Under the pieces are notes generated by a model. The model was not told the origin of the DNA, did no database searches, and saw only the letters and a program-made list of their open reading frames with translations. A DNA stretch of 45,964 bases. It comes from a virus. Each line of letters starts with the position of its first letter. The first letter of the stretch is position 1. The stretch spans positions 1 to 45,964 of the IMG/VR virus record IMGVR_UViG_3300045241_000089, one strand, 5' to 3'. Below, piece after piece: positions 1 to 45,964 of this stretch. The position numbers and the translations under genes are program-made.

Positions 1-502
1 TGTTCGTCGGTTCGCCCGCGATGATCCGCCAGTTCGTCCCATCGGCCTCCACGATCAGATGCTGATTTTCACGGACCGTCACTTCCCCGGCACCCGTACT
101 AAGGACGAAATCCCCGAAGATTTTCGCCCCAACCCCAGCTTTCAGTTTGACCGATTCTATCCCGTTGTTGCAGATGATTCCTACCTGCTTGCTGGCCGTG
201 GCCGTAGCCGTGAGCGTCAGCGTCGCAGCGTTCGTTTCCATCAGGTACAGGATCCCGGATTCTCCCGTTGCGGACCCGGCCTGTTTTTTGAGTTCCAGCC
301 CCGAGGATTTCTGGTTCAGCTTCGTGACGACAGCAGCTGCGAGGTTCGCTTCGGCGATCCCTTCGGCTTTGATGTTCGTGGTGCCGTCGAGGTTCGCCCC
401 GTTGATGAATTCTTCGGTTTTTTTGATCGAGTTGCCGACCTTCGGCTCCTCGCTGGTGTTTTTCTGGCCGACTATCGGGACTTCAAGACTGATGCTTGTC
501 AT
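1..502 (-). CDS. Fibre-like virion protein, paralogue A (partial, cut by window edge)
   Basis: The ATG at 502 has a good ribosome site (GAGGAG about 6 nt upstream) and the frame runs open to base 1, so the C-terminus is missing. The product is near identical to the first 167 residues of the gene at 45174-45962, with most differences in the first 60 residues. It is rich in Ala, Thr, Gly and Lys and has the low-complexity beta character of phage fibre or appendage proteins, with motifs such as NIKAEGIAEANL that resemble the repeats in the 775-aa fibre. It follows the 633-aa tail gene by 10 nt in the same direction. The role as a tail appendage is inferred from context. Confidence 0.75.
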   Translation of the reverse strand, partial: MTSISLEVPIVGQKNTSEEPKVGNSIKKTEEFINGANLDGTTNIKAEGIAEANLAAAVVTKLNQKSSGLELKKQAGSATGESGILYLMETNAATLTLTATATASKQVGIICNNGIESVKLKAGVGAKIFGDFVLSTGAGEVTVRENQHLIVEADGTNWRIIAGEPTN

Positions 503-512
503 CTAAGCCTCC

Positions 513-2414
513 TCAGGACTTCCGGAACTGGGCGAAATACGTGAACGAATCTACAACGAAGGGTTCCGCGCTGTTGTTCCCCCAGCCCACGCTCCAGTTG
601 AACGCGACACCCGGACTGTAGATGCGAGCTTGGCCAACTTCAGTTTCGCCGCCCCAGGTCGCTTCGGTGCCTTCGACTTCTTTCGCCCACCTGCCTTCGC
701 CTTCCGCCCACGATTCAGCCCCCGAGGCGAAATTCGTAGGAACTTTCACGTTGTACTGTTCTTCGTTCCCGACTACCGCCGCGAGCTGGGTTTCCGACTG
801 CGTAAAGTCCTTGAACACCGCCGGCACGATCTGACCTTCCCCGTTGAAGAAGATCTGACGGATCCGCTTCTTCAAGAACGGTGCGTGAACCCGGTGGCGG
901 AAAATGTAGTAGGCGAACGATTCCCAGTTCGTCAGGAAATACGCGCCCATCAGACCGTTCCCCGCATAGTTGGAGCCGAGGTCGGTGTAGATGCCTTCCT
1001 TGAACGCTTCCGCTATCCCCTTCCCAGACCCCTTAGGAAGAAGGAATAACGTCTCCTTGCCAGATGAGGGCTCCTGTAGCGCCCAGCAGGGTCCCGCAAG
1101 GTCATGCAGCCACCAGGATTTCAGGACTAGATCATAGTCGAGCGTTTTGTTGTTTTCCGTGCTCGTCGCTGAGGCGAAGGAAACGTAGTAGTGGTTGTCG
1201 AAATACACCCCCGCCACGTTTTCCCGTTGCGCCGGGTTCAGACCAAGGATCGTCGGACGCACCAGATAGGACATCTCCGTGACCGCAGAACCGTTGGTCA
1301 GGTAGACCCCGGAGTCCTTCGTCAGGAAGAACGTGCCGTGCGGGCTCTCGACAACGCTACGGTGCGCGATACACCCGATGCTGGTGCTGATCCTGCGGTT
1401 GGCCCCGGTGTTGATGTCGTGGATCGCCCACAACTTTTCCTCCTTGAAAATCAGGATGTACGGACCAACGTGGCCTATCGCCATGATCGGGTTTTCGTCG
1501 GAGGCGTCGAAGCGCACGACGTTCGTGTTCGGCCACTGGCTGGGGTCGGCTTGGGCGCCCCCTTCCCCGATACTGGTGAGTTCGGTGAACCAGACCGCAG
1601 ACTGGTCTTCTTTGATCCCCGTCATCCAGATCCGGTTCCCGAAGAAGATCATGTACTGGCCGTTCGGGACGTGTTCGCCTTTTTCGTAGAAGTTCCGTTC
1701 CAACGTGAATTCGAGGGTGGCTTTCGTTTCCTTCCACCCGTTTTCCCCCGGCAACGCAAGGACAGCTTCGTGGGTGGGCGTGATAGCTTCGATCTCTGCC
1801 CGCTTGATTTTGACTTCCGTCCCGCCTTCCCCCAGCACGGTCTGTTCGGCGGCGAATTCGACCCACAGGCCGATGTCCGATTCGAAGAATTTCGCTTCCG
1901 TTGACTTCAACAGGTTCGTGTGGGCAACGACTTCCCCGTCTTTGGGTTTCTGCGCAGACCCCAGCCCTTTCCATTCTTTGACTTCCCCCGTCCCCGTCCA
2001 AGTCTGGGGCGCATCCACCCCGTTGACCAGGTAGATCGGACCCTGAGAGCCAACTGCTGTTGATTTGGGGGCCTGCACTATCGACCAGCGGGCGGTTGCA
2101 TTGAAGCCTTTGCCGATTTCCGCCACGACACCGGCCATCGTGACCGACCAGATCTTCCCGCCGCCCGCCACGATCAGATACCGTGTCCCGCTGATGAGAC
2201 ACGGGAACATTGTTGTCAGGGTGACGGCGGAAACCTTGGCGAGTTCTGCGCCTTTGAGGAACTGTTCGGACCCATAACGCTTGCGGATCGCGCCGCGCTC
2301 GGTCGATACGACGTTGAGGCAGTCCCGGGACTCGTTCTGCTCGACAAGGTACGGATTGCTGATGGTGTTCAGCCCGTTCGTCCAGCCGGACATGAGGAAC
2401 GGAGTCCCGCGCAT
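513..2414 (-). CDS. Tail tube/stabilisation protein (P22 gp10-like, inferred)
   Basis: 633 aa. The N-terminus (GWTNGLNTISNPYLVEQNES, then LNVVSTERGAIRKRYGS) is typical of podovirus tail proteins that open with a list of conserved Asn, Pro and Arg residues before a beta-propeller-like body; repeated strands such as YLIVAGGGKIWSV, IYLVNG and MIFFGNRIWMTG fit such a fold. The gene lies after coat and the gp4-like adaptor, the position of P22 gene 10, the packaged-DNA stabilisation tail factor. ATG directly follows the TAG of the 60-aa gene. The family is inferred from fold pattern and order, not from a search; a general minor tail protein is the alternative. Confidence 0.6.
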   Translation of the reverse strand: MRGTPFLMSGWTNGLNTISNPYLVEQNESRDCLNVVSTERGAIRKRYGSEQFLKGAELAKVSAVTLTTMFPCLISGTRYLIVAGGGKIWSVTMAGVVAEIGKGFNATARWSIVQAPKSTAVGSQGPIYLVNGVDAPQTWTGTGEVKEWKGLGSAQKPKDGEVVAHTNLLKSTEAKFFESDIGLWVEFAAEQTVLGEGGTEVKIKRAEIEAITPTHEAVLALPGENGWKETKATLEFTLERNFYEKGEHVPNGQYMIFFGNRIWMTGIKEDQSAVWFTELTSIGEGGAQADPSQWPNTNVVRFDASDENPIMAIGHVGPYILIFKEEKLWAIHDINTGANRRISTSIGCIAHRSVVESPHGTFFLTKDSGVYLTNGSAVTEMSYLVRPTILGLNPAQRENVAGVYFDNHYYVSFASATSTENNKTLDYDLVLKSWWLHDLAGPCWALQEPSSGKETLFLLPKGSGKGIAEAFKEGIYTDLGSNYAGNGLMGAYFLTNWESFAYYIFRHRVHAPFLKKRIRQIFFNGEGQIVPAVFKDFTQSETQLAAVVGNEEQYNVKVPTNFASGAESWAEGEGRWAKEVEGTEATWGGETEVGQARIYSPGVAFNWSVGWGNNSAEPFVVDSFTYFAQFRKS

Positions 2415-2597
2415 CTACTTCCGGACGGCTTTGGCAGCAGCCGCCTTCCTGAGGGACGTATGGCTGGCTGAAGCCTTGTTGAACGTCTTGCTCCCGTACT
2501 TTTTGCGCCCTATGGAAGCAGCGAGCGCTCCGGGATTCGTGACTCCCGGTTTGCCCGCCAGCTTGCCCTCGAGCTTGGCGAAACCTTCGTAGGCCAC
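2415..2597 (-). CDS. Small conserved phage protein with SIGRKKYG motif
   Basis: 60 aa, basic. It contains GALAASIGRKKYGSKTFNK followed by an Ala/Lys tail. Short proteins with a SIGRKKYGxKxF core recur next to virion genes in many phages; their function is not known to me. The gene is packed between the Cys-rich protein and the 633-aa tail protein with no gap on either side, so it is probably made with the tail genes. Confidence 0.7.
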   Translation of the reverse strand: MAYEGFAKLEGKLAGKPGVTNPGALAASIGRKKYGSKTFNKASASHTSLRKAAAAKAVRK

Positions 2598-2819
2598 TTA
2601 GCCCTCCTTCGCGCTTGCGAGCGCCTTACGATGCTGTTTCCAAAGATCCTTCGCGGCCTGCCCCGCGTCCTTCGATGCCCACGAGCTGCACCACATGTCC
2701 CAGCCTACGGCCACGTCGTACTTCGTGCATTGACCGCCGCGCTTAGAGGTCTTCTCGTAGAACCGGCAGTTCGCGCAGTGTTCCTCGGCAAGCCCCTCAC
2801 CGTACTGGGGAGGCCTCAA
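2598..2819 (-). CDS. Small four-cysteine protein (possible metal binding)
   Basis: 73 aa if it starts at TTG 2819, whose TTG overlaps the TGA of the upstream adaptor gene (TTTGA). An ATG at 2891 would give 97 aa but would overlap the adaptor gene by 76 nt and has no ribosome site, so the TTG is preferred with low certainty. The core is CANCRFYEKTSKRGGQCTKY followed by WDMWCSSW: four Cys spaced C-x2-C, about 11, C, about 11, C. This spacing recalls small iron-sulphur or zinc proteins found in phage structural modules. No function is assigned. Confidence 0.65.
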   Translation of the reverse strand: MRPPQYGEGLAEEHCANCRFYEKTSKRGGQCTKYDVAVGWDMWCSSWASKDAGQAAKDLWKQHRKALASAKEG

Positions 2820-3466
2820 ATTACTCTGCCCCCGAATCCAGAACCTGTCCAGGATCCTTCCAACACCCTCGGCCGATCCACCGTCCTCCATTGCTTATCA
2901 GTGGCGTAAGCATCCAGCATTTCCCGGTACAGGTTTTTGTGGGCCTGGGAGGCTTCCACGTCATCCTCGGCCATAAATGCCCGCATCAGCGCCCACTCAA
3001 CCAGCAGCTGGAGGTAGTTCCTATCCAGTAGCGGGATGTCGTTTTCCGAGACGAGCGCCGGAGCGTTCTTGATATACCGGAGTTCCAGGGTGTCCGTCGA
3101 GTTGTTCGGCGTTGGGAACACCCACAGTTCATCCGCGTAGATCGTGTAGTTCTCCGGTGGCCCTTCGAACTTCGCCGGAGCCGTAGCGTCAAACTGCTGG
3201 AGATCCAATGGCTTGAGCCGGCAGACGAGTTCCGGGTAGTAGATGTCCTGCACCCTCAGGAAGTCTTCAGGGAGCGTGTACTTGAATTTCCCCTGTTTGA
3301 GGGTGATGACTTCGGTTTCCTGGAATTCAGCAGCCTCGACCTCACGGGCGATCTGGAACTGGCCTTCGTTGATCCACTGTTCGAAGCGTTTACGGTTGAC
3401 CTGCGGGCCATCCGCGAACCCATAGTTGAGACACTCGTTGACCAGTTCTACGAAAGTTTCTAGCAA
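2816..3466 (-). CDS. Head-tail adaptor (P22 gp4-like, inferred)
   Basis: 216 aa starting at TTG 3466, which overlaps the TAG of the upstream gene. Helical N-terminus (LVNECLNYG, then RFEQWINEGQFQIAREVEAAEF) followed by a beta part with YTLPEDFLRVQDIYYP, ENYTIYADELWVFPTPNN and LELRYIKNAP, and a C-terminal helix. This pattern, W/I-rich adaptor helices then PxDFLRV and a strand after W-x-F-P-T-P, is typical of podovirus gp4-like tail accessory factors that bind below the portal. The place between coat and tail genes supports it. Confidence is moderate because the family was recognised by pattern only. Confidence 0.65.
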   Translation of the reverse strand: MLETFVELVNECLNYGFADGPQVNRKRFEQWINEGQFQIAREVEAAEFQETEVITLKQGKFKYTLPEDFLRVQDIYYPELVCRLKPLDLQQFDATAPAKFEGPPENYTIYADELWVFPTPNNSTDTLELRYIKNAPALVSENDIPLLDRNYLQLLVEWALMRAFMAEDDVEASQAHKNLYREMLDAYATDKQWRTVDRPRVLEGSWTGSGFGGRVI

Positions 3467-3882
3467 CGGTTCATCCAGTCAGGCACGAAGATTTTCCCCT
3501 GGTAGGACAGATCCTTCCTCAGGGCATGGGCCATGAGTTCCGCGTTCTCGCCCACTTCCTCACTGAAGCGGTGGTCCTTCTCCCGGTCCGCCACAGCATC
3601 CATACGGTCCATCTCAGCCACATAGTCGTAGTCCGGGCTGGAGATCTCCCTGAGACGCTCCAGGACCCTGTGGTCGAGCTCGAGGGCGGTGAGGACGAGC
3701 CGTTGTCTTGGCCCGTCCTGTTCCACCACCGCAAAGAACTCCCCATCATCATCCCAGATAACCCCCAGTCTCGGATCGATCTCGCGGATCTGCTTGACGA
3801 CGTTGCCCACGTCCGCCTCCACCGTGATACGGCGGTGTTTGCCCTGGCGGACCTGGGCGATACTGGCAGGCTGAAGGTCCAT
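3460..3882 (-). CDS. Conserved phage protein of unknown function
   Basis: 140 aa. Basic N-terminus, then KQIREIDPRLGVIWDDDGEF and FAVVEQDGPRQRLVLTALEL, then an acidic helical part (DYDYVAEMDRMDAVADREKD, FSEEVGENAELMAHALRKDL) and the C-terminal GKIFVPDW. Similar proteins are common in phage head-tail regions but have no known activity to my knowledge. It follows the 127-aa gene without a gap and its TAG overlaps the TTG of the adaptor gene, so it is made as part of the head completion set. Confidence 0.65.
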   Translation of the reverse strand: MDLQPASIAQVRQGKHRRITVEADVGNVVKQIREIDPRLGVIWDDDGEFFAVVEQDGPRQRLVLTALELDHRVLERLREISSPDYDYVAEMDRMDAVADREKDHRFSEEVGENAELMAHALRKDLSYQGKIFVPDWMNRC

Positions 3883-4266
3883 CTATTTGCCGATCAGAGC
3901 CACCGTCAGGGTGCATTTTTTCGGCAATTCCGATTCGGAGGCCACCTCTTTGTTGTTCGCGGTCGTGATCGATTCGTAGGCCTGGACCTTCACAGCCTGG
4001 GCTTCGCTTTTCGTACCGCCCGCGTTCGTGATGTTGAGCTGGACGATCGGGTATGCAGCGTTTTTCGCGACCAGCCCTGACGTGACGATCCAGCCACAGT
4101 CCACCTGGGCCAGCGTCAGGCCGAGTTCTTCCAGCTGTTTCGTGCTGATTTCGCAGCCTTCGGTTTTGTATTTCGCGGGGAATTCGACTTCCCCTACGAC
4201 AAGCAGTCGCGCCCCGATCTTCTCACTGAAGAGCGGTTTGACCGCTGCGATGTTTTCTTGTGCCAT
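3883..4266 (-). CDS. Virion-module protein, unknown (possible capsid decoration)
   Basis: 127 aa. AAGGAG lies 5 nt before the ATG. The product is Ala/Val/Thr rich with beta-type segments (ARLLVVGEVEFPAKY, CGWIVTSGLVAKNAAYPIVQ, CTLTVALIG) and two central Cys. It is the first minus-strand gene after coat, separated from it by the inserted plus-strand HNH gene. A decoration or head completion role is only inferred from position; no family was recognised. Confidence 0.6.
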   Translation of the reverse strand: MAQENIAAVKPLFSEKIGARLLVVGEVEFPAKYKTEGCEISTKQLEELGLTLAQVDCGWIVTSGLVAKNAAYPIVQLNITNAGGTKSEAQAVKVQAYESITTANNKEVASESELPKKCTLTVALIGK

Positions 4267-4280
4267 TGCGGCTCCTTATC

Positions 4281-4299
4281 ATGGTACAATTGATAAGCC
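4281..4299 (+). promoter_or_regulatory. Extended -10 promoter of HNH gene 1
   Basis: TGGTACAAT (extended -10, TACAAT at 4285-4290) lies 9 nt before the ATG of the HNH gene at 4300. The gene runs against all its neighbours, so it needs its own promoter. No -35 box is convincing. Confidence 0.5.
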
Positions 4300-4887
4300 A
4301 TGGAGATTCCTCACGGCTTTTGTCAATGCGGTTGCGGTCAAGAAACGCCAGTTCATCGTAAGACGAACCGTACATACGGCTCAGTCAAGGGCGAGCGAAT
4401 GGACTACATCCACGGCCACAATCGCCGCAAATACACAGACGGCGATCAGCACCGCAAGACCTATCTAGCCGCTTACTACCTAGCGCACAAAAAGCAGATC
4501 TCAGAACGAGAAGCCGCCCGTTACAAGCGTAAACGAGAGGAAATCCTCAAACGAAATGCGGCTTACAAAACCAAGTGGGCAGCTACACCCAAAGGACAAG
4601 CCATCGGCTTCCGCGAAAATGGTCGCCGTCGTGCGCGCAAGCGATCAGCCTTCGTGGAAGACATAAGCCGTGCTCGCGTATTCTCCCGAGACAAAGGTAT
4701 TTGTGGGATCTGCGGCAAGGCCGTGGATCCCGACAACTGGCACCTAGATCACATCATTCCGCTTGGTCCGGGCGACCATAGCTATGAGAACGTTCGGGTT
4801 ACACACCCCGAATGTAATCTAGCCAAGATCGCCCAAGACCAACGCGAAATTGCTAAGTGGCGAGAAGAACCCGCAACTCTGTTTTAG
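4300..4887 (+). CDS. HNH homing endonuclease 1, inserted antisense beside coat gene
   Basis: 195 aa. N-terminus FCQCGCGQETPVHR with a close Cys cluster and IHGHNRR, a highly basic helical middle (residues 60-115), and a C-terminal HNH module: C135-x2-C138 (ICGIC), LDHIIPL with D150-H151, NVRVTHPECN with the second half of the zinc site near C172. HNH proteins of this type are free-standing homing nucleases. It sits between coat and the 127-aa gene on the opposite strand, and its TAG overlaps the coat TAA by 4 nt (convergent). Own -10 box at 4285. It is likely a mobile gene that settled between conserved virion genes. Confidence 0.88.
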   Translation: MEIPHGFCQCGCGQETPVHRKTNRTYGSVKGERMDYIHGHNRRKYTDGDQHRKTYLAAYYLAHKKQISEREAARYKRKREEILKRNAAYKTKWAATPKGQAIGFRENGRRRARKRSAFVEDISRARVFSRDKGICGICGKAVDPDNWHLDHIIPLGPGDHSYENVRVTHPECNLAKIAQDQREIAKWREEPATLF

Positions 4888-6155
4888 GACAGAAGCGGTT
4901 TATCGTCGGTACAGTTTTCAATTCGCCCCGTTCTGTTTGGAGCCGTGCAGCCGAGCGCCGCGTACCAACGGAACCAGGCCTGCCAAACAGCGGCGTACGT
5001 CCCGGTCCCTGCGGTCTTCAGGTGGAAGATCCCGCCGTTCTCGCGTTCCAGCCATCCGGGCTTGGTCTGCTCAAACCACTTCAACGCGGACTTGTTGAAG
5101 CCAAAGGCGTACCCCTTGGGTGCGTCGTCGTCTGCTACGACGGGGATCTCGTTGACCATGATCGCCGAGTAGCCGCCGTGAACATCGACTGCTTTGGCGT
5201 CGTTGAACCGCTTCTGGGACTGGTAGGAGTCAGCGAGCCTTCTGCGGATTCCTCTTGTCGTGAGGAAGACCTCCACGTCCCCGTTGCCCTGGGCCCCTAC
5301 GTTGTCCGCGAGCTGCTCGAACAGGCTCTCCCCCGCGACTGCTGTAGCGGTGAGGGAAGTTCCTGCGAGAACGGTGTTGCCTTTCCAGAAAGCGTTCCCG
5401 GCCGTAGCCGAGTTCACCGAGTGCAGCACCCGTTCGTTTTCGGTGATGTTGCGGAGCCCGTCCATCTCCTGGTTGCGGTTCCCGGAGATGTATACGGTGT
5501 ATTCCGAAGCCGCCGTTTCCGTTATTGCATTTTTCTTGGAAACGATGAATTCTTTTTCTTTGACTTCGGTGACTTCTGCACTTTCCCAGCCGCTACCCAC
5601 TTCCCCGGTCGCTTCCTTCAGCACATCCACGATGTCGCCAACATGGATGTACTGCATGTCGTTCGCGGTCAGAACTTTGACCGTGAATTCTTTTGATTTT
5701 TCTGCGACACCGACCGTTGCCGACGGTTTTTCTGTCAGGGCACCATTTCCACGCCCGAACGCCTGCCGGTTCACGTCCTTGCGCATGTCCACCGCGACAC
5801 CCTTGGACTCCACTTCGATCGCGGACACGAAAGCGCCCTCGTTCGTCTTGGAAGCCTCGATCACCTGGTCGGTGAGCTCGATGCCGTAGGTGTGGTACCT
5901 GAGGGGGACGATCGCGTCCAGGTACACCTGGGCCCCTGCTGAGGGGAGGGTGCCTCCGTCTGCGATGGATTTCCGTCCACGGTTGCGGTTCTTGTGGAGG
6001 GGGATGACTGCTCGTCGGCCGGTGTGGTCGATGTGGTCGGCGTCCCGCTCGATCTGGTCGAGGAGGTACGTCTTCTGGTTCAGCTGCTCGACAATCGGAC
6101 CCACATAGAGGTCCTTTAGTGCGGCATCGAAGGATGCCAGAGTCTGCGTGGCCAC
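4884..6155 (-). CDS. Major capsid protein
   Basis: 423 aa from GTG 6155 with AAAGGAG 5 nt upstream. N-terminus QTLASFDAALKDLYVGPIVE and LLDQIERDADHIDHTGRRAV, then YHTYGIELTDQVIEASKTNE and VEVFLTTRGIRRRLADSYQ, a pattern typical of phage coat proteins described as P22/N4gp56-like or HK97-fold; the long glycine-bearing E-loop-like region (RGNGALTEKPSATVG) fits. It lies directly after an acidic scaffold-like gene. Length and place make the coat call strong, the exact coat family less so. The C-terminal 25 residues extend past the usual strand and carry two Cys. Confidence 0.85.
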   Translation of the reverse strand: MATQTLASFDAALKDLYVGPIVEQLNQKTYLLDQIERDADHIDHTGRRAVIPLHKNRNRGRKSIADGGTLPSAGAQVYLDAIVPLRYHTYGIELTDQVIEASKTNEGAFVSAIEVESKGVAVDMRKDVNRQAFGRGNGALTEKPSATVGVAEKSKEFTVKVLTANDMQYIHVGDIVDVLKEATGEVGSGWESAEVTEVKEKEFIVSKKNAITETAASEYTVYISGNRNQEMDGLRNITENERVLHSVNSATAGNAFWKGNTVLAGTSLTATAVAGESLFEQLADNVGAQGNGDVEVFLTTRGIRRRLADSYQSQKRFNDAKAVDVHGGYSAIMVNEIPVVADDDAPKGYAFGFNKSALKWFEQTKPGWLERENGGIFHLKTAGTGTYAAVWQAWFRWYAALGCTAPNRTGRIENCTDDKPLLS

Positions 6156-6170
6156 TTGGGCTCCTTTGGT

Positions 6171-6977
6171 TTAGGTCTGCTGACGCAGCCGTTCCCGCAT
6201 CGCCGCGTTCGCGTCCTCGAAGGACGTGATCGGCTTGCTCTGAGGAACACCACCCGCAGACAACGCTCCCTGAGGCGCACCGGACTTCTCGTTGATGAAG
6301 TCCCGTTGTGCCCCGGCTAGGAGCTTCTGTAGGTCCTCGAAACCCTGTTTGACCCATGATGCGTCGCCCATCGGGAGGTCTTCGCCCTTCTCGTTGTACG
6401 CATAATCCGCACCGAGTCGAAGGATCGTTTCCCTCTGCTCTTTGGAGAGGTCCAGGCTGTGCTCTTTCTGGAGCTCTTCGAAGGCTTTTCCGATGGCGTG
6501 CTCTTCGAGGTCGATCGCTTTCTCCTGTTCGATGTTCGTCAGCTGCTCCTGGACCGGGTTCATCCGCTCCGAGGCAGCGTCTTGGATCATCTGCTGGATC
6601 TGCTCTCGCGTGAGCTCGCCGTCTTCGACTTGCTCTGCGAGTTCGTCCTCTTCTTTTGGGGTGAGGCCCATTTCCTGGGCTGTTGCTGCCACCCACTCCT
6701 TGAACGTGTTCTCGTCCTGGGAGATCTGCTGGTGCCATGCGATCAGCTGGGAAAGGCCCTCGGGGTCATAGGCGGTCAGGTCTATGTCTTTGAAGGACCC
6801 GAACCGCTTCTCGAGGTCGGCTGCCTCCTGTAGGCGGCCGTTGACGTTCTTCTCGGCGTCTTTGAGGTAGCCCGCAACTGCCTCGCGGTGCTCCTCGGGG
6901 ACGGCTTGGATGTAGGGATCGAAGATCCCTGTGGTCTCGTCGCCCTGGCCCTCTTGGGGCTGTACGTCGTCGGCCAT
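6171..6977 (-). CDS. Scaffolding protein
   Basis: 268 aa with a very strong ribosome site (AAGGAGG 5 nt before ATG). Strongly acidic, Gln/Glu rich and helical, with coiled-coil stretches (for example LADLEKRFGSFKD-type helices and ELAEQVEDGELTREQIQQMI) and a basic C-terminal end (ANAAMRERLRQQT) of the kind that binds coat. Lies just upstream of coat. Scaffold is the usual product at this place and the composition agrees. No protease motif is visible. Confidence 0.8.
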   Translation of the reverse strand: MADDVQPQEGQGDETTGIFDPYIQAVPEEHREAVAGYLKDAEKNVNGRLQEAADLEKRFGSFKDIDLTAYDPEGLSQLIAWHQQISQDENTFKEWVAATAQEMGLTPKEEDELAEQVEDGELTREQIQQMIQDAASERMNPVQEQLTNIEQEKAIDLEEHAIGKAFEELQKEHSLDLSKEQRETILRLGADYAYNEKGEDLPMGDASWVKQGFEDLQKLLAGAQRDFINEKSGAPQGALSAGGVPQSKPITSFEDANAAMRERLRQQT

Positions 6978-7057
6978 GTTTCCTCCTTGCGCTGTAACAG
7001 ATGCCTGTACCGTTAGGCCCTGGGCTGCCCCTGGCGCTTCGTTTATGGTGCCTTCTG

Positions 7058-7073
7058 ATGCGCTTTAGCGCAT
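7058..7073. other. Perfect hairpin in the gap before the scaffold gene
   Basis: ATGCGC-TTTA-GCGCAT, a 6-bp stem with a 4-nt loop, 8 nt after the stop of the 59-aa gene and 80 nt before the scaffold start. No T-run follows on either strand, so it is more likely an RNA stability or processing element than a terminator. The 104-bp gap is one of the few in this block and precedes two highly expressed genes. Confidence 0.4.
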
Positions 7074-7081
7074 GCGAAGTC

Positions 7082-7261
7082 TTATTCCAGTTCCGGGGGT
7101 GCGACCGGATACTGGCGCTCAGCGGACACGACCACCTGCTTCAGGGCGGCTGTCGCGAGCTGTTTCGCAGTTGATTCTTCCGGTAGCCCGGTAAAGGCGA
7201 TCAAGGCTTTTTTGACGCGGGTGACTTGGGCTTCGGGGATCACGATCGTGACGTTAGCCAT
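7082..7261 (-). CDS. Small virion-module protein, unknown
   Basis: 59 aa. The start ATG overlaps the TAA of the 775-aa fibre gene (TAATG), which decides the start; longer frames to 7396 would lie inside the fibre gene. Begins ANVTIVIPEAQVTRVKKALI and ends PVAPPELE; the middle is a helix with TAKQLATAALKQVVV. Unknown function; proteins with this V-T-I-x-IP-x-xQ-x-x-RV opening occur near phage fibre genes. Confidence 0.65.
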   Translation of the reverse strand: MANVTIVIPEAQVTRVKKALIAFTGLPEESTAKQLATAALKQVVVSAERQYPVAPPELE

Positions 7262-9588
7262 TACACGGACCCTATCGTTACACGCGATACTTCGGCTTTT
7301 TCGATGGCGCCTTCCAATGTTGCTTTCCATTCGCCGGCTTTTTTGACCATGAAGGTGAGCGGCACTTTCTGGGCGCCCAATGCGATCCCGTCCCATTTGT
7401 AGACCTGTTCCACGGCAGAGTTGACCAGTTTGACTGTTCCCGCTGCCGCTTCGGCTTTGAGCGTAATCACCAGCGTTATGAGGGTGGCTTTAGGCTCTGT
7501 TTCTATTTTAGCGCTCGTGTAGGCCCCCAATGCCGACGGTGCTGATACGACCATCAATTCTTCTTGGGCGGCTTTCGTGAGCTTTTCTTTGGAGATCGAT
7601 TCTTTTTTGGTCGCCGCTTCGGTGATGGATTCGGTCGGAAGGGTGAGTGTGCCTTCTACCGTTAGGCCACCCGTAGCCGTCGTAAGTTCCGTGACTTTGA
7701 GGGTTTTTGCTACGGTAGCCGCGCCTTCCGCCGTCAGGGTTTCTTTGACTTTGAGTGTCGTCGAGAATACGCCTGCGGTGCCTTTGACTTCAGCGAGTGT
7801 CGAGGCGCCCGTGACTTTCAGGGTTTCGCCAAGTTCGACCGGGCCTTCATGGAGCAGTTTGACCGCTTTGCCCGTACTGCGGAGGCTGTAGTTCGTTCCA
7901 GAGTTTTTCAGATCTTCCACGTCCACAGCCACGGCGGTTGTGAACACGCCCGTATTGTTCACGTCCTTCATCAATAGGCCGCGGTGGAATTCGTAGGCAC
8001 AGCCCGTTTTCGCCGTTTTGCAGGTTGGCGCCGCTTCGATCACCGTGAAACCGGCACCTGTCGCATTTTCTTCGGTACGTAGTTCCGGTTTCCAAAAGAT
8101 CCCGGTCGCACCCCACCCGGACGTACTTGCGGGCGGGCGAAAACTCGCGGTGACGTTGAATATCCTTGCCTGCGCCGAGTTGACGCCAGCAGTTGTTTTC
8201 ACCACTACTTTACTTCTCACCAGCGTGACCGGCCCTTCTACTCCCGGTGCCCCTTCAAAGGTCAGTTCGCCAGCCTGTGCGAATATCGTGGCGTTTAGGC
8301 CCGCCGCCGTAAGGGTGTAGGTCGGTACAAACTGAAGCGCGTTAATGTTCGAGGCGGTCGATACGGGTTCGGCAGGTCCAGCTTTTATACAAATGCCGGA
8401 GCTAGATCCCCCCACCCCTGTCGCCGTCACCGTTTCGGTGAACGTCTTTAGCCCCGTGATCGTCTCGGTTCCGGCGATATGAACGACACCGGGAAGGGAT
8501 AGCTTGGATTCTTCGATTGCTGCGGCCGGTTTGATATAGGCGTTCGTCAGTTCCGCTTCTTTGAGACGGTCCACGGTCAGGCCGTGTAGTTCGACCTGTT
8601 CGCTTTTGAGCGTTTCTTTCGTTAGCCGGTCGCCGCCGAGGCTTTCTTTTTTGACGATCAGGTTCGTCACGGCTGCTTCACCAAGCTTCGATTCTGTTAC
8701 GGCCCCGGTCGCGATCTTCGGGGATGTTACGGCTTCCGTTTTGATCTTGTTGGTTTGGACCGCTTCTTCTTTGATCTTCGCGATCGAAACCGATTCCGCG
8801 CCAAGCTTCGTTTCGGTCACCGCTCCCGTGGCGATCTTCGCAGCGGTCACCGCTTCGTTTTTGATCTTGGCTTCAGCTACTGCTTCGGCACCGAGCTTGG
8901 TTTCCGTAACCGCCCCCGTAGCAATCTTGGCTGCCGTGACGGATTCTTCTTTGATCTTGACTGCCGTCACCGCATCGGTGGCGATCTTCCCCGCCGTTAC
9001 GGCTTCGCCTTTGATCTTGCCTTCCGAGACCGCTTCTGCCCCGATCTTCGCTTCTGTTACCGCACCGGCCGTGATCGTACGCGCGTCGATCGCGTTGGTC
9101 TGAATTTCTTCGTTACCGAGCGTTTCTTTCGCGAGGCGGTTTCCTTCGAGGCTTTTGGCTTTGACGAGGGCGTTGGTGATGCCTTCCGCTTTGATCGTGA
9201 TTTCGCTGCCTGTGATTTCAAGCGGTGGTTCTTTCGCGGTTTTCGGAGCACCCGCAGGACCCGTTTCTCCCGTAGTCCCTTTTTCGCCTTTTTCTCCAGT
9301 GGTTCCTTTTTCGCCTTTTTCGCCCGCGGCGCCAGCTGGCCCTTCTTTTCCTTCTTTTGCGACCAGCGCCCAGAAAGTCGCGTTCGGGGGTTCCACGTCT
9401 TCGCCCACGCTCATGGCTTTGATGCAGGCGTAGGTCGAGCCTTTGGATTCGACCGCATCGCCTTTCAGATAGGCAGTCGCGGCTTTCCATGCGCCACGGA
9501 AGTTGAATTCGCCCTTTTCGCCCTGAGGGCCGGGGGGACCGGCTTCCCCAGACCCCGTGCTCATGCGGGTGCGCTCTACGACGCTCAC
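7261..9588 (-). CDS. Collagen-like tail fibre
   Basis: 775 aa from GTG 9588 (GTGA overlap with the upstream stop). Layout: short collagen piece GPPGPQGEKGEF near residue 20; a domain with STYACIKAM and FWALVAKEG; a second Gly-x-y run of about 30 residues (GEKGEKGTTGEKGEKGTTGE); then about 170 residues of repeats on the theme AKIATGAVTETKLGAEAV; then a beta-rich body and a C-terminal strand domain (AGTVKLVNSAVEQVYKWDG). Collagen stretches plus AKI-type repeats are typical of trimeric phage fibres that reach the host surface. Its C-terminal region is similar in style to that of the 262-aa and 136-aa proteins, pointing to a shared appendage module. Confidence 0.85.
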   Translation of the reverse strand: MSVVERTRMSTGSGEAGPPGPQGEKGEFNFRGAWKAATAYLKGDAVESKGSTYACIKAMSVGEDVEPPNATFWALVAKEGKEGPAGAAGEKGEKGTTGEKGEKGTTGETGPAGAPKTAKEPPLEITGSEITIKAEGITNALVKAKSLEGNRLAKETLGNEEIQTNAIDARTITAGAVTEAKIGAEAVSEGKIKGEAVTAGKIATDAVTAVKIKEESVTAAKIATGAVTETKLGAEAVAEAKIKNEAVTAAKIATGAVTETKLGAESVSIAKIKEEAVQTNKIKTEAVTSPKIATGAVTESKLGEAAVTNLIVKKESLGGDRLTKETLKSEQVELHGLTVDRLKEAELTNAYIKPAAAIEESKLSLPGVVHIAGTETITGLKTFTETVTATGVGGSSSGICIKAGPAEPVSTASNINALQFVPTYTLTAAGLNATIFAQAGELTFEGAPGVEGPVTLVRSKVVVKTTAGVNSAQARIFNVTASFRPPASTSGWGATGIFWKPELRTEENATGAGFTVIEAAPTCKTAKTGCAYEFHRGLLMKDVNNTGVFTTAVAVDVEDLKNSGTNYSLRSTGKAVKLLHEGPVELGETLKVTGASTLAEVKGTAGVFSTTLKVKETLTAEGAATVAKTLKVTELTTATGGLTVEGTLTLPTESITEAATKKESISKEKLTKAAQEELMVVSAPSALGAYTSAKIETEPKATLITLVITLKAEAAAGTVKLVNSAVEQVYKWDGIALGAQKVPLTFMVKKAGEWKATLEGAIEKAEVSRVTIGSV

Positions 9589-9863
9589 GGGATCAACCCG
9601 AAATAGCTGAGGGTGTCGTTTTCTTTCCCGTACACGTAGAACCTCACAGGGTCGATCACGTCGAACTGGAGGCTTTCGCCAGGTTCGAGCGCATAAGAAG
9701 CAGCACTGACGGTCACAGGCCCCACGAACACGTTCGCAGCGTTCGCTTTGTTCGCCCGGACGACCATCCCCGTGATGATCTGGCTGGTGGTCGTGAGCTT
9801 TTCGGCCGTGTTCGTCGCGGCTATCGTCTTGACCGCCGAGAGGAAGGTCTGGGCCTCAGCCAC
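9585..9863 (-). CDS. Small beta-rich virion protein
   Basis: 92 aa from GTG 9863. It has the plan of a small phage head or appendage domain: TTTSQIITGMVVRANKANAA, VFVGPVTVSAASYALEPGES, LQFDVIDPVRFYVYG. The series of strands with VGP-V and L-x-PGES also occurs in the 107-aa product at 15954-16277 (VVIGDKNVKA, GIELKQSQSIAIDV), so the two may be distant paralogues. It precedes the fibre gene with a GTGA overlap. Function unknown. Confidence 0.65.
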   Translation of the reverse strand: MAEAQTFLSAVKTIAATNTAEKLTTTSQIITGMVVRANKANAANVFVGPVTVSAASYALEPGESLQFDVIDPVRFYVYGKENDTLSYFGLIP

Positions 9864-10101
9864 CTATCTCAGACCGCTCTTTCGGAATCTGACCGGACGG
9901 AAGAGGCCCCGAAGCCCTGCGTGCCTCACGCTGCCCCGGCGAAGCGCAGAGAACTTCGAGTTCCTGCTCCACCCGGTCCAGCTTGAACAACACGTCCCTG
10001 AAGGCACGGTCGTTCGCCCACGCCGTCTCGCAGTTCTCAATAGCAGCCAAGAGGACCTTGGCACACTGGCTGTTGCGGTTTTCTCCGGCGACGTACAGCA
10101 T
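9856..10101 (-). CDS. Small helical protein, unknown
   Basis: 81 aa from ATG 10101, which overlaps the TGA of the preceding gene (TGATG). The first 55 residues are helical with four of five Cys/hydrophobic repeats (CAKVLLAAIENCETAWAND, VLFKLDRVEQELEVLCA); the tail is Pro/Arg rich. No family recognised. It is coupled on both sides in the portal-to-fibre stretch. Confidence 0.6.
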   Translation of the reverse strand: MLYVAGENRNSQCAKVLLAAIENCETAWANDRAFRDVLFKLDRVEQELEVLCASPGQREARRASGPLPSGQIPKERSEIGG

Positions 10102-10688
10102 CACTTCTTGGCGGCGTACATCTCGCGGGCCTTCTGAGCGGCTTTGCCCCAGCCGTCCCCGCCCAGACCCTCTTTCGCGAACGGCGGGACACCCTCGAAT
10201 TCGGCTTTCTTGTTCTTGTCCGGGGGAGCCTTCGCGGGAGGACGCACGTCCCCGACTTTGCCCTCGCCCTCAGGAGCAGGCCCCGGAGTGTTGGACACCG
10301 CATTCCCAGCGCTCGAGCGCTCCTTCTCGAGCTCCTTTATCGCAGCCTGGCGGCGGATGTCGCTCAGGACGCCCGAGACGGCGTGTGGGGCGGGTTTAGC
10401 GGACCGCCTGTTGCCCCCTGAGGGCACTGGGCCGTGTCCTGAGAGGTTCTGGTCGCCCTTGCTGTTCTCGGCGCTGTCAGCGGGCCTATCGGGCTTGTTG
10501 CCCATGTCGCCCTGGGGACGGTTGGAGAGCTTGTTCCCGGCTCCCCCGTCGTGTCCCTGCTCGGCGGACATGCGGGCCTCCTGCATGCCGGGAGACTGGG
10601 AGATCTCGCCGCCGAGGCCCCTGCCTCGTTCGATTTCTTTCTTGGCGCGCTCCATGAGAGCGATCGCCTCCTCATGTGCGCTGGCCAT
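10101..10688 (-). CDS. Hydrophilic disordered protein after portal
   Basis: 195 aa. The ATG lies 17 nt inside the end of the portal gene. Rich in Gly, Pro, Ala and charged residues, with a helical start (ASAHEEAIALMERAKKEIER) and a C-terminal GDGWGKAAQKAREMYAAKK motif. Mostly low complexity, so probably disordered. It lies where some phages carry a small head or scaffold-associated protein after portal. No function can be assigned. Confidence 0.6.
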   Translation of the reverse strand: MASAHEEAIALMERAKKEIERGRGLGGEISQSPGMQEARMSAEQGHDGGAGNKLSNRPQGDMGNKPDRPADSAENSKGDQNLSGHGPVPSGGNRRSAKPAPHAVSGVLSDIRRQAAIKELEKERSSAGNAVSNTPGPAPEGEGKVGDVRPPAKAPPDKNKKAEFEGVPPFAKEGLGGDGWGKAAQKAREMYAAKK

Positions 10689-12399
10689 TTGCTCCTCCTG
10701 CTGGGGTCGGTGATGGCGCTCCGTTTGAAGCGCCTGGTGCTTGGGGCTGTTGGACCATCGGGGCCATCGCCGCCATCAACTGCTGCCGGTGTTCATTCAC
10801 GTGGTTTTCCATGATCTGGCCGATCTGCGGACCGAGCTGCTTGTACGTCGGCCCCTTCTGGAATTCCTCGTGCCCTTCGACGTGCGCCTCGTGGTTGTCG
10901 TAGGCGTTGATCATCACCGGGATACCCGTGCTGATTTCCTGATTCTCCCGGTTGATCTGGGACTCGTCCTCGTTGATGTTCCCGAACAGTTTCGCCAGCG
11001 CCCCGGCCTCATAATCTTCAAGAACCTTCGCGAGCATCCGCTTGGGCATGGGCTGCTGGCCCTCGTACTGGAACACCAGGTTGAGAATGTCTTGGATCGC
11101 GGCCTGTTTCGCGGCCTTGGATTTCGGGAACATGGATCCGGCCTGCACTTCGACCTCCGTGTTCTCCCTGAGGGCTGCGCCCTTGAAGATCAGGCTGTCG
11201 AGCTGGTGGTCCTTACCGGCGATCATGATGGTCCGTTCGTCTGTGTAGTACTTCGCCACGAGCTTCAGAAGCATGGATCCGGCTACGCCGAGGTTTTCCT
11301 CCATGTCATAGATGCTCGGTCCGAGACGGGTGTCGTCGGCTTCCTGGAGCAGATTGATCGCAGAGGCCGCCTTTACGCCTGCGGGCACCTGGGCGTTTGA
11401 GACCTCATGCTGCCCTGAGATGTCCTGCATCGACTGTTCGATCCGTTCCTGCTGCTGGATCACGTAGGCGGGCATCGGGGGCGCCTGGAGATAGCTTGGT
11501 ATCGCGTTCTGAGTCGTGTCGTCGTAGTCGATCCGCTCTCCGGGGACACCGGAGTAGCTGATGTTGGCCTGGCGGCTGGACATGAACGCAGGGTTCCCGG
11601 TCCTCTGGGCGGACTCCAAAATCTGGGAGCGGATCTTGTTCAGCTCCGTCTGCGGGTTCCTGAGCTGCTCAACCGTCGATGTGGGCCAGAACCGGCCGGG
11701 GATGGGGACACCCGTGAACATCACGTAGGGGAGCGTCCCGTAGGGGTTCGGCCCTTCGAAAAGGATTTTGCCCTTACACCAGACCGCCCTGCGACCTTCC
11801 GGGTGGGTTTCATTCGGCTTGCACCAGTACTCGTGGAGCTTCACGCCCTTATAGTTGCTGGTGCCGCCCATCTGGTAGGACGGAAACATCCTCGCTTCAG
11901 TCGGCCCCGGAGCAATGTCCGTGTCTGTCGAGACGATGACCCCGTAGTGCTGTTTGACGTATTCCTGGGACTTCACGTTCTCCTGGATGCACCACTCCGC
12001 ATCTTCAAGACGGGTGGCGATGGGATCCGCGAGGAATTCGAACGGGGCGACCGTTTCAACCAGAACATCCCCAGTGGCAATAGTCTTGGCCTGGACGCCC
12101 TCGGGGATTTCTTCCAGCTGCTCCGGTTTCATCGGAGCGCCCGTTTCCGCGTGCAGGACAGGCTTGCCTTCATTGTCCGCGAGCACCTGGACCTTCTTGC
12201 CCTTCGCGTTGTCCCAGACGATCTTCCAAAGCCCCGTGCCCGTGATACGGCTCCATAGGAGCACATCTACGAGCTTGTTCCTTAGATGCTGCTGGCGCCA
12301 GAGGTAGTCAAGGATCTTCTCGCCCATCAACGCCGCCTGAACATCCGCCTCGTCCTTTGAGGTCGGGACGATCTGGAACGCCGGCTTCTGCTTGGTCAT
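10672..12399 (-). CDS. Portal protein, main part (N-terminus frameshifted)
   Basis: 575 aa from ATG 12399. Forms the ring through which DNA enters and leaves the head. Signs: MTKQKPAFQIVPTSKDEADV, ILDYLWRQQHLRNKL, SRITGTGLWKIVWD, VAPFEFLADP, FWPTSTVEQLRNPQTELNKI and LVAKYYTDERTIMIAG, the usual order of P22/SPP1-type portal blocks. The same frame is open upstream without a start codon and encodes FWNRGRLDRPRLD, VTLTDNRIIGIVRTELAK, which belong to the portal; the rest of the N-terminus lies in another frame at 12503-12670. The ATG 12399 has GGAG 9 nt upstream and could start a shortened product. Confidence 0.88.
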   Translation of the reverse strand: MTKQKPAFQIVPTSKDEADVQAALMGEKILDYLWRQQHLRNKLVDVLLWSRITGTGLWKIVWDNAKGKKVQVLADNEGKPVLHAETGAPMKPEQLEEIPEGVQAKTIATGDVLVETVAPFEFLADPIATRLEDAEWCIQENVKSQEYVKQHYGVIVSTDTDIAPGPTEARMFPSYQMGGTSNYKGVKLHEYWCKPNETHPEGRRAVWCKGKILFEGPNPYGTLPYVMFTGVPIPGRFWPTSTVEQLRNPQTELNKIRSQILESAQRTGNPAFMSSRQANISYSGVPGERIDYDDTTQNAIPSYLQAPPMPAYVIQQQERIEQSMQDISGQHEVSNAQVPAGVKAASAINLLQEADDTRLGPSIYDMEENLGVAGSMLLKLVAKYYTDERTIMIAGKDHQLDSLIFKGAALRENTEVEVQAGSMFPKSKAAKQAAIQDILNLVFQYEGQQPMPKRMLAKVLEDYEAGALAKLFGNINEDESQINRENQEISTGIPVMINAYDNHEAHVEGHEEFQKGPTYKQLGPQIGQIMENHVNEHRQQLMAAMAPMVQQPQAPGASNGAPSPTPAGGANGQRT

Positions 12400-12502
12400 C
12401 TTCGCCAGCTCCGTGCGGACGATCCCGATGATCCGGTTGTCGGTGAGGGTTACGCGGTGGGGGTCGAGTCTAGGTCTGTCTAGGCGGCCACGGTTCCAGA
12501 AG

Positions 12503-12670
12503 TCAGAACAGCCACTGTTCCCCGAAGTAATAGGCGTAATTTAGGTGCCATGTCGGTTCGAATCGACTACGGGCGCCCCTTGCCATGCTGAGAAGCTTGT
12601 CAAGATCGGCCACGGTTTGATCTTTATAGTCGAGTTGATTCGACGGGGGAACGGGGATAGTGGCTGTCAT
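12503..12670 (-). pseudogene. Portal N-terminus in separate frame (frameshift)
   Basis: 55 codons from ATG 12670 with a near perfect ribosome site (AAGGAGGTGATC, 8 nt before ATG). The product ends ARSRFEPTWHLNYAYYFGEQ WLF then TGA. These are the residues expected just before WNRGRLDRP in a portal. Moving to the +1 frame at TTC-TGA-C (skip T12505) joins it to the 575-aa frame and gives about 665 aa. Removing the 7 nt TGACTTC would join WLF to WNRG directly. It may be a programmed +1 shift at a UGA stop, a natural mutation, or a sequence error; the sequence alone cannot decide. Confidence 0.8.
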
Positions 12671-12697
12671 GTGAGATCACCTCCTTTCAAAGTCGTG

Positions 12698-12703
12698 TAC
12701 AAT
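12698..12703 (+). promoter_or_regulatory. -10 box of HNH gene 2 (leaderless)
   Basis: TACAAT ends 6 nt before ATG 12710, so transcription would start at the ATG itself. Same hexamer as before HNH gene 1. The 39-bp gap also holds the minus-strand ribosome site of the portal N-terminus. Confidence 0.5.
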
Positions 12704-12709
12704 GTCCTT

Positions 12710-13132
12710 ATGCCCAAGGGTATCTACCCACGCAAGAGCGGCTATGTGCGCAAACTGCGAAGCCCCGAGGACCGATACTGGCGGAAAGTTCACAAGATCA
12801 AAGATGGATGCTGGCTGTGGCGGGGCGCGCTATCTAGCAGAGGCTACGGGAACTTCACGATTCGCCGCAGACAATTCGGGGCACATCGCTACTCCTACGA
12901 ACTAGCCTATGGCCCAATCCCCGATGATCTCTGCGTCTGCCATAGCTGCGACGTACGGAACTGCGTCAACCCCGCACATCTCTTTCTCGGGACCACCCAA
13001 GACAACGTGGACGACATGATGGCGAAGGGCCGTGGCAATCGCCAGTTTCAGCGACCCCTGTCCTGCGAATGTGGCCGCTGCATCAAGTGTCGGGACCGAG
13101 AACGAAAGCGAGCCAAGCGAAGGTCTTTATAG
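12710..13132 (+). CDS. HNH homing endonuclease 2, inserted antisense before portal
   Basis: 140 aa. Contains DGCWLWRGALSSRGYGNF, then AHRYSYELAYGPIPDDLCVC, HSCDVRNCVNPAHLFLGTTQ and DNVDDMMAKGR: the HNH_3 type nuclease in which H-x-C-D-x-x-x-C-V-N-P-x-H-L forms the ββα-metal core. C-terminal CECGRCIKC could bind zinc, followed by a basic tail. A longer frame starts at 12545 but the TACAAT box and composition favour ATG 12710. It runs against the portal gene on one side and the 136-aa gene on the other. The 93 bp after it (13133-13225) hold no gene. Confidence 0.88.
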   Translation: MPKGIYPRKSGYVRKLRSPEDRYWRKVHKIKDGCWLWRGALSSRGYGNFTIRRRQFGAHRYSYELAYGPIPDDLCVCHSCDVRNCVNPAHLFLGTTQDNVDDMMAKGRGNRQFQRPLSCECGRCIKCRDRERKRAKRRSL

Positions 13133-13225
13133 TCCAGCTGGTTAGAGGCAGGGACAGACGTTTCGGAGATTGGGGATCACCCCCTTTCATGCTGTGGAGG
13201 GGCCGATATACTTGATGAACGACAC

Positions 13226-13636
13226 TTAGGCAGTGAGGACGATGACTGATTCTTCGGCTTTTTTGAAAGGTTTTTCCGCAATAACAACTTCTAGCTTTAC
13301 TTCACCCGATTTTATCACTTTCAGCGTGAATCCCACCCCCGGCAGGTAAAGCTGGCCAGTCGTAGCAGAAAACACCGCAGCCGTTACCCATTGTGTCTCC
13401 AGATCGTGTAGCAAGATAACTTCTTCCACTTCGCTACCCTTATATCTGAACGTCTGGCGTTTGCCGACACCCACAGCACCCTTCGTGACTTCGCCTTCTG
13501 CGGGCATAGCGGGTTCTGCACCTGGTTTAGCCTTCGGTGTCGTGACGGCTTCTGATGCGATCTTCACTGTCGTCACGCTCCCATCAGCAAGTGCCGATTC
13601 TACGATCTGGCCGAGTTGTTCCGGTACGTTTGGCAT
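13226..13636 (-). CDS. Small fibre-like virion protein
   Basis: 136 aa. The start overlaps the upstream stop (TGATG). Residues 15-35 (ALADGSVTTVKIASEAVTTP) match the AKI-type repeats of the 775-aa fibre, and the rest is beta-rich (QTFRYKGSEVEEVILLHD, QWVTAAVFSATTGQLYLPG, FTLKVIKSGEVKLEVVIAEK). Probably an appendage or fibre-associated part. In the expected order it would be followed by portal, but the HNH gene lies between. Confidence 0.65.
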   Translation of the reverse strand: MPNVPEQLGQIVESALADGSVTTVKIASEAVTTPKAKPGAEPAMPAEGEVTKGAVGVGKRQTFRYKGSEVEEVILLHDLETQWVTAAVFSATTGQLYLPGVGFTLKVIKSGEVKLEVVIAEKPFKKAEESVIVLTA

Positions 13637-13923
13637 CAGACAGCCGTCTTCGTTTCGAGGTTGGTGGACAACACAACCCTCATCGCACCGGACACCTGGC
13701 CATCGCCGTAGGCTTTACGGACAGCGTTCACTGCTTCTTCGGCGCTGAAGGTTTTCGCTGGGTCGGTTGGGGAGACTTCGACCATCTTGAACTGTTCGAC
13801 CGGACCACGACCGATCGCTTTGGCGAGGTTCGCGCCTTTCGGTTCGTTTTCCCAGACGTATCCAGCCGTTGCGTCTCCGACCTGTTGAGCGTTGAAGAAC
13901 ACGAAGTATTTTTCATTCGCCAT
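13636..13923 (-). CDS. Small virion protein of a four-member paralogue family (copy 1)
   Basis: 95 aa, EKYFVFFNAQQVGDATAGYV at the start and AEEAVNAVRKAYGDGQV near the end. The pattern F-x-V-F-F/N-x-Q at the start and E-A-V-x-A-V-x-x-x-Y near the C-terminus is shared with the products at 18212, 18493 and 18813. Function unknown; a small capsid-surface or appendage protein is a guess. The ATG lies 11 nt inside the end of the 76-aa gene. Confidence 0.65.
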   Translation of the reverse strand: MANEKYFVFFNAQQVGDATAGYVWENEPKGANLAKAIGRGPVEQFKMVEVSPTDPAKTFSAEEAVNAVRKAYGDGQVSGAMRVVLSTNLETKTAV

Positions 13924-14143
13924 TTACTTCTACTCCATTCTCGCCTACTTGGACGAAATCGGGGACAACCTGTCCTATGTGTGCCAACTCGGCCTCGTCT
14001 TTCGGAGGCTCATGTACGACCATCTCTCCGGGCTCTACAGGTTTACGCTCAGGGAACTGGATACGGTCAAGGAGTTCTTTGCGTTCCTTCGCCCATTCCT
14101 CGCGCTCTTTCGCGAGGGCTTCCTGCCAGAACTTGTTTCTCAT
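13913..14143 (-). CDS. Small charged helical protein, unknown
   Basis: 76 aa. A basic/acidic helix (KFWQEALAKEREEWAKERKE) followed by PERKPVEPGEMVVHEPPKDE and a hydrophobic, Val-rich end. The start overlaps the stop of the SGNH gene (ATGA). Might be a chaperone or linker for the tail protein next to it; this is only positional. Confidence 0.6.
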   Translation of the reverse strand: MRNKFWQEALAKEREEWAKERKELLDRIQFPERKPVEPGEMVVHEPPKDEAELAHIGQVVPDFVQVGENGVEVNGE

Positions 14144-15957
14144 CGTATGTGGGGTCGTTTATGACCGACGCTAACGACCATAGTAGAAGATTCTCCGGGA
14201 ATGGATGCGAACATAGCTCCCGCAATTATCGCTGCCCCGGTCGCATTGGGATGGACCTGTTCCGCCAAAAAGTCCGCCGTATTCTTGTTTATCGACGGGT
14301 CCGGGTTCCCCACAAACACTTTATTGTATTTCGCTGCAACTGCGGTCTGTACTTCCTGGATCTGTTTCACACCCGCATCGGTGAGTTCTTCGACACGGTT
14401 TTTCTCGCCACCTTCCTCATTACCATACCCCGTAGCCGTAAGACGCAAGGCATTCTCTATGAGGATGATGGGTGGACTTTCCGCCTCGATACCCCACCAA
14501 TCAAACCAAACATTTGCCGTATGTCCGGCAGGGCAGCCGGCGTAGACCACTTTGATTGTTTGTGCCCCGGCCGAGAGAGTTCCTGCCGGGATTCGGATTC
14601 CTACCGCCGTGTTACCTTCTATTTTGGTAGCTCCAAAGATGGTTGCTTTGCCAAGGGTGCCAATATTCAGTGTGTTGCTGACGGTCGTACCGGCTTCGTT
14701 CTTGGCGAGCATCGTGCCAGACGTGATGGTCGGTGATACCACAGTCGCAATCGTGATGGCCTGCCCACCATAGGTGGCGGGTGTTTTGATTTCGAGTTCG
14801 GCTTCTTCTTCAACCATGAAGTGCATGGTTGTACCAGAGAAGAGTCCAACTTCAAAAACTTTTTCTGCCCATTGGTTTTCGCCTTTACTATTTTTAGGAT
14901 AAGTGACAGAGGCGTGTGTATCCTCAAAGATTGCACTACACCGCAGACGATTGATCACCAGTTCCAAACACGGCGGGTAAAGGATAGGGAAGTTCACTTT
15001 CCCGAGGAAACACCAATCGTTTATGCCCCATATCAGGTACACATAAGAAAGCGTAGTGGTCCAAGGAGAAGCCGCTTTGGAAGGCGCATATTTTTCCAGG
15101 ACAGTTGAATAGCCACCTTTCGGATGGTGACCTTCGGCCAGTATGCCGACGGTAAGATACGATCCACCAACCGCGTTGTTATCCTCGGCTTTGCCCAGTT
15201 TCGTTGCTACAAGTTTCGTTTGCCGAAACGTTTCGTTTTCCGGCATCGCTCCTTCGCCATAGGAGTGCCCGAACACCGTAAGGCCTGAGATTTTGCTGGC
15301 AAGATAGTGCGCTTCAATGCGTGTGAGGTTCAGCGCCGTACTGTAAACCGCAACTTCATCTATGCGGCCATTCCAGGGTTGGCTGGTCGCAAGGCGTCCA
15401 CCTATACGAATCGGTCCTGCAAAGGTCGGGATCGGTCCCGCCATCGCTTTTTCGCCAATGAGAACCGCGTTACGGTAAAGCTTTAGTGTCCCGGTGCCAT
15501 AAGTCAGGACAACATGTGAGTAGGCCCCCAGTGTCAGTGCTGGCGCTATGATCTGGGTAGCACCTTTCGCTACGACGATGAGTTTCAACGTAGCGTCCAT
15601 CACGAGGCTAACGCCTTCACCTTCTTCTTCCGCCGTATTTCCTTTCTGGAAGGCAGCGTAGAAAGTGGCTTTAGCCGCTGGTGACAGCCACATCTCAAAC
15701 GTGAAGGTTTCTGTCAACGCAGCAAGTGCGGCCACGTTCGCAACACTGATGTAATCCGCGCTGTTATTCGGGAATTCGCCAGCCTTATCCGTATCGCCCG
15801 ATATCGCACCCGTCACCAGTTTTACTACCCCGTGGTAGACGCCGTTCTGTTTCAGCGAGCCTTTATCGACCGCTGCGCCTTCCGTTTCGCTGCCGGCATC
15901 ATCTATCCGATACCAGACAAGCGGTTTGTCTACTTCGACTTCGCTGACGTAGCTCAC
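14140..15957 (-). CDS. Tail protein with LamG-like and SGNH hydrolase domains
   Basis: 605 aa from GTG 15957 (GTGA overlap). Residues 1-220 look like a LamG/concanavalin lectin domain: KPLVWYRIDD, FTFEMWLSP, YSHVVLTYGTGTLKLYRN, IRIGGR, WNGRIDEVAVYSTALNLTRI. Residues 225-600 look like an SGNH hydrolase: block I FGHSYGEG with Ser232 (GHS instead of GDS), NNAVGGSY, block III GINDW with Asn313, and block V VHPNATG with His569 (ExxH in place of DxxH), with a beta insert between. Such proteins bind surface glycans and remove acyl groups. A receptor-binding, glycan-modifying tailspike is the likely role; substrate unknown. Confidence 0.75.
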   Translation of the reverse strand: MSYVSEVEVDKPLVWYRIDDAGSETEGAAVDKGSLKQNGVYHGVVKLVTGAISGDTDKAGEFPNNSADYISVANVAALAALTETFTFEMWLSPAAKATFYAAFQKGNTAEEEGEGVSLVMDATLKLIVVAKGATQIIAPALTLGAYSHVVLTYGTGTLKLYRNAVLIGEKAMAGPIPTFAGPIRIGGRLATSQPWNGRIDEVAVYSTALNLTRIEAHYLASKISGLTVFGHSYGEGAMPENETFRQTKLVATKLGKAEDNNAVGGSYLTVGILAEGHHPKGGYSTVLEKYAPSKAASPWTTTLSYVYLIWGINDWCFLGKVNFPILYPPCLELVINRLRCSAIFEDTHASVTYPKNSKGENQWAEKVFEVGLFSGTTMHFMVEEEAELEIKTPATYGGQAITIATVVSPTITSGTMLAKNEAGTTVSNTLNIGTLGKATIFGATKIEGNTAVGIRIPAGTLSAGAQTIKVVYAGCPAGHTANVWFDWWGIEAESPPIILIENALRLTATGYGNEEGGEKNRVEELTDAGVKQIQEVQTAVAAKYNKVFVGNPDPSINKNTADFLAEQVHPNATGAAIIAGAMFASIPGESSTMVVSVGHKRPHIR

Positions 15958-16277
15958 GCGAGCAGGATCATGTAGGCGACACCATCTTTGCTGGTTCTAG
16001 CGTCCACCCAGATCTGAGTCGCGTCGCACACGTCGATCGCGATGCTCTGCGATTGTTTCAGTTCGATGCCGCGCTGTTCAGGTGTCGCCTGTTCTCCGGC
16101 TTTCGCCTTCACGTTTTTATCCCCGATCACCACCGATTCTGTGTTTGTGGAGAGCGCTTGGATCAAAACCGTCTTCGCGCCGAAGGACGAGCCAGATGTA
16201 GGGATCTGCACAGCTGTCCCAGCCGTTGTGACTTTTACGGCGAGGGGCGTAAGGATGGTTGTCCCGGATTCGGCCAT
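15954..16277 (-). CDS. Small beta-rich virion protein
   Basis: 107 aa. TILTPLAVKVTTAGTAVQIP, SFGAKTVLIQALSTNTESVV and IELKQSQSIAIDVCDATQIW are the strands of a small beta sandwich seen in phage head or appendage proteins; similar in plan to the 92-aa protein at 9585-9863. Overlaps the upstream gene by TGATG and the SGNH gene by GTGA. Function unknown. Confidence 0.65.
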   Translation of the reverse strand: MAESGTTILTPLAVKVTTAGTAVQIPTSGSSFGAKTVLIQALSTNTESVVIGDKNVKAKAGEQATPEQRGIELKQSQSIAIDVCDATQIWVDARTSKDGVAYMILLA

Positions 16278-16657
16278 CAGGCGGGTTCCTGTTCTCTTAT
16301 GTGACGGGGCTTTTTCCGGTGGTCGATCCGTACGGGTTCAGGGCGGTGAGAGAGCGCAGACTCGATCGTGTCCGCATACCTTCTTGACTGGTCGCGTTCC
16401 TTTGTACGGATGCTGAGTTTCCGCTCGAGGTCCGCTTTCTCCTTCGTCCAAGCGCTCTGCTCGAGCATCCCGAGGAGCCTGCCGGCCTCTTTGACGCAGT
16501 TCTCGCAGATGATCGCGTCATCCATCGTGACCTGGACGGCCTCGGGTTTGCCGTAGCCACGATCGAGCGCCGCGTCGAAGTCAATGTGTCTGAGCTGCGG
16601 CTGTTGGTTGAAACACGCGGCACAGTACTGCGGCGTGTTCGCAAGTTTGATCGTCAC
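16277..16657 (-). CDS. Zinc-ribbon-like protein after TerL
   Basis: 126 aa from GTG 16657, chosen because it overlaps the TerL stop (GTGA). Two CxxC pairs, QYCAACFNQQ and IICENCVKEA, about 40 residues apart, suggest one zinc site; the second half is a charged helix (KADLERKLSIRTKERDQSRR). Unknown role, perhaps DNA or protein binding in packaging. Longer frames inside TerL are not supported. Confidence 0.6.
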   Translation of the reverse strand: MTIKLANTPQYCAACFNQQPQLRHIDFDAALDRGYGKPEAVQVTMDDAIICENCVKEAGRLLGMLEQSAWTKEKADLERKLSIRTKERDQSRRYADTIESALSHRPEPVRIDHRKKPRHIREQEPA

Positions 16658-18183
16658 GCGAAGATTCCTCCCATGTTCCCGGCGGCAGGTATCCTCTTCC
16701 GCCTGTAGCTTTTCCCGGTCATCTCTTCTTTCATTCTCAGGTCGAATTCGTTCTGCGGCACCCAACCCTGCTCCTCCGGGGACGTGTACGGTCTACTGGC
16801 TACGACATAACGAAGGGCATCGAGGAGATGGTCGTCGGTCTTCACCGGCTTCTCCTTCGCATCGTCCTCGGTCCTCGTAGGGGTCGCCCAGCGGTACTTG
16901 CGGAACTCATCTATCAGGGACTGGCAGTTCGCGGTCACGAGCAACCTGTGGGCTTCGAGGCGCACCTTTACCGCGCTGATCCCCGCCGTCACCGAGTTCT
17001 GCCCCAAGATCGTGAAAATCCCCTGGTCCGTGTACTCCATCTGGTCGCTACGCCCCGTCTGGTGGACGATATTCCTCGCTGAGGGGTCAATCACGTACTG
17101 GTCGGGCTGAAGGCTGATAATCGCCCCGTCCGGGGCTTTCTGGCCCCACTTCGCGTTTATCAGCTTGATCGCGTCGCACGTCTGCTTGACGTTGTATTTC
17201 TCAAGCGCGAGCTCATCGAAGACTACGAGGGTGTCCTCGGTCGTCAGATACGTCCAGACAACAGCCGCCATATGACGCATGCCGGGGTCAATCCCAACGT
17301 ATATGCGGGAGCCGGGAGGAACCTCGCGGATCTCCGGTATGACGTGCATGTTCCTCGAGAAATCGTCGTAGATCATCCCCGCGAAATGGACAAACCTCCC
17401 GGACTTCCGGGCGTCCCGCTCCTCCTTGGACAATCCCTTCAGAACCCGGATCTTCGTGACCTCATCCAGATACGGGTTGTCGTCCATGTCCACCAGGACC
17501 ACGATCCCGTCCTCCAGCTTACGCTTAGTCCAAGGCTCCCAGATCTCATCGAACATCCAAGACATCCCATGCAGCGGGGTCATCGTGAACAGCTCGTCCC
17601 CGCCATAGTCGATGAGGCGCATCAGACCCTCTTTGCGAATGTTGGAAGGGGGCTCCTCGTCGTAGTGGATCCGGTGCTTGGCTGCGCCCCCGAACTTGTC
17701 CAGATCCTGCTCGAAGGTCAGGAAGTCGATCGTGGACCCGTTCTGGAAAGACAGCTTGCGGAGGCTCTTGTCGTAGGCCTTGTCGAACCTTCCGCCCCGC
17801 AGCTGGCTCTTAGGGGCCCACTCCCTTAGCTTCTGGAAGATCACGCCCTCCATCGTGGACGTAAAATCCGGAGCCACAATCCGAACATGGGTCGGAGGAT
17901 CAAACTTCTTGTAAGGACGTAGATGTTCGGGGAGGCAGTCCTCGTCCACACACTGAATCAGATCATCCAGGATCCCAGCAGTAGTCTTCCCGGAGCGGTT
18001 CCCGCCGAGGAACGCCTTCAACGGCAGCACTGAGGAATGGAAGATCTTCTGCTTCGGGTGAGGCTCGTACCCGAGGAGCGGGTTCTCCGCGTATTTCGCC
18101 TCCAAAACCTCCAGGAGACGCGCGGCGTCCTGCTGCTGGGCGGCCGGGAGGCTGCTGATCTTCCCCCGGTCGATCTTCAGCAC
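16654..18183 (-). CDS. terL: Terminase large subunit
   Basis: 509 aa from GTG 18183. The ATPase-nuclease motor that packages DNA into the head. Walker A GGNRSGKT at 60-67, Walker B RIHYDEE at 171-177 with catalytic Glu, coupling FTMTPLHG near 200, nuclease acids in VGIDPG (Asp299), YVIDPSAR (Asp366) and DDHLLDALRYV (451-460). All core parts are present and the length is usual. It lies after a set of small paralogous genes; no small subunit is recognised next to it (a candidate lies at 37312-37812). Confidence 0.93.
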   Translation of the reverse strand: MLKIDRGKISSLPAAQQQDAARLLEVLEAKYAENPLLGYEPHPKQKIFHSSVLPLKAFLGGNRSGKTTAGILDDLIQCVDEDCLPEHLRPYKKFDPPTHVRIVAPDFTSTMEGVIFQKLREWAPKSQLRGGRFDKAYDKSLRKLSFQNGSTIDFLTFEQDLDKFGGAAKHRIHYDEEPPSNIRKEGLMRLIDYGGDELFTMTPLHGMSWMFDEIWEPWTKRKLEDGIVVLVDMDDNPYLDEVTKIRVLKGLSKEERDARKSGRFVHFAGMIYDDFSRNMHVIPEIREVPPGSRIYVGIDPGMRHMAAVVWTYLTTEDTLVVFDELALEKYNVKQTCDAIKLINAKWGQKAPDGAIISLQPDQYVIDPSARNIVHQTGRSDQMEYTDQGIFTILGQNSVTAGISAVKVRLEAHRLLVTANCQSLIDEFRKYRWATPTRTEDDAKEKPVKTDDHLLDALRYVVASRPYTSPEEQGWVPQNEFDLRMKEEMTGKSYRRKRIPAAGNMGGIFA

Positions 18184-18211
18184 TGCTGGTTCCGTGCAGA
18201 CGATTGAAGCA

Positions 18212-18493
18212 TTACGGGGAGATTTCTTTCATGTTCCCTTCCAGCACAGCCAGAACCGCCCCAGAGTCAAGCCCCGGATAGGAACGCACCACCGCCCTCA
18301 CAGCATCTTTGATCGCGTTCGCGCCTTCGACCTTCATCACAACAGCGTCTTCCGGCTGCCCCGTGAAGGCGGGCGAAAGTTCCGTGCCCGTCACCTTCGC
18401 TTTGGCAACCGTGATGCCTTCGCCCAACGACTGGTTCGCGGGCTGTTTCCCAAACTGTTCCCTGCGGTTGAAAACGACCCAGAAGTCCGTCAT
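18212..18493 (-). CDS. Small paralogous virion-module protein (copy 2)
   Basis: 93 aa, opening TDFWVVFNRREQFGKQ and with GANAIKDAVRAVVRSYPG toward the end. Shares the F-x-V-x-F-x start and the A-I-x-x-A-V-R-A-V-x-x-Y helix with copies at 13636, 18493 and 18813. TGATG overlap with the upstream copy; 28 nt before TerL. Function unknown. Confidence 0.65.
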   Translation of the reverse strand: MTDFWVVFNRREQFGKQPANQSLGEGITVAKAKVTGTELSPAFTGQPEDAVVMKVEGANAIKDAVRAVVRSYPGLDSGAVLAVLEGNMKEISP

Positions 18494-18813
18494 CAGACAA
18501 CAACCCGGAAGTTCGTTTTGTTCGGTTTCACAACAGCCCTCGACCCCCCAGCAGTCGTCCCATACTTCAACCGGACCACTTCAACAGCTTCCGCAGCACT
18601 ACTCGCCTTCACTTCAACCAGGTACGCCGTCGCCACATTACTCCCCACCTGGGCCAGAAGCCCCGCTTCCGTCGTCAGCCCCGTCCCTTCGAATTCGGCA
18701 GCGCCGGCGATCGTAGCTTCTTCTTTCGCCCCCAGTTTTTCCTGGAACGGGATGTTGTACCCGGAGGCTGCCTGCTGGATGTCGAACGCCACCAGATACG
18801 CTTCGATCGCCAT
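18493..18813 (-). CDS. Small paralogous virion-module protein (copy 3)
   Basis: 106 aa from ATG 18813, chosen for the TAATG overlap. Opens AIEAYLVAFDIQQAASGYNI and has SSAAEAVEVVRLKYG before a Lys/Val tail. Same plan as copies 1, 2 and 4. The central YLVEVKASSAAEAVEVVR part reads as strand then helix, as in small alpha/beta domains. Confidence 0.65.
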   Translation of the reverse strand: MAIEAYLVAFDIQQAASGYNIPFQEKLGAKEEATIAGAAEFEGTGLTTEAGLLAQVGSNVATAYLVEVKASSAAEAVEVVRLKYGTTAGGSRAVVKPNKTNFRVVV

Positions 18814-19181
18814 TACGGCACCGCCAGTTCTTCTTTGAGGGCCGTGCTCACACACGCAAGCACCTTGTTATTCGTCAACCCCCCACCAGTCCCCTGCTGC
18901 ACAACCGCAGGAGCAGCTTTCGAAGGGTTCGTGATCCCCCGCGTCAGAAACGTCGCCACAGCCTCAGCCGCTTCCAGCTCCGTTTCCGCTTCGATCGTCA
19001 CGAACGTACACGACTGGGGCTCGCTCGTGATCAGAGGCTTCGCTTCCCCCGGCACCGCTTTCAGACCATTGTTTTTTTCAAGGCCTTTCCCCGTCACCAG
19101 TTCTTTTTCCGCCCACTTGAATTCAGCCTGCGTCCCATAGTTCTGGACGTTATAAAACACCGTATACGGTTTGATCGGCAT
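18813..19181 (-). CDS. Small paralogous virion-module protein (copy 4)
   Basis: 122 aa, with AGGAG 7 nt before ATG. Opens PIKPYTVFYNVQNYGTQ and holds CTFVTIEAETELEAAEAVA in the strand-helix part. First gene of the paralogue trio before TerL and the one with its own good ribosome site. Confidence 0.65.
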   Translation of the reverse strand: MPIKPYTVFYNVQNYGTQAEFKWAEKELVTGKGLEKNNGLKAVPGEAKPLITSEPQSCTFVTIEAETELEAAEAVATFLTRGITNPSKAAPAVVQQGTGGGLTNNKVLACVSTALKEELAVP

Positions 19182-19553
19182 TCACCTGCTCCTTTCAGCG
19201 GCCGTAACATCCCGGCCCTGAAGCCGGCTTTCATCGTGATACCTGAGACTCATCTTCCCCGTTTCCCCTCTAGAATGGGCTTCCGGGGGTTTTTCGGCCA
19301 TCGCATCAGCCTCCGAAGCCCGCTTGCTGAGCTTCAGCCGCGCAACGGGCCCCGGCGACAAAGGACCGAAATCCCTCTTCCCCGCAGACTTCCGAGGCAG
19401 ACGCGGGACTCCGGGCTTGTTACTCTCGTTCGATTCCGAAGACCCCCCCACATGGTTGGGAAGCTTCCCCTTCGTCACCGCCTGCCACCTCGCCGCGATC
19501 TGCGGATGATTCGCCCACATGAACCGCTGCTGCGAACTGCTAACGAAGGGCAC
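19182..19553 (-). CDS. Small conserved phage protein with QQRFMWANHP motif
   Basis: 123 aa from GTG 19553 (TTG 19577 is also possible). Residues near the start read FVSSSQQRFMWANHPQIAAR, a motif that recurs in short proteins of many phages, followed by a disordered Ser/Pro/Arg-rich tail. Function unknown. The start lies within the micro-gene at 19540-19614, which fits translational coupling. Confidence 0.6.
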   Translation of the reverse strand: MPFVSSSQQRFMWANHPQIAARWQAVTKGKLPNHVGGSSESNESNKPGVPRLPRKSAGKRDFGPLSPGPVARLKLSKRASEADAMAEKPPEAHSRGETGKMSLRYHDESRLQGRDVTAAERSR

Positions 19554-19614
19554 GAATGATCCAGATGACCGCGACAATGATCGCCAGAATCACAAGGACG
19601 GCAATCAGGCTCAT
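19540..19614 (-). CDS. 24-aa single-span membrane peptide
   Basis: ATG 19614 overlaps the TGA of the HNH gene (ATGA). Almost the whole peptide is hydrophobic (LIAVLVILAIIVAVIWII) with an Arg-containing end. The length, overlap and clean TM character support a real micro-gene, one of several here. Function unknown; in the P22-like order nothing is expected at this point. Confidence 0.6.
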   Translation of the reverse strand: MSLIAVLVILAIIVAVIWIIRALR

Positions 19615-20138
19615 AGGATCTCCTTCAAGTTCGAGGTCTTCGCGCCAGCACCAACAAACGGGCTCACGTAGGATTCCGGCTCGACCCCGGGACTCCGGAC
19701 GACCATCTTTGGATGCTCGCCGTTATGGCAGGGACGACAAAGCACAAGCACGTTTGAAGGCACGTGAGGGCCGCCCTGGGCCACCGGAACGATGTGATGG
19801 ACCTCCAGCCCATCCAGGACCCCGCACCGCTCACAGACCCCCCCACGCTCCAGGATGAACAGCCGACGATAGTAGTTAGAGTTCCCCCGCTCGCCCCTTC
19901 GCGACTTATTGTTCCAGCGCCGACCGCAGTATTCCGAGCAAGCGACCTGCCGCTCCATCCGGGGCTGAAACCGCTCCCCACACATCACACAGGTCTTCTC
20001 AGCCAACTTCTTGGCTTTGCCCTTCTCCCGGCCATACTTCGCCGCGCTCCGACAGCTCTTCGAGCAGTAGTCAGGCCGACGCCCCGGAACGTGGGGATTC
20101 TTCGCAGGGAGCGGAGTATCGCACCATAGGCAATTCAT
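19611..20138 (-). CDS. HNH endonuclease 3 with zinc fingers, near terminase
   Basis: 175 aa. Zinc pairs in MNCLWC, YCSKSC, TCVMC and ACSEYC (two treble-clef-like fingers), then the HNH core VCERCGVLDGLEVHHIVPVA with NVLVLCRPCHNGEH. HNH proteins close to terminase genes often help packaging-linked cleavage, but a homing nuclease is equally possible. It is first in the leftward virion block; TAGACT lies 6 nt before ATG 20138, so the mRNA would be leaderless. Confidence 0.85.
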   Translation of the reverse strand: MNCLWCDTPLPAKNPHVPGRRPDYCSKSCRSAAKYGREKGKAKKLAEKTCVMCGERFQPRMERQVACSEYCGRRWNNKSRRGERGNSNYYRRLFILERGGVCERCGVLDGLEVHHIVPVAQGGPHVPSNVLVLCRPCHNGEHPKMVVRSPGVEPESYVSPFVGAGAKTSNLKEIL

Positions 20139-20426
20139 GGTGAGAGTCTACCACGCGGGACTCCCCCTAGAAATGCCGCGAGGGCTCCCAGATCCCTCTA
20201 CCACCCACTCCAAGACTCTGAGCACGCGGCTGATCCGCCCCCACCCCCTGCCCCGTATTGCTTGGCTTTGCTTGCTTTGCTACGTGCAGGCCCGTAGGGG
20301 GCTCCTGGAGGGCTTTGGATGGGCGGGAGGTAGTGGTTGCTAGGTCGGGTACGGATGGGCGTAAGGCCAGTGTTTATAAGGCTCTGAGGACGTAACGCGA
20401 GCGGAAGGTTGGGCGTGCCCGTCGTG
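20139..20426. promoter_or_regulatory. Non-coding stretch upstream of HNH 3 (promoter for leftward block)
   Basis: No open frame with gene-like composition is seen on either strand. Next to the HNH start the minus strand reads TAGACT-N6-ATG, a leaderless -10 arrangement. A GCTTGGCTTTGCTTGCTTTGC run at 20259-20279 is a short T/G/C repeat of unknown meaning. The region probably holds the promoter that feeds the TerL-to-tail genes. Confidence 0.4.
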
Positions 20427-20591
20427 TTAGCGGGCGGTTAGCTCAGCCATCCAAGTCTGCTTCTCGGTGCGTCTAGCCGGCTTTCTGCGGCCTCGTAGGC
20501 TCTTTTCGCAGAAGTAGCAGCATGGGCTCCAGGCGGCTCTGCGGCGTTTCTTGGCTCGTTTGCTGCCGTTCCTTGGGATTTGGAGGCTCAT
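20427..20591 (-). CDS. 54-aa basic CxxC protein
   Basis: ATG 20591, TAA 20427. Highly basic with one metal-type motif: SKRAKKRRRAAWSPCCYFCE, then SLRGRRKPARR and TWMAELTAR. WSPCCYFC suggests zinc binding; the charge suggests nucleic acid binding. TAGAAT lies 6 nt before the ATG, a leaderless -10 box as for other genes here. Too short to be named. Confidence 0.6.
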   Translation of the reverse strand: MSLQIPRNGSKRAKKRRRAAWSPCCYFCEKSLRGRRKPARRTEKQTWMAELTAR

Positions 20592-20689
20592 AGATCCATT
20601 CTAAGGCTCTCGGTTGGGTCGGCCTTTACGATCCGATGGGCTAAAAGGTGTTGATTTGCGGGCTTTTAGGGGTTGGGGGAATCTTTATG

Positions 20690-20717
20690 TTGGTTCTGCC
20701 CGATGATGTGTTAGGGT
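20690..20717 (+). promoter_or_regulatory. Sigma70-like promoter for the plus-strand genes
   Basis: TTGGTT (20690-20695), 16-nt spacer, TAGGGT (20712-20717). Start would be near 20724, giving a leader of about 24 nt with AGGAG before ATG 20748. The 20592-20747 stretch is the divergent gap between the two transcription directions. Confidence 0.5.
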
Positions 20718-20747
20718 AGTGTCTGTCAACTAGGTTAGGAGTTGAAA

Positions 20748-20978
20748 ATGAGGTCCACAGTCGGAACATCAGCTAATCCACTTAGTGCCTGGAACGGCGA
20801 AGAGGCAATAAGGGCTGCGGTCGAGCTTTGGAAGTTTGAAGCTGGCAAGGAAGGCCGCCAATACCCACGCAAGCCGGACGACATACAGACCGCGCTTCTT
20901 GCGATCCGGCTCTACTGCGAACGCGAGGGCCAGGACTTTGCCACACTCGTCGCCGGTTTGCAACCCATCACCCGCTAG
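20748..20978 (+). CDS. 76-aa unknown protein
   Basis: ATG 20748 with AGGAG 6 nt upstream (a TTG at 20742 is less likely). Helical: EEAIRAAVELWKFEAGKEGR, then IQTALLAIRLYCEREGQDFA. No family recognised. First gene of a short plus-strand cluster with its own promoter. Confidence 0.55.
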   Translation: MRSTVGTSANPLSAWNGEEAIRAAVELWKFEAGKEGRQYPRKPDDIQTALLAIRLYCEREGQDFATLVAGLQPITR

Positions 20979-21006
20979 TTCATCTATCGAAAGGTTAGGG
21001 TCGAAG

Positions 21007-21222
21007 ATGTCTGAGAACGTATATCTCATAAGGGTTTTCCGGGGCGATGAGGTCATCAACGGGACGTACTGCTCATCTCTTGGGAGGGCGAGGCACGATG
21101 GCCGGATCCTGGTCCGCTGCTTTGAGGCGACTCGCTTTGAGGTCGAACACACCAGCATGCAGAAGGCTCGTGATATTCTGCGGGGAATCGCCATGAAAAC
21201 TTCGGAGGCGGCTCGAGCCTAA
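21007..21222 (+). CDS. 71-aa unknown protein, leaderless
   Basis: ATG 21007 lies 5 nt after a TAGGGT box (20996-21001), with no ribosome site, so a leaderless mRNA is likely. Opens SENVYLIRVFRGDEVINGTY, an alpha/beta type start, with a basic end. Not recognised. Longer upstream frames have shadow composition. Confidence 0.55.
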   Translation: MSENVYLIRVFRGDEVINGTYCSSLGRARHDGRILVRCFEATRFEVEHTSMQKARDILRGIAMKTSEAARA

Positions 21223-21252
21223 CCCTCCAGTCATCTCCCAGAAGCGCAGCGG

Positions 21253-21277
21253 CCCCGGTTTGGGAAGTAACCCGGGG
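21253..21277 (+). terminator. Weak hairpin terminator
   Basis: CCCCGGTT pairs with AACCCGGGG (one bulged C), 30 nt after the 71-aa gene; the tail is only weakly T-rich. Confidence 0.4.
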
Positions 21278-21378
21278 TCGTTTGCGTTCTAGGACGTTCG
21301 TCTAATTGTTCAAGTTTGCAGGAGTTTTGGGCGATGAGGCGTATAGAGCAGGACTAATCCCGACTGTTAGGAGTTGAG

Positions 21379-21564
21379 ATGAGCCTTAGAACCATTTCAG
21401 ACCGTATCGATGAGCGCAGGATTGCTTTGAGGGACCTGGAACAGCTGGCGTGGGAGGAGGTCGCTCGGATCAGGACCGAATGGATGCCCGAGCAGGTGTC
21501 CGCGCAGATGCCGGCTTCGCTGGTTATCGACGTATTGAGCGTTTCGCCTCAGAGCAGCCTGTAG
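21379..21564 (+). CDS. 61-aa unknown protein
   Basis: ATG 21379 with TAGGAG 5 nt upstream, the same ribosome site pattern as the gene at 20748 (TTAGGAGTTGA). Charged helix: ISDRIDERRIALRDLEQLAW, then VARIRTEWMPEQVSAQ. Followed by a strong terminator. Not recognised. Confidence 0.55.
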   Translation: MSLRTISDRIDERRIALRDLEQLAWEEVARIRTEWMPEQVSAQMPASLVIDVLSVSPQSSL

Positions 21565-21586
21565 CGGCCTCTCGCGGCAATTCATA

Positions 21587-21625
21587 GGGTCGGCTAGGGA
21601 ATCATCCTAGTCGGCCCTTTATTTT
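21587..21625 (+). terminator. Strong rho-independent terminator
   Basis: GGGTCGGCTAGG pairs with CCTAGTCGGCCC (12 bp with two G-U pairs, 7-nt loop), followed by TTTATTTT. It ends the plus-strand cluster after the 61-aa gene. Confidence 0.88.
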
Positions 21626-21666
21626 GCTCTCGCGGCGATTCTAGGCTTGGGGTAGGGTAAGGAGGT

Positions 21667-21807
21667 ATGCGCGGCGAAACGACTCTCGTGGTCGCCTTCA
21701 TGTGCCTAGTGCTCGCCGTCAACTGGTTCCTAAACTGGGGTGCGGCCCTAATCGTGATGGCAGCTTTACTGCTGGCGATCTGGTTGATCGAGCGCCGATC
21801 CTCATAA
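21667..21807 (+). CDS. 46-aa membrane protein
   Basis: ATG 21667 after AAGGAGGT (very close) and a TAGGGT box at 21653. After a short N-terminus there are two hydrophobic stretches, LVVAFMCLVLAVNWFL and ALIVMAALLLAIWLI, ending in IERRSS. Two-span or hairpin membrane peptide. Holin-like size, but far from the lysis genes. Function unknown. Confidence 0.6.
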   Translation: MRGETTLVVAFMCLVLAVNWFLNWGAALIVMAALLLAIWLIERRSS

Positions 21808-22044
21808 GGCTCTTCTGGCGTCAAGGAGCGGGATCCGGTCGCCTTGGCGGTCAATGGACACGCGATAACGCTCTACCTTGCGTTCTCGGGCCATTACTTT
21901 GCGGGCTTTGCGTTCGCAACCTCGCCGCGTCAACGCAAAGATCGTCGTGCTCACCAGGCGACATTCCCAACGCAAACCGCCGATCCACTGGCTATCGGCA
22001 CAACGTTCAACAATCGCGGAGTCCACGTTCCAAGCCTCTCGCAA
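21802..22044 (-). CDS. Possible 80-aa basic protein
   Basis: TTG 22044 (or GTG 22026). The product has a natural look: WNVDSAIVERCADSQWIGGL, then basic and Arg rich. It is convergent with the 46-aa membrane gene by a 6-nt overlap. No family, uncertain start; may not be expressed. Confidence 0.4.
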   Translation of the reverse strand: MREAWNVDSAIVERCADSQWIGGLRWECRLVSTTIFALTRRGCERKARKVMARERKVERYRVSIDRQGDRIPLLDARRAL

Positions 22045-22180
22045 TTCGTATCACCTCGAGCGCCCGGTCCTCAGCAAGCCTCCGGCTGAACATCGGAAGG
22101 TCTCCGTCAGCCACTTGGGCTAGGAGACGCTGAGCTAGAAGATGGGCTCTGAGGGCTAAGTCCTCTTGCGCTGAGGGCAT
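22007..22180 (-). CDS. Possible 57-aa helical protein
   Basis: ATG 22180 (ATG 22213 gives 68 aa). The product is helical (LALRAHLLAQRLLAQVADGD, then RALEVIRIARGLERGL). It overlaps the next minus gene by 38 nt. It would be transcribed divergently from the GIY-YIG gene. Weak support. Confidence 0.4.
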   Translation of the reverse strand: MPSAQEDLALRAHLLAQRLLAQVADGDLPMFSRRLAEDRALEVIRIARGLERGLRDC

Positions 22181-22233
22181 ACTACGCCCGCAGTTCCGCG
22201 ACATTTCTAGCACGTTTAGCCGCCCGGCTCAAG

Positions 22234-22239
22234 TAGGAT
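22234..22239 (+). promoter_or_regulatory. -10 box of GIY-YIG gene (leaderless)
   Basis: TAGGAT, then exactly 6 nt, then ATG 22246. No ribosome site before the ATG, so translation probably starts on a leaderless mRNA. Confidence 0.5.
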
Positions 22240-22245
22240 GGCTGA

Positions 22246-22707
22246 ATGCGGCGCATCCTGACCACCGAGCTGGCCCGGGACAAGGCGCTCACGGCAGCGC
22301 TTGAGCAGCCATACATCAACACGCTGACGTACTTCCTCCAGCCCGTAGAGCTAGATGGTCCAGTCAAGATCGGGACCACTACAGCGCTCATTGAGCGGAT
22401 GAAGGCATACCTCACGCACTCGCCGGTCCCGCTATATCTCGTTGGTCTCGTGGCAGACGACATCGAGACAGAAGTACAGAGCCTATTCTGGCCAGATCGG
22501 CTGCATGGCGAGTGGTTCAGGCACTCTCCAGAGCTCCAAGCCGTCCTAGAACGATTCGCATTGACCGACGATGGGCACATCGCAACAGCCGACGAGAGCC
22601 ACCGTGGGCTCACCGTTCAGCGGAAGAACACCAAAGCCGCCCATTCAGCTCGCCTCGCCTGCGCTAAGCGCTATAACATCTCGCCTGACGGTTATCTCAT
22701 CACATGA
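22246..22707 (+). CDS. GIY-YIG/MUG113-like protein
   Basis: 153 aa. Residues 25-105 follow the MUG113/T5orf172 branch of the GIY-YIG fold: TYFLQPVELDGPVKIGTTTA, ERMKAYLTH, PLYLVGLVADDIETEVQSLF, RLHGEWFRHSPELQAVLERF. KIG stands for the YIG half and E-x-x-x-Q...GEWF for the conserved Glu region. These proteins cut or bind DNA. It is on the plus strand alone, with its own -10 box, and its end overlaps the opposite 184-aa gene by 63 nt. A mobile or host-directed nuclease is likely. Confidence 0.7.
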   Translation: MRRILTTELARDKALTAALEQPYINTLTYFLQPVELDGPVKIGTTTALIERMKAYLTHSPVPLYLVGLVADDIETEVQSLFWPDRLHGEWFRHSPELQAVLERFALTDDGHIATADESHRGLTVQRKNTKAAHSARLACAKRYNISPDGYLIT

Positions 22708-23199
22708 GAGCATCCAGGCAATCTGACGGTTAGCTACACCTGCTGCGCGCATTCGACTAACTTCGCGTCGGCGTTGAGTCGTAGTTAGGCTCTCGGGGAG
22801 CGGCTTTCCATCCTCGAGCGACACTTTGGCCTTTTCCCTTGCTTTGCGGGCCATTTTGGGGGTCACGCGGCAATGGTTCGAGATGTCTTTGAGGCTCCAG
22901 CCGACACCTTCGGTCACGACCCGGTGTTCCAGCTGCTCCTGGGTCTCGAGTTCGACTTCGAGGGGTTTGGCCTTCCGGGTAGCCTCGAGTGCCTTAGAAG
23001 CCCCTGAGAGGACCTTAGAGCGGCTGCTGGCGTGTTCGTAGCGGTAGCGCCAGTAGTCGTGAGCCGGCTTTGAGGAACCAGGGGGTCTTCCGTAGGTTTT
23101 CTCGCCGCTGCTCGTGTTCGGCTCCCAGTTGACCGTTGTACCGTACTGGAACAGCTCCATTTCGGCGAGGATCTGGCGCATTTCGCAGTCTAGGCTCAT
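22645..23199 (-). CDS. Helix-turn-helix DNA-binding protein
   Basis: 184 aa, ATG 23199 overlaps the stop of the 18-aa gene (ATGA). Residues about 100-130 read GVGWSLKDISNHCRVTPKMA, a helix-turn-helix; a second helix pair follows (GVANRQIAWMLSCDEITVRR, also HTH-like). A regulator or replication-linked DNA binder is likely. It is the last gene of the early operon. Confidence 0.65.
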   Translation of the reverse strand: MSLDCEMRQILAEMELFQYGTTVNWEPNTSSGEKTYGRPPGSSKPAHDYWRYRYEHASSRSKVLSGASKALEATRKAKPLEVELETQEQLEHRVVTEGVGWSLKDISNHCRVTPKMARKAREKAKVSLEDGKPLPESLTTTQRRREVSRMRAAGVANRQIAWMLSCDEITVRRDVIALSAGEAS

Positions 23200-23252
23200 A
23201 ACGCAGAAACGCCCCGCAGGAGCTGGACGGCCTTGAGGTGGCGCTCAGGCAT
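23196..23252 (-). CDS. 18-aa micro-gene with GVSA end
   Basis: MPERHLKAVQLLRGVSAL. ATG 23252 overlaps the TGA of the 47-aa gene (TGATG) and its TGA overlaps the ATG of the 184-aa gene (ATGA), so it fits exactly between two genes. The last codons carry the repeated CGGGGCGTTTCTGCGT cassette. It may be a coding leftover or a coupling device. Confidence 0.5.
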   Translation of the reverse strand: MPERHLKAVQLLRGVSAL

Positions 23253-23395
23253 CAGCGTCCGGGTTTCCTGTCTCGGTGCTCACGCCAGGTCTTCCGCCGC
23301 CAGCACCGACCTCCGGTCAGCGGACTAATCCTTGGGTAGATCCTCCCATGACCGCGCCAGCTGATGACCAAATGGCCCCGCACGATCCGGATCAT
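23252..23395 (-). CDS. 47-aa basic protein
   Basis: ATG 23395 overlaps the TGA of the 42-aa membrane gene (ATGA). The start MIRIVRGHLVISWRGHGRIY is strand-like, the end very Arg-rich with one Cys. No family recognised. Confidence 0.5.
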   Translation of the reverse strand: MIRIVRGHLVISWRGHGRIYPRISPLTGGRCWRRKTWREHRDRKPGR

Positions 23396-23520
23396 CTCTC
23401 GTCCCCATCGAAGAACCAGCCGTAGATGAGGGCTACGCACCAGATTGTGCCGAGCAACGCTGCGAACAGCATCACTAAGAGGCCAACGAGGATGGCGGTG
23501 TCAATGATGATCTGACTCAC
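23392..23520 (-). CDS. 42-aa single-span membrane protein
   Basis: GTG 23520. SQIIIDTAILVGLLVMLFAA followed by LLGTIWCVALIYGWFF and an acidic end DGDER. One long or two short spans. Ends in ATGA with the next gene. The start region reads CTTCTGC-GTG, a partial copy of the GVSA cassette. The 55 bp upstream (23521-23575) contain nothing recognised. Confidence 0.6.
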   Translation of the reverse strand: MSQIIIDTAILVGLLVMLFAALLGTIWCVALIYGWFFDGDER

Positions 23521-23575
23521 GCAGAAGGTCCCACGCTTGGCCAGACATCTCAGCGGTCCCTCAAAGCCTTGGCCG

Positions 23576-23671
23576 TCAACCTATGGCCTTTGCAACAGCA
23601 GCAATGAGGACCACCCAGACCATGATGGATGCGAGGATCCAAGCGAAGAATCTCATCCCGGTCGTGTTCAC
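23576..23671 (-). CDS. 31-aa single-span membrane peptide
   Basis: GTG 23671 overlaps the TGA of the methyltransferase (GTGA). Core AWILASIMVWVVLIAAVAKA after a short polar start. Micro-gene with one TM helix; function unknown. Confidence 0.55.
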   Translation of the reverse strand: MNTTGMRFFAWILASIMVWVVLIAAVAKAIG

Positions 23672-24618
23672 GAGGGACCACCAGAAACGAGAGCGGAGTC
23701 GAACATCGAGGACGTGACGCCCGCCAACCGTCTCTCAGCGAGCGCGACGTACTCCGGGTTTAGCTCGATCCCGATAGCCTCGCGGCCGTTGGCAAGAGCA
23801 ACTTGGAGAGTCGTCCCGGCGCCGGCGAACGGGTCAAGCACGGTCCCGCCGCGCGGGCAGCTTGCGAGCACCATTGGCTCGATCAGCTTCGGTGGGAACG
23901 TGGCAAAGTGCGCGTCGGGGTAGGGCTGGGTGGCTACGGTCCAGACGGAACGCTTGTTTCGGCCGTCGCCGTTCCTGCCACCGTTCGTGCGGATCCCCAT
24001 GTGCGGCGACATGAGGCCACCCGACGGATCGGGCTTGTGGAGGACCAGCCGGGCATGATCACCACCCTGATCAGGCTCCCTAATCGCCACGCCGTCGTAG
24101 TAGTACCGCGCCGACTTCGACAGCAAGAACACCGTCTCGTGCGCCTTCGTCGGCCGGTCCGTCACCGACTCCGGCATCGGGTTCGGCTTCGCCCAGATGA
24201 TCTCCGAGCGCAGATACCAGCTGTCAGCACGGAGGGCGAAGGCAACCATCCAGGGGATACCGATTAGATCCTTGCCCTTGAGTCCCGTCTGCTTCCGCCG
24301 GCGGCCTATACCCGTCTCGCCATGCAGCGCAGTCACATGCTTGCCGCCAGATGATCCGCCCCACTTCGCATCGTTCGCATAACTGTCCCCGAGATTCAGC
24401 CAGAGCGTCCCCTCATCCCGCAGCACCCGTTTGACCTCGCGGAACACTTCGACCAGTCGCCTCACGTATTCGTTGGGATCGGACTCAAGCCCTATTTGCC
24501 CATCCATCCCGTAATCCCTAAGACCAAAATACGGCGGCGACGTAATACAGCATTGGACGCTACAGGACGCCATCTCGCCTAGGCGGGTCAGCGCGTTGCC
24601 TTCAAGAATCTCGCCCAT
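23668..24618 (-). CDS. DNA methyltransferase, N4-C/N6-A type
   Basis: 316 aa from ATG 24618, which overlaps the upstream TGA (TGATG); GTG 24621 is also possible. Catalytic SPPY at 27-30 at the start (beta class order), followed by LNLGDSYAND, WYLRSEIIWAKPNPMPESV and, at the C-terminus, LDPFAGAGTTLQ (264-270) for SAM and AIGIELNPEY. SPPY points to N4-cytosine, though N6-adenine is not excluded. It modifies phage DNA, probably against host restriction. No partner nuclease is seen next to it, so it is likely a solo enzyme. Phage early operon, cotranscribed with small membrane genes. Confidence 0.88.
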   Translation of the reverse strand: MGEILEGNALTRLGEMASCSVQCCITSPPYFGLRDYGMDGQIGLESDPNEYVRRLVEVFREVKRVLRDEGTLWLNLGDSYANDAKWGGSSGGKHVTALHGETGIGRRRKQTGLKGKDLIGIPWMVAFALRADSWYLRSEIIWAKPNPMPESVTDRPTKAHETVFLLSKSARYYYDGVAIREPDQGGDHARLVLHKPDPSGGLMSPHMGIRTNGGRNGDGRNKRSVWTVATQPYPDAHFATFPPKLIEPMVLASCPRGGTVLDPFAGAGTTLQVALANGREAIGIELNPEYVALAERRLAGVTSSMFDSALVSGGPS

Positions 24619-24803
24619 CACGCAGAAACGCCCCGCAGGATCGCAAGGGCCTGCCAGCCTTTGATAAAACCGTCCTGCCGATCTCCGGGGTACCAGAGCC
24701 CAGCATCCATGAGCGCCTGCCCCAGCTCGCTGTCCAATGCCACGGTTAGCTCATCCTGCCTGTGCTTCCATTCCCGTAGCTTGTCCAACTCTTCGTCGCC
24801 CAT
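24618..24803 (-). CDS. 61-aa protein with GVSA end
   Basis: ATG 24803 overlaps the TGA of the 19-aa gene. Acidic helical start (DEELDKLREWKHRQDELTVA) then DAGLWYPGDRQDGFIKGWQA and the end ILRGVSA. The last codons hold the CGGGGCGTTTCTGCGT cassette and its TGA overlaps the methyltransferase start. Not recognised. Confidence 0.6.
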   Translation of the reverse strand: MGDEELDKLREWKHRQDELTVALDSELGQALMDAGLWYPGDRQDGFIKGWQALAILRGVSA

Positions 24804-24862
24804 CACGCAGAAACGCCTCCCGCCCGGTTGTAAAAACGCATCGGGTCGTCCCGCTCACTCAT
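24803..24862 (-). CDS. 19-aa micro-gene with GVSA end
   Basis: MSERDDPMRFYNRAGGVSA. ATG 24862 overlaps the end of the 125-aa gene by 8 nt and its TGA overlaps the next ATG (TGATG). It resembles the 18-aa gene at 23196 in start (MxER) and end (GVSA). Confidence 0.45.
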   Translation of the reverse strand: MSERDDPMRFYNRAGGVSA

Positions 24863-25232
24863 GTTTGGTGTCCCCACGGACGGGAGGGGCGAGAGCGGCG
24901 AGGAACGGCTGGACGCGATTCTTCACATGGTCGTACATCTCAGGCACATGGAGGCTGCCCACCACGAAACCACGTAGCAACCCTTCAGCTTCGCCTAACC
25001 GCTTCCGTAGCCTTTCGGCCTCGGACTCGGCAGCCACGTTGGGCGGTGTCTGACGCAATTGCAGGTTCTCCCGCTCAACGGCCTTCATGCGGCCCGTTCC
25101 GTCGCGGATAGCGAACTCCATCCGCCGCAAGCGTTCGGCGGCCTCGAACTCTCCCGCCTCAATAGCACGCTCCTTCGAGTTCCTTAGAAACTCCTGCGCC
25201 TCGCCTAGCGTCGCTTCACGTCCGTCGCTCAT
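24855..25232 (-). CDS. Coiled-coil protein, unknown
   Basis: 125 aa, ATGA overlap at the start. Long charged helices (EAQEFLRNSKERAIEAGEFE, RMKAVERENLQLRQ, SEAERLRKRLGEAEGLLRGF). A coiled coil over residues 10-90 is clear. No family recognised. Confidence 0.6.
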   Translation of the reverse strand: MSDGREATLGEAQEFLRNSKERAIEAGEFEAAERLRRMEFAIRDGTGRMKAVERENLQLRQTPPNVAAESEAERLRKRLGEAEGLLRGFVVGSLHVPEMYDHVKNRVQPFLAALAPPVRGDTKHE

Positions 25233-25564
25233 GGTTCCCCCTCCGCAGAAGTAGCATCTCCGGCGTGTGGACTAGCGGGACCGGAGATGCCTCGGGCCGC
25301 TATCCCGCCTTCACGGCCACCACTTCGCTGCTCAGACGCGACTGAGCGATCGGCCTTTTTCAAGGGCCAGCGAAGACTGTTCCATCGCGGCGTCTCGCTT
25401 TTGGCAACAGACTCGACGGCAGCGAGGACGGCACGGACCTCCCGCAGATAGATGTCTCGCGTGTGCGACGTCACGCCGTCCCAAGTGGACAGCGGGTGGC
25501 GCTCCTTCAACAATGCTGCGGCTCCGCGCTCTACGGCCTGCTCGGGACGGTCAGGAGGAGTCAC
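25229..25564 (-). CDS. Small early protein, unknown
   Basis: 111 aa from GTG 25564 (GTGA overlap). Opens TPPDRPEQAVERGAAALLKE and continues RHPLSTWDGVTSHTRDIYLR, a type of short protein known from actinophages (a helix with ERAAxAL then W-x-x-x...R). C-terminal half disordered. Its first codons carry an 18-bp repeat also found at 25720. Confidence 0.55.
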   Translation of the reverse strand: MTPPDRPEQAVERGAAALLKERHPLSTWDGVTSHTRDIYLREVRAVLAAVESVAKSETPRWNSLRWPLKKADRSVASEQRSGGREGGIAARGISGPASPHAGDATSAEGEP

Positions 25565-25752
25565 GAGGGCACCTGCGCTTCAGGACGGGAGGGCACCACA
25601 AGGCACTTGGAGCAGACCGGATACTGGCTCCCGTCTCGCCGCTGGACTTGGATCACGGCAGGCCAGCACCCACACTTCGAGCAATCGGGATAGCGCAGAT
25701 TCGCGGGCAGGTTTTCCCGGTCAGGAGGAGTCACGCTCTCACCGGAGGTCAT
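25561..25752 (-). CDS. 63-aa zinc-ribbon-like protein
   Basis: ATG 25752 (ATGA overlap). CSKCGCWPAVIQVQRRDGSQ then YPVCSKC: two CxxC pairs about 20 residues apart, a zinc ribbon. Residues 7-12 (VTPPDR) repeat the opening of the 111-aa protein. Likely nucleic acid or protein binding. Confidence 0.6.
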   Translation of the reverse strand: MTSGESVTPPDRENLPANLRYPDCSKCGCWPAVIQVQRRDGSQYPVCSKCLVVPSRPEAQVPS

Positions 25753-26021
25753 CGGTAGCTCCGACCGAAGAACTCTCGGGCGAGCACATCGCCGCGCAGG
25801 AGACTCCAGCGATCACGTCCCGCGAGATGCTGACCGCAGCAGGAGCAACGGTGGCTCATGTCGAGCGTGAGCACGAGGGCGAGATCGTCGCGCCAGAGCC
25901 AAACCATCTCGCCGTCCTCCGTCTGCCAGCTCTCGATTAGCTCCGCGTACTGAAACAGCGGCCCGATTACGGACGGTTCCATAGTGGCCTCCGGGGTGTC
26001 GCTTTGCCCTGTGTCCGTCAT
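25749..26021 (-). CDS. 90-aa protein with Cys pair, unknown
   Basis: ATGA overlap at both ends. Acidic start, then LIESWQTEDGEMVWLWRDDL and SHRCSCCGQHLAGRD. The CSCCGQ motif may bind metal. Not recognised. Confidence 0.55.
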   Translation of the reverse strand: MTDTGQSDTPEATMEPSVIGPLFQYAELIESWQTEDGEMVWLWRDDLALVLTLDMSHRCSCCGQHLAGRDRWSLLRGDVLAREFFGRSYR

Positions 26022-26209
26022 CGGCTGCTCCCTCCCAGCTTGGTTTGCTTGCCGAACGTGACCCCGTCCTTAGCTTTGAGGGGCGCCGCTTGGATTCTCG
26101 CTGCCCGTTCGTCGTTTAGCCTTCTCGCCTCGGCCTGGGCAGGAGTGAGGCCTGTCTTGCGGGCTTCTGCGGCTTCCAACATCGCTTTGAGGGGGTCAGT
26201 CTGGGTCAA
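26018..26209 (-). CDS. 63-aa basic protein
   Basis: TTG 26209 is chosen because it follows GAGGGGG at a good distance and limits overlap with the upstream gene to 14 nt; the longer frame to 26260 lies inside that gene. TQTDPLKAMLEAAEARKTGL then a Lys/Arg-rich tail. Unknown. Confidence 0.5.
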   Translation of the reverse strand: MTQTDPLKAMLEAAEARKTGLTPAQAEARRLNDERAARIQAAPLKAKDGVTFGKQTKLGGSSR

Positions 26210-26477
26210 TGGTTTCCCCCTCGCCAGATATGTCCTGCAACTGCTTCTTCGCAATCTCAATCACGCCAAGCATCTCCCACATCGACAAGCCCCCTCCAAG
26301 CACCCTAGTTTCGTAGTGCGGCCGAGGGTCATCATCTGGCGACCGCTGGAGCGCAACAATGCTCACGAAGCCAAGCAGCTCCGAATCGGGATCCTTCTCG
26401 TCAACGCGATCCAGCTGTTTGCTGATCTCTTCGAGAAACTTAGCCCGTCCAAAAGATAGCTCAGTCTGTCCCGCCAT
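26196..26477 (-). CDS. 93-aa protein, unknown
   Basis: KFLEEISKQLDRVDEKDPDS then LLGFVSIVALQRS and LSMWEMLGVIEIAKKQLQDI. Alpha/beta composition, no motif known to me. Overlaps neighbours by 17 nt upstream and 14 nt downstream. Confidence 0.55.
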   Translation of the reverse strand: MAGQTELSFGRAKFLEEISKQLDRVDEKDPDSELLGFVSIVALQRSPDDDPRPHYETRVLGGGLSMWEMLGVIEIAKKQLQDISGEGETIDPD

Positions 26478-26700
26478 ACCCGACCTCCCTCAACCTCCTA
26501 AGAGCCGTCCGCTCTTCATCCAACTGGCGGACAAGCCGTTGCTCCCTCGTCTCAATAGCGGCCTCTAGGGACTCGTCTGAACGGCAGGCCTTGAGGATCG
26601 ATGCGAGACCGCGAGCGACAGAGTAGCCGTCGGCTGCATCCCAAACACCGAGCCGCCACGCACGGTACATTTCTTCCTCGTATTGGCTCAGCTGCACCAT
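26461..26700 (-). CDS. 79-aa helical protein, unknown
   Basis: Start ATG 26700 lies 13 nt inside the end of the 58-aa gene. QYEEEMYRAWRLGVWDAADG then ARGLASILKACRSDESLEAA and a charged helix (TREQRLVRQLDEERTALRRL). Unknown early protein. Confidence 0.55.
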   Translation of the reverse strand: MVQLSQYEEEMYRAWRLGVWDAADGYSVARGLASILKACRSDESLEAAIETREQRLVRQLDEERTALRRLREVGYGGTD

Positions 26701-26864
26701 GATCTCCGGGGATTGAGGGGCCTCGAGAGGATGCCTAACGACTCGCCAACGGATTCGTGGCGTTCGTTCTGGAGGCGGCCAAGATCCCTCTCAAGCTCGA
26801 ACCGTTCATCGTCCAGATCGAGCAGACGCGCTTCGATAGCTAGTTCATCGTCTCGGAGGGTCAC
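26688..26864 (-). CDS. 58-aa coiled-coil protein
   Basis: GTG 26864 overlaps the TGA of the 215-aa gene (GTGA). Heptad-like acidic helix: LAIEARLLDLDDERFELERD, LGRLQNERHES. Composition and overlap support a real gene in a slot that otherwise would be an unusual 161-bp gap. Confidence 0.6.
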   Translation of the reverse strand: MTLRDDELAIEARLLDLDDERFELERDLGRLQNERHESVGESLGILSRPLNPRRSWCS

Positions 26865-27508
26865 AGGCCCACCTGCGTCGGGTCGATGCCAAGAGCATCC
26901 ACCATTTTTAGGGCCGTGCTGTGGTGCATCGTCGTCTGGAAACCAGCATCACGGTCAGCCATCATCCCCAGCTTACGCTTCACCCAGGACGTGTTTTTGG
27001 CCCCCTTCTCGCCGAAGATCTGCTGGCCCAGTTCGCTCCACGTAGCGCCCTCCGCGATCATGCGCTCAACAGCTTCTCTGAGGGGCTGCACGGGGACTTC
27101 GTGGAGTTCTTCGGGCGGCAGGGGCGTCCGCACGGGCAACGGGCGGATGTCCTCGAGGTCGCGGCCTTCGCGCTCCGCTTTGATCCTGTGGCCGATCCGA
27201 CGGGACTCGTTGAGCCGCGCATGACGCACCGGATCAGCTTTGACGGCCTCACGGTAGGCTTTCTGCTGGGCTTTGAGCTTCTCACGACGCTTCGCGCGGC
27301 TGCGTTTCTGCTGCTCAAGGCGCTTCTCGCGGGGCGGCACCGCATAACGGCCTTCCGCGTAGGCTTGGCGGTGTTCGGCGTTCCGACAATCCTTGCAGAT
27401 GCCTTCCTTGAAACGGTCCGCGCGCTTCCACTCATCGCACCTTGAGCAGCGGATTTCCTTGCCGACACCCTGCTTGCGACGGGTTCTGTCCTTGATCCTC
27501 GGTGCCAT
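26861..27508 (-). CDS. Zinc-ribbon plus HTH DNA-binding protein
   Basis: 215 aa. N-terminal zinc ribbon IRCSRCDEWKRADRFKEGIC then KDC (CxxC 12 CxxC), a long basic linker, and a C-terminal helical domain EGATWSELGQQIFGEKGAKN, TSWVKRKLGMM, ALKMVDALGIDP that looks like an HTH. A transcription or replication regulator of the early operon is plausible. Confidence 0.65.
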   Translation of the reverse strand: MAPRIKDRTRRKQGVGKEIRCSRCDEWKRADRFKEGICKDCRNAEHRQAYAEGRYAVPPREKRLEQQKRSRAKRREKLKAQQKAYREAVKADPVRHARLNESRRIGHRIKAEREGRDLEDIRPLPVRTPLPPEELHEVPVQPLREAVERMIAEGATWSELGQQIFGEKGAKNTSWVKRKLGMMADRDAGFQTTMHHSTALKMVDALGIDPTQVGL

Positions 27509-27512
27509 CCCA

Positions 27513-27719
27513 TTAGCGTCCGTGGTTTGGCCCCATGTTCGGGCGGTAAGGAAGGTCGAGTCCCGCCTTCCTAGCCCTGGACATCTGGACCTCCAGCTGC
27601 TTCTCCGACCAGTTCATCCGTTTCTGGAGTTCCTTCCAGTCGCAGCCTTGGTTCCATAGGTCCTCTAGTTGCGCCCACTTCTTCATCTTGGCCGCTTTCT
27701 GCTCCTTGCTAGGCGGCAT
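27513..27719 (-). CDS. 68-aa HTH-like protein
   Basis: ATG 27719 lies 11 nt inside the upstream gene. MPPSKEQKAAKMKKWAQLED then LWNQGCDWKELQKRMNWSEK, a short helix-turn-helix pattern, and SRARKAGLDLPYRP. The first codons (TGCCGCCTAGCAA) repeat those of the upstream gene. Confidence 0.6.
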   Translation of the reverse strand: MPPSKEQKAAKMKKWAQLEDLWNQGCDWKELQKRMNWSEKQLEVQMSRARKAGLDLPYRPNMGPNHGR

Positions 27720-27900
27720 TGAGGATGCGATCAAGGCTGATTAGAAGATCCTGCGTATCTTCGCTCGTCAGGAGCGCCGTTTCCACCCTCGCCCTGATCT
27801 CTTCGTTCCCGTCTAGGCGCCCACGAGAACGAGCAGCCCGCAAAGCGCGGGAAGCCAACGAATGCTCATCCTCGATCGTCTTAGGTTTGCTAGGCGGCAC
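27709..27900 (-). CDS. 63-aa protein, unknown
   Basis: GTG 27900. Opens PPSKPKTIEDEHSLASRALR, charged and helical. Shares the MPPSK start codons with the next gene. The 12-nt gap upstream is one of few in this operon. Confidence 0.5.
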   Translation of the reverse strand: MPPSKPKTIEDEHSLASRALRAARSRGRLDGNEEIRARVETALLTSEDTQDLLISLDRILNAA

Positions 27901-27912
27901 GGTCAGAACCTA

Positions 27913-28278
27913 TCACGATGCGTTAGGGCGATCAAGGGGAGGCCAATCGCTCTCAAGGAGGATGCGGCATTCGCCTCGCGGGGGCCAGTGCCAGAGCTCC
28001 GCGACCCCTCCTGTTTGGGCGGCGAGAGAGGCCAGTTCCCTGCGTTCTGCAGGCCTGAAGTTCGCATAGGGGCCGGATCTATCAGTCTTGACCTGGATGA
28101 GCCTTAGATAGCGATACTTCAGTGGCTTTGGGTTCTCGCCGTTGGGCTGATATGCCCTCGCCGCCCACAAATCCGCACAGCCGTGACTACCCGCGCCCCT
28201 CGTCACGGCCCAGCCTTCCGATTCCAGAAGCTTTCTGACCTGTCTCTCACGGGCCGAGCCTCGGCTACTTGTGCTCAC
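27913..28278 (-). CDS. Holliday-junction-resolvase-like (Hjc/VRR-type) nuclease
   Basis: 121 aa from GTG 28278 (GTGA). PD-(D/E)XK order: SRGSARERQVRKLLESEGWA with the first Glu, VTRGAGSHGCADLWAA with Asp, then RLIQVKTDRSGPYA (Q-V-K in place of E-x-K). SAGSHG-x-x-DL and IQVK are typical of archaeal-type Hjc proteins found in actinophages. It likely resolves branched DNA in phage recombination and fits the ERF, RecB-like and SSB genes nearby. Confidence 0.7.
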   Translation of the reverse strand: MSTSSRGSARERQVRKLLESEGWAVTRGAGSHGCADLWAARAYQPNGENPKPLKYRYLRLIQVKTDRSGPYANFRPAERRELASLAAQTGGVAELWHWPPRGECRILLESDWPPLDRPNAS

Positions 28279-28442
28279 CAGCCAAGCTCCTGCTTGGTCT
28301 TCTCAACATCTCGAGCAACGCGAGCCATCTGCGCGGGCTGCCAATACCAGGCTCTGAGGATGGGCAGGCTCCGCAACCGCATAGGTACCCACTCGAGAAT
28401 CCGAGCACCCCTTCGACCAACGATGATCGGTTCGACCCTCAT
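28275..28442 (-). CDS. 55-aa basic protein
   Basis: ATG 28442 chosen for the ATGA overlap; the longer frame to 28571 lies inside the next gene. RVEPIIVGRRGARILEWVPM, then LPILRAWYWQPAQMARVARD. Not recognised. Confidence 0.55.
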   Translation of the reverse strand: MRVEPIIVGRRGARILEWVPMRLRSLPILRAWYWQPAQMARVARDVEKTKQELGW

Positions 28443-28882
28443 GGCATCCCTCTCGGCGACTTCCAGTCCCTCGGGCATTTGGCGATGCAGCGTTCCAGGT
28501 TCTTCTGCGACTCGAACACGTCCTCCCAGAGGGTCAAGCCCTTCTCGCGCCTCCAATCGTCCGAGAGGCACCCAGAAATAGCTCTCAGGGCACGTTCTAG
28601 GCCGTCAGGCTGTTCGAGCAGGCGCTTGATCATGCGGAACCTCGGCGCCGTCCATTCCGCACGGGGATGGTTCGCAGCCCGCTGCCAGTATTTGAAGGTT
28701 CTCAGAGCTAGGGGCCATAGGGGATCCTCACGGGCTTCCTGCTCCACGTCCCGCTCAAGGTTCGCGTAACGGGTCCGCCAAGCCCTGATCTCCTTCTCGG
28801 CGCCCGAGAGCTGCCGGTGTAGCTCGTCGTTTTCGGCTTCGAGGGCCTGGGTGATCGGGATGACCTTGGCATGGTCAGGCAT
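28439..28882 (-). CDS. Replication-organiser-like protein
   Basis: 147 aa. The first half is a coiled coil (QALEAENDELHRQLSGAEKE). The second half, LRTFKYWQRAANHPRAEWTA, FRMIKRLLEQPDGLERALRA, ISGCLSDDWRREKGLTLWED, matches the F-x-Y-W...H-x-R-A...R-x-x-x-I...L-x-x-A-I-x-G...dd pattern of the C-terminal domain in actinophage replication initiation proteins. It probably binds or loads at the phage origin. The N-terminal DNA-binding part of longer relatives is missing. Confidence 0.55.
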   Translation of the reverse strand: MPDHAKVIPITQALEAENDELHRQLSGAEKEIRAWRTRYANLERDVEQEAREDPLWPLALRTFKYWQRAANHPRAEWTAPRFRMIKRLLEQPDGLERALRAISGCLSDDWRREKGLTLWEDVFESQKNLERCIAKCPRDWKSPRGMP

Positions 28883-28900
28883 TGAGAGAGGCGGTTTCTG

Positions 28901-29284
28901 TCAAGACTCGGAGTGAGTAGCGGATTTAGCGGCCGTGAGGGCAGCGCGCCCCTTATTGCAACCCAAATACCATTCCTCGTCCGTCTGATTGTCGATAAGG
29001 AGGTCTAGGGCCTCTACCGCCATCCTCAGTGCATCCCCTAGGCGGTTGTTCTTAGCTTCAACACGCCCAAGCTCCGCTTCTGATTCGTGAAGCTGTTCCC
29101 GTGAGATCCGCGTGACCTTCGTAGCCGTGATCGCAGCGGATCGATCAGCATTCCGCTCAGCCCTAAGCTCATCGCGTTCCAAAATAAGCTCGTCCCGTTC
29201 GCTCAGCGCTTCGCTAAGTTCTCGCTGAGCCATTGACAGCGCATCCATGTGCTCTTGGAGCATCTGTAGATCCCGGCTAGTCAT
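28901..29284 (-). CDS. Coiled-coil protein, unknown
   Basis: 127 aa. LQEHMDALSMAQRELSEALS, then heptads through residue 85, and a C-terminal part with WYLGCNKGRAALTAAKSATH. No family known to me. Starts 10 nt after the TAA of the 44-aa gene. Confidence 0.6.
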   Translation of the reverse strand: MTSRDLQMLQEHMDALSMAQRELSEALSERDELILERDELRAERNADRSAAITATKVTRISREQLHESEAELGRVEAKNNRLGDALRMAVEALDLLIDNQTDEEWYLGCNKGRAALTAAKSATHSES

Positions 29285-29293
29285 TGTCGTCCA

Positions 29294-29428
29294 TTACGCA
29301 GAAACGCCCCGAGAGTAGGTTCTGCCCTTCCTTGGCAGGAGTAGAGCAGCGATGAAGGAAAGCATCAGGTGGGGGACGGATGCGCCCTTGGCACCCGGAT
29401 TCCACTGAGGTTGAGAAGCCGGCTGCAT
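29294..29428 (-). CDS. 44-aa protein with membrane segment and GVSA end
   Basis: ATG 29428 overlaps the stop of the 60-aa gene (TGATG). Polar start, then HLMLSFIAALLLPRKGRTYS and the end RGVSA. The last codons hold the GGGGCGTTTCTGCGT cassette. Competing frame at 29277-29489 has shadow composition. Confidence 0.5.
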   Translation of the reverse strand: MQPASQPQWNPGAKGASVPHLMLSFIAALLLPRKGRTYSRGVSA

Positions 29429-29610
29429 CATCCTGATCGCCGCTGCCACTGCTCGTGCTCAGCGTCCTCTGCCGTAGGCGGGCGGGCAATACGCTCGGCC
29501 TCCCGTGCGGTGTCAGCGAAGGGCGACGGGGGATGCGGCTTGCGCGCCGTCTGGCAAGCTGCTACGGTCCTGAGTTGGGAGCACACCCAGGAGTCTACGA
29601 CTTCAGGCAT
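29428..29610 (-). CDS. 60-aa protein, unknown
   Basis: ATG 29610 overlaps the stop of the 72-aa gene by 8 nt. PEVVDSWVCSQLRTVAACQT, then a Pro-rich, acidic part ending in TAEDAEHEQWQRRSG. Not recognised. Confidence 0.5.
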   Translation of the reverse strand: MPEVVDSWVCSQLRTVAACQTARKPHPPSPFADTAREAERIARPPTAEDAEHEQWQRRSG

Positions 29611-29821
29611 TGCGCGTCAACTCGGCGCGCTTTGCTGTTTCTGGGCTGTTGGGGACTCGCTGAGCTTGTGCCCACTCATCGACTAGTGGCGGACTAATCT
29701 TCGTCCAGCCCAACTTGCGAACATCCAGCTTCGCGCAGCGCTGACACGTCCGAACCTGCACGGCGTCATAGCCGTAGCCTTCGTGCGGAACGCCCCATTG
29801 CGTCCATCGGTGCCTATGCAT
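29603..29821 (-). CDS. 72-aa protein with CxxC, unknown
   Basis: ATG 29821 overlaps the end of the HNH gene by 8 nt. HRHRWTQWGVPHEGYGYDAV then QVRTCQRCAKLDVRKLGWTK: Trp/His/Cys rich start that may bind zinc (CQRC). Similar short zinc proteins occur in actinophages. Confidence 0.55.
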   Translation of the reverse strand: MHRHRWTQWGVPHEGYGYDAVQVRTCQRCAKLDVRKLGWTKISPPLVDEWAQAQRVPNSPETAKRAELTRNA

Positions 29822-30131
29822 CTCTAACCGCCCCTCCGGGGTAGTTCTTCTCCAAGAACCGCTCCTGAGAGCCAGTCGTAGCCAAATGCTCCGCGTGCTT
29901 GACAAGGCTCCGGGGGATCCGTTTCGCCCACGAATGATGGTCCATGTGGCATTTGGCGCACAGCGAGAGTAGATTTGCCGGCTCATCAGCGAGATCCGGG
30001 TATTTGGACTGGGGCCAGATGTGATGATGGGATGTTGCACGGCCTCCACACATCGCGCAGATGCCCCCTGACCGCTCGAAAGCAGCTTCCGCGCTCTCGA
30101 TGCTCAGTCTAGGCTTGGTCTTTGAGGGCAC
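29814..30131 (-). CDS. HNH endonuclease 4
   Basis: 105 aa from GTG 30131; the longer frame to 30194 lies in the upstream gene. SIESAEAAFERSGGICAMCG, RATSHHHIWPQSKYPDLADE, NLLSLCAKCHMDHHSWAKRI: C-x2-C, HHH core, N-L-x-x-L-C-x-x-C-H. Compact HNH nuclease in the early operon, in line with its neighbours, so less clearly a mobile insert than HNH 1 and 2. Confidence 0.8.
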   Translation of the reverse strand: MPSKTKPRLSIESAEAAFERSGGICAMCGGRATSHHHIWPQSKYPDLADEPANLLSLCAKCHMDHHSWAKRIPRSLVKHAEHLATTGSQERFLEKNYPGGAVRDA

Positions 30132-30285
30132 GACGCCTTTCTTCGCGCTCGGTAGTTTCCCGATACATCCTCGACAGCTTCTCGCGGACCTCAACCTCTT
30201 CCTCGGCCCGTTTCTCCTTCAGTGCCCTTGCCTGCTGGAGGCCCATAGACTTGGAGTACCAGGAGTCGGAGCGGTTTTCGTTCAT
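30109..30285 (-). CDS. 58-aa charged helical protein
   Basis: ATG 30285 overlaps the upstream TGA (ATGA). NENRSDSWYSKSMGLQQARA followed by a Glu/Arg-rich helix (LKEKRAEEEVEVREKLSRMY). Not recognised. Confidence 0.55.
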   Translation of the reverse strand: MNENRSDSWYSKSMGLQQARALKEKRAEEEVEVREKLSRMYRETTEREERRRALKDQA

Positions 30286-30596
30286 CGAGATTGGGCCTTG
30301 AGGATCGACATGGCGACCGCTGCCCGGGATTCGAGAACTTTCAGCTTGTGACGTTTCGCTTCCCACACGGCCTCCTCATCCATCCCCTGAGTGCAAGTCT
30401 CAAGCTCTGCGACCGCATGACGGGCAGCGATGCTCCCCTTGGCGGTGAGGAACGCGGAGGCGTGGGCCTTCTCGCGCTCTCGCTTGGCCCGGAACCAGTC
30501 CAGAGCGGCTTCCTCGATCTCGTTCTGGAAGATCGCCAGGTCAACGTCTAGGGCCTCGAGGCGGGATTCGACAGCTTGAGGGGTTGCGAGGCTCAT
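30282..30596 (-). CDS. 104-aa coiled-coil protein
   Basis: ATGA overlap at both ends. AVESRLEALDVDLAIFQNEI, ALDWFRAKREREKAHASAF, then KRHKLKVLESRAAVAMSILK. Similar helical proteins sit beside recombination genes in actinophages; perhaps an accessory of the nuclease just upstream. Confidence 0.55.
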   Translation of the reverse strand: MSLATPQAVESRLEALDVDLAIFQNEIEEAALDWFRAKREREKAHASAFLTAKGSIAARHAVAELETCTQGMDEEAVWEAKRHKLKVLESRAAVAMSILKAQSR

Positions 30597-31438
30597 CCCT
30601 TCTCGCTGGCTCTCAGGGCCTCAGACGCCATTTTCGCCTGGACGCGACGGAGCTTTTCGACCTCTTTCCGATCTCTGAAGACGGATACGAGCCGCTTCCA
30701 ACGTTCCGAGGACACGACGCAATCCTCAAGAAGAACCTCGCCATCAGCCCGAACAGCGACGATCAGAATGCGCTCGGGAGTCGGGTAGCCGCAGAACTCA
30801 AAACAGTCCGCATACGCCCGGGTCTGGTAGTGCGCCTGCTCGTAGATCACGCCTTTCAACGAGGACTTGTAGTCCAGTAGCGTCAGCTGGCCGTCTACGA
30901 AGCACAGAAGGTCCGGTCTGCCCGCGTAATGCAGTTCGGGATGGCAGACCATGAACTCGGCCTCGATGGGCTTAGGATCGAGTTTCAGCCATGCTGAGGC
31001 GACGCCCTTGATCCAGCCGCGCCACTTCGGCGGGTAGTCCGCGAACACCGGGACCGTGCCCATCGTAGCGAGCGTATGAAACGCCAGATGCACCGCGTCG
31101 CCACGTTCGGCGGCCTCGTCCTTGACCGCCTCAGCACCCAGCTTGAGCGACCGGACGACCTTGATGACCTCATCTAGCGGGACATCCTCGAGCGCGCCCT
31201 GCTCCTGGGCGACAATGGCTCCCCGAGCTCCGTGATCTTCCGCCCATCGGATCAGCGCCTCCTTTGGGAGCGTCCCGACGATCGCCGATACGGCGTCGTA
31301 GTCCTCGTCGTTGAGGCTGTAGCGGCGCTTGCCGATCTTCGCCGGCTCGCCCTTTTTGGTCAGCCACTCGCCCGCGTCGAACTCTTCGTAACGGAGTAGC
31401 CCGAGTTCGGGGAGGGTCCGTTCCAGAACCTCGCTCAT
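30593..31438 (-). CDS. RecB/Cas4-like PD-(D/E)XK exonuclease
   Basis: 281 aa from ATG 31438 (ATGA overlap with the ERF gene). Motifs: AAERGDAVHLAFH (RecB-family G-x-x-vH), HYAGRPDLLCFVDGQLTLLD with the active Asp, YKSSLKG with the active Lys, and YQTRAYADCFEF (Q-x-R-x-Y motif). Together with ERF it forms a phage exonuclease/annealing pair like Red alpha/beta. Cytoplasmic, acting on ends of phage DNA. Confidence 0.82.
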   Translation of the reverse strand: MSEVLERTLPELGLLRYEEFDAGEWLTKKGEPAKIGKRRYSLNDEDYDAVSAIVGTLPKEALIRWAEDHGARGAIVAQEQGALEDVPLDEVIKVVRSLKLGAEAVKDEAAERGDAVHLAFHTLATMGTVPVFADYPPKWRGWIKGVASAWLKLDPKPIEAEFMVCHPELHYAGRPDLLCFVDGQLTLLDYKSSLKGVIYEQAHYQTRAYADCFEFCGYPTPERILIVAVRADGEVLLEDCVVSSERWKRLVSVFRDRKEVEKLRRVQAKMASEALRASEKG

Positions 31439-32094
31439 GCCGCTACGGGACCTTTCGCCTTGATTTTCGCGAGAATCTCCCATCCGTCAGCGACCGTGAG
31501 ATACCTCGGCTCATCCTTCCCGACTGCTTTAGCGGCCGTGAGGATGTCCTTCCCAGCGGCTTCGCAGGCGGTCATGATCTGGTTCAGCTCTTCGGTGTTC
31601 ATGACTTTGTCCTCGGGCTTCTTGGCCTGGGTGACGGGCTCAGGAGGCCTTGAGGAGCGGACAGAAGGCTTTGAGGAAGGGGATTCGGAGGCCTTCGCTC
31701 CATCATCGTCCTCGTCGGCCACAGCTCCGAGGACCGAGAGCAAGCTGTAACGGCGGGCGTAGGTGATCGCAGAGCCGAGAGCCTGCATGTTGGACTTATC
31801 GAGGACAAGGGGCATTGTGGCGAACGCCACTTTTTCGCTCTCAACGTGCGCCAGCTCGTAACGCAGAACCGGATTACCGTCCCCATCAGCGCCCGGATAC
31901 GTCGTCCATACCAGCCCATGACGGCTCAGAACCGGCAGGACGGCAGCATGAAGCTTCTCCAACCCCAGATAACGGTAGTCCCTGCGGCCCGCTATCTGGC
32001 CCGTAGAGTCCTTCGTAAGCTTGAGGCGGGGGATCTCCTTCTGGACGGCTAGGAGGGCCTCTAGGAGGGTTTTAGGGGGCCCTGAGAGGGTCAT
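31435..32094 (-). CDS. erf: ERF-family single-strand annealing protein
   Basis: 219 aa from ATG 32094 (ATGA overlap). GPPKTLLEALLAVQKEIPRL, then DYRYLGLEKLHAAVLPVLSR HGL, PLVLDKSNMQALGSAITYAR and RYSLLSVLGAVADEDDDGAK are the core ERF signature (Y-x-Y-x-x-L-x-x-l...GSa-tYarRY-L-x-x-lgi-x-d-D-D-D). The C-terminal half is a linker and small helical domain. Anneals single strands for recombination and genome circularisation. Partner: nuclease downstream, SSB in the next unit. Confidence 0.88.
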   Translation of the reverse strand: MTLSGPPKTLLEALLAVQKEIPRLKLTKDSTGQIAGRRDYRYLGLEKLHAAVLPVLSRHGLVWTTYPGADGDGNPVLRYELAHVESEKVAFATMPLVLDKSNMQALGSAITYARRYSLLSVLGAVADEDDDGAKASESPSSKPSVRSSRPPEPVTQAKKPEDKVMNTEELNQIMTACEAAGKDILTAAKAVGKDEPRYLTVADGWEILAKIKAKGPVAA

Positions 32095-32285
32095 GAGCGG
32101 CCCGCGTTCCGGTAGAACCCGATCCAAGTGCCGCAGTTCCAAGCCGCGATTGCAGCCATCCCGAGCCAGATCACCGCAAACCAATACATTCCCAGAGCGG
32201 CCAGCACGCCAACTGCCGCACAGAGCAGCAGCGTAAAAAGGCCAATAGCCACCGCTCCTAAAAGATCCTTCCGTCGCTCGCTCAC
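32091..32285 (-). CDS. 64-aa membrane protein
   Basis: GTG 32285 overlaps the upstream TGA (GTGA). SERRKDLLGAVAIGLFTLLL, CAAVGVLAALGMYWFAVIWL, GMAAIAAWNCGTWIGFY: two or three hydrophobic spans with a basic start. An early membrane protein; role unknown, perhaps superinfection or host control. Confidence 0.6.
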   Translation of the reverse strand: MSERRKDLLGAVAIGLFTLLLCAAVGVLAALGMYWFAVIWLGMAAIAAWNCGTWIGFYRNAGRS

Positions 32286-32458
32286 CGCCGACCTCCACCT
32301 AGCGCCTGGTCCCACAGCGCCTCGATCTCCCGCAGCTTCTCCACGGTAGCCTCGGCTTCCATCTCCGCTTCCAGCATCTCGCCCACAAGGGCTGCGTGAG
32401 CGTCTTTGAGAGGGAAGTCCTGCTCCCGGACCCAGTCATACGGCATCTTCTGGTACAT
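32282..32458 (-). CDS. 58-aa first gene of the early operon
   Basis: ATG 32458 with GGAGG 5 nt upstream. MYQKMPYDWVREQDFPLKDA then a Glu-rich helix (VGEMLEAEMEAEATVEKLRE). First product after the promoter at 32486-32514. Not recognised. Confidence 0.65.
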   Translation of the reverse strand: MYQKMPYDWVREQDFPLKDAHAALVGEMLEAEMEAEATVEKLREIEALWDQALGGGRR

Positions 32459-32485
32459 CGTGGCCTCCGTAGGTTGGTTGAGAGC

Positions 32486-32514
32486 AGCCTACTCGTTAGG
32501 GCGGATGGCGTCAA
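32486..32514 (-). promoter_or_regulatory. Sigma70-like promoter of the early leftward operon
   Basis: TTGACG (32514-32509), 17-nt spacer, TAGGCT (32491-32486). Near-consensus -35 and ideal spacing, followed at short distance by GGAGG and ATG 32458. The best promoter for the ERF-to-HTH operon. Confidence 0.8.
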
Positions 32515-32520
32515 GGGCCT

Positions 32521-32629
32521 GCAAGAAATAATGCCCCGCCGAGAACCCAACGGAGGCGGGAAAGCTCGACGGGGCGGTGAGCACACCGAAGGGGGTTCGG
32601 GGTACCCACGGTGCTCCTTGGCGGGAGCC
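32521..32629 (-). ncRNA. Candidate small RNA or attenuated leader
   Basis: A transcript from the promoter at 32635-32663 would start near 32628 and end about 105 nt later at a terminator-like stem (32533-32575) before reaching the early operon promoter. It can form hairpin 1 with GAGCAC/GTGCTC and hairpin 2, an 11-bp stem followed by ATTATTTCTT. No ORF with gene-like composition lies in it. Either a discrete small RNA or an attenuator leader for the operon. Confidence 0.5.
32522..32575 (-). terminator. Terminator-like stem after the small RNA
   Basis: On the minus strand GCCCCGTCGAG (32575-32565) pairs with CTCGGCGGGGC (32543-32533), 11 bp with one G-U, inner stem CCCGCC/GGCGGG possible, then CATTATTTCTT. 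The T-run is broken, so termination may be partial. Confidence 0.55.
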
Positions 32630-32634
32630 TAGAT

Positions 32635-32663
32635 ACCCTAACGCATGGGCGATGAGGGGTCAA
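32635..32663 (-). promoter_or_regulatory. Second sigma70-like leftward promoter
   Basis: TTGACC (32663-32658), 17-nt spacer, TAGGGT (32640-32635). Drives the candidate small RNA. Its TAGGGT matches the -10 boxes of several plus-strand units. Confidence 0.75.
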
Positions 32664-32666
32664 GGC

Positions 32667-32706
32667 AAAAAGAGAGCCCCGCATCGCCGTGGCAATCAGG
32701 GCTCCC
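32667..32706 (-). terminator. Leftward terminator upstream of the early promoters
   Basis: On the minus strand GGGAGCCC pairs with GGGCTCTC (8 bp with one G-U, 19-nt loop) followed by TTTTT (32671-32667). It would block any leftward read-through before the early promoters. A competing stem, GGCGATG(A)GGGG with CCCC(G)CATCGCC, overlaps it. Confidence 0.6.
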
Positions 32707-32761
32707 AAACTTGCGCTGTCCGGCACAAGGTGCTAACTTCAAGGCTGCTTAGACCCGTGGC

Positions 32762-32791
32762 TTGCACGGTATCACGTTTATCTGTTAGGGT
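32762..32791 (+). promoter_or_regulatory. Rightward promoter of the SSB unit
   Basis: TTGCAC (32762-32767), 18-nt spacer, TAGGGT (32786-32791). Start near 32798, 280 nt before the SSB ATG. Confidence 0.65.
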
Positions 32792-32797
32792 CAATAG

Positions 32798-33080
32798 CAG
32801 ATGACGATCGTGCTCCATAGTCGCCCGTTAGAGGGGCTTTGCCCTTCAACCTCCGGAGCGCCGTCACCCCGACGGTGCTTGATAGTCCTGAGCCGCAAGG
32901 CTGGGCAGACGGAGTCGAGCGAGGGAAGCAGGTATCCGGTCGCGTCTGAGACTCCGGGCCGACGTCCATACATCCGCCAGTCCGTCGGGATGTTGCGTCG
33001 CTGCTCCCTTTGACAGGGGGCAGTACGCCTCCGAGCCTCCAAACCAACCAGAACCATCAGGATAGGGAGAACAACGGGTT
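32798..33080 (+). ncRNA. Structured leader upstream of SSB (candidate RNA element)
   Basis: No convincing ORF on either strand, but several strong stems in a row: GAGGGGC-TTT-GCCCTTC (32831-32847); AGCGCCGTC-ACCCC-GACGGTGCT (32857-32879, 9 bp); AGCC-GCAA-GGCT, a GNRA loop (32891-32902); CGGAGTC with GACTCCG enclosing 33 nt (32910-32956); ACATCC with GGATGT (32970-32993), which competes with CCGAC/GTCGG; CTGCTCCCT-TTGAC-AGGGGGCAG (33001-33023, 9 bp). It may regulate SSB, act as a small RNA, or overlap the replication origin. It matches no RNA family I know. Confidence 0.5.
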
Positions 33081-33458
33081 ATGCAGAACATCAATAGGGT
33101 GATCATCACCGGAAATCTCACAGGAGATCCAGAGCTCAGAACACTTTCGAGTGGTTCGGCGATCTGCAAGCTACGAGTAGCCTGCAACACCCGGCAGAAG
33201 ATTGAAGGCGAGTGGAAGGACAAGCCCAACTACTTCAACGTGACGGTCTTCGGAGCCCAGGGCGAGAACACCGCCAAATACCTCGATAAGGGGTCCGCGG
33301 TCGCAATCGACGGCCGACTGGAGTGGCGGGAGTGGGAGACGGATGGGCAGAAGCGGCAGGCTGTGGATATTGTCGCCGACACCATCCAGTTCCTCTCAAC
33401 CCGCGCCGACCCGTCTACCTCCTCAAAGCCTGCTGTTGAGGACTCCATTCCGTTCTGA
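33081..33458 (+). CDS. ssb: Single-stranded DNA-binding protein
   Basis: 125 aa. OB-fold start MQNINRVIITGNLTGDPELR, VACNTRQKIEGEWKDKPNYF, NVTVFGAQGENTAKYLDKGS, VAIDGRLEWREWETDGQKRQ, then a short Ser/Pro linker and the acidic tip EDSIPF that binds partner proteins. Short for the family but complete. It is the only large rightward gene of the early region and has its own promoter and long structured leader. ACGGG before ATG is only a weak ribosome site. Confidence 0.92.
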   Translation: MQNINRVIITGNLTGDPELRTLSSGSAICKLRVACNTRQKIEGEWKDKPNYFNVTVFGAQGENTAKYLDKGSAVAIDGRLEWREWETDGQKRQAVDIVADTIQFLSTRADPSTSSKPAVEDSIPF

Positions 33459-33508
33459 TGAGCGAAGTCGAATCCGTCACGCCCTACCTAGAAGTCGAAG
33501 CCTGCTAG
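33458..33508 (+). CDS. Possible 16-aa micro-gene after SSB
   Basis: ATG overlaps the SSB stop (TGATG): MSEVESVTPYLEVEAC. It follows the same overlap rule as other micro-genes, but its length alone makes it weak. Confidence 0.3.
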   Translation: MSEVESVTPYLEVEAC

Positions 33509-33520
33509 CCCCTCAGAGAC

Positions 33521-33554
33521 AAAAAAGCTCCCCACCGGCGGGACGGTGAGGAGC
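33521..33554 (-). terminator. Strong terminator of the leftward late/lysis operon
   Basis: On the minus strand GCTCCTCACCG pairs with CGGTGGGGAGC (11 bp, one mismatch, 6-nt loop) followed by TTTTTT. It lies after the Rpf-like gene and ends the long leftward late transcript. Confidence 0.85.
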
Positions 33555-33558
33555 CAAC

Positions 33559-33595
33559 AACAGCCGCATAGGGGGCTACGGGCTGCTGTTTCTTC
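33559..33595 (+). terminator. Rightward terminator after SSB
   Basis: AACAGC pairs with GCTGTT, with inner GC-rich part, followed by TCTT. Weaker than the facing leftward terminator next to it; together they separate the two converging units. Confidence 0.5.
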
Positions 33596-33621
33596 GGCCG
33601 GAGAACGGGCCGAAGGCTATG

Positions 33622-34140
33622 TCAGGCGCAATCCCATTCCCCCAGACCACCACCCGCAGCAATACGCGCAGCCACAAGACCCTGCTGGTAGCGGCTGGCG
33701 AGCCACGCTTCCGAGGCGTATCGGGTCCCACCATATGCGGCCCACGTCCCGGGGATGATCTGGTAGTAGCCCGAAGCGCCGGCCGAGTTGGGCGGCTCGT
33801 TCTGGTATTTCGACTCGCAGTAGACGATGTAGGCTGGGATCGTCCAGCCAGATGTTCGTTCTAAGCGACGCTGGCGGGCCTCTCGCCGCCTTTCGAGCTT
33901 CCGGGCATACCTTCGCCCTATCCGCACGTCACAGGGCTTAGAAGCGCATCCTCTCAGATGCCTTTGGACGTGTATTCGCTTCGCATCGGGGTGCTGAACG
34001 TGTATTCGGTGGCCCCAATGCGAGGCCCAGATCGACGTGACAACAAGCGGAACAACAGCAAGATGAGTCGGGATAACAAGAGAACCTCCTCTTGGACAAG
34101 CCCCCGCAGCTGTCGGAGGCCGGACACCGCCTAACTCCAA
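33622..34140 (-). CDS. Rpf/transglycosylase-like wall protein
   Basis: 172 aa from TTG 34140; start uncertain. A hydrophobic stretch (HLAVVPLVVTSIWASHW) reads as a signal or anchor, then a basic linker (ARKLERRREARQRRLERTSG) and the catalytic domain IPAYIVYCESKYQNEPPNSA, GASGYYQIIPGTWAAYGG, and ends GGGLGEWDCA. CES with the catalytic Glu, G-Y-Y-Q-x-x-x-x-T-W-x-x-x-G-G and W-x-C are signs of the actinobacterial resuscitation-promoting-factor/transglycosylase-like family. Cleaves peptidoglycan; strong hint of an actinobacterial host. Last gene of the lysis cluster. Confidence 0.75.
   Translation of the reverse strand: MELGGVRPPTAAGACPRGGSLVIPTHLAVVPLVVTSIWASHWGHRIHVQHPDAKRIHVQRHLRGCASKPCDVRIGRRYARKLERRREARQRRLERTSGWTIPAYIVYCESKYQNEPPNSAGASGYYQIIPGTWAAYGGTRYASEAWLASRYQQGLVAARIAAGGGLGEWDCA
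33954..34079 (-). CDS. Possible overlapping 41-aa gene
   Basis: TTG 34079 sits 5 nt after AGGAGG, a better ribosome site than any start of the Rpf-like frame. Product LLSRLILLLFRLLSRRSG then a polar tail. It lies wholly within the Rpf-like gene in another frame. Could be a small membrane lysis peptide, or the site may belong to a changed Rpf start. Confidence 0.3.
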   Translation of the reverse strand: MLSRLILLLFRLLSRRSGPRIGATEYTFSTPMRSEYTSKGI

Positions 34141-34212
34141 CGGTCATTCGGGCTTCCGTTCGGGAGGCCCAAGTTGTCGCACCCAATGGGTGGTGTCCGG
34201 TATCCTACAGGT

Positions 34213-34362
34213 ATGCGTGGCGCCCTTTGGATGATCCGCAACTACGGGCTACGGCGGTGGCTCCGCTACGAACGATTCCGTCGCTCGGGTGCGGCCTTTG
34301 TCCCCTCAGAGATCTTTTCGCCTGACGAGCTAGCAAGGCTTCGAGCCGCCGGCCTGCTCTAG
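34213..34362 (+). CDS. 49-aa plus-strand protein, leaderless
   Basis: ATG 34213 comes 6 nt after TATCCT (34201-34206), the leaderless pattern. MRGALWMIRNYGLRRWLRYE, then FVPSEIFSPDELARLRAAGL. Basic, short; function unknown. It faces the 59-aa gene, and the two stops share CTAG. Confidence 0.5.
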   Translation: MRGALWMIRNYGLRRWLRYERFRRSGAAFVPSEIFSPDELARLRAAGLL

Positions 34363-34538
34363 CCGCCATTTTCTCCGTTCGCCCCTAAGAGCCTCAAAAC
34401 ACCCTGACGGTCAACCCGATACCGGAGTCCGTCTGAGAGCTTGACGACCGGCCCATCCACAAGCCATCCCACGACCTTCGCCCGGCTGTTGAGCCGTTCG
34501 ATCCGGTCTTCCTGAAGCTCGGTCAGCGGGGGCGTCAA
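34359..34538 (-). CDS. 59-aa protein, unknown
   Basis: TTG 34538 overlaps the TGA of the 102-aa gene (TTGA). TPPLTELQEDRIERLNSRAK then VVGWLVDGPVVKLSDGLRYR, helix then beta strands. Natural composition and overlap support it. Function unknown. Confidence 0.55.
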   Translation of the reverse strand: MTPPLTELQEDRIERLNSRAKVVGWLVDGPVVKLSDGLRYRVDRQGVLRLLGANGENGG

Positions 34539-34843
34539 TTCGAGGGGATTTCCGATGCAGCTGACTTTGCCTTGGCGTCAAGGGCTTCGATGCTGTTCTT
34601 CAGCGGTTCGAGGTCCACTTCGGTTTTGCCTTCGGCGAGCTCAGTCTCGAGGCGGTCGAACTCGGCCTTCGCGGTGCTGGCGAGCCCTTCGAGGTCGGTC
34701 GTAAGGGCTTCTACGGCTTCGGTCACTTCAGTCACGTTCGTCATCAGCTGGCTCATCCTTCTTTCGATATGGTCGAGTTTACGGAGGACTTTCTCTTCGA
34801 AATGCTCCTGACGGTGGTGTCTGGGGATGATTTCGTCGGTCAT
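34535..34843 (-). CDS. 102-aa coiled-coil protein
   Basis: ATGA overlap at the start. LRKLDHIERRMSQLMTNVTE, VTEAVEALTTDLEGLASTAK and on: a continuous acidic coiled coil. Similar short coiled coils stand near phage virion and lysis genes. Unknown role. Confidence 0.6.
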   Translation of the reverse strand: MTDEIIPRHHRQEHFEEKVLRKLDHIERRMSQLMTNVTEVTEAVEALTTDLEGLASTAKAEFDRLETELAEGKTEVDLEPLKNSIEALDAKAKSAASEIPSN

Positions 34844-35136
34844 AGAGTACTTTCGGGCAATTCGCCCCAGTCTTTTAGGCCGAAACTTTTGAGAAGATCC
34901 TCCTCAAGGGCCTGTCGTTCACGATGGATACGCAGATGTTCGTTGCCTTTCGCGACCTCCTGAAACCACGCATCGCCCAGGGCATCATGGAGTTTTCCCC
35001 AGAGGCGACCTTCAGGCACCAGATTCCCAAACGCGGTGAAGATCGCGTAGTGCAGCAGCGCGGCGTCCTTCTCGTCAATATCCAGCCCCGCATGACGCAC
35101 TCCGTCCATATAGGTCGTGTTTTTGAGGCTTCTCAT
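34840..35136 (-). CDS. 98-aa protein, unknown
   Basis: ATG 35136 overlaps the C1-type peptidase stop (ATGA). SLKNTTYMDGVRHAGLDIDE, AALLHYAIFTAFGNLVPEGR, then a charged helix (EHLRIHRERQALEEDLLKSF). Not recognised. Confidence 0.55.
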   Translation of the reverse strand: MRSLKNTTYMDGVRHAGLDIDEKDAALLHYAIFTAFGNLVPEGRLWGKLHDALGDAWFQEVAKGNEHLRIHRERQALEEDLLKSFGLKDWGELPESTL

Positions 35137-35837
35137 TTCAAGTCCGTGATCACGTCGCACTCGCCGCCCTCATGGAGCAGCCTAGCGAATGTTTCGGGGG
35201 GCATGTAAACAACGTGCGGATAGTCCTCGCCCCAGCTATTGATCAGCGGGGCTGGCCCACCATCGGTGATGCCGAGCACCTTCCAGACCTGTTCGACCGT
35301 CAAAGCCCACCGATAGGAGCTTGCGTGCTCCAAAACAGGCTCTGAGGACGAGTTGATCCGGTGCGCTTCAACCCCGTACTGGACGTGCAGCCCCCACTTT
35401 TTCAGGGCCTGGCAGGTCGCGTCATTGCTCGTTCCTTCCCCTTGCGGGTACTCGTTTTCGATTCTCCGGGCGTCATCGTAGAGGTGGAAGGCGTCGAAAG
35501 TGCGTTCCAGCATGATCGCCTTGCGTCTGGCGTGGCCGAACCCCTCACAGGCGCCCTCTTGTTTCTGGTTGAAGAACCGCCAGAACGCGAGCGTGTCTTT
35601 CTCAAGCATGGATGGTGGGCACAGGCAGGTGCAATGTCCGCCCCTGATGTACCCGAGCCTTTTGGTCTTGAGCACGTAGCGGCCATCTGAGCCCTTCTGA
35701 GGTTCATCGAAGGACGAATACCAGTTGAACCCGGGAGCTACCGGCTGAACGGCTGTAGAGGCCGCTAGCGTGTCGCTGAGGGCGTACTTCTCCGCATGGT
35801 CGAACGTCTTGGGGTAGTTTCGACCGAGAGGGCCCAT
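35133..35837 (-). CDS. Papain-like (C1 family) cysteine peptidase
   Basis: 234 aa. Active-site signs: QEGACEGFGHARRKAI with Cys97 (papain GSCWAF position) and LINSWGEDYPHVVYM with Asn200-Ser-Trp-Gly, the C1 hallmark. The usual His 10-20 residues before the Asn is not seen; H171 or H208 may serve, or the site is altered. A Cys cluster HCTCLCPPS lies near 69-75. It sits directly after the holin-like gene, so it may be an endopeptidase used for lysis or wall entry. Phage C1 relatives occur in actinophages. Confidence 0.65.
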   Translation of the reverse strand: MGPLGRNYPKTFDHAEKYALSDTLAASTAVQPVAPGFNWYSSFDEPQKGSDGRYVLKTKRLGYIRGGHCTCLCPPSMLEKDTLAFWRFFNQKQEGACEGFGHARRKAIMLERTFDAFHLYDDARRIENEYPQGEGTSNDATCQALKKWGLHVQYGVEAHRINSSSEPVLEHASSYRWALTVEQVWKVLGITDGGPAPLINSWGEDYPHVVYMPPETFARLLHEGGECDVITDLK

Positions 35838-36050
35838 CTAGCTGCCTTTGACCTGCGCGTGTGCCTGCGCGTAACGGCCAATCTGGGTGATCGCACCCGC
35901 AGCAATCGAGATGATCGCCAGCCATTTTTCAGGACCACCGAACGCAACCGCTCCTTCTTCGATGCTTTTGATGATGATCGGCAGCGCAGCCAACAGCGCG
36001 GTCAGCCAGCCAAGGATCGAAGTAATCCCAATCGGGACCGAGGTTTTCAT
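35838..36050 (-). CDS. Holin-like membrane protein
   Basis: 70 aa, AGGAGG 5 nt before ATG. Two hydrophobic spans, ITSILGWLTALLAALPIIIK and WLAIISIAAGAITQIGRYAQ, with a short polar loop and a basic end. Size, topology and place among wall-lytic genes fit a holin that lets wall enzymes out. Confidence 0.65.
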   Translation of the reverse strand: MKTSVPIGITSILGWLTALLAALPIIIKSIEEGAVAFGGPEKWLAIISIAAGAITQIGRYAQAHAQVKGS

Positions 36051-36058
36051 AATGCCTC

Positions 36059-36679
36059 CTAGGTTTTACTCCAGCGCCAGTACGGCGCAAACAGCGAGTG
36101 GTAACGGGCGCCTTCGCCCATCGGCCCCGGATAGCCGTTAGGGGCGTGCCCAAGCTCCGTCCAGCCACGCCCAGCATTCAGGCTGTGGTTCGGGCGTCCG
36201 AGGATCCTGCCCGTATGGAAATGCGTCCCGACAGGGATCACCTCGTCATTGACATGGCCGATGTACCAGAGCCTCCCCGCAAACCGGCCCGAGCCGATGT
36301 ACACGACCGCATAAGGGGATCCGAACCCGTTCGGAAAAGGCCCGTCAGAGAGGTGGTGGACGCACTTCCCCCAGCCGGGAGCGATGATATGCCTGCCGAG
36401 CGGGATCTCGAAGTCCTGTCCTTGGTCTACCCGTTGCATCCACGCGGGCGAGGACCAGTAGACCCAGCCGCCCATCGGGAACCGCCGCCATTTCAGGATG
36501 CTGCGAGGCTTGTGTTCGACCTCGCCGCCCGGAGGCGAATAGTCCGCGTCAAGCCGGTAGGCTTCGGGCTTGACCGCTCGGGGCTTGAATTCGCCCGAGG
36601 CTATTGGTCCTTTCGGTAGGAGCCGTATAAGGTCGTTGTCCATCTGTTCGAGCTGCTTGGCCGTCAGTTCTTCGCTCAT
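36059..36679 (-). CDS. M23-like domain protein (likely changed metal site)
   Basis: 206 aa. After a helical, Pro-rich start comes an LysM/M23-like beta fold: RVDQGQDFEIPLGRHIIAPG, then YAVVYIGSGRFAGRLWYIGH and GRGWTELGHA. It aligns with the C-terminus of the 320-aa protein (RIDQGRDIQTSPGQALLAPG, WYLGHTD, PPGWAEIGLA). Classic M23 ligands would be HxxxD and HxH; here they read DQGxD and W-x-E-x-G, so zinc binding may be altered. Wall binding or cleavage is inferred. ATGA overlap with the 69-aa gene. Confidence 0.55.
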   Translation of the reverse strand: MSEELTAKQLEQMDNDLIRLLPKGPIASGEFKPRAVKPEAYRLDADYSPPGGEVEHKPRSILKWRRFPMGGWVYWSSPAWMQRVDQGQDFEIPLGRHIIAPGWGKCVHHLSDGPFPNGFGSPYAVVYIGSGRFAGRLWYIGHVNDEVIPVGTHFHTGRILGRPNHSLNAGRGWTELGHAPNGYPGPMGEGARYHSLFAPYWRWSKT

Positions 36680-36885
36680 ACGTCCTCCAGGTGCTCCTTA
36701 GTGATCTTGCCGTTAGACGGGACGTGAGGGTGATGGGATGCACAAAGGCGATAGTGGCCGTGCCGGAACCGTCCCAGTCGGTAACAACCCGTCCGATGAC
36801 AAATCAGAAACCTAGCGCCGGCGATGAAGGCGGCGAGGACGAGGCCAAGTTCGATCGCTTCGGACCAATCCCCCGTGAAGGGCAT
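36676..36885 (-). CDS. 69-aa membrane protein with Cys/His tail
   Basis: ATG 36885 overlaps the upstream TGA (TGATG). A hydrophobic helix, AIELGLVLAAFIAGARFLIC, then a His/Cys/Arg-rich tail (HRTGCYRLGRFRHGHYRLCA). May be a second holin or a membrane partner of lysis. Unknown. Confidence 0.55.
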   Translation of the reverse strand: MPFTGDWSEAIELGLVLAAFIAGARFLICHRTGCYRLGRFRHGHYRLCASHHPHVPSNGKITKEHLEDV

Positions 36886-37295
36886 CAGGAAAGAAGCTTC
36901 GTGATAATGCCACCAGCAAGGAGCGCTAGACCAATCCATCCGATTAGGGATGTGTTGAACTGCTGGCGTGTTGCGGCGATCTCCCTGATCGCAGACCCTA
37001 GCTGATCTTTCGTAACATACAGGTTCCGCTCACTTGCGATTTGCTCGCGCAGCTCGTTCGCCTTCTCATCCTTGTACTGCTGGGTTTCGCGCTGCAAGCC
37101 GAGTGCTACTTCATCGGCCCGCTCCTTGATCTTCAGCGCCTTTTCCTCGGCTTCCTTTACCTCTCCATAACGACGGTCGCGCTCTCCCTGGAACTTTTCC
37201 TCAGCTTTCCTCAGCGCCTCGCTGTAGATCGCGAGTGTGCCAACCGTCCACTCGGCAGGCTGGTGGTTTAGCGGCTCTCCGCGCTCATCACTCAT
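36885..37295 (-). CDS. Coiled coil with C-terminal membrane anchor
   Basis: 136 aa. Residues 25-100 form a long charged coil (EALRKAEEKFQGERDRRYGE, DEKANELREQIASERNLYVT) ended by a hydrophobic span NTSLIGWIGLALLAGGIITK. Similar proteins occur in actinophage lysis or virion regions. Anchored helper; role unknown. Confidence 0.6.
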   Translation of the reverse strand: MSDERGEPLNHQPAEWTVGTLAIYSEALRKAEEKFQGERDRRYGEVKEAEEKALKIKERADEVALGLQRETQQYKDEKANELREQIASERNLYVTKDQLGSAIREIAATRQQFNTSLIGWIGLALLAGGIITKLLS

Positions 37296-37311
37296 CCCCA
37301 GCCTCCTTGGC

Positions 37312-37812
37312 TCAATCCTCCTCGACCGTCACGTCCACCCTCTTAGCAATACCGAGAGCTTCGAGTTTCGAGAGGATCTCCTCAGCACTCCGCTTCTCGA
37401 TGATCGCCGTAGGCCTTCCTTCAAGAGCGAGACGCTTGTCGATCGACTGGGTACGCAGCTGCCCGAGATCCCTCGCGGCTTTCGCAGGGTCAGAGACAGC
37501 ATCCCGTTCCAACAGCCTCTCCGTGCGTCTGACGGCAAGGTCGATGACGGACGTGACCCTACGAGCCTCATCCAGCATGTCGTTCGTCAGCTTCGACTCA
37601 TGCAACGGAGCGAGTTCCCTGCGAGCCTCCTCGAGATCAGCCGCCTTGTAGCTTTTGATCTGCTCGAGCCTCGCTACGGACACTTCGCAGAACCCAGACT
37701 CCCGTTCCAGATAGTCTTTCGCGTCGTTGATATCCGGGTAGGCGGCCATCGCGGCTATCGCGGTCTGCTCGGAGACGGGGTTTTCGCGGGTGAGGTTCTT
37801 GCCCCTAGACAC
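37312..37812 (-). CDS. Possible small terminase-like protein
   Basis: 166 aa from GTG 37812 (overlaps the end of the SLT gene by 8 nt). Opens with a short HTH-like part AMAAYPDINDAKDYLERESG, a helical middle, then SDPAKAARDLGQLRTQSIDK, LALEGRPTAIIEKRSAEEIL, LSKLEALGI. The DPAKAARDLxQ...DKRLxLxGRPT run resembles the C-terminal part of some small terminase subunits or other packaging proteins of actinophages. Far from terL, so this is only a lead. Confidence 0.4.
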   Translation of the reverse strand: MSRGKNLTRENPVSEQTAIAAMAAYPDINDAKDYLERESGFCEVSVARLEQIKSYKAADLEEARRELAPLHESKLTNDMLDEARRVTSVIDLAVRRTERLLERDAVSDPAKAARDLGQLRTQSIDKRLALEGRPTAIIEKRSAEEILSKLEALGIAKRVDVTVEED

Positions 37813-38767
37813 CCAGATACCTCCTCGTCGCAGCACCCTGATTATGGATCCCCTGTCCCAAGGCAGATGCTAAGCCAATCTCGGCCCATCCGGGGGGGGC
37901 GTTCCTGCCTGTCTTGGAAGTCCTGGCTATCGGCTGCCCCGCACGGAAGGACTCCCCGCGCTTGAGCACCGTGTCCGTGTGCCCGAGATACCAGGTCGTT
38001 CCCGCAAGACGCCCCGTCCTGAACGTCACGACCGGATAGTCCGGGCCGAAACCCGAAGGATCGGTCTTGACCGCTACGACTTCCCCGTCTCCCGGAGCCA
38101 GAAGTGCTTGACCGGGTGAGGTTTGGATGTCCCGGCCCTGGTCGATGCGCTTCAGTTCAAGCTTCGCGCTCTTGGGGAGGAACCCTCCGAGCTTGGAGCC
38201 GCCCATTTGCGGCGCAGCAGGGCGTTCCGGAGTCCCTGGGATGGTCCTGGTGGTGGGTTCTGCCTTCTGGGCTATGAGGGAAGCGAGAGGGGCTGATTCT
38301 GGGCCTTCGGAGCGGACCAGTTTCGCGAGCATTTCGTAGCCCTTGGCCTTTGGGTTCGGGACTTCTTCGGTCCTCGCGGGTGTTCCGGGGATCATCTGCC
38401 GGGGCTGCTGAGCGCCACCACCGGAGCCGTAGGACTTCGCATTCTGCAAGGTCGTATTCACGTAGCCCGACTGGTAGCCACCGGCAGGACCGGCGTTGTA
38501 AGCCGACAGCATCCCGCCGACCCCGCGAGACTTGTACTGGCTCAGGTACTTGGCTGCACCGAAGGCTGCCGAGCGGAAGTTGTAGGGGTCCACGCCCATC
38601 TCCTTGGCGGTTGAGGGGAGGAACTGGAACGGGCCTACGGCCCCGGCGGATGAGGTCCCGGGGTTCTTGCCGAAGCTCGACTCCGTTCCGTAAAGGCCCC
38701 AGAGAATGTCCGGTCGAACCCCATAACGCTGGGCTGCTGCGGTGATGATTGCCTTAGCGTTTGCCAT
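37805..38767 (-). CDS. Lytic transglycosylase (SLT) with M23-like domain
   Basis: 320 aa from ATG 38767 (TAATG overlap). Residues 10-110: SLT domain, GVRPDILWGLYGTESSFGKN (Glu29 catalytic), AGAVGPFQFLPSTAKEMGVD, AAKYLSQYKS, MLSAYNAGPAGGYQS. Linker of Gln/Pro. Residues 190-320: M23-like beta domain (RIDQGRDIQTSPGQALLAPG, WYLGHTD, GWAEIGLA) with changed metal ligands. A virion-borne enzyme that opens the wall for DNA entry, or a lysin; being next to ejection proteins favours the first. Confidence 0.8.
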   Translation of the reverse strand: MANAKAIITAAAQRYGVRPDILWGLYGTESSFGKNPGTSSAGAVGPFQFLPSTAKEMGVDPYNFRSAAFGAAKYLSQYKSRGVGGMLSAYNAGPAGGYQSGYVNTTLQNAKSYGSGGGAQQPRQMIPGTPARTEEVPNPKAKGYEMLAKLVRSEGPESAPLASLIAQKAEPTTRTIPGTPERPAAPQMGGSKLGGFLPKSAKLELKRIDQGRDIQTSPGQALLAPGDGEVVAVKTDPSGFGPDYPVVTFRTGRLAGTTWYLGHTDTVLKRGESFRAGQPIARTSKTGRNAPPGWAEIGLASALGQGIHNQGAATRRYLGV

Positions 38768-38829
38768 TACCAGAGCCAAGCTAGCCAGTAGATCGCACCA
38801 AACACAAGGACCCAGTCAGAGAGATCCAT
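38767..38829 (-). CDS. 20-aa single-span membrane peptide
   Basis: MDLSDWVLVFGAIYWLAWLW. ATG 38829 overlaps the stop of the 1300-aa gene and TAA overlaps the ATG of the SLT gene. It fills the space between them exactly and is Trp-rich. One of a set of micro membrane genes. Confidence 0.55.
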   Translation of the reverse strand: MDLSDWVLVFGAIYWLAWLW

Positions 38830-41800
38830 CATTTCACTTCGGGCAGAGAGGGTAGTTCAGGGGTTGCGGGAAGTTCCGGCAGTCCACCCGAATTGCTCTG
38901 CGGATGTTTGCGAGCGTATTCCTTGCGGGCTTTCTTCTTGGCTTCCTTTTGTTCTTTCGCCTCGATCTTGATTTTCAGCGGGAGTTTCGTAGCGGGATGC
39001 GGGATCATCGGGACCGTTTCGTGTAGCAGATTGCTCCAGAAGCTCTCGTGTTCTTTCGCCCGCTCTCTCGCAAGCTTTCGTTCGAATCCTTTGCTGTACT
39101 TCACAGGCTTTTCAAGGCCAAGGGCCGGAGCGGATTCCGCCGACTGAGGCTTCCCTTTGGTTATCTGCTTCCCGGCTATACGGAGCGGACCGAAGGGCTC
39201 TTCCACATCTTCATGCAGGAAATAACCCCAAGGACTCGGACGGCCCTTTTCGATCCCTTGCGACTCCCCTTCATGCGAACCCTTTAGGGGCTTGCCTGTA
39301 AACAGGTTCCGGTTGACCGCCCATCCCAACGCTGAAGTCATATAGGGTGGCAGCACATCGAAGGCTTCGTTGGGTTCACCCGCAACCACCGACAAGAACG
39401 TATTCAGCGTAGGGTTCGCCTGTTTGATACCCACTTCAGCGAACTGACGCTTAGAGGGCGGAAGATTCGGCTGGGCCTTATTCAGATAGATAGATCCAGG
39501 GGTAGGCTCCGTCCCGAGAAGTTCAACAAGGTCTTTATGTTGCCAGGTCCCAAGTTTCAAGCCCAACGTGTACAGGAGGGGATGATGCGCCGGTAGCGTA
39601 TGGGCGACAAGCTTCATCGAGTAGCGCAGCCACGGGTAGAACATGATGACTTTGTTGAGTTTCTGGCGCTCGAACGCGGTCATTTCCTTCCACTCGCCCA
39701 TTGCGTTATCCAGATGGGTCGCGAGTTTTTCCATCTCCCGCGTGTTCTCCAATGCCATCTGAACGTACTTCTCCTGTGGCATCCGACCTGCGTGTAGCAG
39801 TCTTTGAAGCTTTACCTCGAAGCGGTTCTGGGCCGTCTGTGCGCCGTGCATCTCCTTGACCATTTCCTCGATCGCCACCGTTTTGATGCCTTTCGTAGCG
39901 GCAGCAATACGCGAGTAGCGGCGAGGACCACGCTCCATTTTCAGCACCGTGTCGGAGAACGCCTTGATTGGATTGGCCTTTGACAGCAGCCGCCCAGTGG
40001 GTGACATGTTGGCCCGGTGCAGGGTGTCAGCGAACTTCTGGAAAGCATCTGGCAGGGTGCTCGCCATGCGTTCCGTGCTAATCCCATGCGACGAGACTCG
40101 ATACGGGCTATCCACTCCGAATTTCTCATCGAACTGGGCTTTACCGATCCGATCCAGGGGTTTGTAGAGTTTCGCTGCCGCCGCAAGGTCAGCAGGTGTA
40201 GCTCCAGCGAGCAGTCCTTGGATTGGGTACGTGAAGGCACTCATCGTTGTCAGCCACGGCAGCGAGGTTCCGAGCATGTACTTCGAGACGGTGCCCTTCA
40301 GTTTCCCCGCCATCCTCGCGCCGGCTTTCGCGCCCCTGAAGGATTCGCGCATCTCATCGGCAGCAGCCTTGTTGATGAGGCTTGCGCCTTTCGTCTGGTC
40401 GCTCTTGGCTACCTGTCCCGCACGTTCCCACATTTCTCCCTCAGCCCTAGCGTGAGCCTCCGGATCTGAGTTGTAGTGCAGCAGATGTTCGGCCTCCTCC
40501 TGCCCAAGGATCTCCTGCCGGAGCTTGCCGAGATGCATAACCTCATAGTGGGACGGGTTGCGTCCAGAGTTGGCAAGCCATTCGTGGACCTCTTTGCCCG
40601 TCATGTCGTTGCGGGGAAGCTTGACCCCGAACCGCTCCTCGAACGCCTGGACGTTTTGTAGCGAGAAATGTTCCCGGACGGCCTTCGCAATAGCTCGCAT
40701 CACAAGCTCAGGATCAGTAGACCGTTCCCCGAGTCTCTGAAGGGTTCCATGCCACCGCTTCAAATCTGCTGGAGCCACGTTCGAGACGGTATGCAGATAG
40801 TGTTCGGGCTCTAAAGAGCGGACATGCTGGATGTAGGCACGATCAGTCGGGAGTCTGTGGCGCTTGGCTACTTCATCTGCGAGATTCTTCGCGGTCGTGA
40901 ACTTGTCCGTAGCCTTCGCGTGCTCAGCCTCGGTTGTCGCCGCGTGGCGTAGGTCGTGGCCTTCTTCGAGAAGCTGGTGGATCTGCTTGACAGCGTTCTG
41001 GGTCCAACCTGCATCGGGATGGTCCGGGTGGCGTTGTGCCCACTGGTCCAGATGCTGCATCTGCGGCAGGTATTTCCGGGCTATCGCACGATCCGGGTTG
41101 TTCTGCACCCACGGGCTCATCTGCGAAACCAGCCGCTCATCTGGGATCGTATGAACAAGCTTCGCGAACTCGGGCGTGAACACCGACTCCGCACCATGCT
41201 TTTGAATGTGATCCAGGACCGAGCCGGTCTCGCGAGCTACATCCGATCCCTTGGCGATATGGCTGATCGGCATGTGCAGACCCTGACGGCCTTCTAGCGC
41301 CTGGTCGTGGATCTCTTGTAGATGCTCGACCGCTCTCGCTGGGTCGTTCAGATCCAGTAGCCCTTCCTTCGCGAACACCAGGAGCTTCTTCTGCTGCTTG
41401 CTGGCTTTCTTCAGCTGGGTCTGGAAATCATGCGTGTAGGGCTCCACGATCGCCCGACGCCCTCGAACATTCTTGCCCTTCGCGTAGGCCTGTCCGATGT
41501 GCTGGGCGCGCTCGGCACCGAGGAAACGATGACTGAGCCTCCCACCCGGCTGCATGAGTGGAGCAACCTCGCCTCTACGGAGGTCATAAGCGAGTTGTGA
41601 GGCGTAAGGAACCCCGATGGAGCTTCCGGGTAGCCTCGGGTGGTTCTCGGCCGTCTGACGAGCCTCCATGACCTTCTGGAGCTGCCCCTGCACGTAGGCA
41701 CGGCGCCTATCATCCAGACTCGTCTGAAGCCTCGCCCGGTAATAGTTCCCGGAGCGAGGCTGCTCGACAACCGCTCCACCGCGCTTCAGGTTCGCAGGCT

Positions 41801-42731
41801 CACGACCGGATGCTTGGCGCAGATGCGGGCGTGGTTCCACATTCTCCCGCTTTTTCGCGGCCTTGAACTCCTCTGGCGTGGGCTTCTGCGGGATCGCGTC
41901 CTTTCGCCGTAGATACTCCTGCACATCCGGGGCCTGAAGGGCATGGGTCACGGCATCCCGGTAGGCGCGGACTTTCGGAAGCTCGGCCTTGCCAACCCCG
42001 GACGCTTTGATCGCTTGGGCGTGGGCCTCGCCGACACCGCGAACAACCGGACCGATGATCGCCGCTGCGTCCGTAAGCTCCGGCGTCAACCCGCGCTTTT
42101 CAAGTTCCTGTTCCTCAGCCTTCAGGGATTTCCCGTAGCGAGCATGAGGGCCGATGTATTCGCCTGCGGCGGTTTTCGCAAGTTCGGTAGCGGCTTCGCC
42201 GGGATAGCCGGGTTTCAACCCCAGTGTTTTCTCAGCGAATTTCCCGACAGGAGAATACTTGCCAAGCGGAGAGACGTGGCCAAGCTCAGCGCCCGTCTCG
42301 AGCACCGTTCGCCCAGTCCCCATGAGCATCGCGTTCAGGTTCTTCGGAAGTTCCTCGATCGTCCGTCCAGCGAGGCCACCGGGTTCCTTAGCCGCGACTT
42401 TCGCAACAGCAGTCAGCTTCGTGCCGATCGGTTTCGCGATTGCCGCAGCCTCCGGACCGGCAGCCGTGGAGAGCGATGGGGTGATTTTCCCCTCGATACC
42501 GAGGATCGTGTTGGCTACGCCCCCGATGCCACCGCCATGATGAACGACCTTGCCCTTGGCTGTGCCTTTCAGGGGCTTGCCGGGTTTGCCGGGAGCGACA
42601 GTCGTACCCGTGACACCCTTCATCACACCCTTGGGGGCAGGGGGAAGCTTTCTAATAGGTGGTGCAGGCTTCTTTTCTGCGGCCTTGATGGACTGCGGAG
42701 AGACTACTCCACGGTTCCCGAGAGCGGGCAT
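38829..42731 (-). CDS. Large internal virion (ejection) protein
   Basis: 1300 aa, the largest gene. First 330 residues Ala/Gly/Lys/Pro rich and disordered; then long helical parts; a hydrophobic stretch around 815-840 (SLPWLTTMSAFTYPIQGLLA); and near 1025 KVIMFYPWLRYSMKLVAHTL, a motif of large phage proteins that enter the host. The tail is Lys/Pro rich. In the P22/T7 plan it stands for the big ejection protein that forms a channel or guides DNA into the cell. It is the last of the ejection set; ATG directly follows a TAA. Confidence 0.65.
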   Translation of the reverse strand: MPALGNRGVVSPQSIKAAEKKPAPPIRKLPPAPKGVMKGVTGTTVAPGKPGKPLKGTAKGKVVHHGGGIGGVANTILGIEGKITPSLSTAAGPEAAAIAKPIGTKLTAVAKVAAKEPGGLAGRTIEELPKNLNAMLMGTGRTVLETGAELGHVSPLGKYSPVGKFAEKTLGLKPGYPGEAATELAKTAAGEYIGPHARYGKSLKAEEQELEKRGLTPELTDAAAIIGPVVRGVGEAHAQAIKASGVGKAELPKVRAYRDAVTHALQAPDVQEYLRRKDAIPQKPTPEEFKAAKKRENVEPRPHLRQASGREPANLKRGGAVVEQPRSGNYYRARLQTSLDDRRRAYVQGQLQKVMEARQTAENHPRLPGSSIGVPYASQLAYDLRRGEVAPLMQPGGRLSHRFLGAERAQHIGQAYAKGKNVRGRRAIVEPYTHDFQTQLKKASKQQKKLLVFAKEGLLDLNDPARAVEHLQEIHDQALEGRQGLHMPISHIAKGSDVARETGSVLDHIQKHGAESVFTPEFAKLVHTIPDERLVSQMSPWVQNNPDRAIARKYLPQMQHLDQWAQRHPDHPDAGWTQNAVKQIHQLLEEGHDLRHAATTEAEHAKATDKFTTAKNLADEVAKRHRLPTDRAYIQHVRSLEPEHYLHTVSNVAPADLKRWHGTLQRLGERSTDPELVMRAIAKAVREHFSLQNVQAFEERFGVKLPRNDMTGKEVHEWLANSGRNPSHYEVMHLGKLRQEILGQEEAEHLLHYNSDPEAHARAEGEMWERAGQVAKSDQTKGASLINKAAADEMRESFRGAKAGARMAGKLKGTVSKYMLGTSLPWLTTMSAFTYPIQGLLAGATPADLAAAAKLYKPLDRIGKAQFDEKFGVDSPYRVSSHGISTERMASTLPDAFQKFADTLHRANMSPTGRLLSKANPIKAFSDTVLKMERGPRRYSRIAAATKGIKTVAIEEMVKEMHGAQTAQNRFEVKLQRLLHAGRMPQEKYVQMALENTREMEKLATHLDNAMGEWKEMTAFERQKLNKVIMFYPWLRYSMKLVAHTLPAHHPLLYTLGLKLGTWQHKDLVELLGTEPTPGSIYLNKAQPNLPPSKRQFAEVGIKQANPTLNTFLSVVAGEPNEAFDVLPPYMTSALGWAVNRNLFTGKPLKGSHEGESQGIEKGRPSPWGYFLHEDVEEPFGPLRIAGKQITKGKPQSAESAPALGLEKPVKYSKGFERKLARERAKEHESFWSNLLHETVPMIPHPATKLPLKIKIEAKEQKEAKKKARKEYARKHPQSNSGGLPELPATPELPSLPEVK

Positions 42732-44126
42732 TTAGCCCCGAACCATGTTGAACAAGGACTTGTCGTCCGGTAGTTCGATCCCAAGATTCCTCAAGGCCTG
42801 TCGCGTGCTCTGGGAAACCTTATGCGTGTTATAAAGTTCAATGGCTGCGGTCACGACAGTCGGGTTGCGTTTGCCTTCTTTGACCATCCGGACCTTCGCT
42901 TCGCCTTCGGGCGTCGTGTATTTTTCGGGGTGTTCGCCAGATTCGATTGCACGACGTAGGCCCGCATAGCTCTTTGCCCGCTGCGCTGGACCTTCCTTAC
43001 CGGACTTCGCCCGTTTACCCGCACCCGTCCGATATTCGGATACTTTCGTGTATCCACCCAGCAGGCTTGAGATGTAGCCGTTGGTCTCGTGGACAGTCAA
43101 GCCTTTGCTAGAAGCAGCCTTTGGGTGTTCAAGCTGGTATTTTTTCAAGTTCGTATCAGCTTCCCGTTGGGCTCTCTTCGACGGACCTTCTTCTTCCCCG
43201 ATTTCGTTAGCCTTTCTGCGAGCTGCCGCATTTTCTGCCCCAGTTGCCCGAGTACGTTTGGAAGCGTTTTCGCGAGCATTGATAGCGCCTTTACCCAGTA
43301 GGTTCTTGAGTTCCAATGCCCCCGCCGTAGCCTTGCGCGTAAACTGTTCTTTCCCCAAGTTCCCTTCGATTTCCAGAGCCCTCGGAGCGACCTTCGCCAG
43401 AACTCCCTGCTCGTTCTGCTGGACCCCCTGCTGCTGCTTCTGGAAGAAGTTCGTGAGATTTTGCGACCCACCAAGGGCTTTCAGGGAAGCAGACCCGCGC
43501 ATCTCTGCGAGGTTCGTAGCGCCCGCTTGGGCGAGGTTCTGGGCGAACTGATTTCCAGCTCCGCCTGTCTGCCCCGCGAGCTGGGACTGGCTGAGAAGCT
43601 GAGAGCGCAGTTCGGGAGATACGTAGCCTCCGGTCATTGAGGCCTGGGTCTGCCCGGTCGTTTCGATCGCTTTCCCCTGCTGGAGCGCGTTCTCGGCCAT
43701 CTGGTTCTGCAACGTCTTCGCCGAGGCTTCCTGCTGAGCGCCGAGTTTCTGGAGCTGTTCGTTCTCGGAGCCCTGGAGTTTCGCGTAGGCAGCCTGGGCG
43801 CCCTGTTCGTTGGCTTGGATCTGGGCGCCCTGGGTCTGAAGGGGTTGGAGCGCAGCGTTCCGTTCCAGGCGGGCCTGGGTCACGGCGCGGTTGTGGATGT
43901 CCCCCTGGTTGGCTGTTTCGAGATTGAAGCCTCCTGCGGGTCTAGGGTGTCCTCCACTAGGCTTCCCCCCGCTCTTGCCCTTAGAAGGCTTCCCAGCGGG
44001 CTTAGACGGGCTCTTAGTCTTCGGAGCCCCGAGATGGCCGGCGATAGCCGACTGGCGTGGACCAGCGTTCGGCTGTGGCTTGGACAGCGGGTGGATGTAC
44101 GGAGGCGTGACCCCGAACCCGGCCAT
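42732..44126 (-). CDS. Ejection-type virion protein
   Basis: 464 aa. The first 70 residues are a Pro/Lys/Gly tail with GKPSKGKSGGKPSGGHPRPA; the centre is Gln/Ala/Leu rich and helical with many heptads; the end is basic. Such Gln/Ala-rich proteins are typical of podovirus ejection proteins (P22 gp7, gp20 type). Forms one operon with the 200-aa and 1300-aa genes. Confidence 0.6.
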   Translation of the reverse strand: MAGFGVTPPYIHPLSKPQPNAGPRQSAIAGHLGAPKTKSPSKPAGKPSKGKSGGKPSGGHPRPAGGFNLETANQGDIHNRAVTQARLERNAALQPLQTQGAQIQANEQGAQAAYAKLQGSENEQLQKLGAQQEASAKTLQNQMAENALQQGKAIETTGQTQASMTGGYVSPELRSQLLSQSQLAGQTGGAGNQFAQNLAQAGATNLAEMRGSASLKALGGSQNLTNFFQKQQQGVQQNEQGVLAKVAPRALEIEGNLGKEQFTRKATAGALELKNLLGKGAINARENASKRTRATGAENAAARRKANEIGEEEGPSKRAQREADTNLKKYQLEHPKAASSKGLTVHETNGYISSLLGGYTKVSEYRTGAGKRAKSGKEGPAQRAKSYAGLRRAIESGEHPEKYTTPEGEAKVRMVKEGKRNPTVVTAAIELYNTHKVSQSTRQALRNLGIELPDDKSLFNMVRG

Positions 44127-44267
44127 CTAGGATCCTTTCGGCAACATCGGGGTTGGTGCAGGCGCCTGGCCTTCCAGTTTCTTCAGCCGTTTGACCGCCC
44201 ACGCTCGGGCAGTCTCACCGGACAGCTGGCCGCCGGCAGTAGGTTCGCCTGAGTTCGTAACGTCCAC
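44127..44267 (-). CDS. 46-aa helical protein
   Basis: GTG 44267 overlaps the TAG of the 200-aa gene, and its TAG touches the ATG of the 464-aa gene. DVTNSGEPTAGGQLSGETAR, AWAVKRLKKLEGQAPAP. It fills what would be a 140-bp gap exactly. Unknown. Confidence 0.6.
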   Translation of the reverse strand: MDVTNSGEPTAGGQLSGETARAWAVKRLKKLEGQAPAPTPMLPKGS

Positions 44268-44869
44268 TAGCCCACCGCCTTCTTAGCCGCCGCCTTACGG
44301 GCCGCTTTGGAGATAGAGATGCTCACAGAGCCGCCTTTTTGTGTCGTCGCCGTATAGCCGGGGGGAAGATTCGTAGTCGGCGAAGGAGCTACACCATTCG
44401 GCGTCTGCGGCGGATGTTCCGCGATGTACTGCGCCTGTTCGGCTTTCGCAGTATTCAACCCCGTAAGCTCCCCTGTCGTAGCCCGTTCTTCAGCCTGGGA
44501 CTGGGAGAGCGTAGCCCGTTTGATCGCCGCGTCGCGCTGCATCGACAGACCCGTCCCTTTGGAAGCGTATTCCTGCTGGGTCTGGGTCTGAGCTTTCGCC
44601 AGCTGCCCGGATTCCGCAAGCCCTTGGCTGTTCGCGGCGTTCATGTTCGAATGGATCCGCTGGGGCTCTGAGCGGAGAAGGTTGCTGCGCCCGTACTGGA
44701 AGTTCGCCTGGGCGAGCTCTTTGGAGAGTTTCGCGTTCGCCTGGGACTGGGCGACCGAAAGGTTGTACTGGGCGTTTAGTTCGTAGTATTTCGCTGCGGT
44801 GGTCGGGTTCAGTTCCTGGGTGAATTTATTGCCCGCTTCCGATCCTGTGGGGCCTGGTGCAAACGCCAT
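44267..44869 (-). CDS. Ejection-type virion protein, small
   Basis: 200 aa. Gln/Ala/Ser-rich helix (SVAQSQANAKLSKELAQANF, GLAESGQLAKAQTQTQQEYA) with Gly-Thr parts and a Lys/Ala tail. Composition and place before the 464-aa gene fit a small ejection protein. Not recognised by family. Confidence 0.55.
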   Translation of the reverse strand: MAFAPGPTGSEAGNKFTQELNPTTAAKYYELNAQYNLSVAQSQANAKLSKELAQANFQYGRSNLLRSEPQRIHSNMNAANSQGLAESGQLAKAQTQTQQEYASKGTGLSMQRDAAIKRATLSQSQAEERATTGELTGLNTAKAEQAQYIAEHPPQTPNGVAPSPTTNLPPGYTATTQKGGSVSISISKAARKAAAKKAVG

Positions 44870-45184
44870 CTATTCACCCCAATTCGCGGTGCCTTCGCCC
44901 CAGTTGCCCATGTTTTTGCCCCAAATCCCTTCTTCTTCCGAAGTCGTGAGCACCGTAGAAACCCGTCGTTCCACGGCCCCGATGGACAACCTCTCGAAGT
45001 CCAGGGTCGCATCCAGGAAAGATGTGACGGGAAGGTGGGGCACTGAGGGGTCTAGAACCTCGAAGTTCCTGGTCACGTCCTCGAGGCTCGTAACTGGGAT
45101 ATGGGGAAGGTTGCCTAGCTGCTCGAAGTTCTTCGTGCAATCGGTGAGGCTAGAAACCGGCAGGTGAGGGAGACTAGACCCCAA
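44870..45184 (-). CDS. Triple-repeat protein, unknown
   Basis: About 104 aa from TTG 45184 (TTG 45199 also possible), overlapping the stop of the 262-aa gene. Three tandem repeats of about 25 residues: LPHLPVSSLTDCTKNFEQLG, LPHIPVTSLEDVTRNFEVLD, PHLPVTSFLDATLDFERL. Then a spacer and a twin GKNMGNWGEGTANWGE end. The PHxPV...D-x-T-x-NFE repeat is a short beta-helix-like unit, perhaps a tail or neck part. No known function. Confidence 0.55.
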   Translation of the reverse strand: MGSSLPHLPVSSLTDCTKNFEQLGNLPHIPVTSLEDVTRNFEVLDPSVPHLPVTSFLDATLDFERLSIGAVERRVSTVLTTSEEEGIWGKNMGNWGEGTANWGE

Positions 45185-45962
45185 CGAACGCGTATTCAAT
45201 GCTGTTCGGCCACGTCGTGATCAGTTTCCCCGTAAACGCCTGGTTAGCCCCAACACGGAAGCTGATCGCCTGGGTTATCGTAGGCATCGGGGCTCCCGTC
45301 GCGATCTTAGCCACCGCTTTACCCGCGACTTTGATTTCGATCCCGTGGTTTTCCTGAAGCTGGATGCTCAACGTAACAAGCGTCGGCCGTGTTTTACTCG
45401 GCGTGACACCCGCTTCTACCGTTGCCTGCGCGAGCGATTCAAGGGTCGTGTATTCGTTGGTGTTCGTCGGTTCGCCCGCGATGATCCGCCAGTTCGTCCC
45501 ATCGGCCTCCACGATCAGATGCTGATTTTCACGGACCGTCACTTCCCCGGCACCCGTACTAAGGACGAAATCCCCGAAGATTTTCGCTCCGACCCCAGCT
45601 TTCAGTTTGACCGATTCTATCCCGTTGTTGCAGATGATCCCCACCTGCTTGCTGGCCGTGGCCGTAGCCGTGAGCGTCAGCGTCGCAGCGTTCGTTTCCA
45701 TCAGGTACAGGATCCCGGATTCTCCCGTTGCGGACCCTGCCTGTTTTTTGAGTTCCAGTCCCGAGGATTTCTGGTTCAGCTTCGTCTGGACCGCAGCCGT
45801 AAGGTTCGCTTCAGCGATCCCTTCGGCTTTGATGTTCGTGGTGCCGTCGAGGTTCGCCCCGTTGATGAATTCTTCGGTTTTTTTGATCGAGTTGCCCACC
45901 TTGGGCTCCTCGGTAGTATTTTTGGCTCCCACCACGGGAACTTCAAGACTGATGCTTGTCAT
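45174..45962 (-). CDS. Fibre-like virion protein, paralogue B
   Basis: 262 aa, complete at 45962 only if the start is at the last ATG of the window; the upstream site lies outside. Ala/Thr/Gly-rich strands with KIFGDFVLSTGAGEVTVREN and a C-terminal GANQAFTGKLITTWPNSIEY, FVGV domain. Its first 167 residues match paralogue A at 1-502. The C-terminus resembles in style that of the 775-aa fibre. A tail appendage role is inferred. Confidence 0.7.
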   Translation of the reverse strand: MTSISLEVPVVGAKNTTEEPKVGNSIKKTEEFINGANLDGTTNIKAEGIAEANLTAAVQTKLNQKSSGLELKKQAGSATGESGILYLMETNAATLTLTATATASKQVGIICNNGIESVKLKAGVGAKIFGDFVLSTGAGEVTVRENQHLIVEADGTNWRIIAGEPTNTNEYTTLESLAQATVEAGVTPSKTRPTLVTLSIQLQENHGIEIKVAGKAVAKIATGAPMPTITQAISFRVGANQAFTGKLITTWPNSIEYAFVGV

Positions 45963-45964
45963 CT
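45461..45964. repeat. Inexact terminal repeat, pair with 1..504
   Basis: 45461-45964 and 1-504 align without gaps with about 28 differences (about 94 percent identity); bases 1-127 equal 45461-45587 exactly and differences begin at 128. Coding for paralogues A and B. Either tandem duplicated genes at a contig break, or circular ends with sequence variation. Confidence 0.8.

Follow-up and report, generated by a model that had tools for sequence, protein, structure and literature searches.

The window, that is, the whole stretch of DNA analysed here, comprises positions 1 to 45,964 of the IMG/VR virus record IMGVR_UViG_3300045241_000089 (45,964 nucleotides). A portal gene lies on its minus strand and is interrupted near its 5' end by a short insert. 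The features of this locus, together with a second virion gene to which the analysis led, are as follows.

12710..13132, plus strand: HNH homing-type endonuclease gene (MPKGIYPRKSGYVRK...; PF13392 HNH_3, E=2e-10; phrog_1872 endonuclease, E=1e-31)
12675..12687, minus strand: extreme Shine-Dalgarno (SD) sequence AAAGGAGGTGATC, 13 nt (anti-SD duplex -25.9 kcal/mol)
12506..12670, minus strand: portal N-terminal frame, 55 codons, from ATG 12670 to the candidate take-off codon (by alignment to the N-termini of intact portals)
12506..12508, minus strand: candidate take-off codon TTC (Phe), the last codon before the insert in the register of intact portals
12499..12505, minus strand: 7-nt insert TGACTTC, missing in intact relatives and identical in the L001 portal and the L220 tail gene; its parts are the stop TGA (12505-12503), the spacer C (12502) and the candidate landing codon TTC (12501-12499)
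10672..12498, minus strand: portal downstream frame, in which decoding would resume at TGG 12498 (phrog_156 portal, E=1e-44; PF16510 P22_portal, E=3e-23)
513..2414, minus strand: tail-type virion gene, intact in the window (sole family match weak, to an internal virion protein)

Read on the minus strand, the portal break is TTC-TGAC-TTC-TGG. The N-terminal frame (MTATIPVPP...YYFGEQWLF) ends at TGA 12505-12503, and the portal frame continues in a different phase as (F)WNRGRLDRPRLDP... with the WNRGRLDRP block (12501/12498 to 10672), has no start codon before ATG 12399, and matches P22- and SU10-type portals in profile searches. A preliminary description, made from the letters alone, had called this gene a portal opened by a strong ribosome site and ATG 12670, stopped at that TGA and continued by a frame without an upstream start codon, with an HNH gene beginning 40 nt away; all of this is borne out by the two portal profile matches, the alignment of the N-terminal part to intact portals, the position of the first ATG and the PF13392 match of the HNH frame, which runs divergently from the portal. 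No phage or suppressor tRNA was found in the window. Recoding of UGA throughout was ruled out: in these genomes no stop codon is commoner than TGA, and the window requires a change of frame.

To establish whether the break is real, we compared the portal with those of related phages. Among the seven IMG/VR relatives first found, L002, L003, L004, L006 and L007 encode the portal as one uninterrupted frame in the same register, and at the break site L002 and L006 read YYFGEQWLFWNRGRLDRP, without TGACTTC. L001, a separate assembly whose portal protein is 99% identical, carries exactly the same TGACTTC in the same place, with sequence conservation extending on both sides, and L005 carries a different, in-frame insert of 9 nt (TGACCATTC) a few codons earlier. 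The DNA pattern TTYTGACTTYTGGAAYMG occurs in 48 contigs, and the L001 contig is the only one among these that encodes the portal. No portal relatives were found in the bacterial genome collection. The nearest named phages have actinobacterial hosts; the portals of the named isolates Cellulosimicrobium DS1, Microbacterium Shocker and Arthrobacter Jasmine show 26-28% identity, each annotated as one frame. Assembly or sequencing error was rejected on the strength of the identical insert in the independent L001 contig.

Between the window and L001, dS is 1.31 and dN 0.084 before the insert, and dS is 0.38 and dN 0.015 after it. Because dN is low on both sides, the portal protein has been constrained while both lineages carried the insert, and selection is conserving it upstream and downstream of the break. 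The 7-nt insert, with its identical counterpart in a related phage, is confirmed. The preliminary description had held mutation or sequence error to be the simpler account; this is contradicted by an insert common to L001 across dS 0.4-1.3 with very low dN, and opposed also by 5 further portal inserts, 14 in the tail-type gene and 1 in a third gene. It had also taken an intact single frame in relatives as evidence against recoding. Such frames do occur in the more distant relatives, but these lack the insert and so are no refutation of recoding in phages that carry it.

The wider family was assembled from about 45 portal loci gathered by profile searches and from homologs of the tail-type gene, and 21 distinct short inserts of 1-13 nt were found near gene 5' ends: the interrupted genes are 6 portal genes, 14 tail-type virion genes and 1 probable amidase/lysozyme-type gene. 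In all, 20 of the 74 compared homologs carry an insert. L070, L073 (two inserts) and L075 have further distinct inserts in the same conserved portal stretch, the remaining portal loci being intact; among intact portals this stretch shows zero indels. The striking SD shared by all interrupted portals pointed to the tail-type gene. Of its 38 compared homologs (L213-L250), 14 have a break within the first 6-23 codons, at sites fixed by L245 and L250 (MPSGPPLNF). The third gene was found by inspection in G008, the L142/L143 phage (oriented 22465-22650), where a 13-nt insert breaks the frame as ...GNWL|TTATCCAGCTCTG|NIGITDSG, compared with GYHGTQDWLNIG in the intact G009, with a rare TTA at the break. 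When an insert is removed exactly, the frame falls in every case into the register seen in intact relatives; the 1-nt inserts and the 13-nt G008 case rest on looser homology.

A general tblastn scan for interruptions was too noisy until restricted to non-overlapping open reading frames. Across nine complete contigs it left the portal as the only clearly broken conserved gene on the plus strand, the other break signals coming from antisense or shadow frames, from stretches of low complexity and, in G006, from a decayed HNH gene. Frameshift-aware alignment of N-termini across 24 genomes gave clean breaks only in the portal and tail-type genes.

The inserts share an anatomy, which for several cases is written below as codon before the insert/insert/codon at which the frame resumes.

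TTC/TGACTTC/TGG (window portal)
TTC/TGACCTTC/ATG
TTC/TAACCGGGTTC/CTC
TTC/TGATCTAGTTT/CTG
CTT/TAGCTT/CAC
CTT/TAGCTC/AAC
CTT/TTAGCTC/AAC
TAC/AGACCCAC/CTT
TGG/AGACCCGG/CTA
TTT/C/GAC

This anatomy was compared with random inserts of the same lengths and composition (5000 trials), a null that allows for boundary sliding and not for duplication bias. Of the 21 inserts, 13 begin with a stop codon (null 3.8, maximum 9), and 20 begin with either a stop or a codon among the 12 rarest (null 8.8, maximum 16); the last three insert bases are readable by the take-off tRNA in 12 of 21 (null mean 2.2, maximum 8), and positional matches between take-off and landing number 44 (null mean 20, maximum 33). All these controls gave p<=2e-4, and the result holds for the frame-shifting inserts alone; tandem duplication or microhomology insertion could by itself enrich matched triplets without selection. 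Rare codons in these genomes include TTA, AGA, CTA and CGA; no sense codon is rarer than TTA, at 0.4 per 1000, and among the Arg codons AGA is used least. TGACTTC follows TTC in two different genes (the portal of the window and L001, and the tail gene of L220), and TAGCTC follows CTT at two different tail-gene sites. Landing is near-cognate in several cases (TAC/CAC, TGG/CGG, TTC/TTG, TTC/ATC, GGC/AGC, TTG/CTG), and the match is poor in L005, L244 and L246, whose inserts could be read through or passed by another route. The L070 site reads TAC-AGACC-CAC. Inserts that obey the take-off/landing rule lie in all three frame classes. Their distance from the start ranges from 6 to 57 codons, and thus no single upstream peptide is common to all. 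RNA structure near the sites showed no excess over shuffled controls (folding z -0.25 to +0.66), and no T4-like hairpins rose above the shuffles.

Interruption is associated with both the ribosome-binding site and the neighbouring gene. Anti-SD duplexes range from -18.4 to -25.9 kcal/mol in interrupted portals and are no stronger than -12.2 in 30 intact portals; in the tail gene, 11 of 14 interrupted homologs have a stronger SD than every one of 24 intact ones (interrupted vs intact, p=7e-5 for the portal and 6e-5 for the tail gene). Eight of the 20 interrupted genes (the portals of the window, L001, L005 and L073 and the tail genes of G005, L220, L241 and L246) have an adjoining HNH gene, these endonucleases belonging to at least three families, and no HNH gene lies beside any intact portal or tail gene checked (Fisher's exact test, p about 1e-5, from rounded counts and with related phages treated as independent). 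Twelve interrupted genes have no adjacent HNH gene. The window gene at 3883-4266, of a third family, is intact in both the window and G001 despite adjoining an HNH gene, and a wider search with the HNH family of L001 and L005 gave no further interrupted neighbours as judged by SD. The window and L001 have one common insert but unrelated HNH genes, a pattern that would fit a protected site at which one endonuclease has repeatedly given way to another.

Elsewhere in the window, a second HNH gene at 4300-4887 (plus strand) runs divergently from the gene at 3883-4266 and has a decayed remnant in G006, and two further ones (PF01844) lie at 19611-20138 and 29814-30194 (both minus strand), making four in the 46-kb genome.

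From these sequence patterns we consider it probable that short programmed translational bypassing yields the window portal as a single full-length protein, and that the same design operates in the family. The extreme SD would load ribosomes at a high rate, and 55 codons would be translated up to UUC, whereupon the slowly decoded UGA would occupy the A site. The peptidyl-tRNA-Phe would then dissociate, skip UGAC and re-pair 7 nt further downstream with a UUC identical to the first; decoding would resume at UGG to give ...GEQWLF-WNRG.... In the window the landing TTC is one that the take-off tRNA can re-pair with, and TGA lies directly 3' of the take-off codon. The same design (a take-off codon, a stop or rare codon, a few nucleotides, and a cognate or near-cognate landing codon) would be repeated in the portal, the tail-type gene and the one probable amidase/lysozyme-type gene. 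Most take-off codons are U-rich ones for Phe or Leu, which would pair weakly, and the strong SD may offset incomplete skipping by raising initiation. Since no RNA structure exceeds shuffled controls, hopping would be structure-free and over very short distances.

The HNH associations suggest an origin for this arrangement. The inserts most likely entered or spread within HNH homing-endonuclease cassettes, and they may protect the host gene from a present or former neighbouring homing endonuclease by making the conserved target resist cutting; a phage from which the endonuclease later disappeared would have retained the insert. We put at about even the chance that a clade of tailed phages carries recurrent, possibly mobile bypass elements of 1-13 nt, each a stop or rare codon with a landing codon, in portal and tail-type genes as HNH-coupled resistance marks, with extreme SDs and with essential virion proteins routinely produced by structure-free hopping.

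The alternative closest to the preliminary description, which we judge unlikely, is an RF2-like +1 programmed frameshift at UUC_UGA_C, in which tRNA-Phe slips, reads GAC UUC UGG and adds Asp-Phe before WNRG. A UGA followed by C is a leaky stop context. The window stop has this context, the arithmetic fits the window and L001, and the 1-nt inserts TTT_CGA and TTT_CTA in the tail genes of G003 and G005 are classical +1 sites, with UUU re-pairing as UUC. After slippage, however, tRNA-Phe would face UCU, a poor match, and TTC is preceded by CAGTGGCTG, which offers no internal SD at the 3-nt spacing seen in prfB. The junction products also differ, being ...WLF-DF-WNRG after a +1 shift and ...WLF-WNRG after a 7-nt skip, and the former adds two residues where intact portals show no indels. 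The other inserts, of 4-13 nt, fall in all frame classes and obey the landing rule, and each would need its own -1, +1 or readthrough event, which for most would leave extra residues and demand a different mechanism case by case. The preliminary description had offered both a +1 shift at TTC-TGA-C and loss of the 7 nt as ways to rejoin the frames: both work arithmetically, but only the 7-nt loss matches the register of all intact relatives, and the +1 shift, possible for the window, fails to explain the insert family.

It is quite improbable that the N-terminus is split or dispensable, with translation stopping at TGA and the portal restarting, for example at ATG 12399, or with two pieces associating. 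An ATG is indeed present at 12399, and L073a and L075 have ATG or TTG directly after or at the end of the insert; against this, the 35 codons from the insert to ATG 12399 are conserved between the window and L001 (dN 0.026 vs dS 0.37), as is the N-terminal piece, ATG 12399 is an ordinary internal Met of all intact portals, most inserts have no nearby start codon, and L073 would have an 11-residue middle piece. We think it very improbable that the inserts are mutations that disable the gene, or scars left by endonuclease cutting and repair, in genomes that are defective or rescued by co-infecting intact phages. HNH genes do adjoin many inserts and, on inspection, TTCTG-AC-TTCTG resembles a product of microhomology repair, but the window and L001 share their insert over dS 0.4-1.3 with the protein still strongly constrained, 20 of 74 homologs carry one while other genes are intact, and the stop/rare-codon and landing rules are unexpected from random scars. 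Removal of the insert before translation, by RNA processing or programmed DNA excision, is hardly credible: exact excision would restore register in every case, but the inserts lack common flanks or structure, and no RNA processing is known to excise 1-13 nt without a shared boundary sequence.

Under the bypassing reading, the inserts are best read as naturally occurring "stop-hops", a miniature of T4 gene 60/mobA, where the bypass insert is proposed to confer protection from the endonuclease (PMC5009743, PMC3014915). As in gene 60, the putative take-off and landing codons match, a stop follows take-off directly, the insert lies near the 5' end of a phage gene and an HNH homing endonuclease (mobA in T4) adjoins. 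The T4 gap, however, is 50 nt, compared with 4 nt in the window (a 7-nt jump) and 1-13 nt in the family, and the stimulatory hairpin at the gene 60 take-off site, a trait of that gene and not of short hops, has no detectable counterpart in the window family, so the window case is classed as working like gene 60 and not as a member of its type. Further differences are the involvement of virion genes, the several genes and many phages affected, and the extreme SD upstream. Structure-free short hops of this kind would be closest to the synthetic stop-hops and hungry-codon hops of E. coli (reviewed in PMC5009743), in which, as here, two matched codons lie a few nucleotides from each other on either side of a stop or slow codon. 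CTT-TAG-CTT (L243) and CTT-TAG-CTC (G008) match the synthetic stop-hop layout exactly, although the E. coli cases are artificial constructs and the present inserts natural; no natural in-frame stop-hop was known as of 2016 (PMC5009743).

Mitochondrial byp elements of Magnusiomyces capitatus are similar in having many bypassed inserts distributed among several genes, some with landing matched at two of three positions (PMC5009743), and differ in being block inserts of an organelle with relaxed decoding, with no stop-codon rule or HNH neighbours described in PMC5009743. The terminase of Streptomyces phage Hau3, a virion-assembly gene with a candidate bypass at a rare, slow UUA (PMC5009743), recalls the TTA in L237 and G008, but it is a single case with no HNH gene or short matched-codon pattern described in the same source. 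prfB (RF2) likewise has C after a slow UGA where the shift occurs, whereas the window lacks an internal SD at the right spacing, re-pairing would be poor and relatives have other insert lengths.

Efficient natural bypassing in a bacterial system had been known essentially from one gene, T4 gene 60, and stop-codon recoding in an essential virion gene would, as expected, be new as far as the open-licence literature shows. The sequence evidence suggests that a T4-type ribosome hop is a recurring trick in phage virion or virion-associated genes. Its 21 distinct candidates, all natural and spread over three genes, come with intact sister genes that serve as controls, so that the sequence rules of hopping, the role of stop or hungry codons and protection against homing endonucleases become directly testable. 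Gene callers will mis-annotate such interrupted virion genes as broken.

Two minor observations concern the same genes. The tail genes of L217 and L219 contain an in-frame domain of about 200 residues inserted from about codon 48; these 600-nt insertions were considered as introns and rejected, being in-frame protein domains. In the L073 portal and the G002 and L225 tail genes, the frame that fits the homologs begins with ATC and not with ATG, GTG or TTG (ATCACTGAC, ATCAGGGGC and ATCAGGGGT, respectively), two of the three lying at good spacing from a strong SD, and ATC is a possible start codon in these genes.
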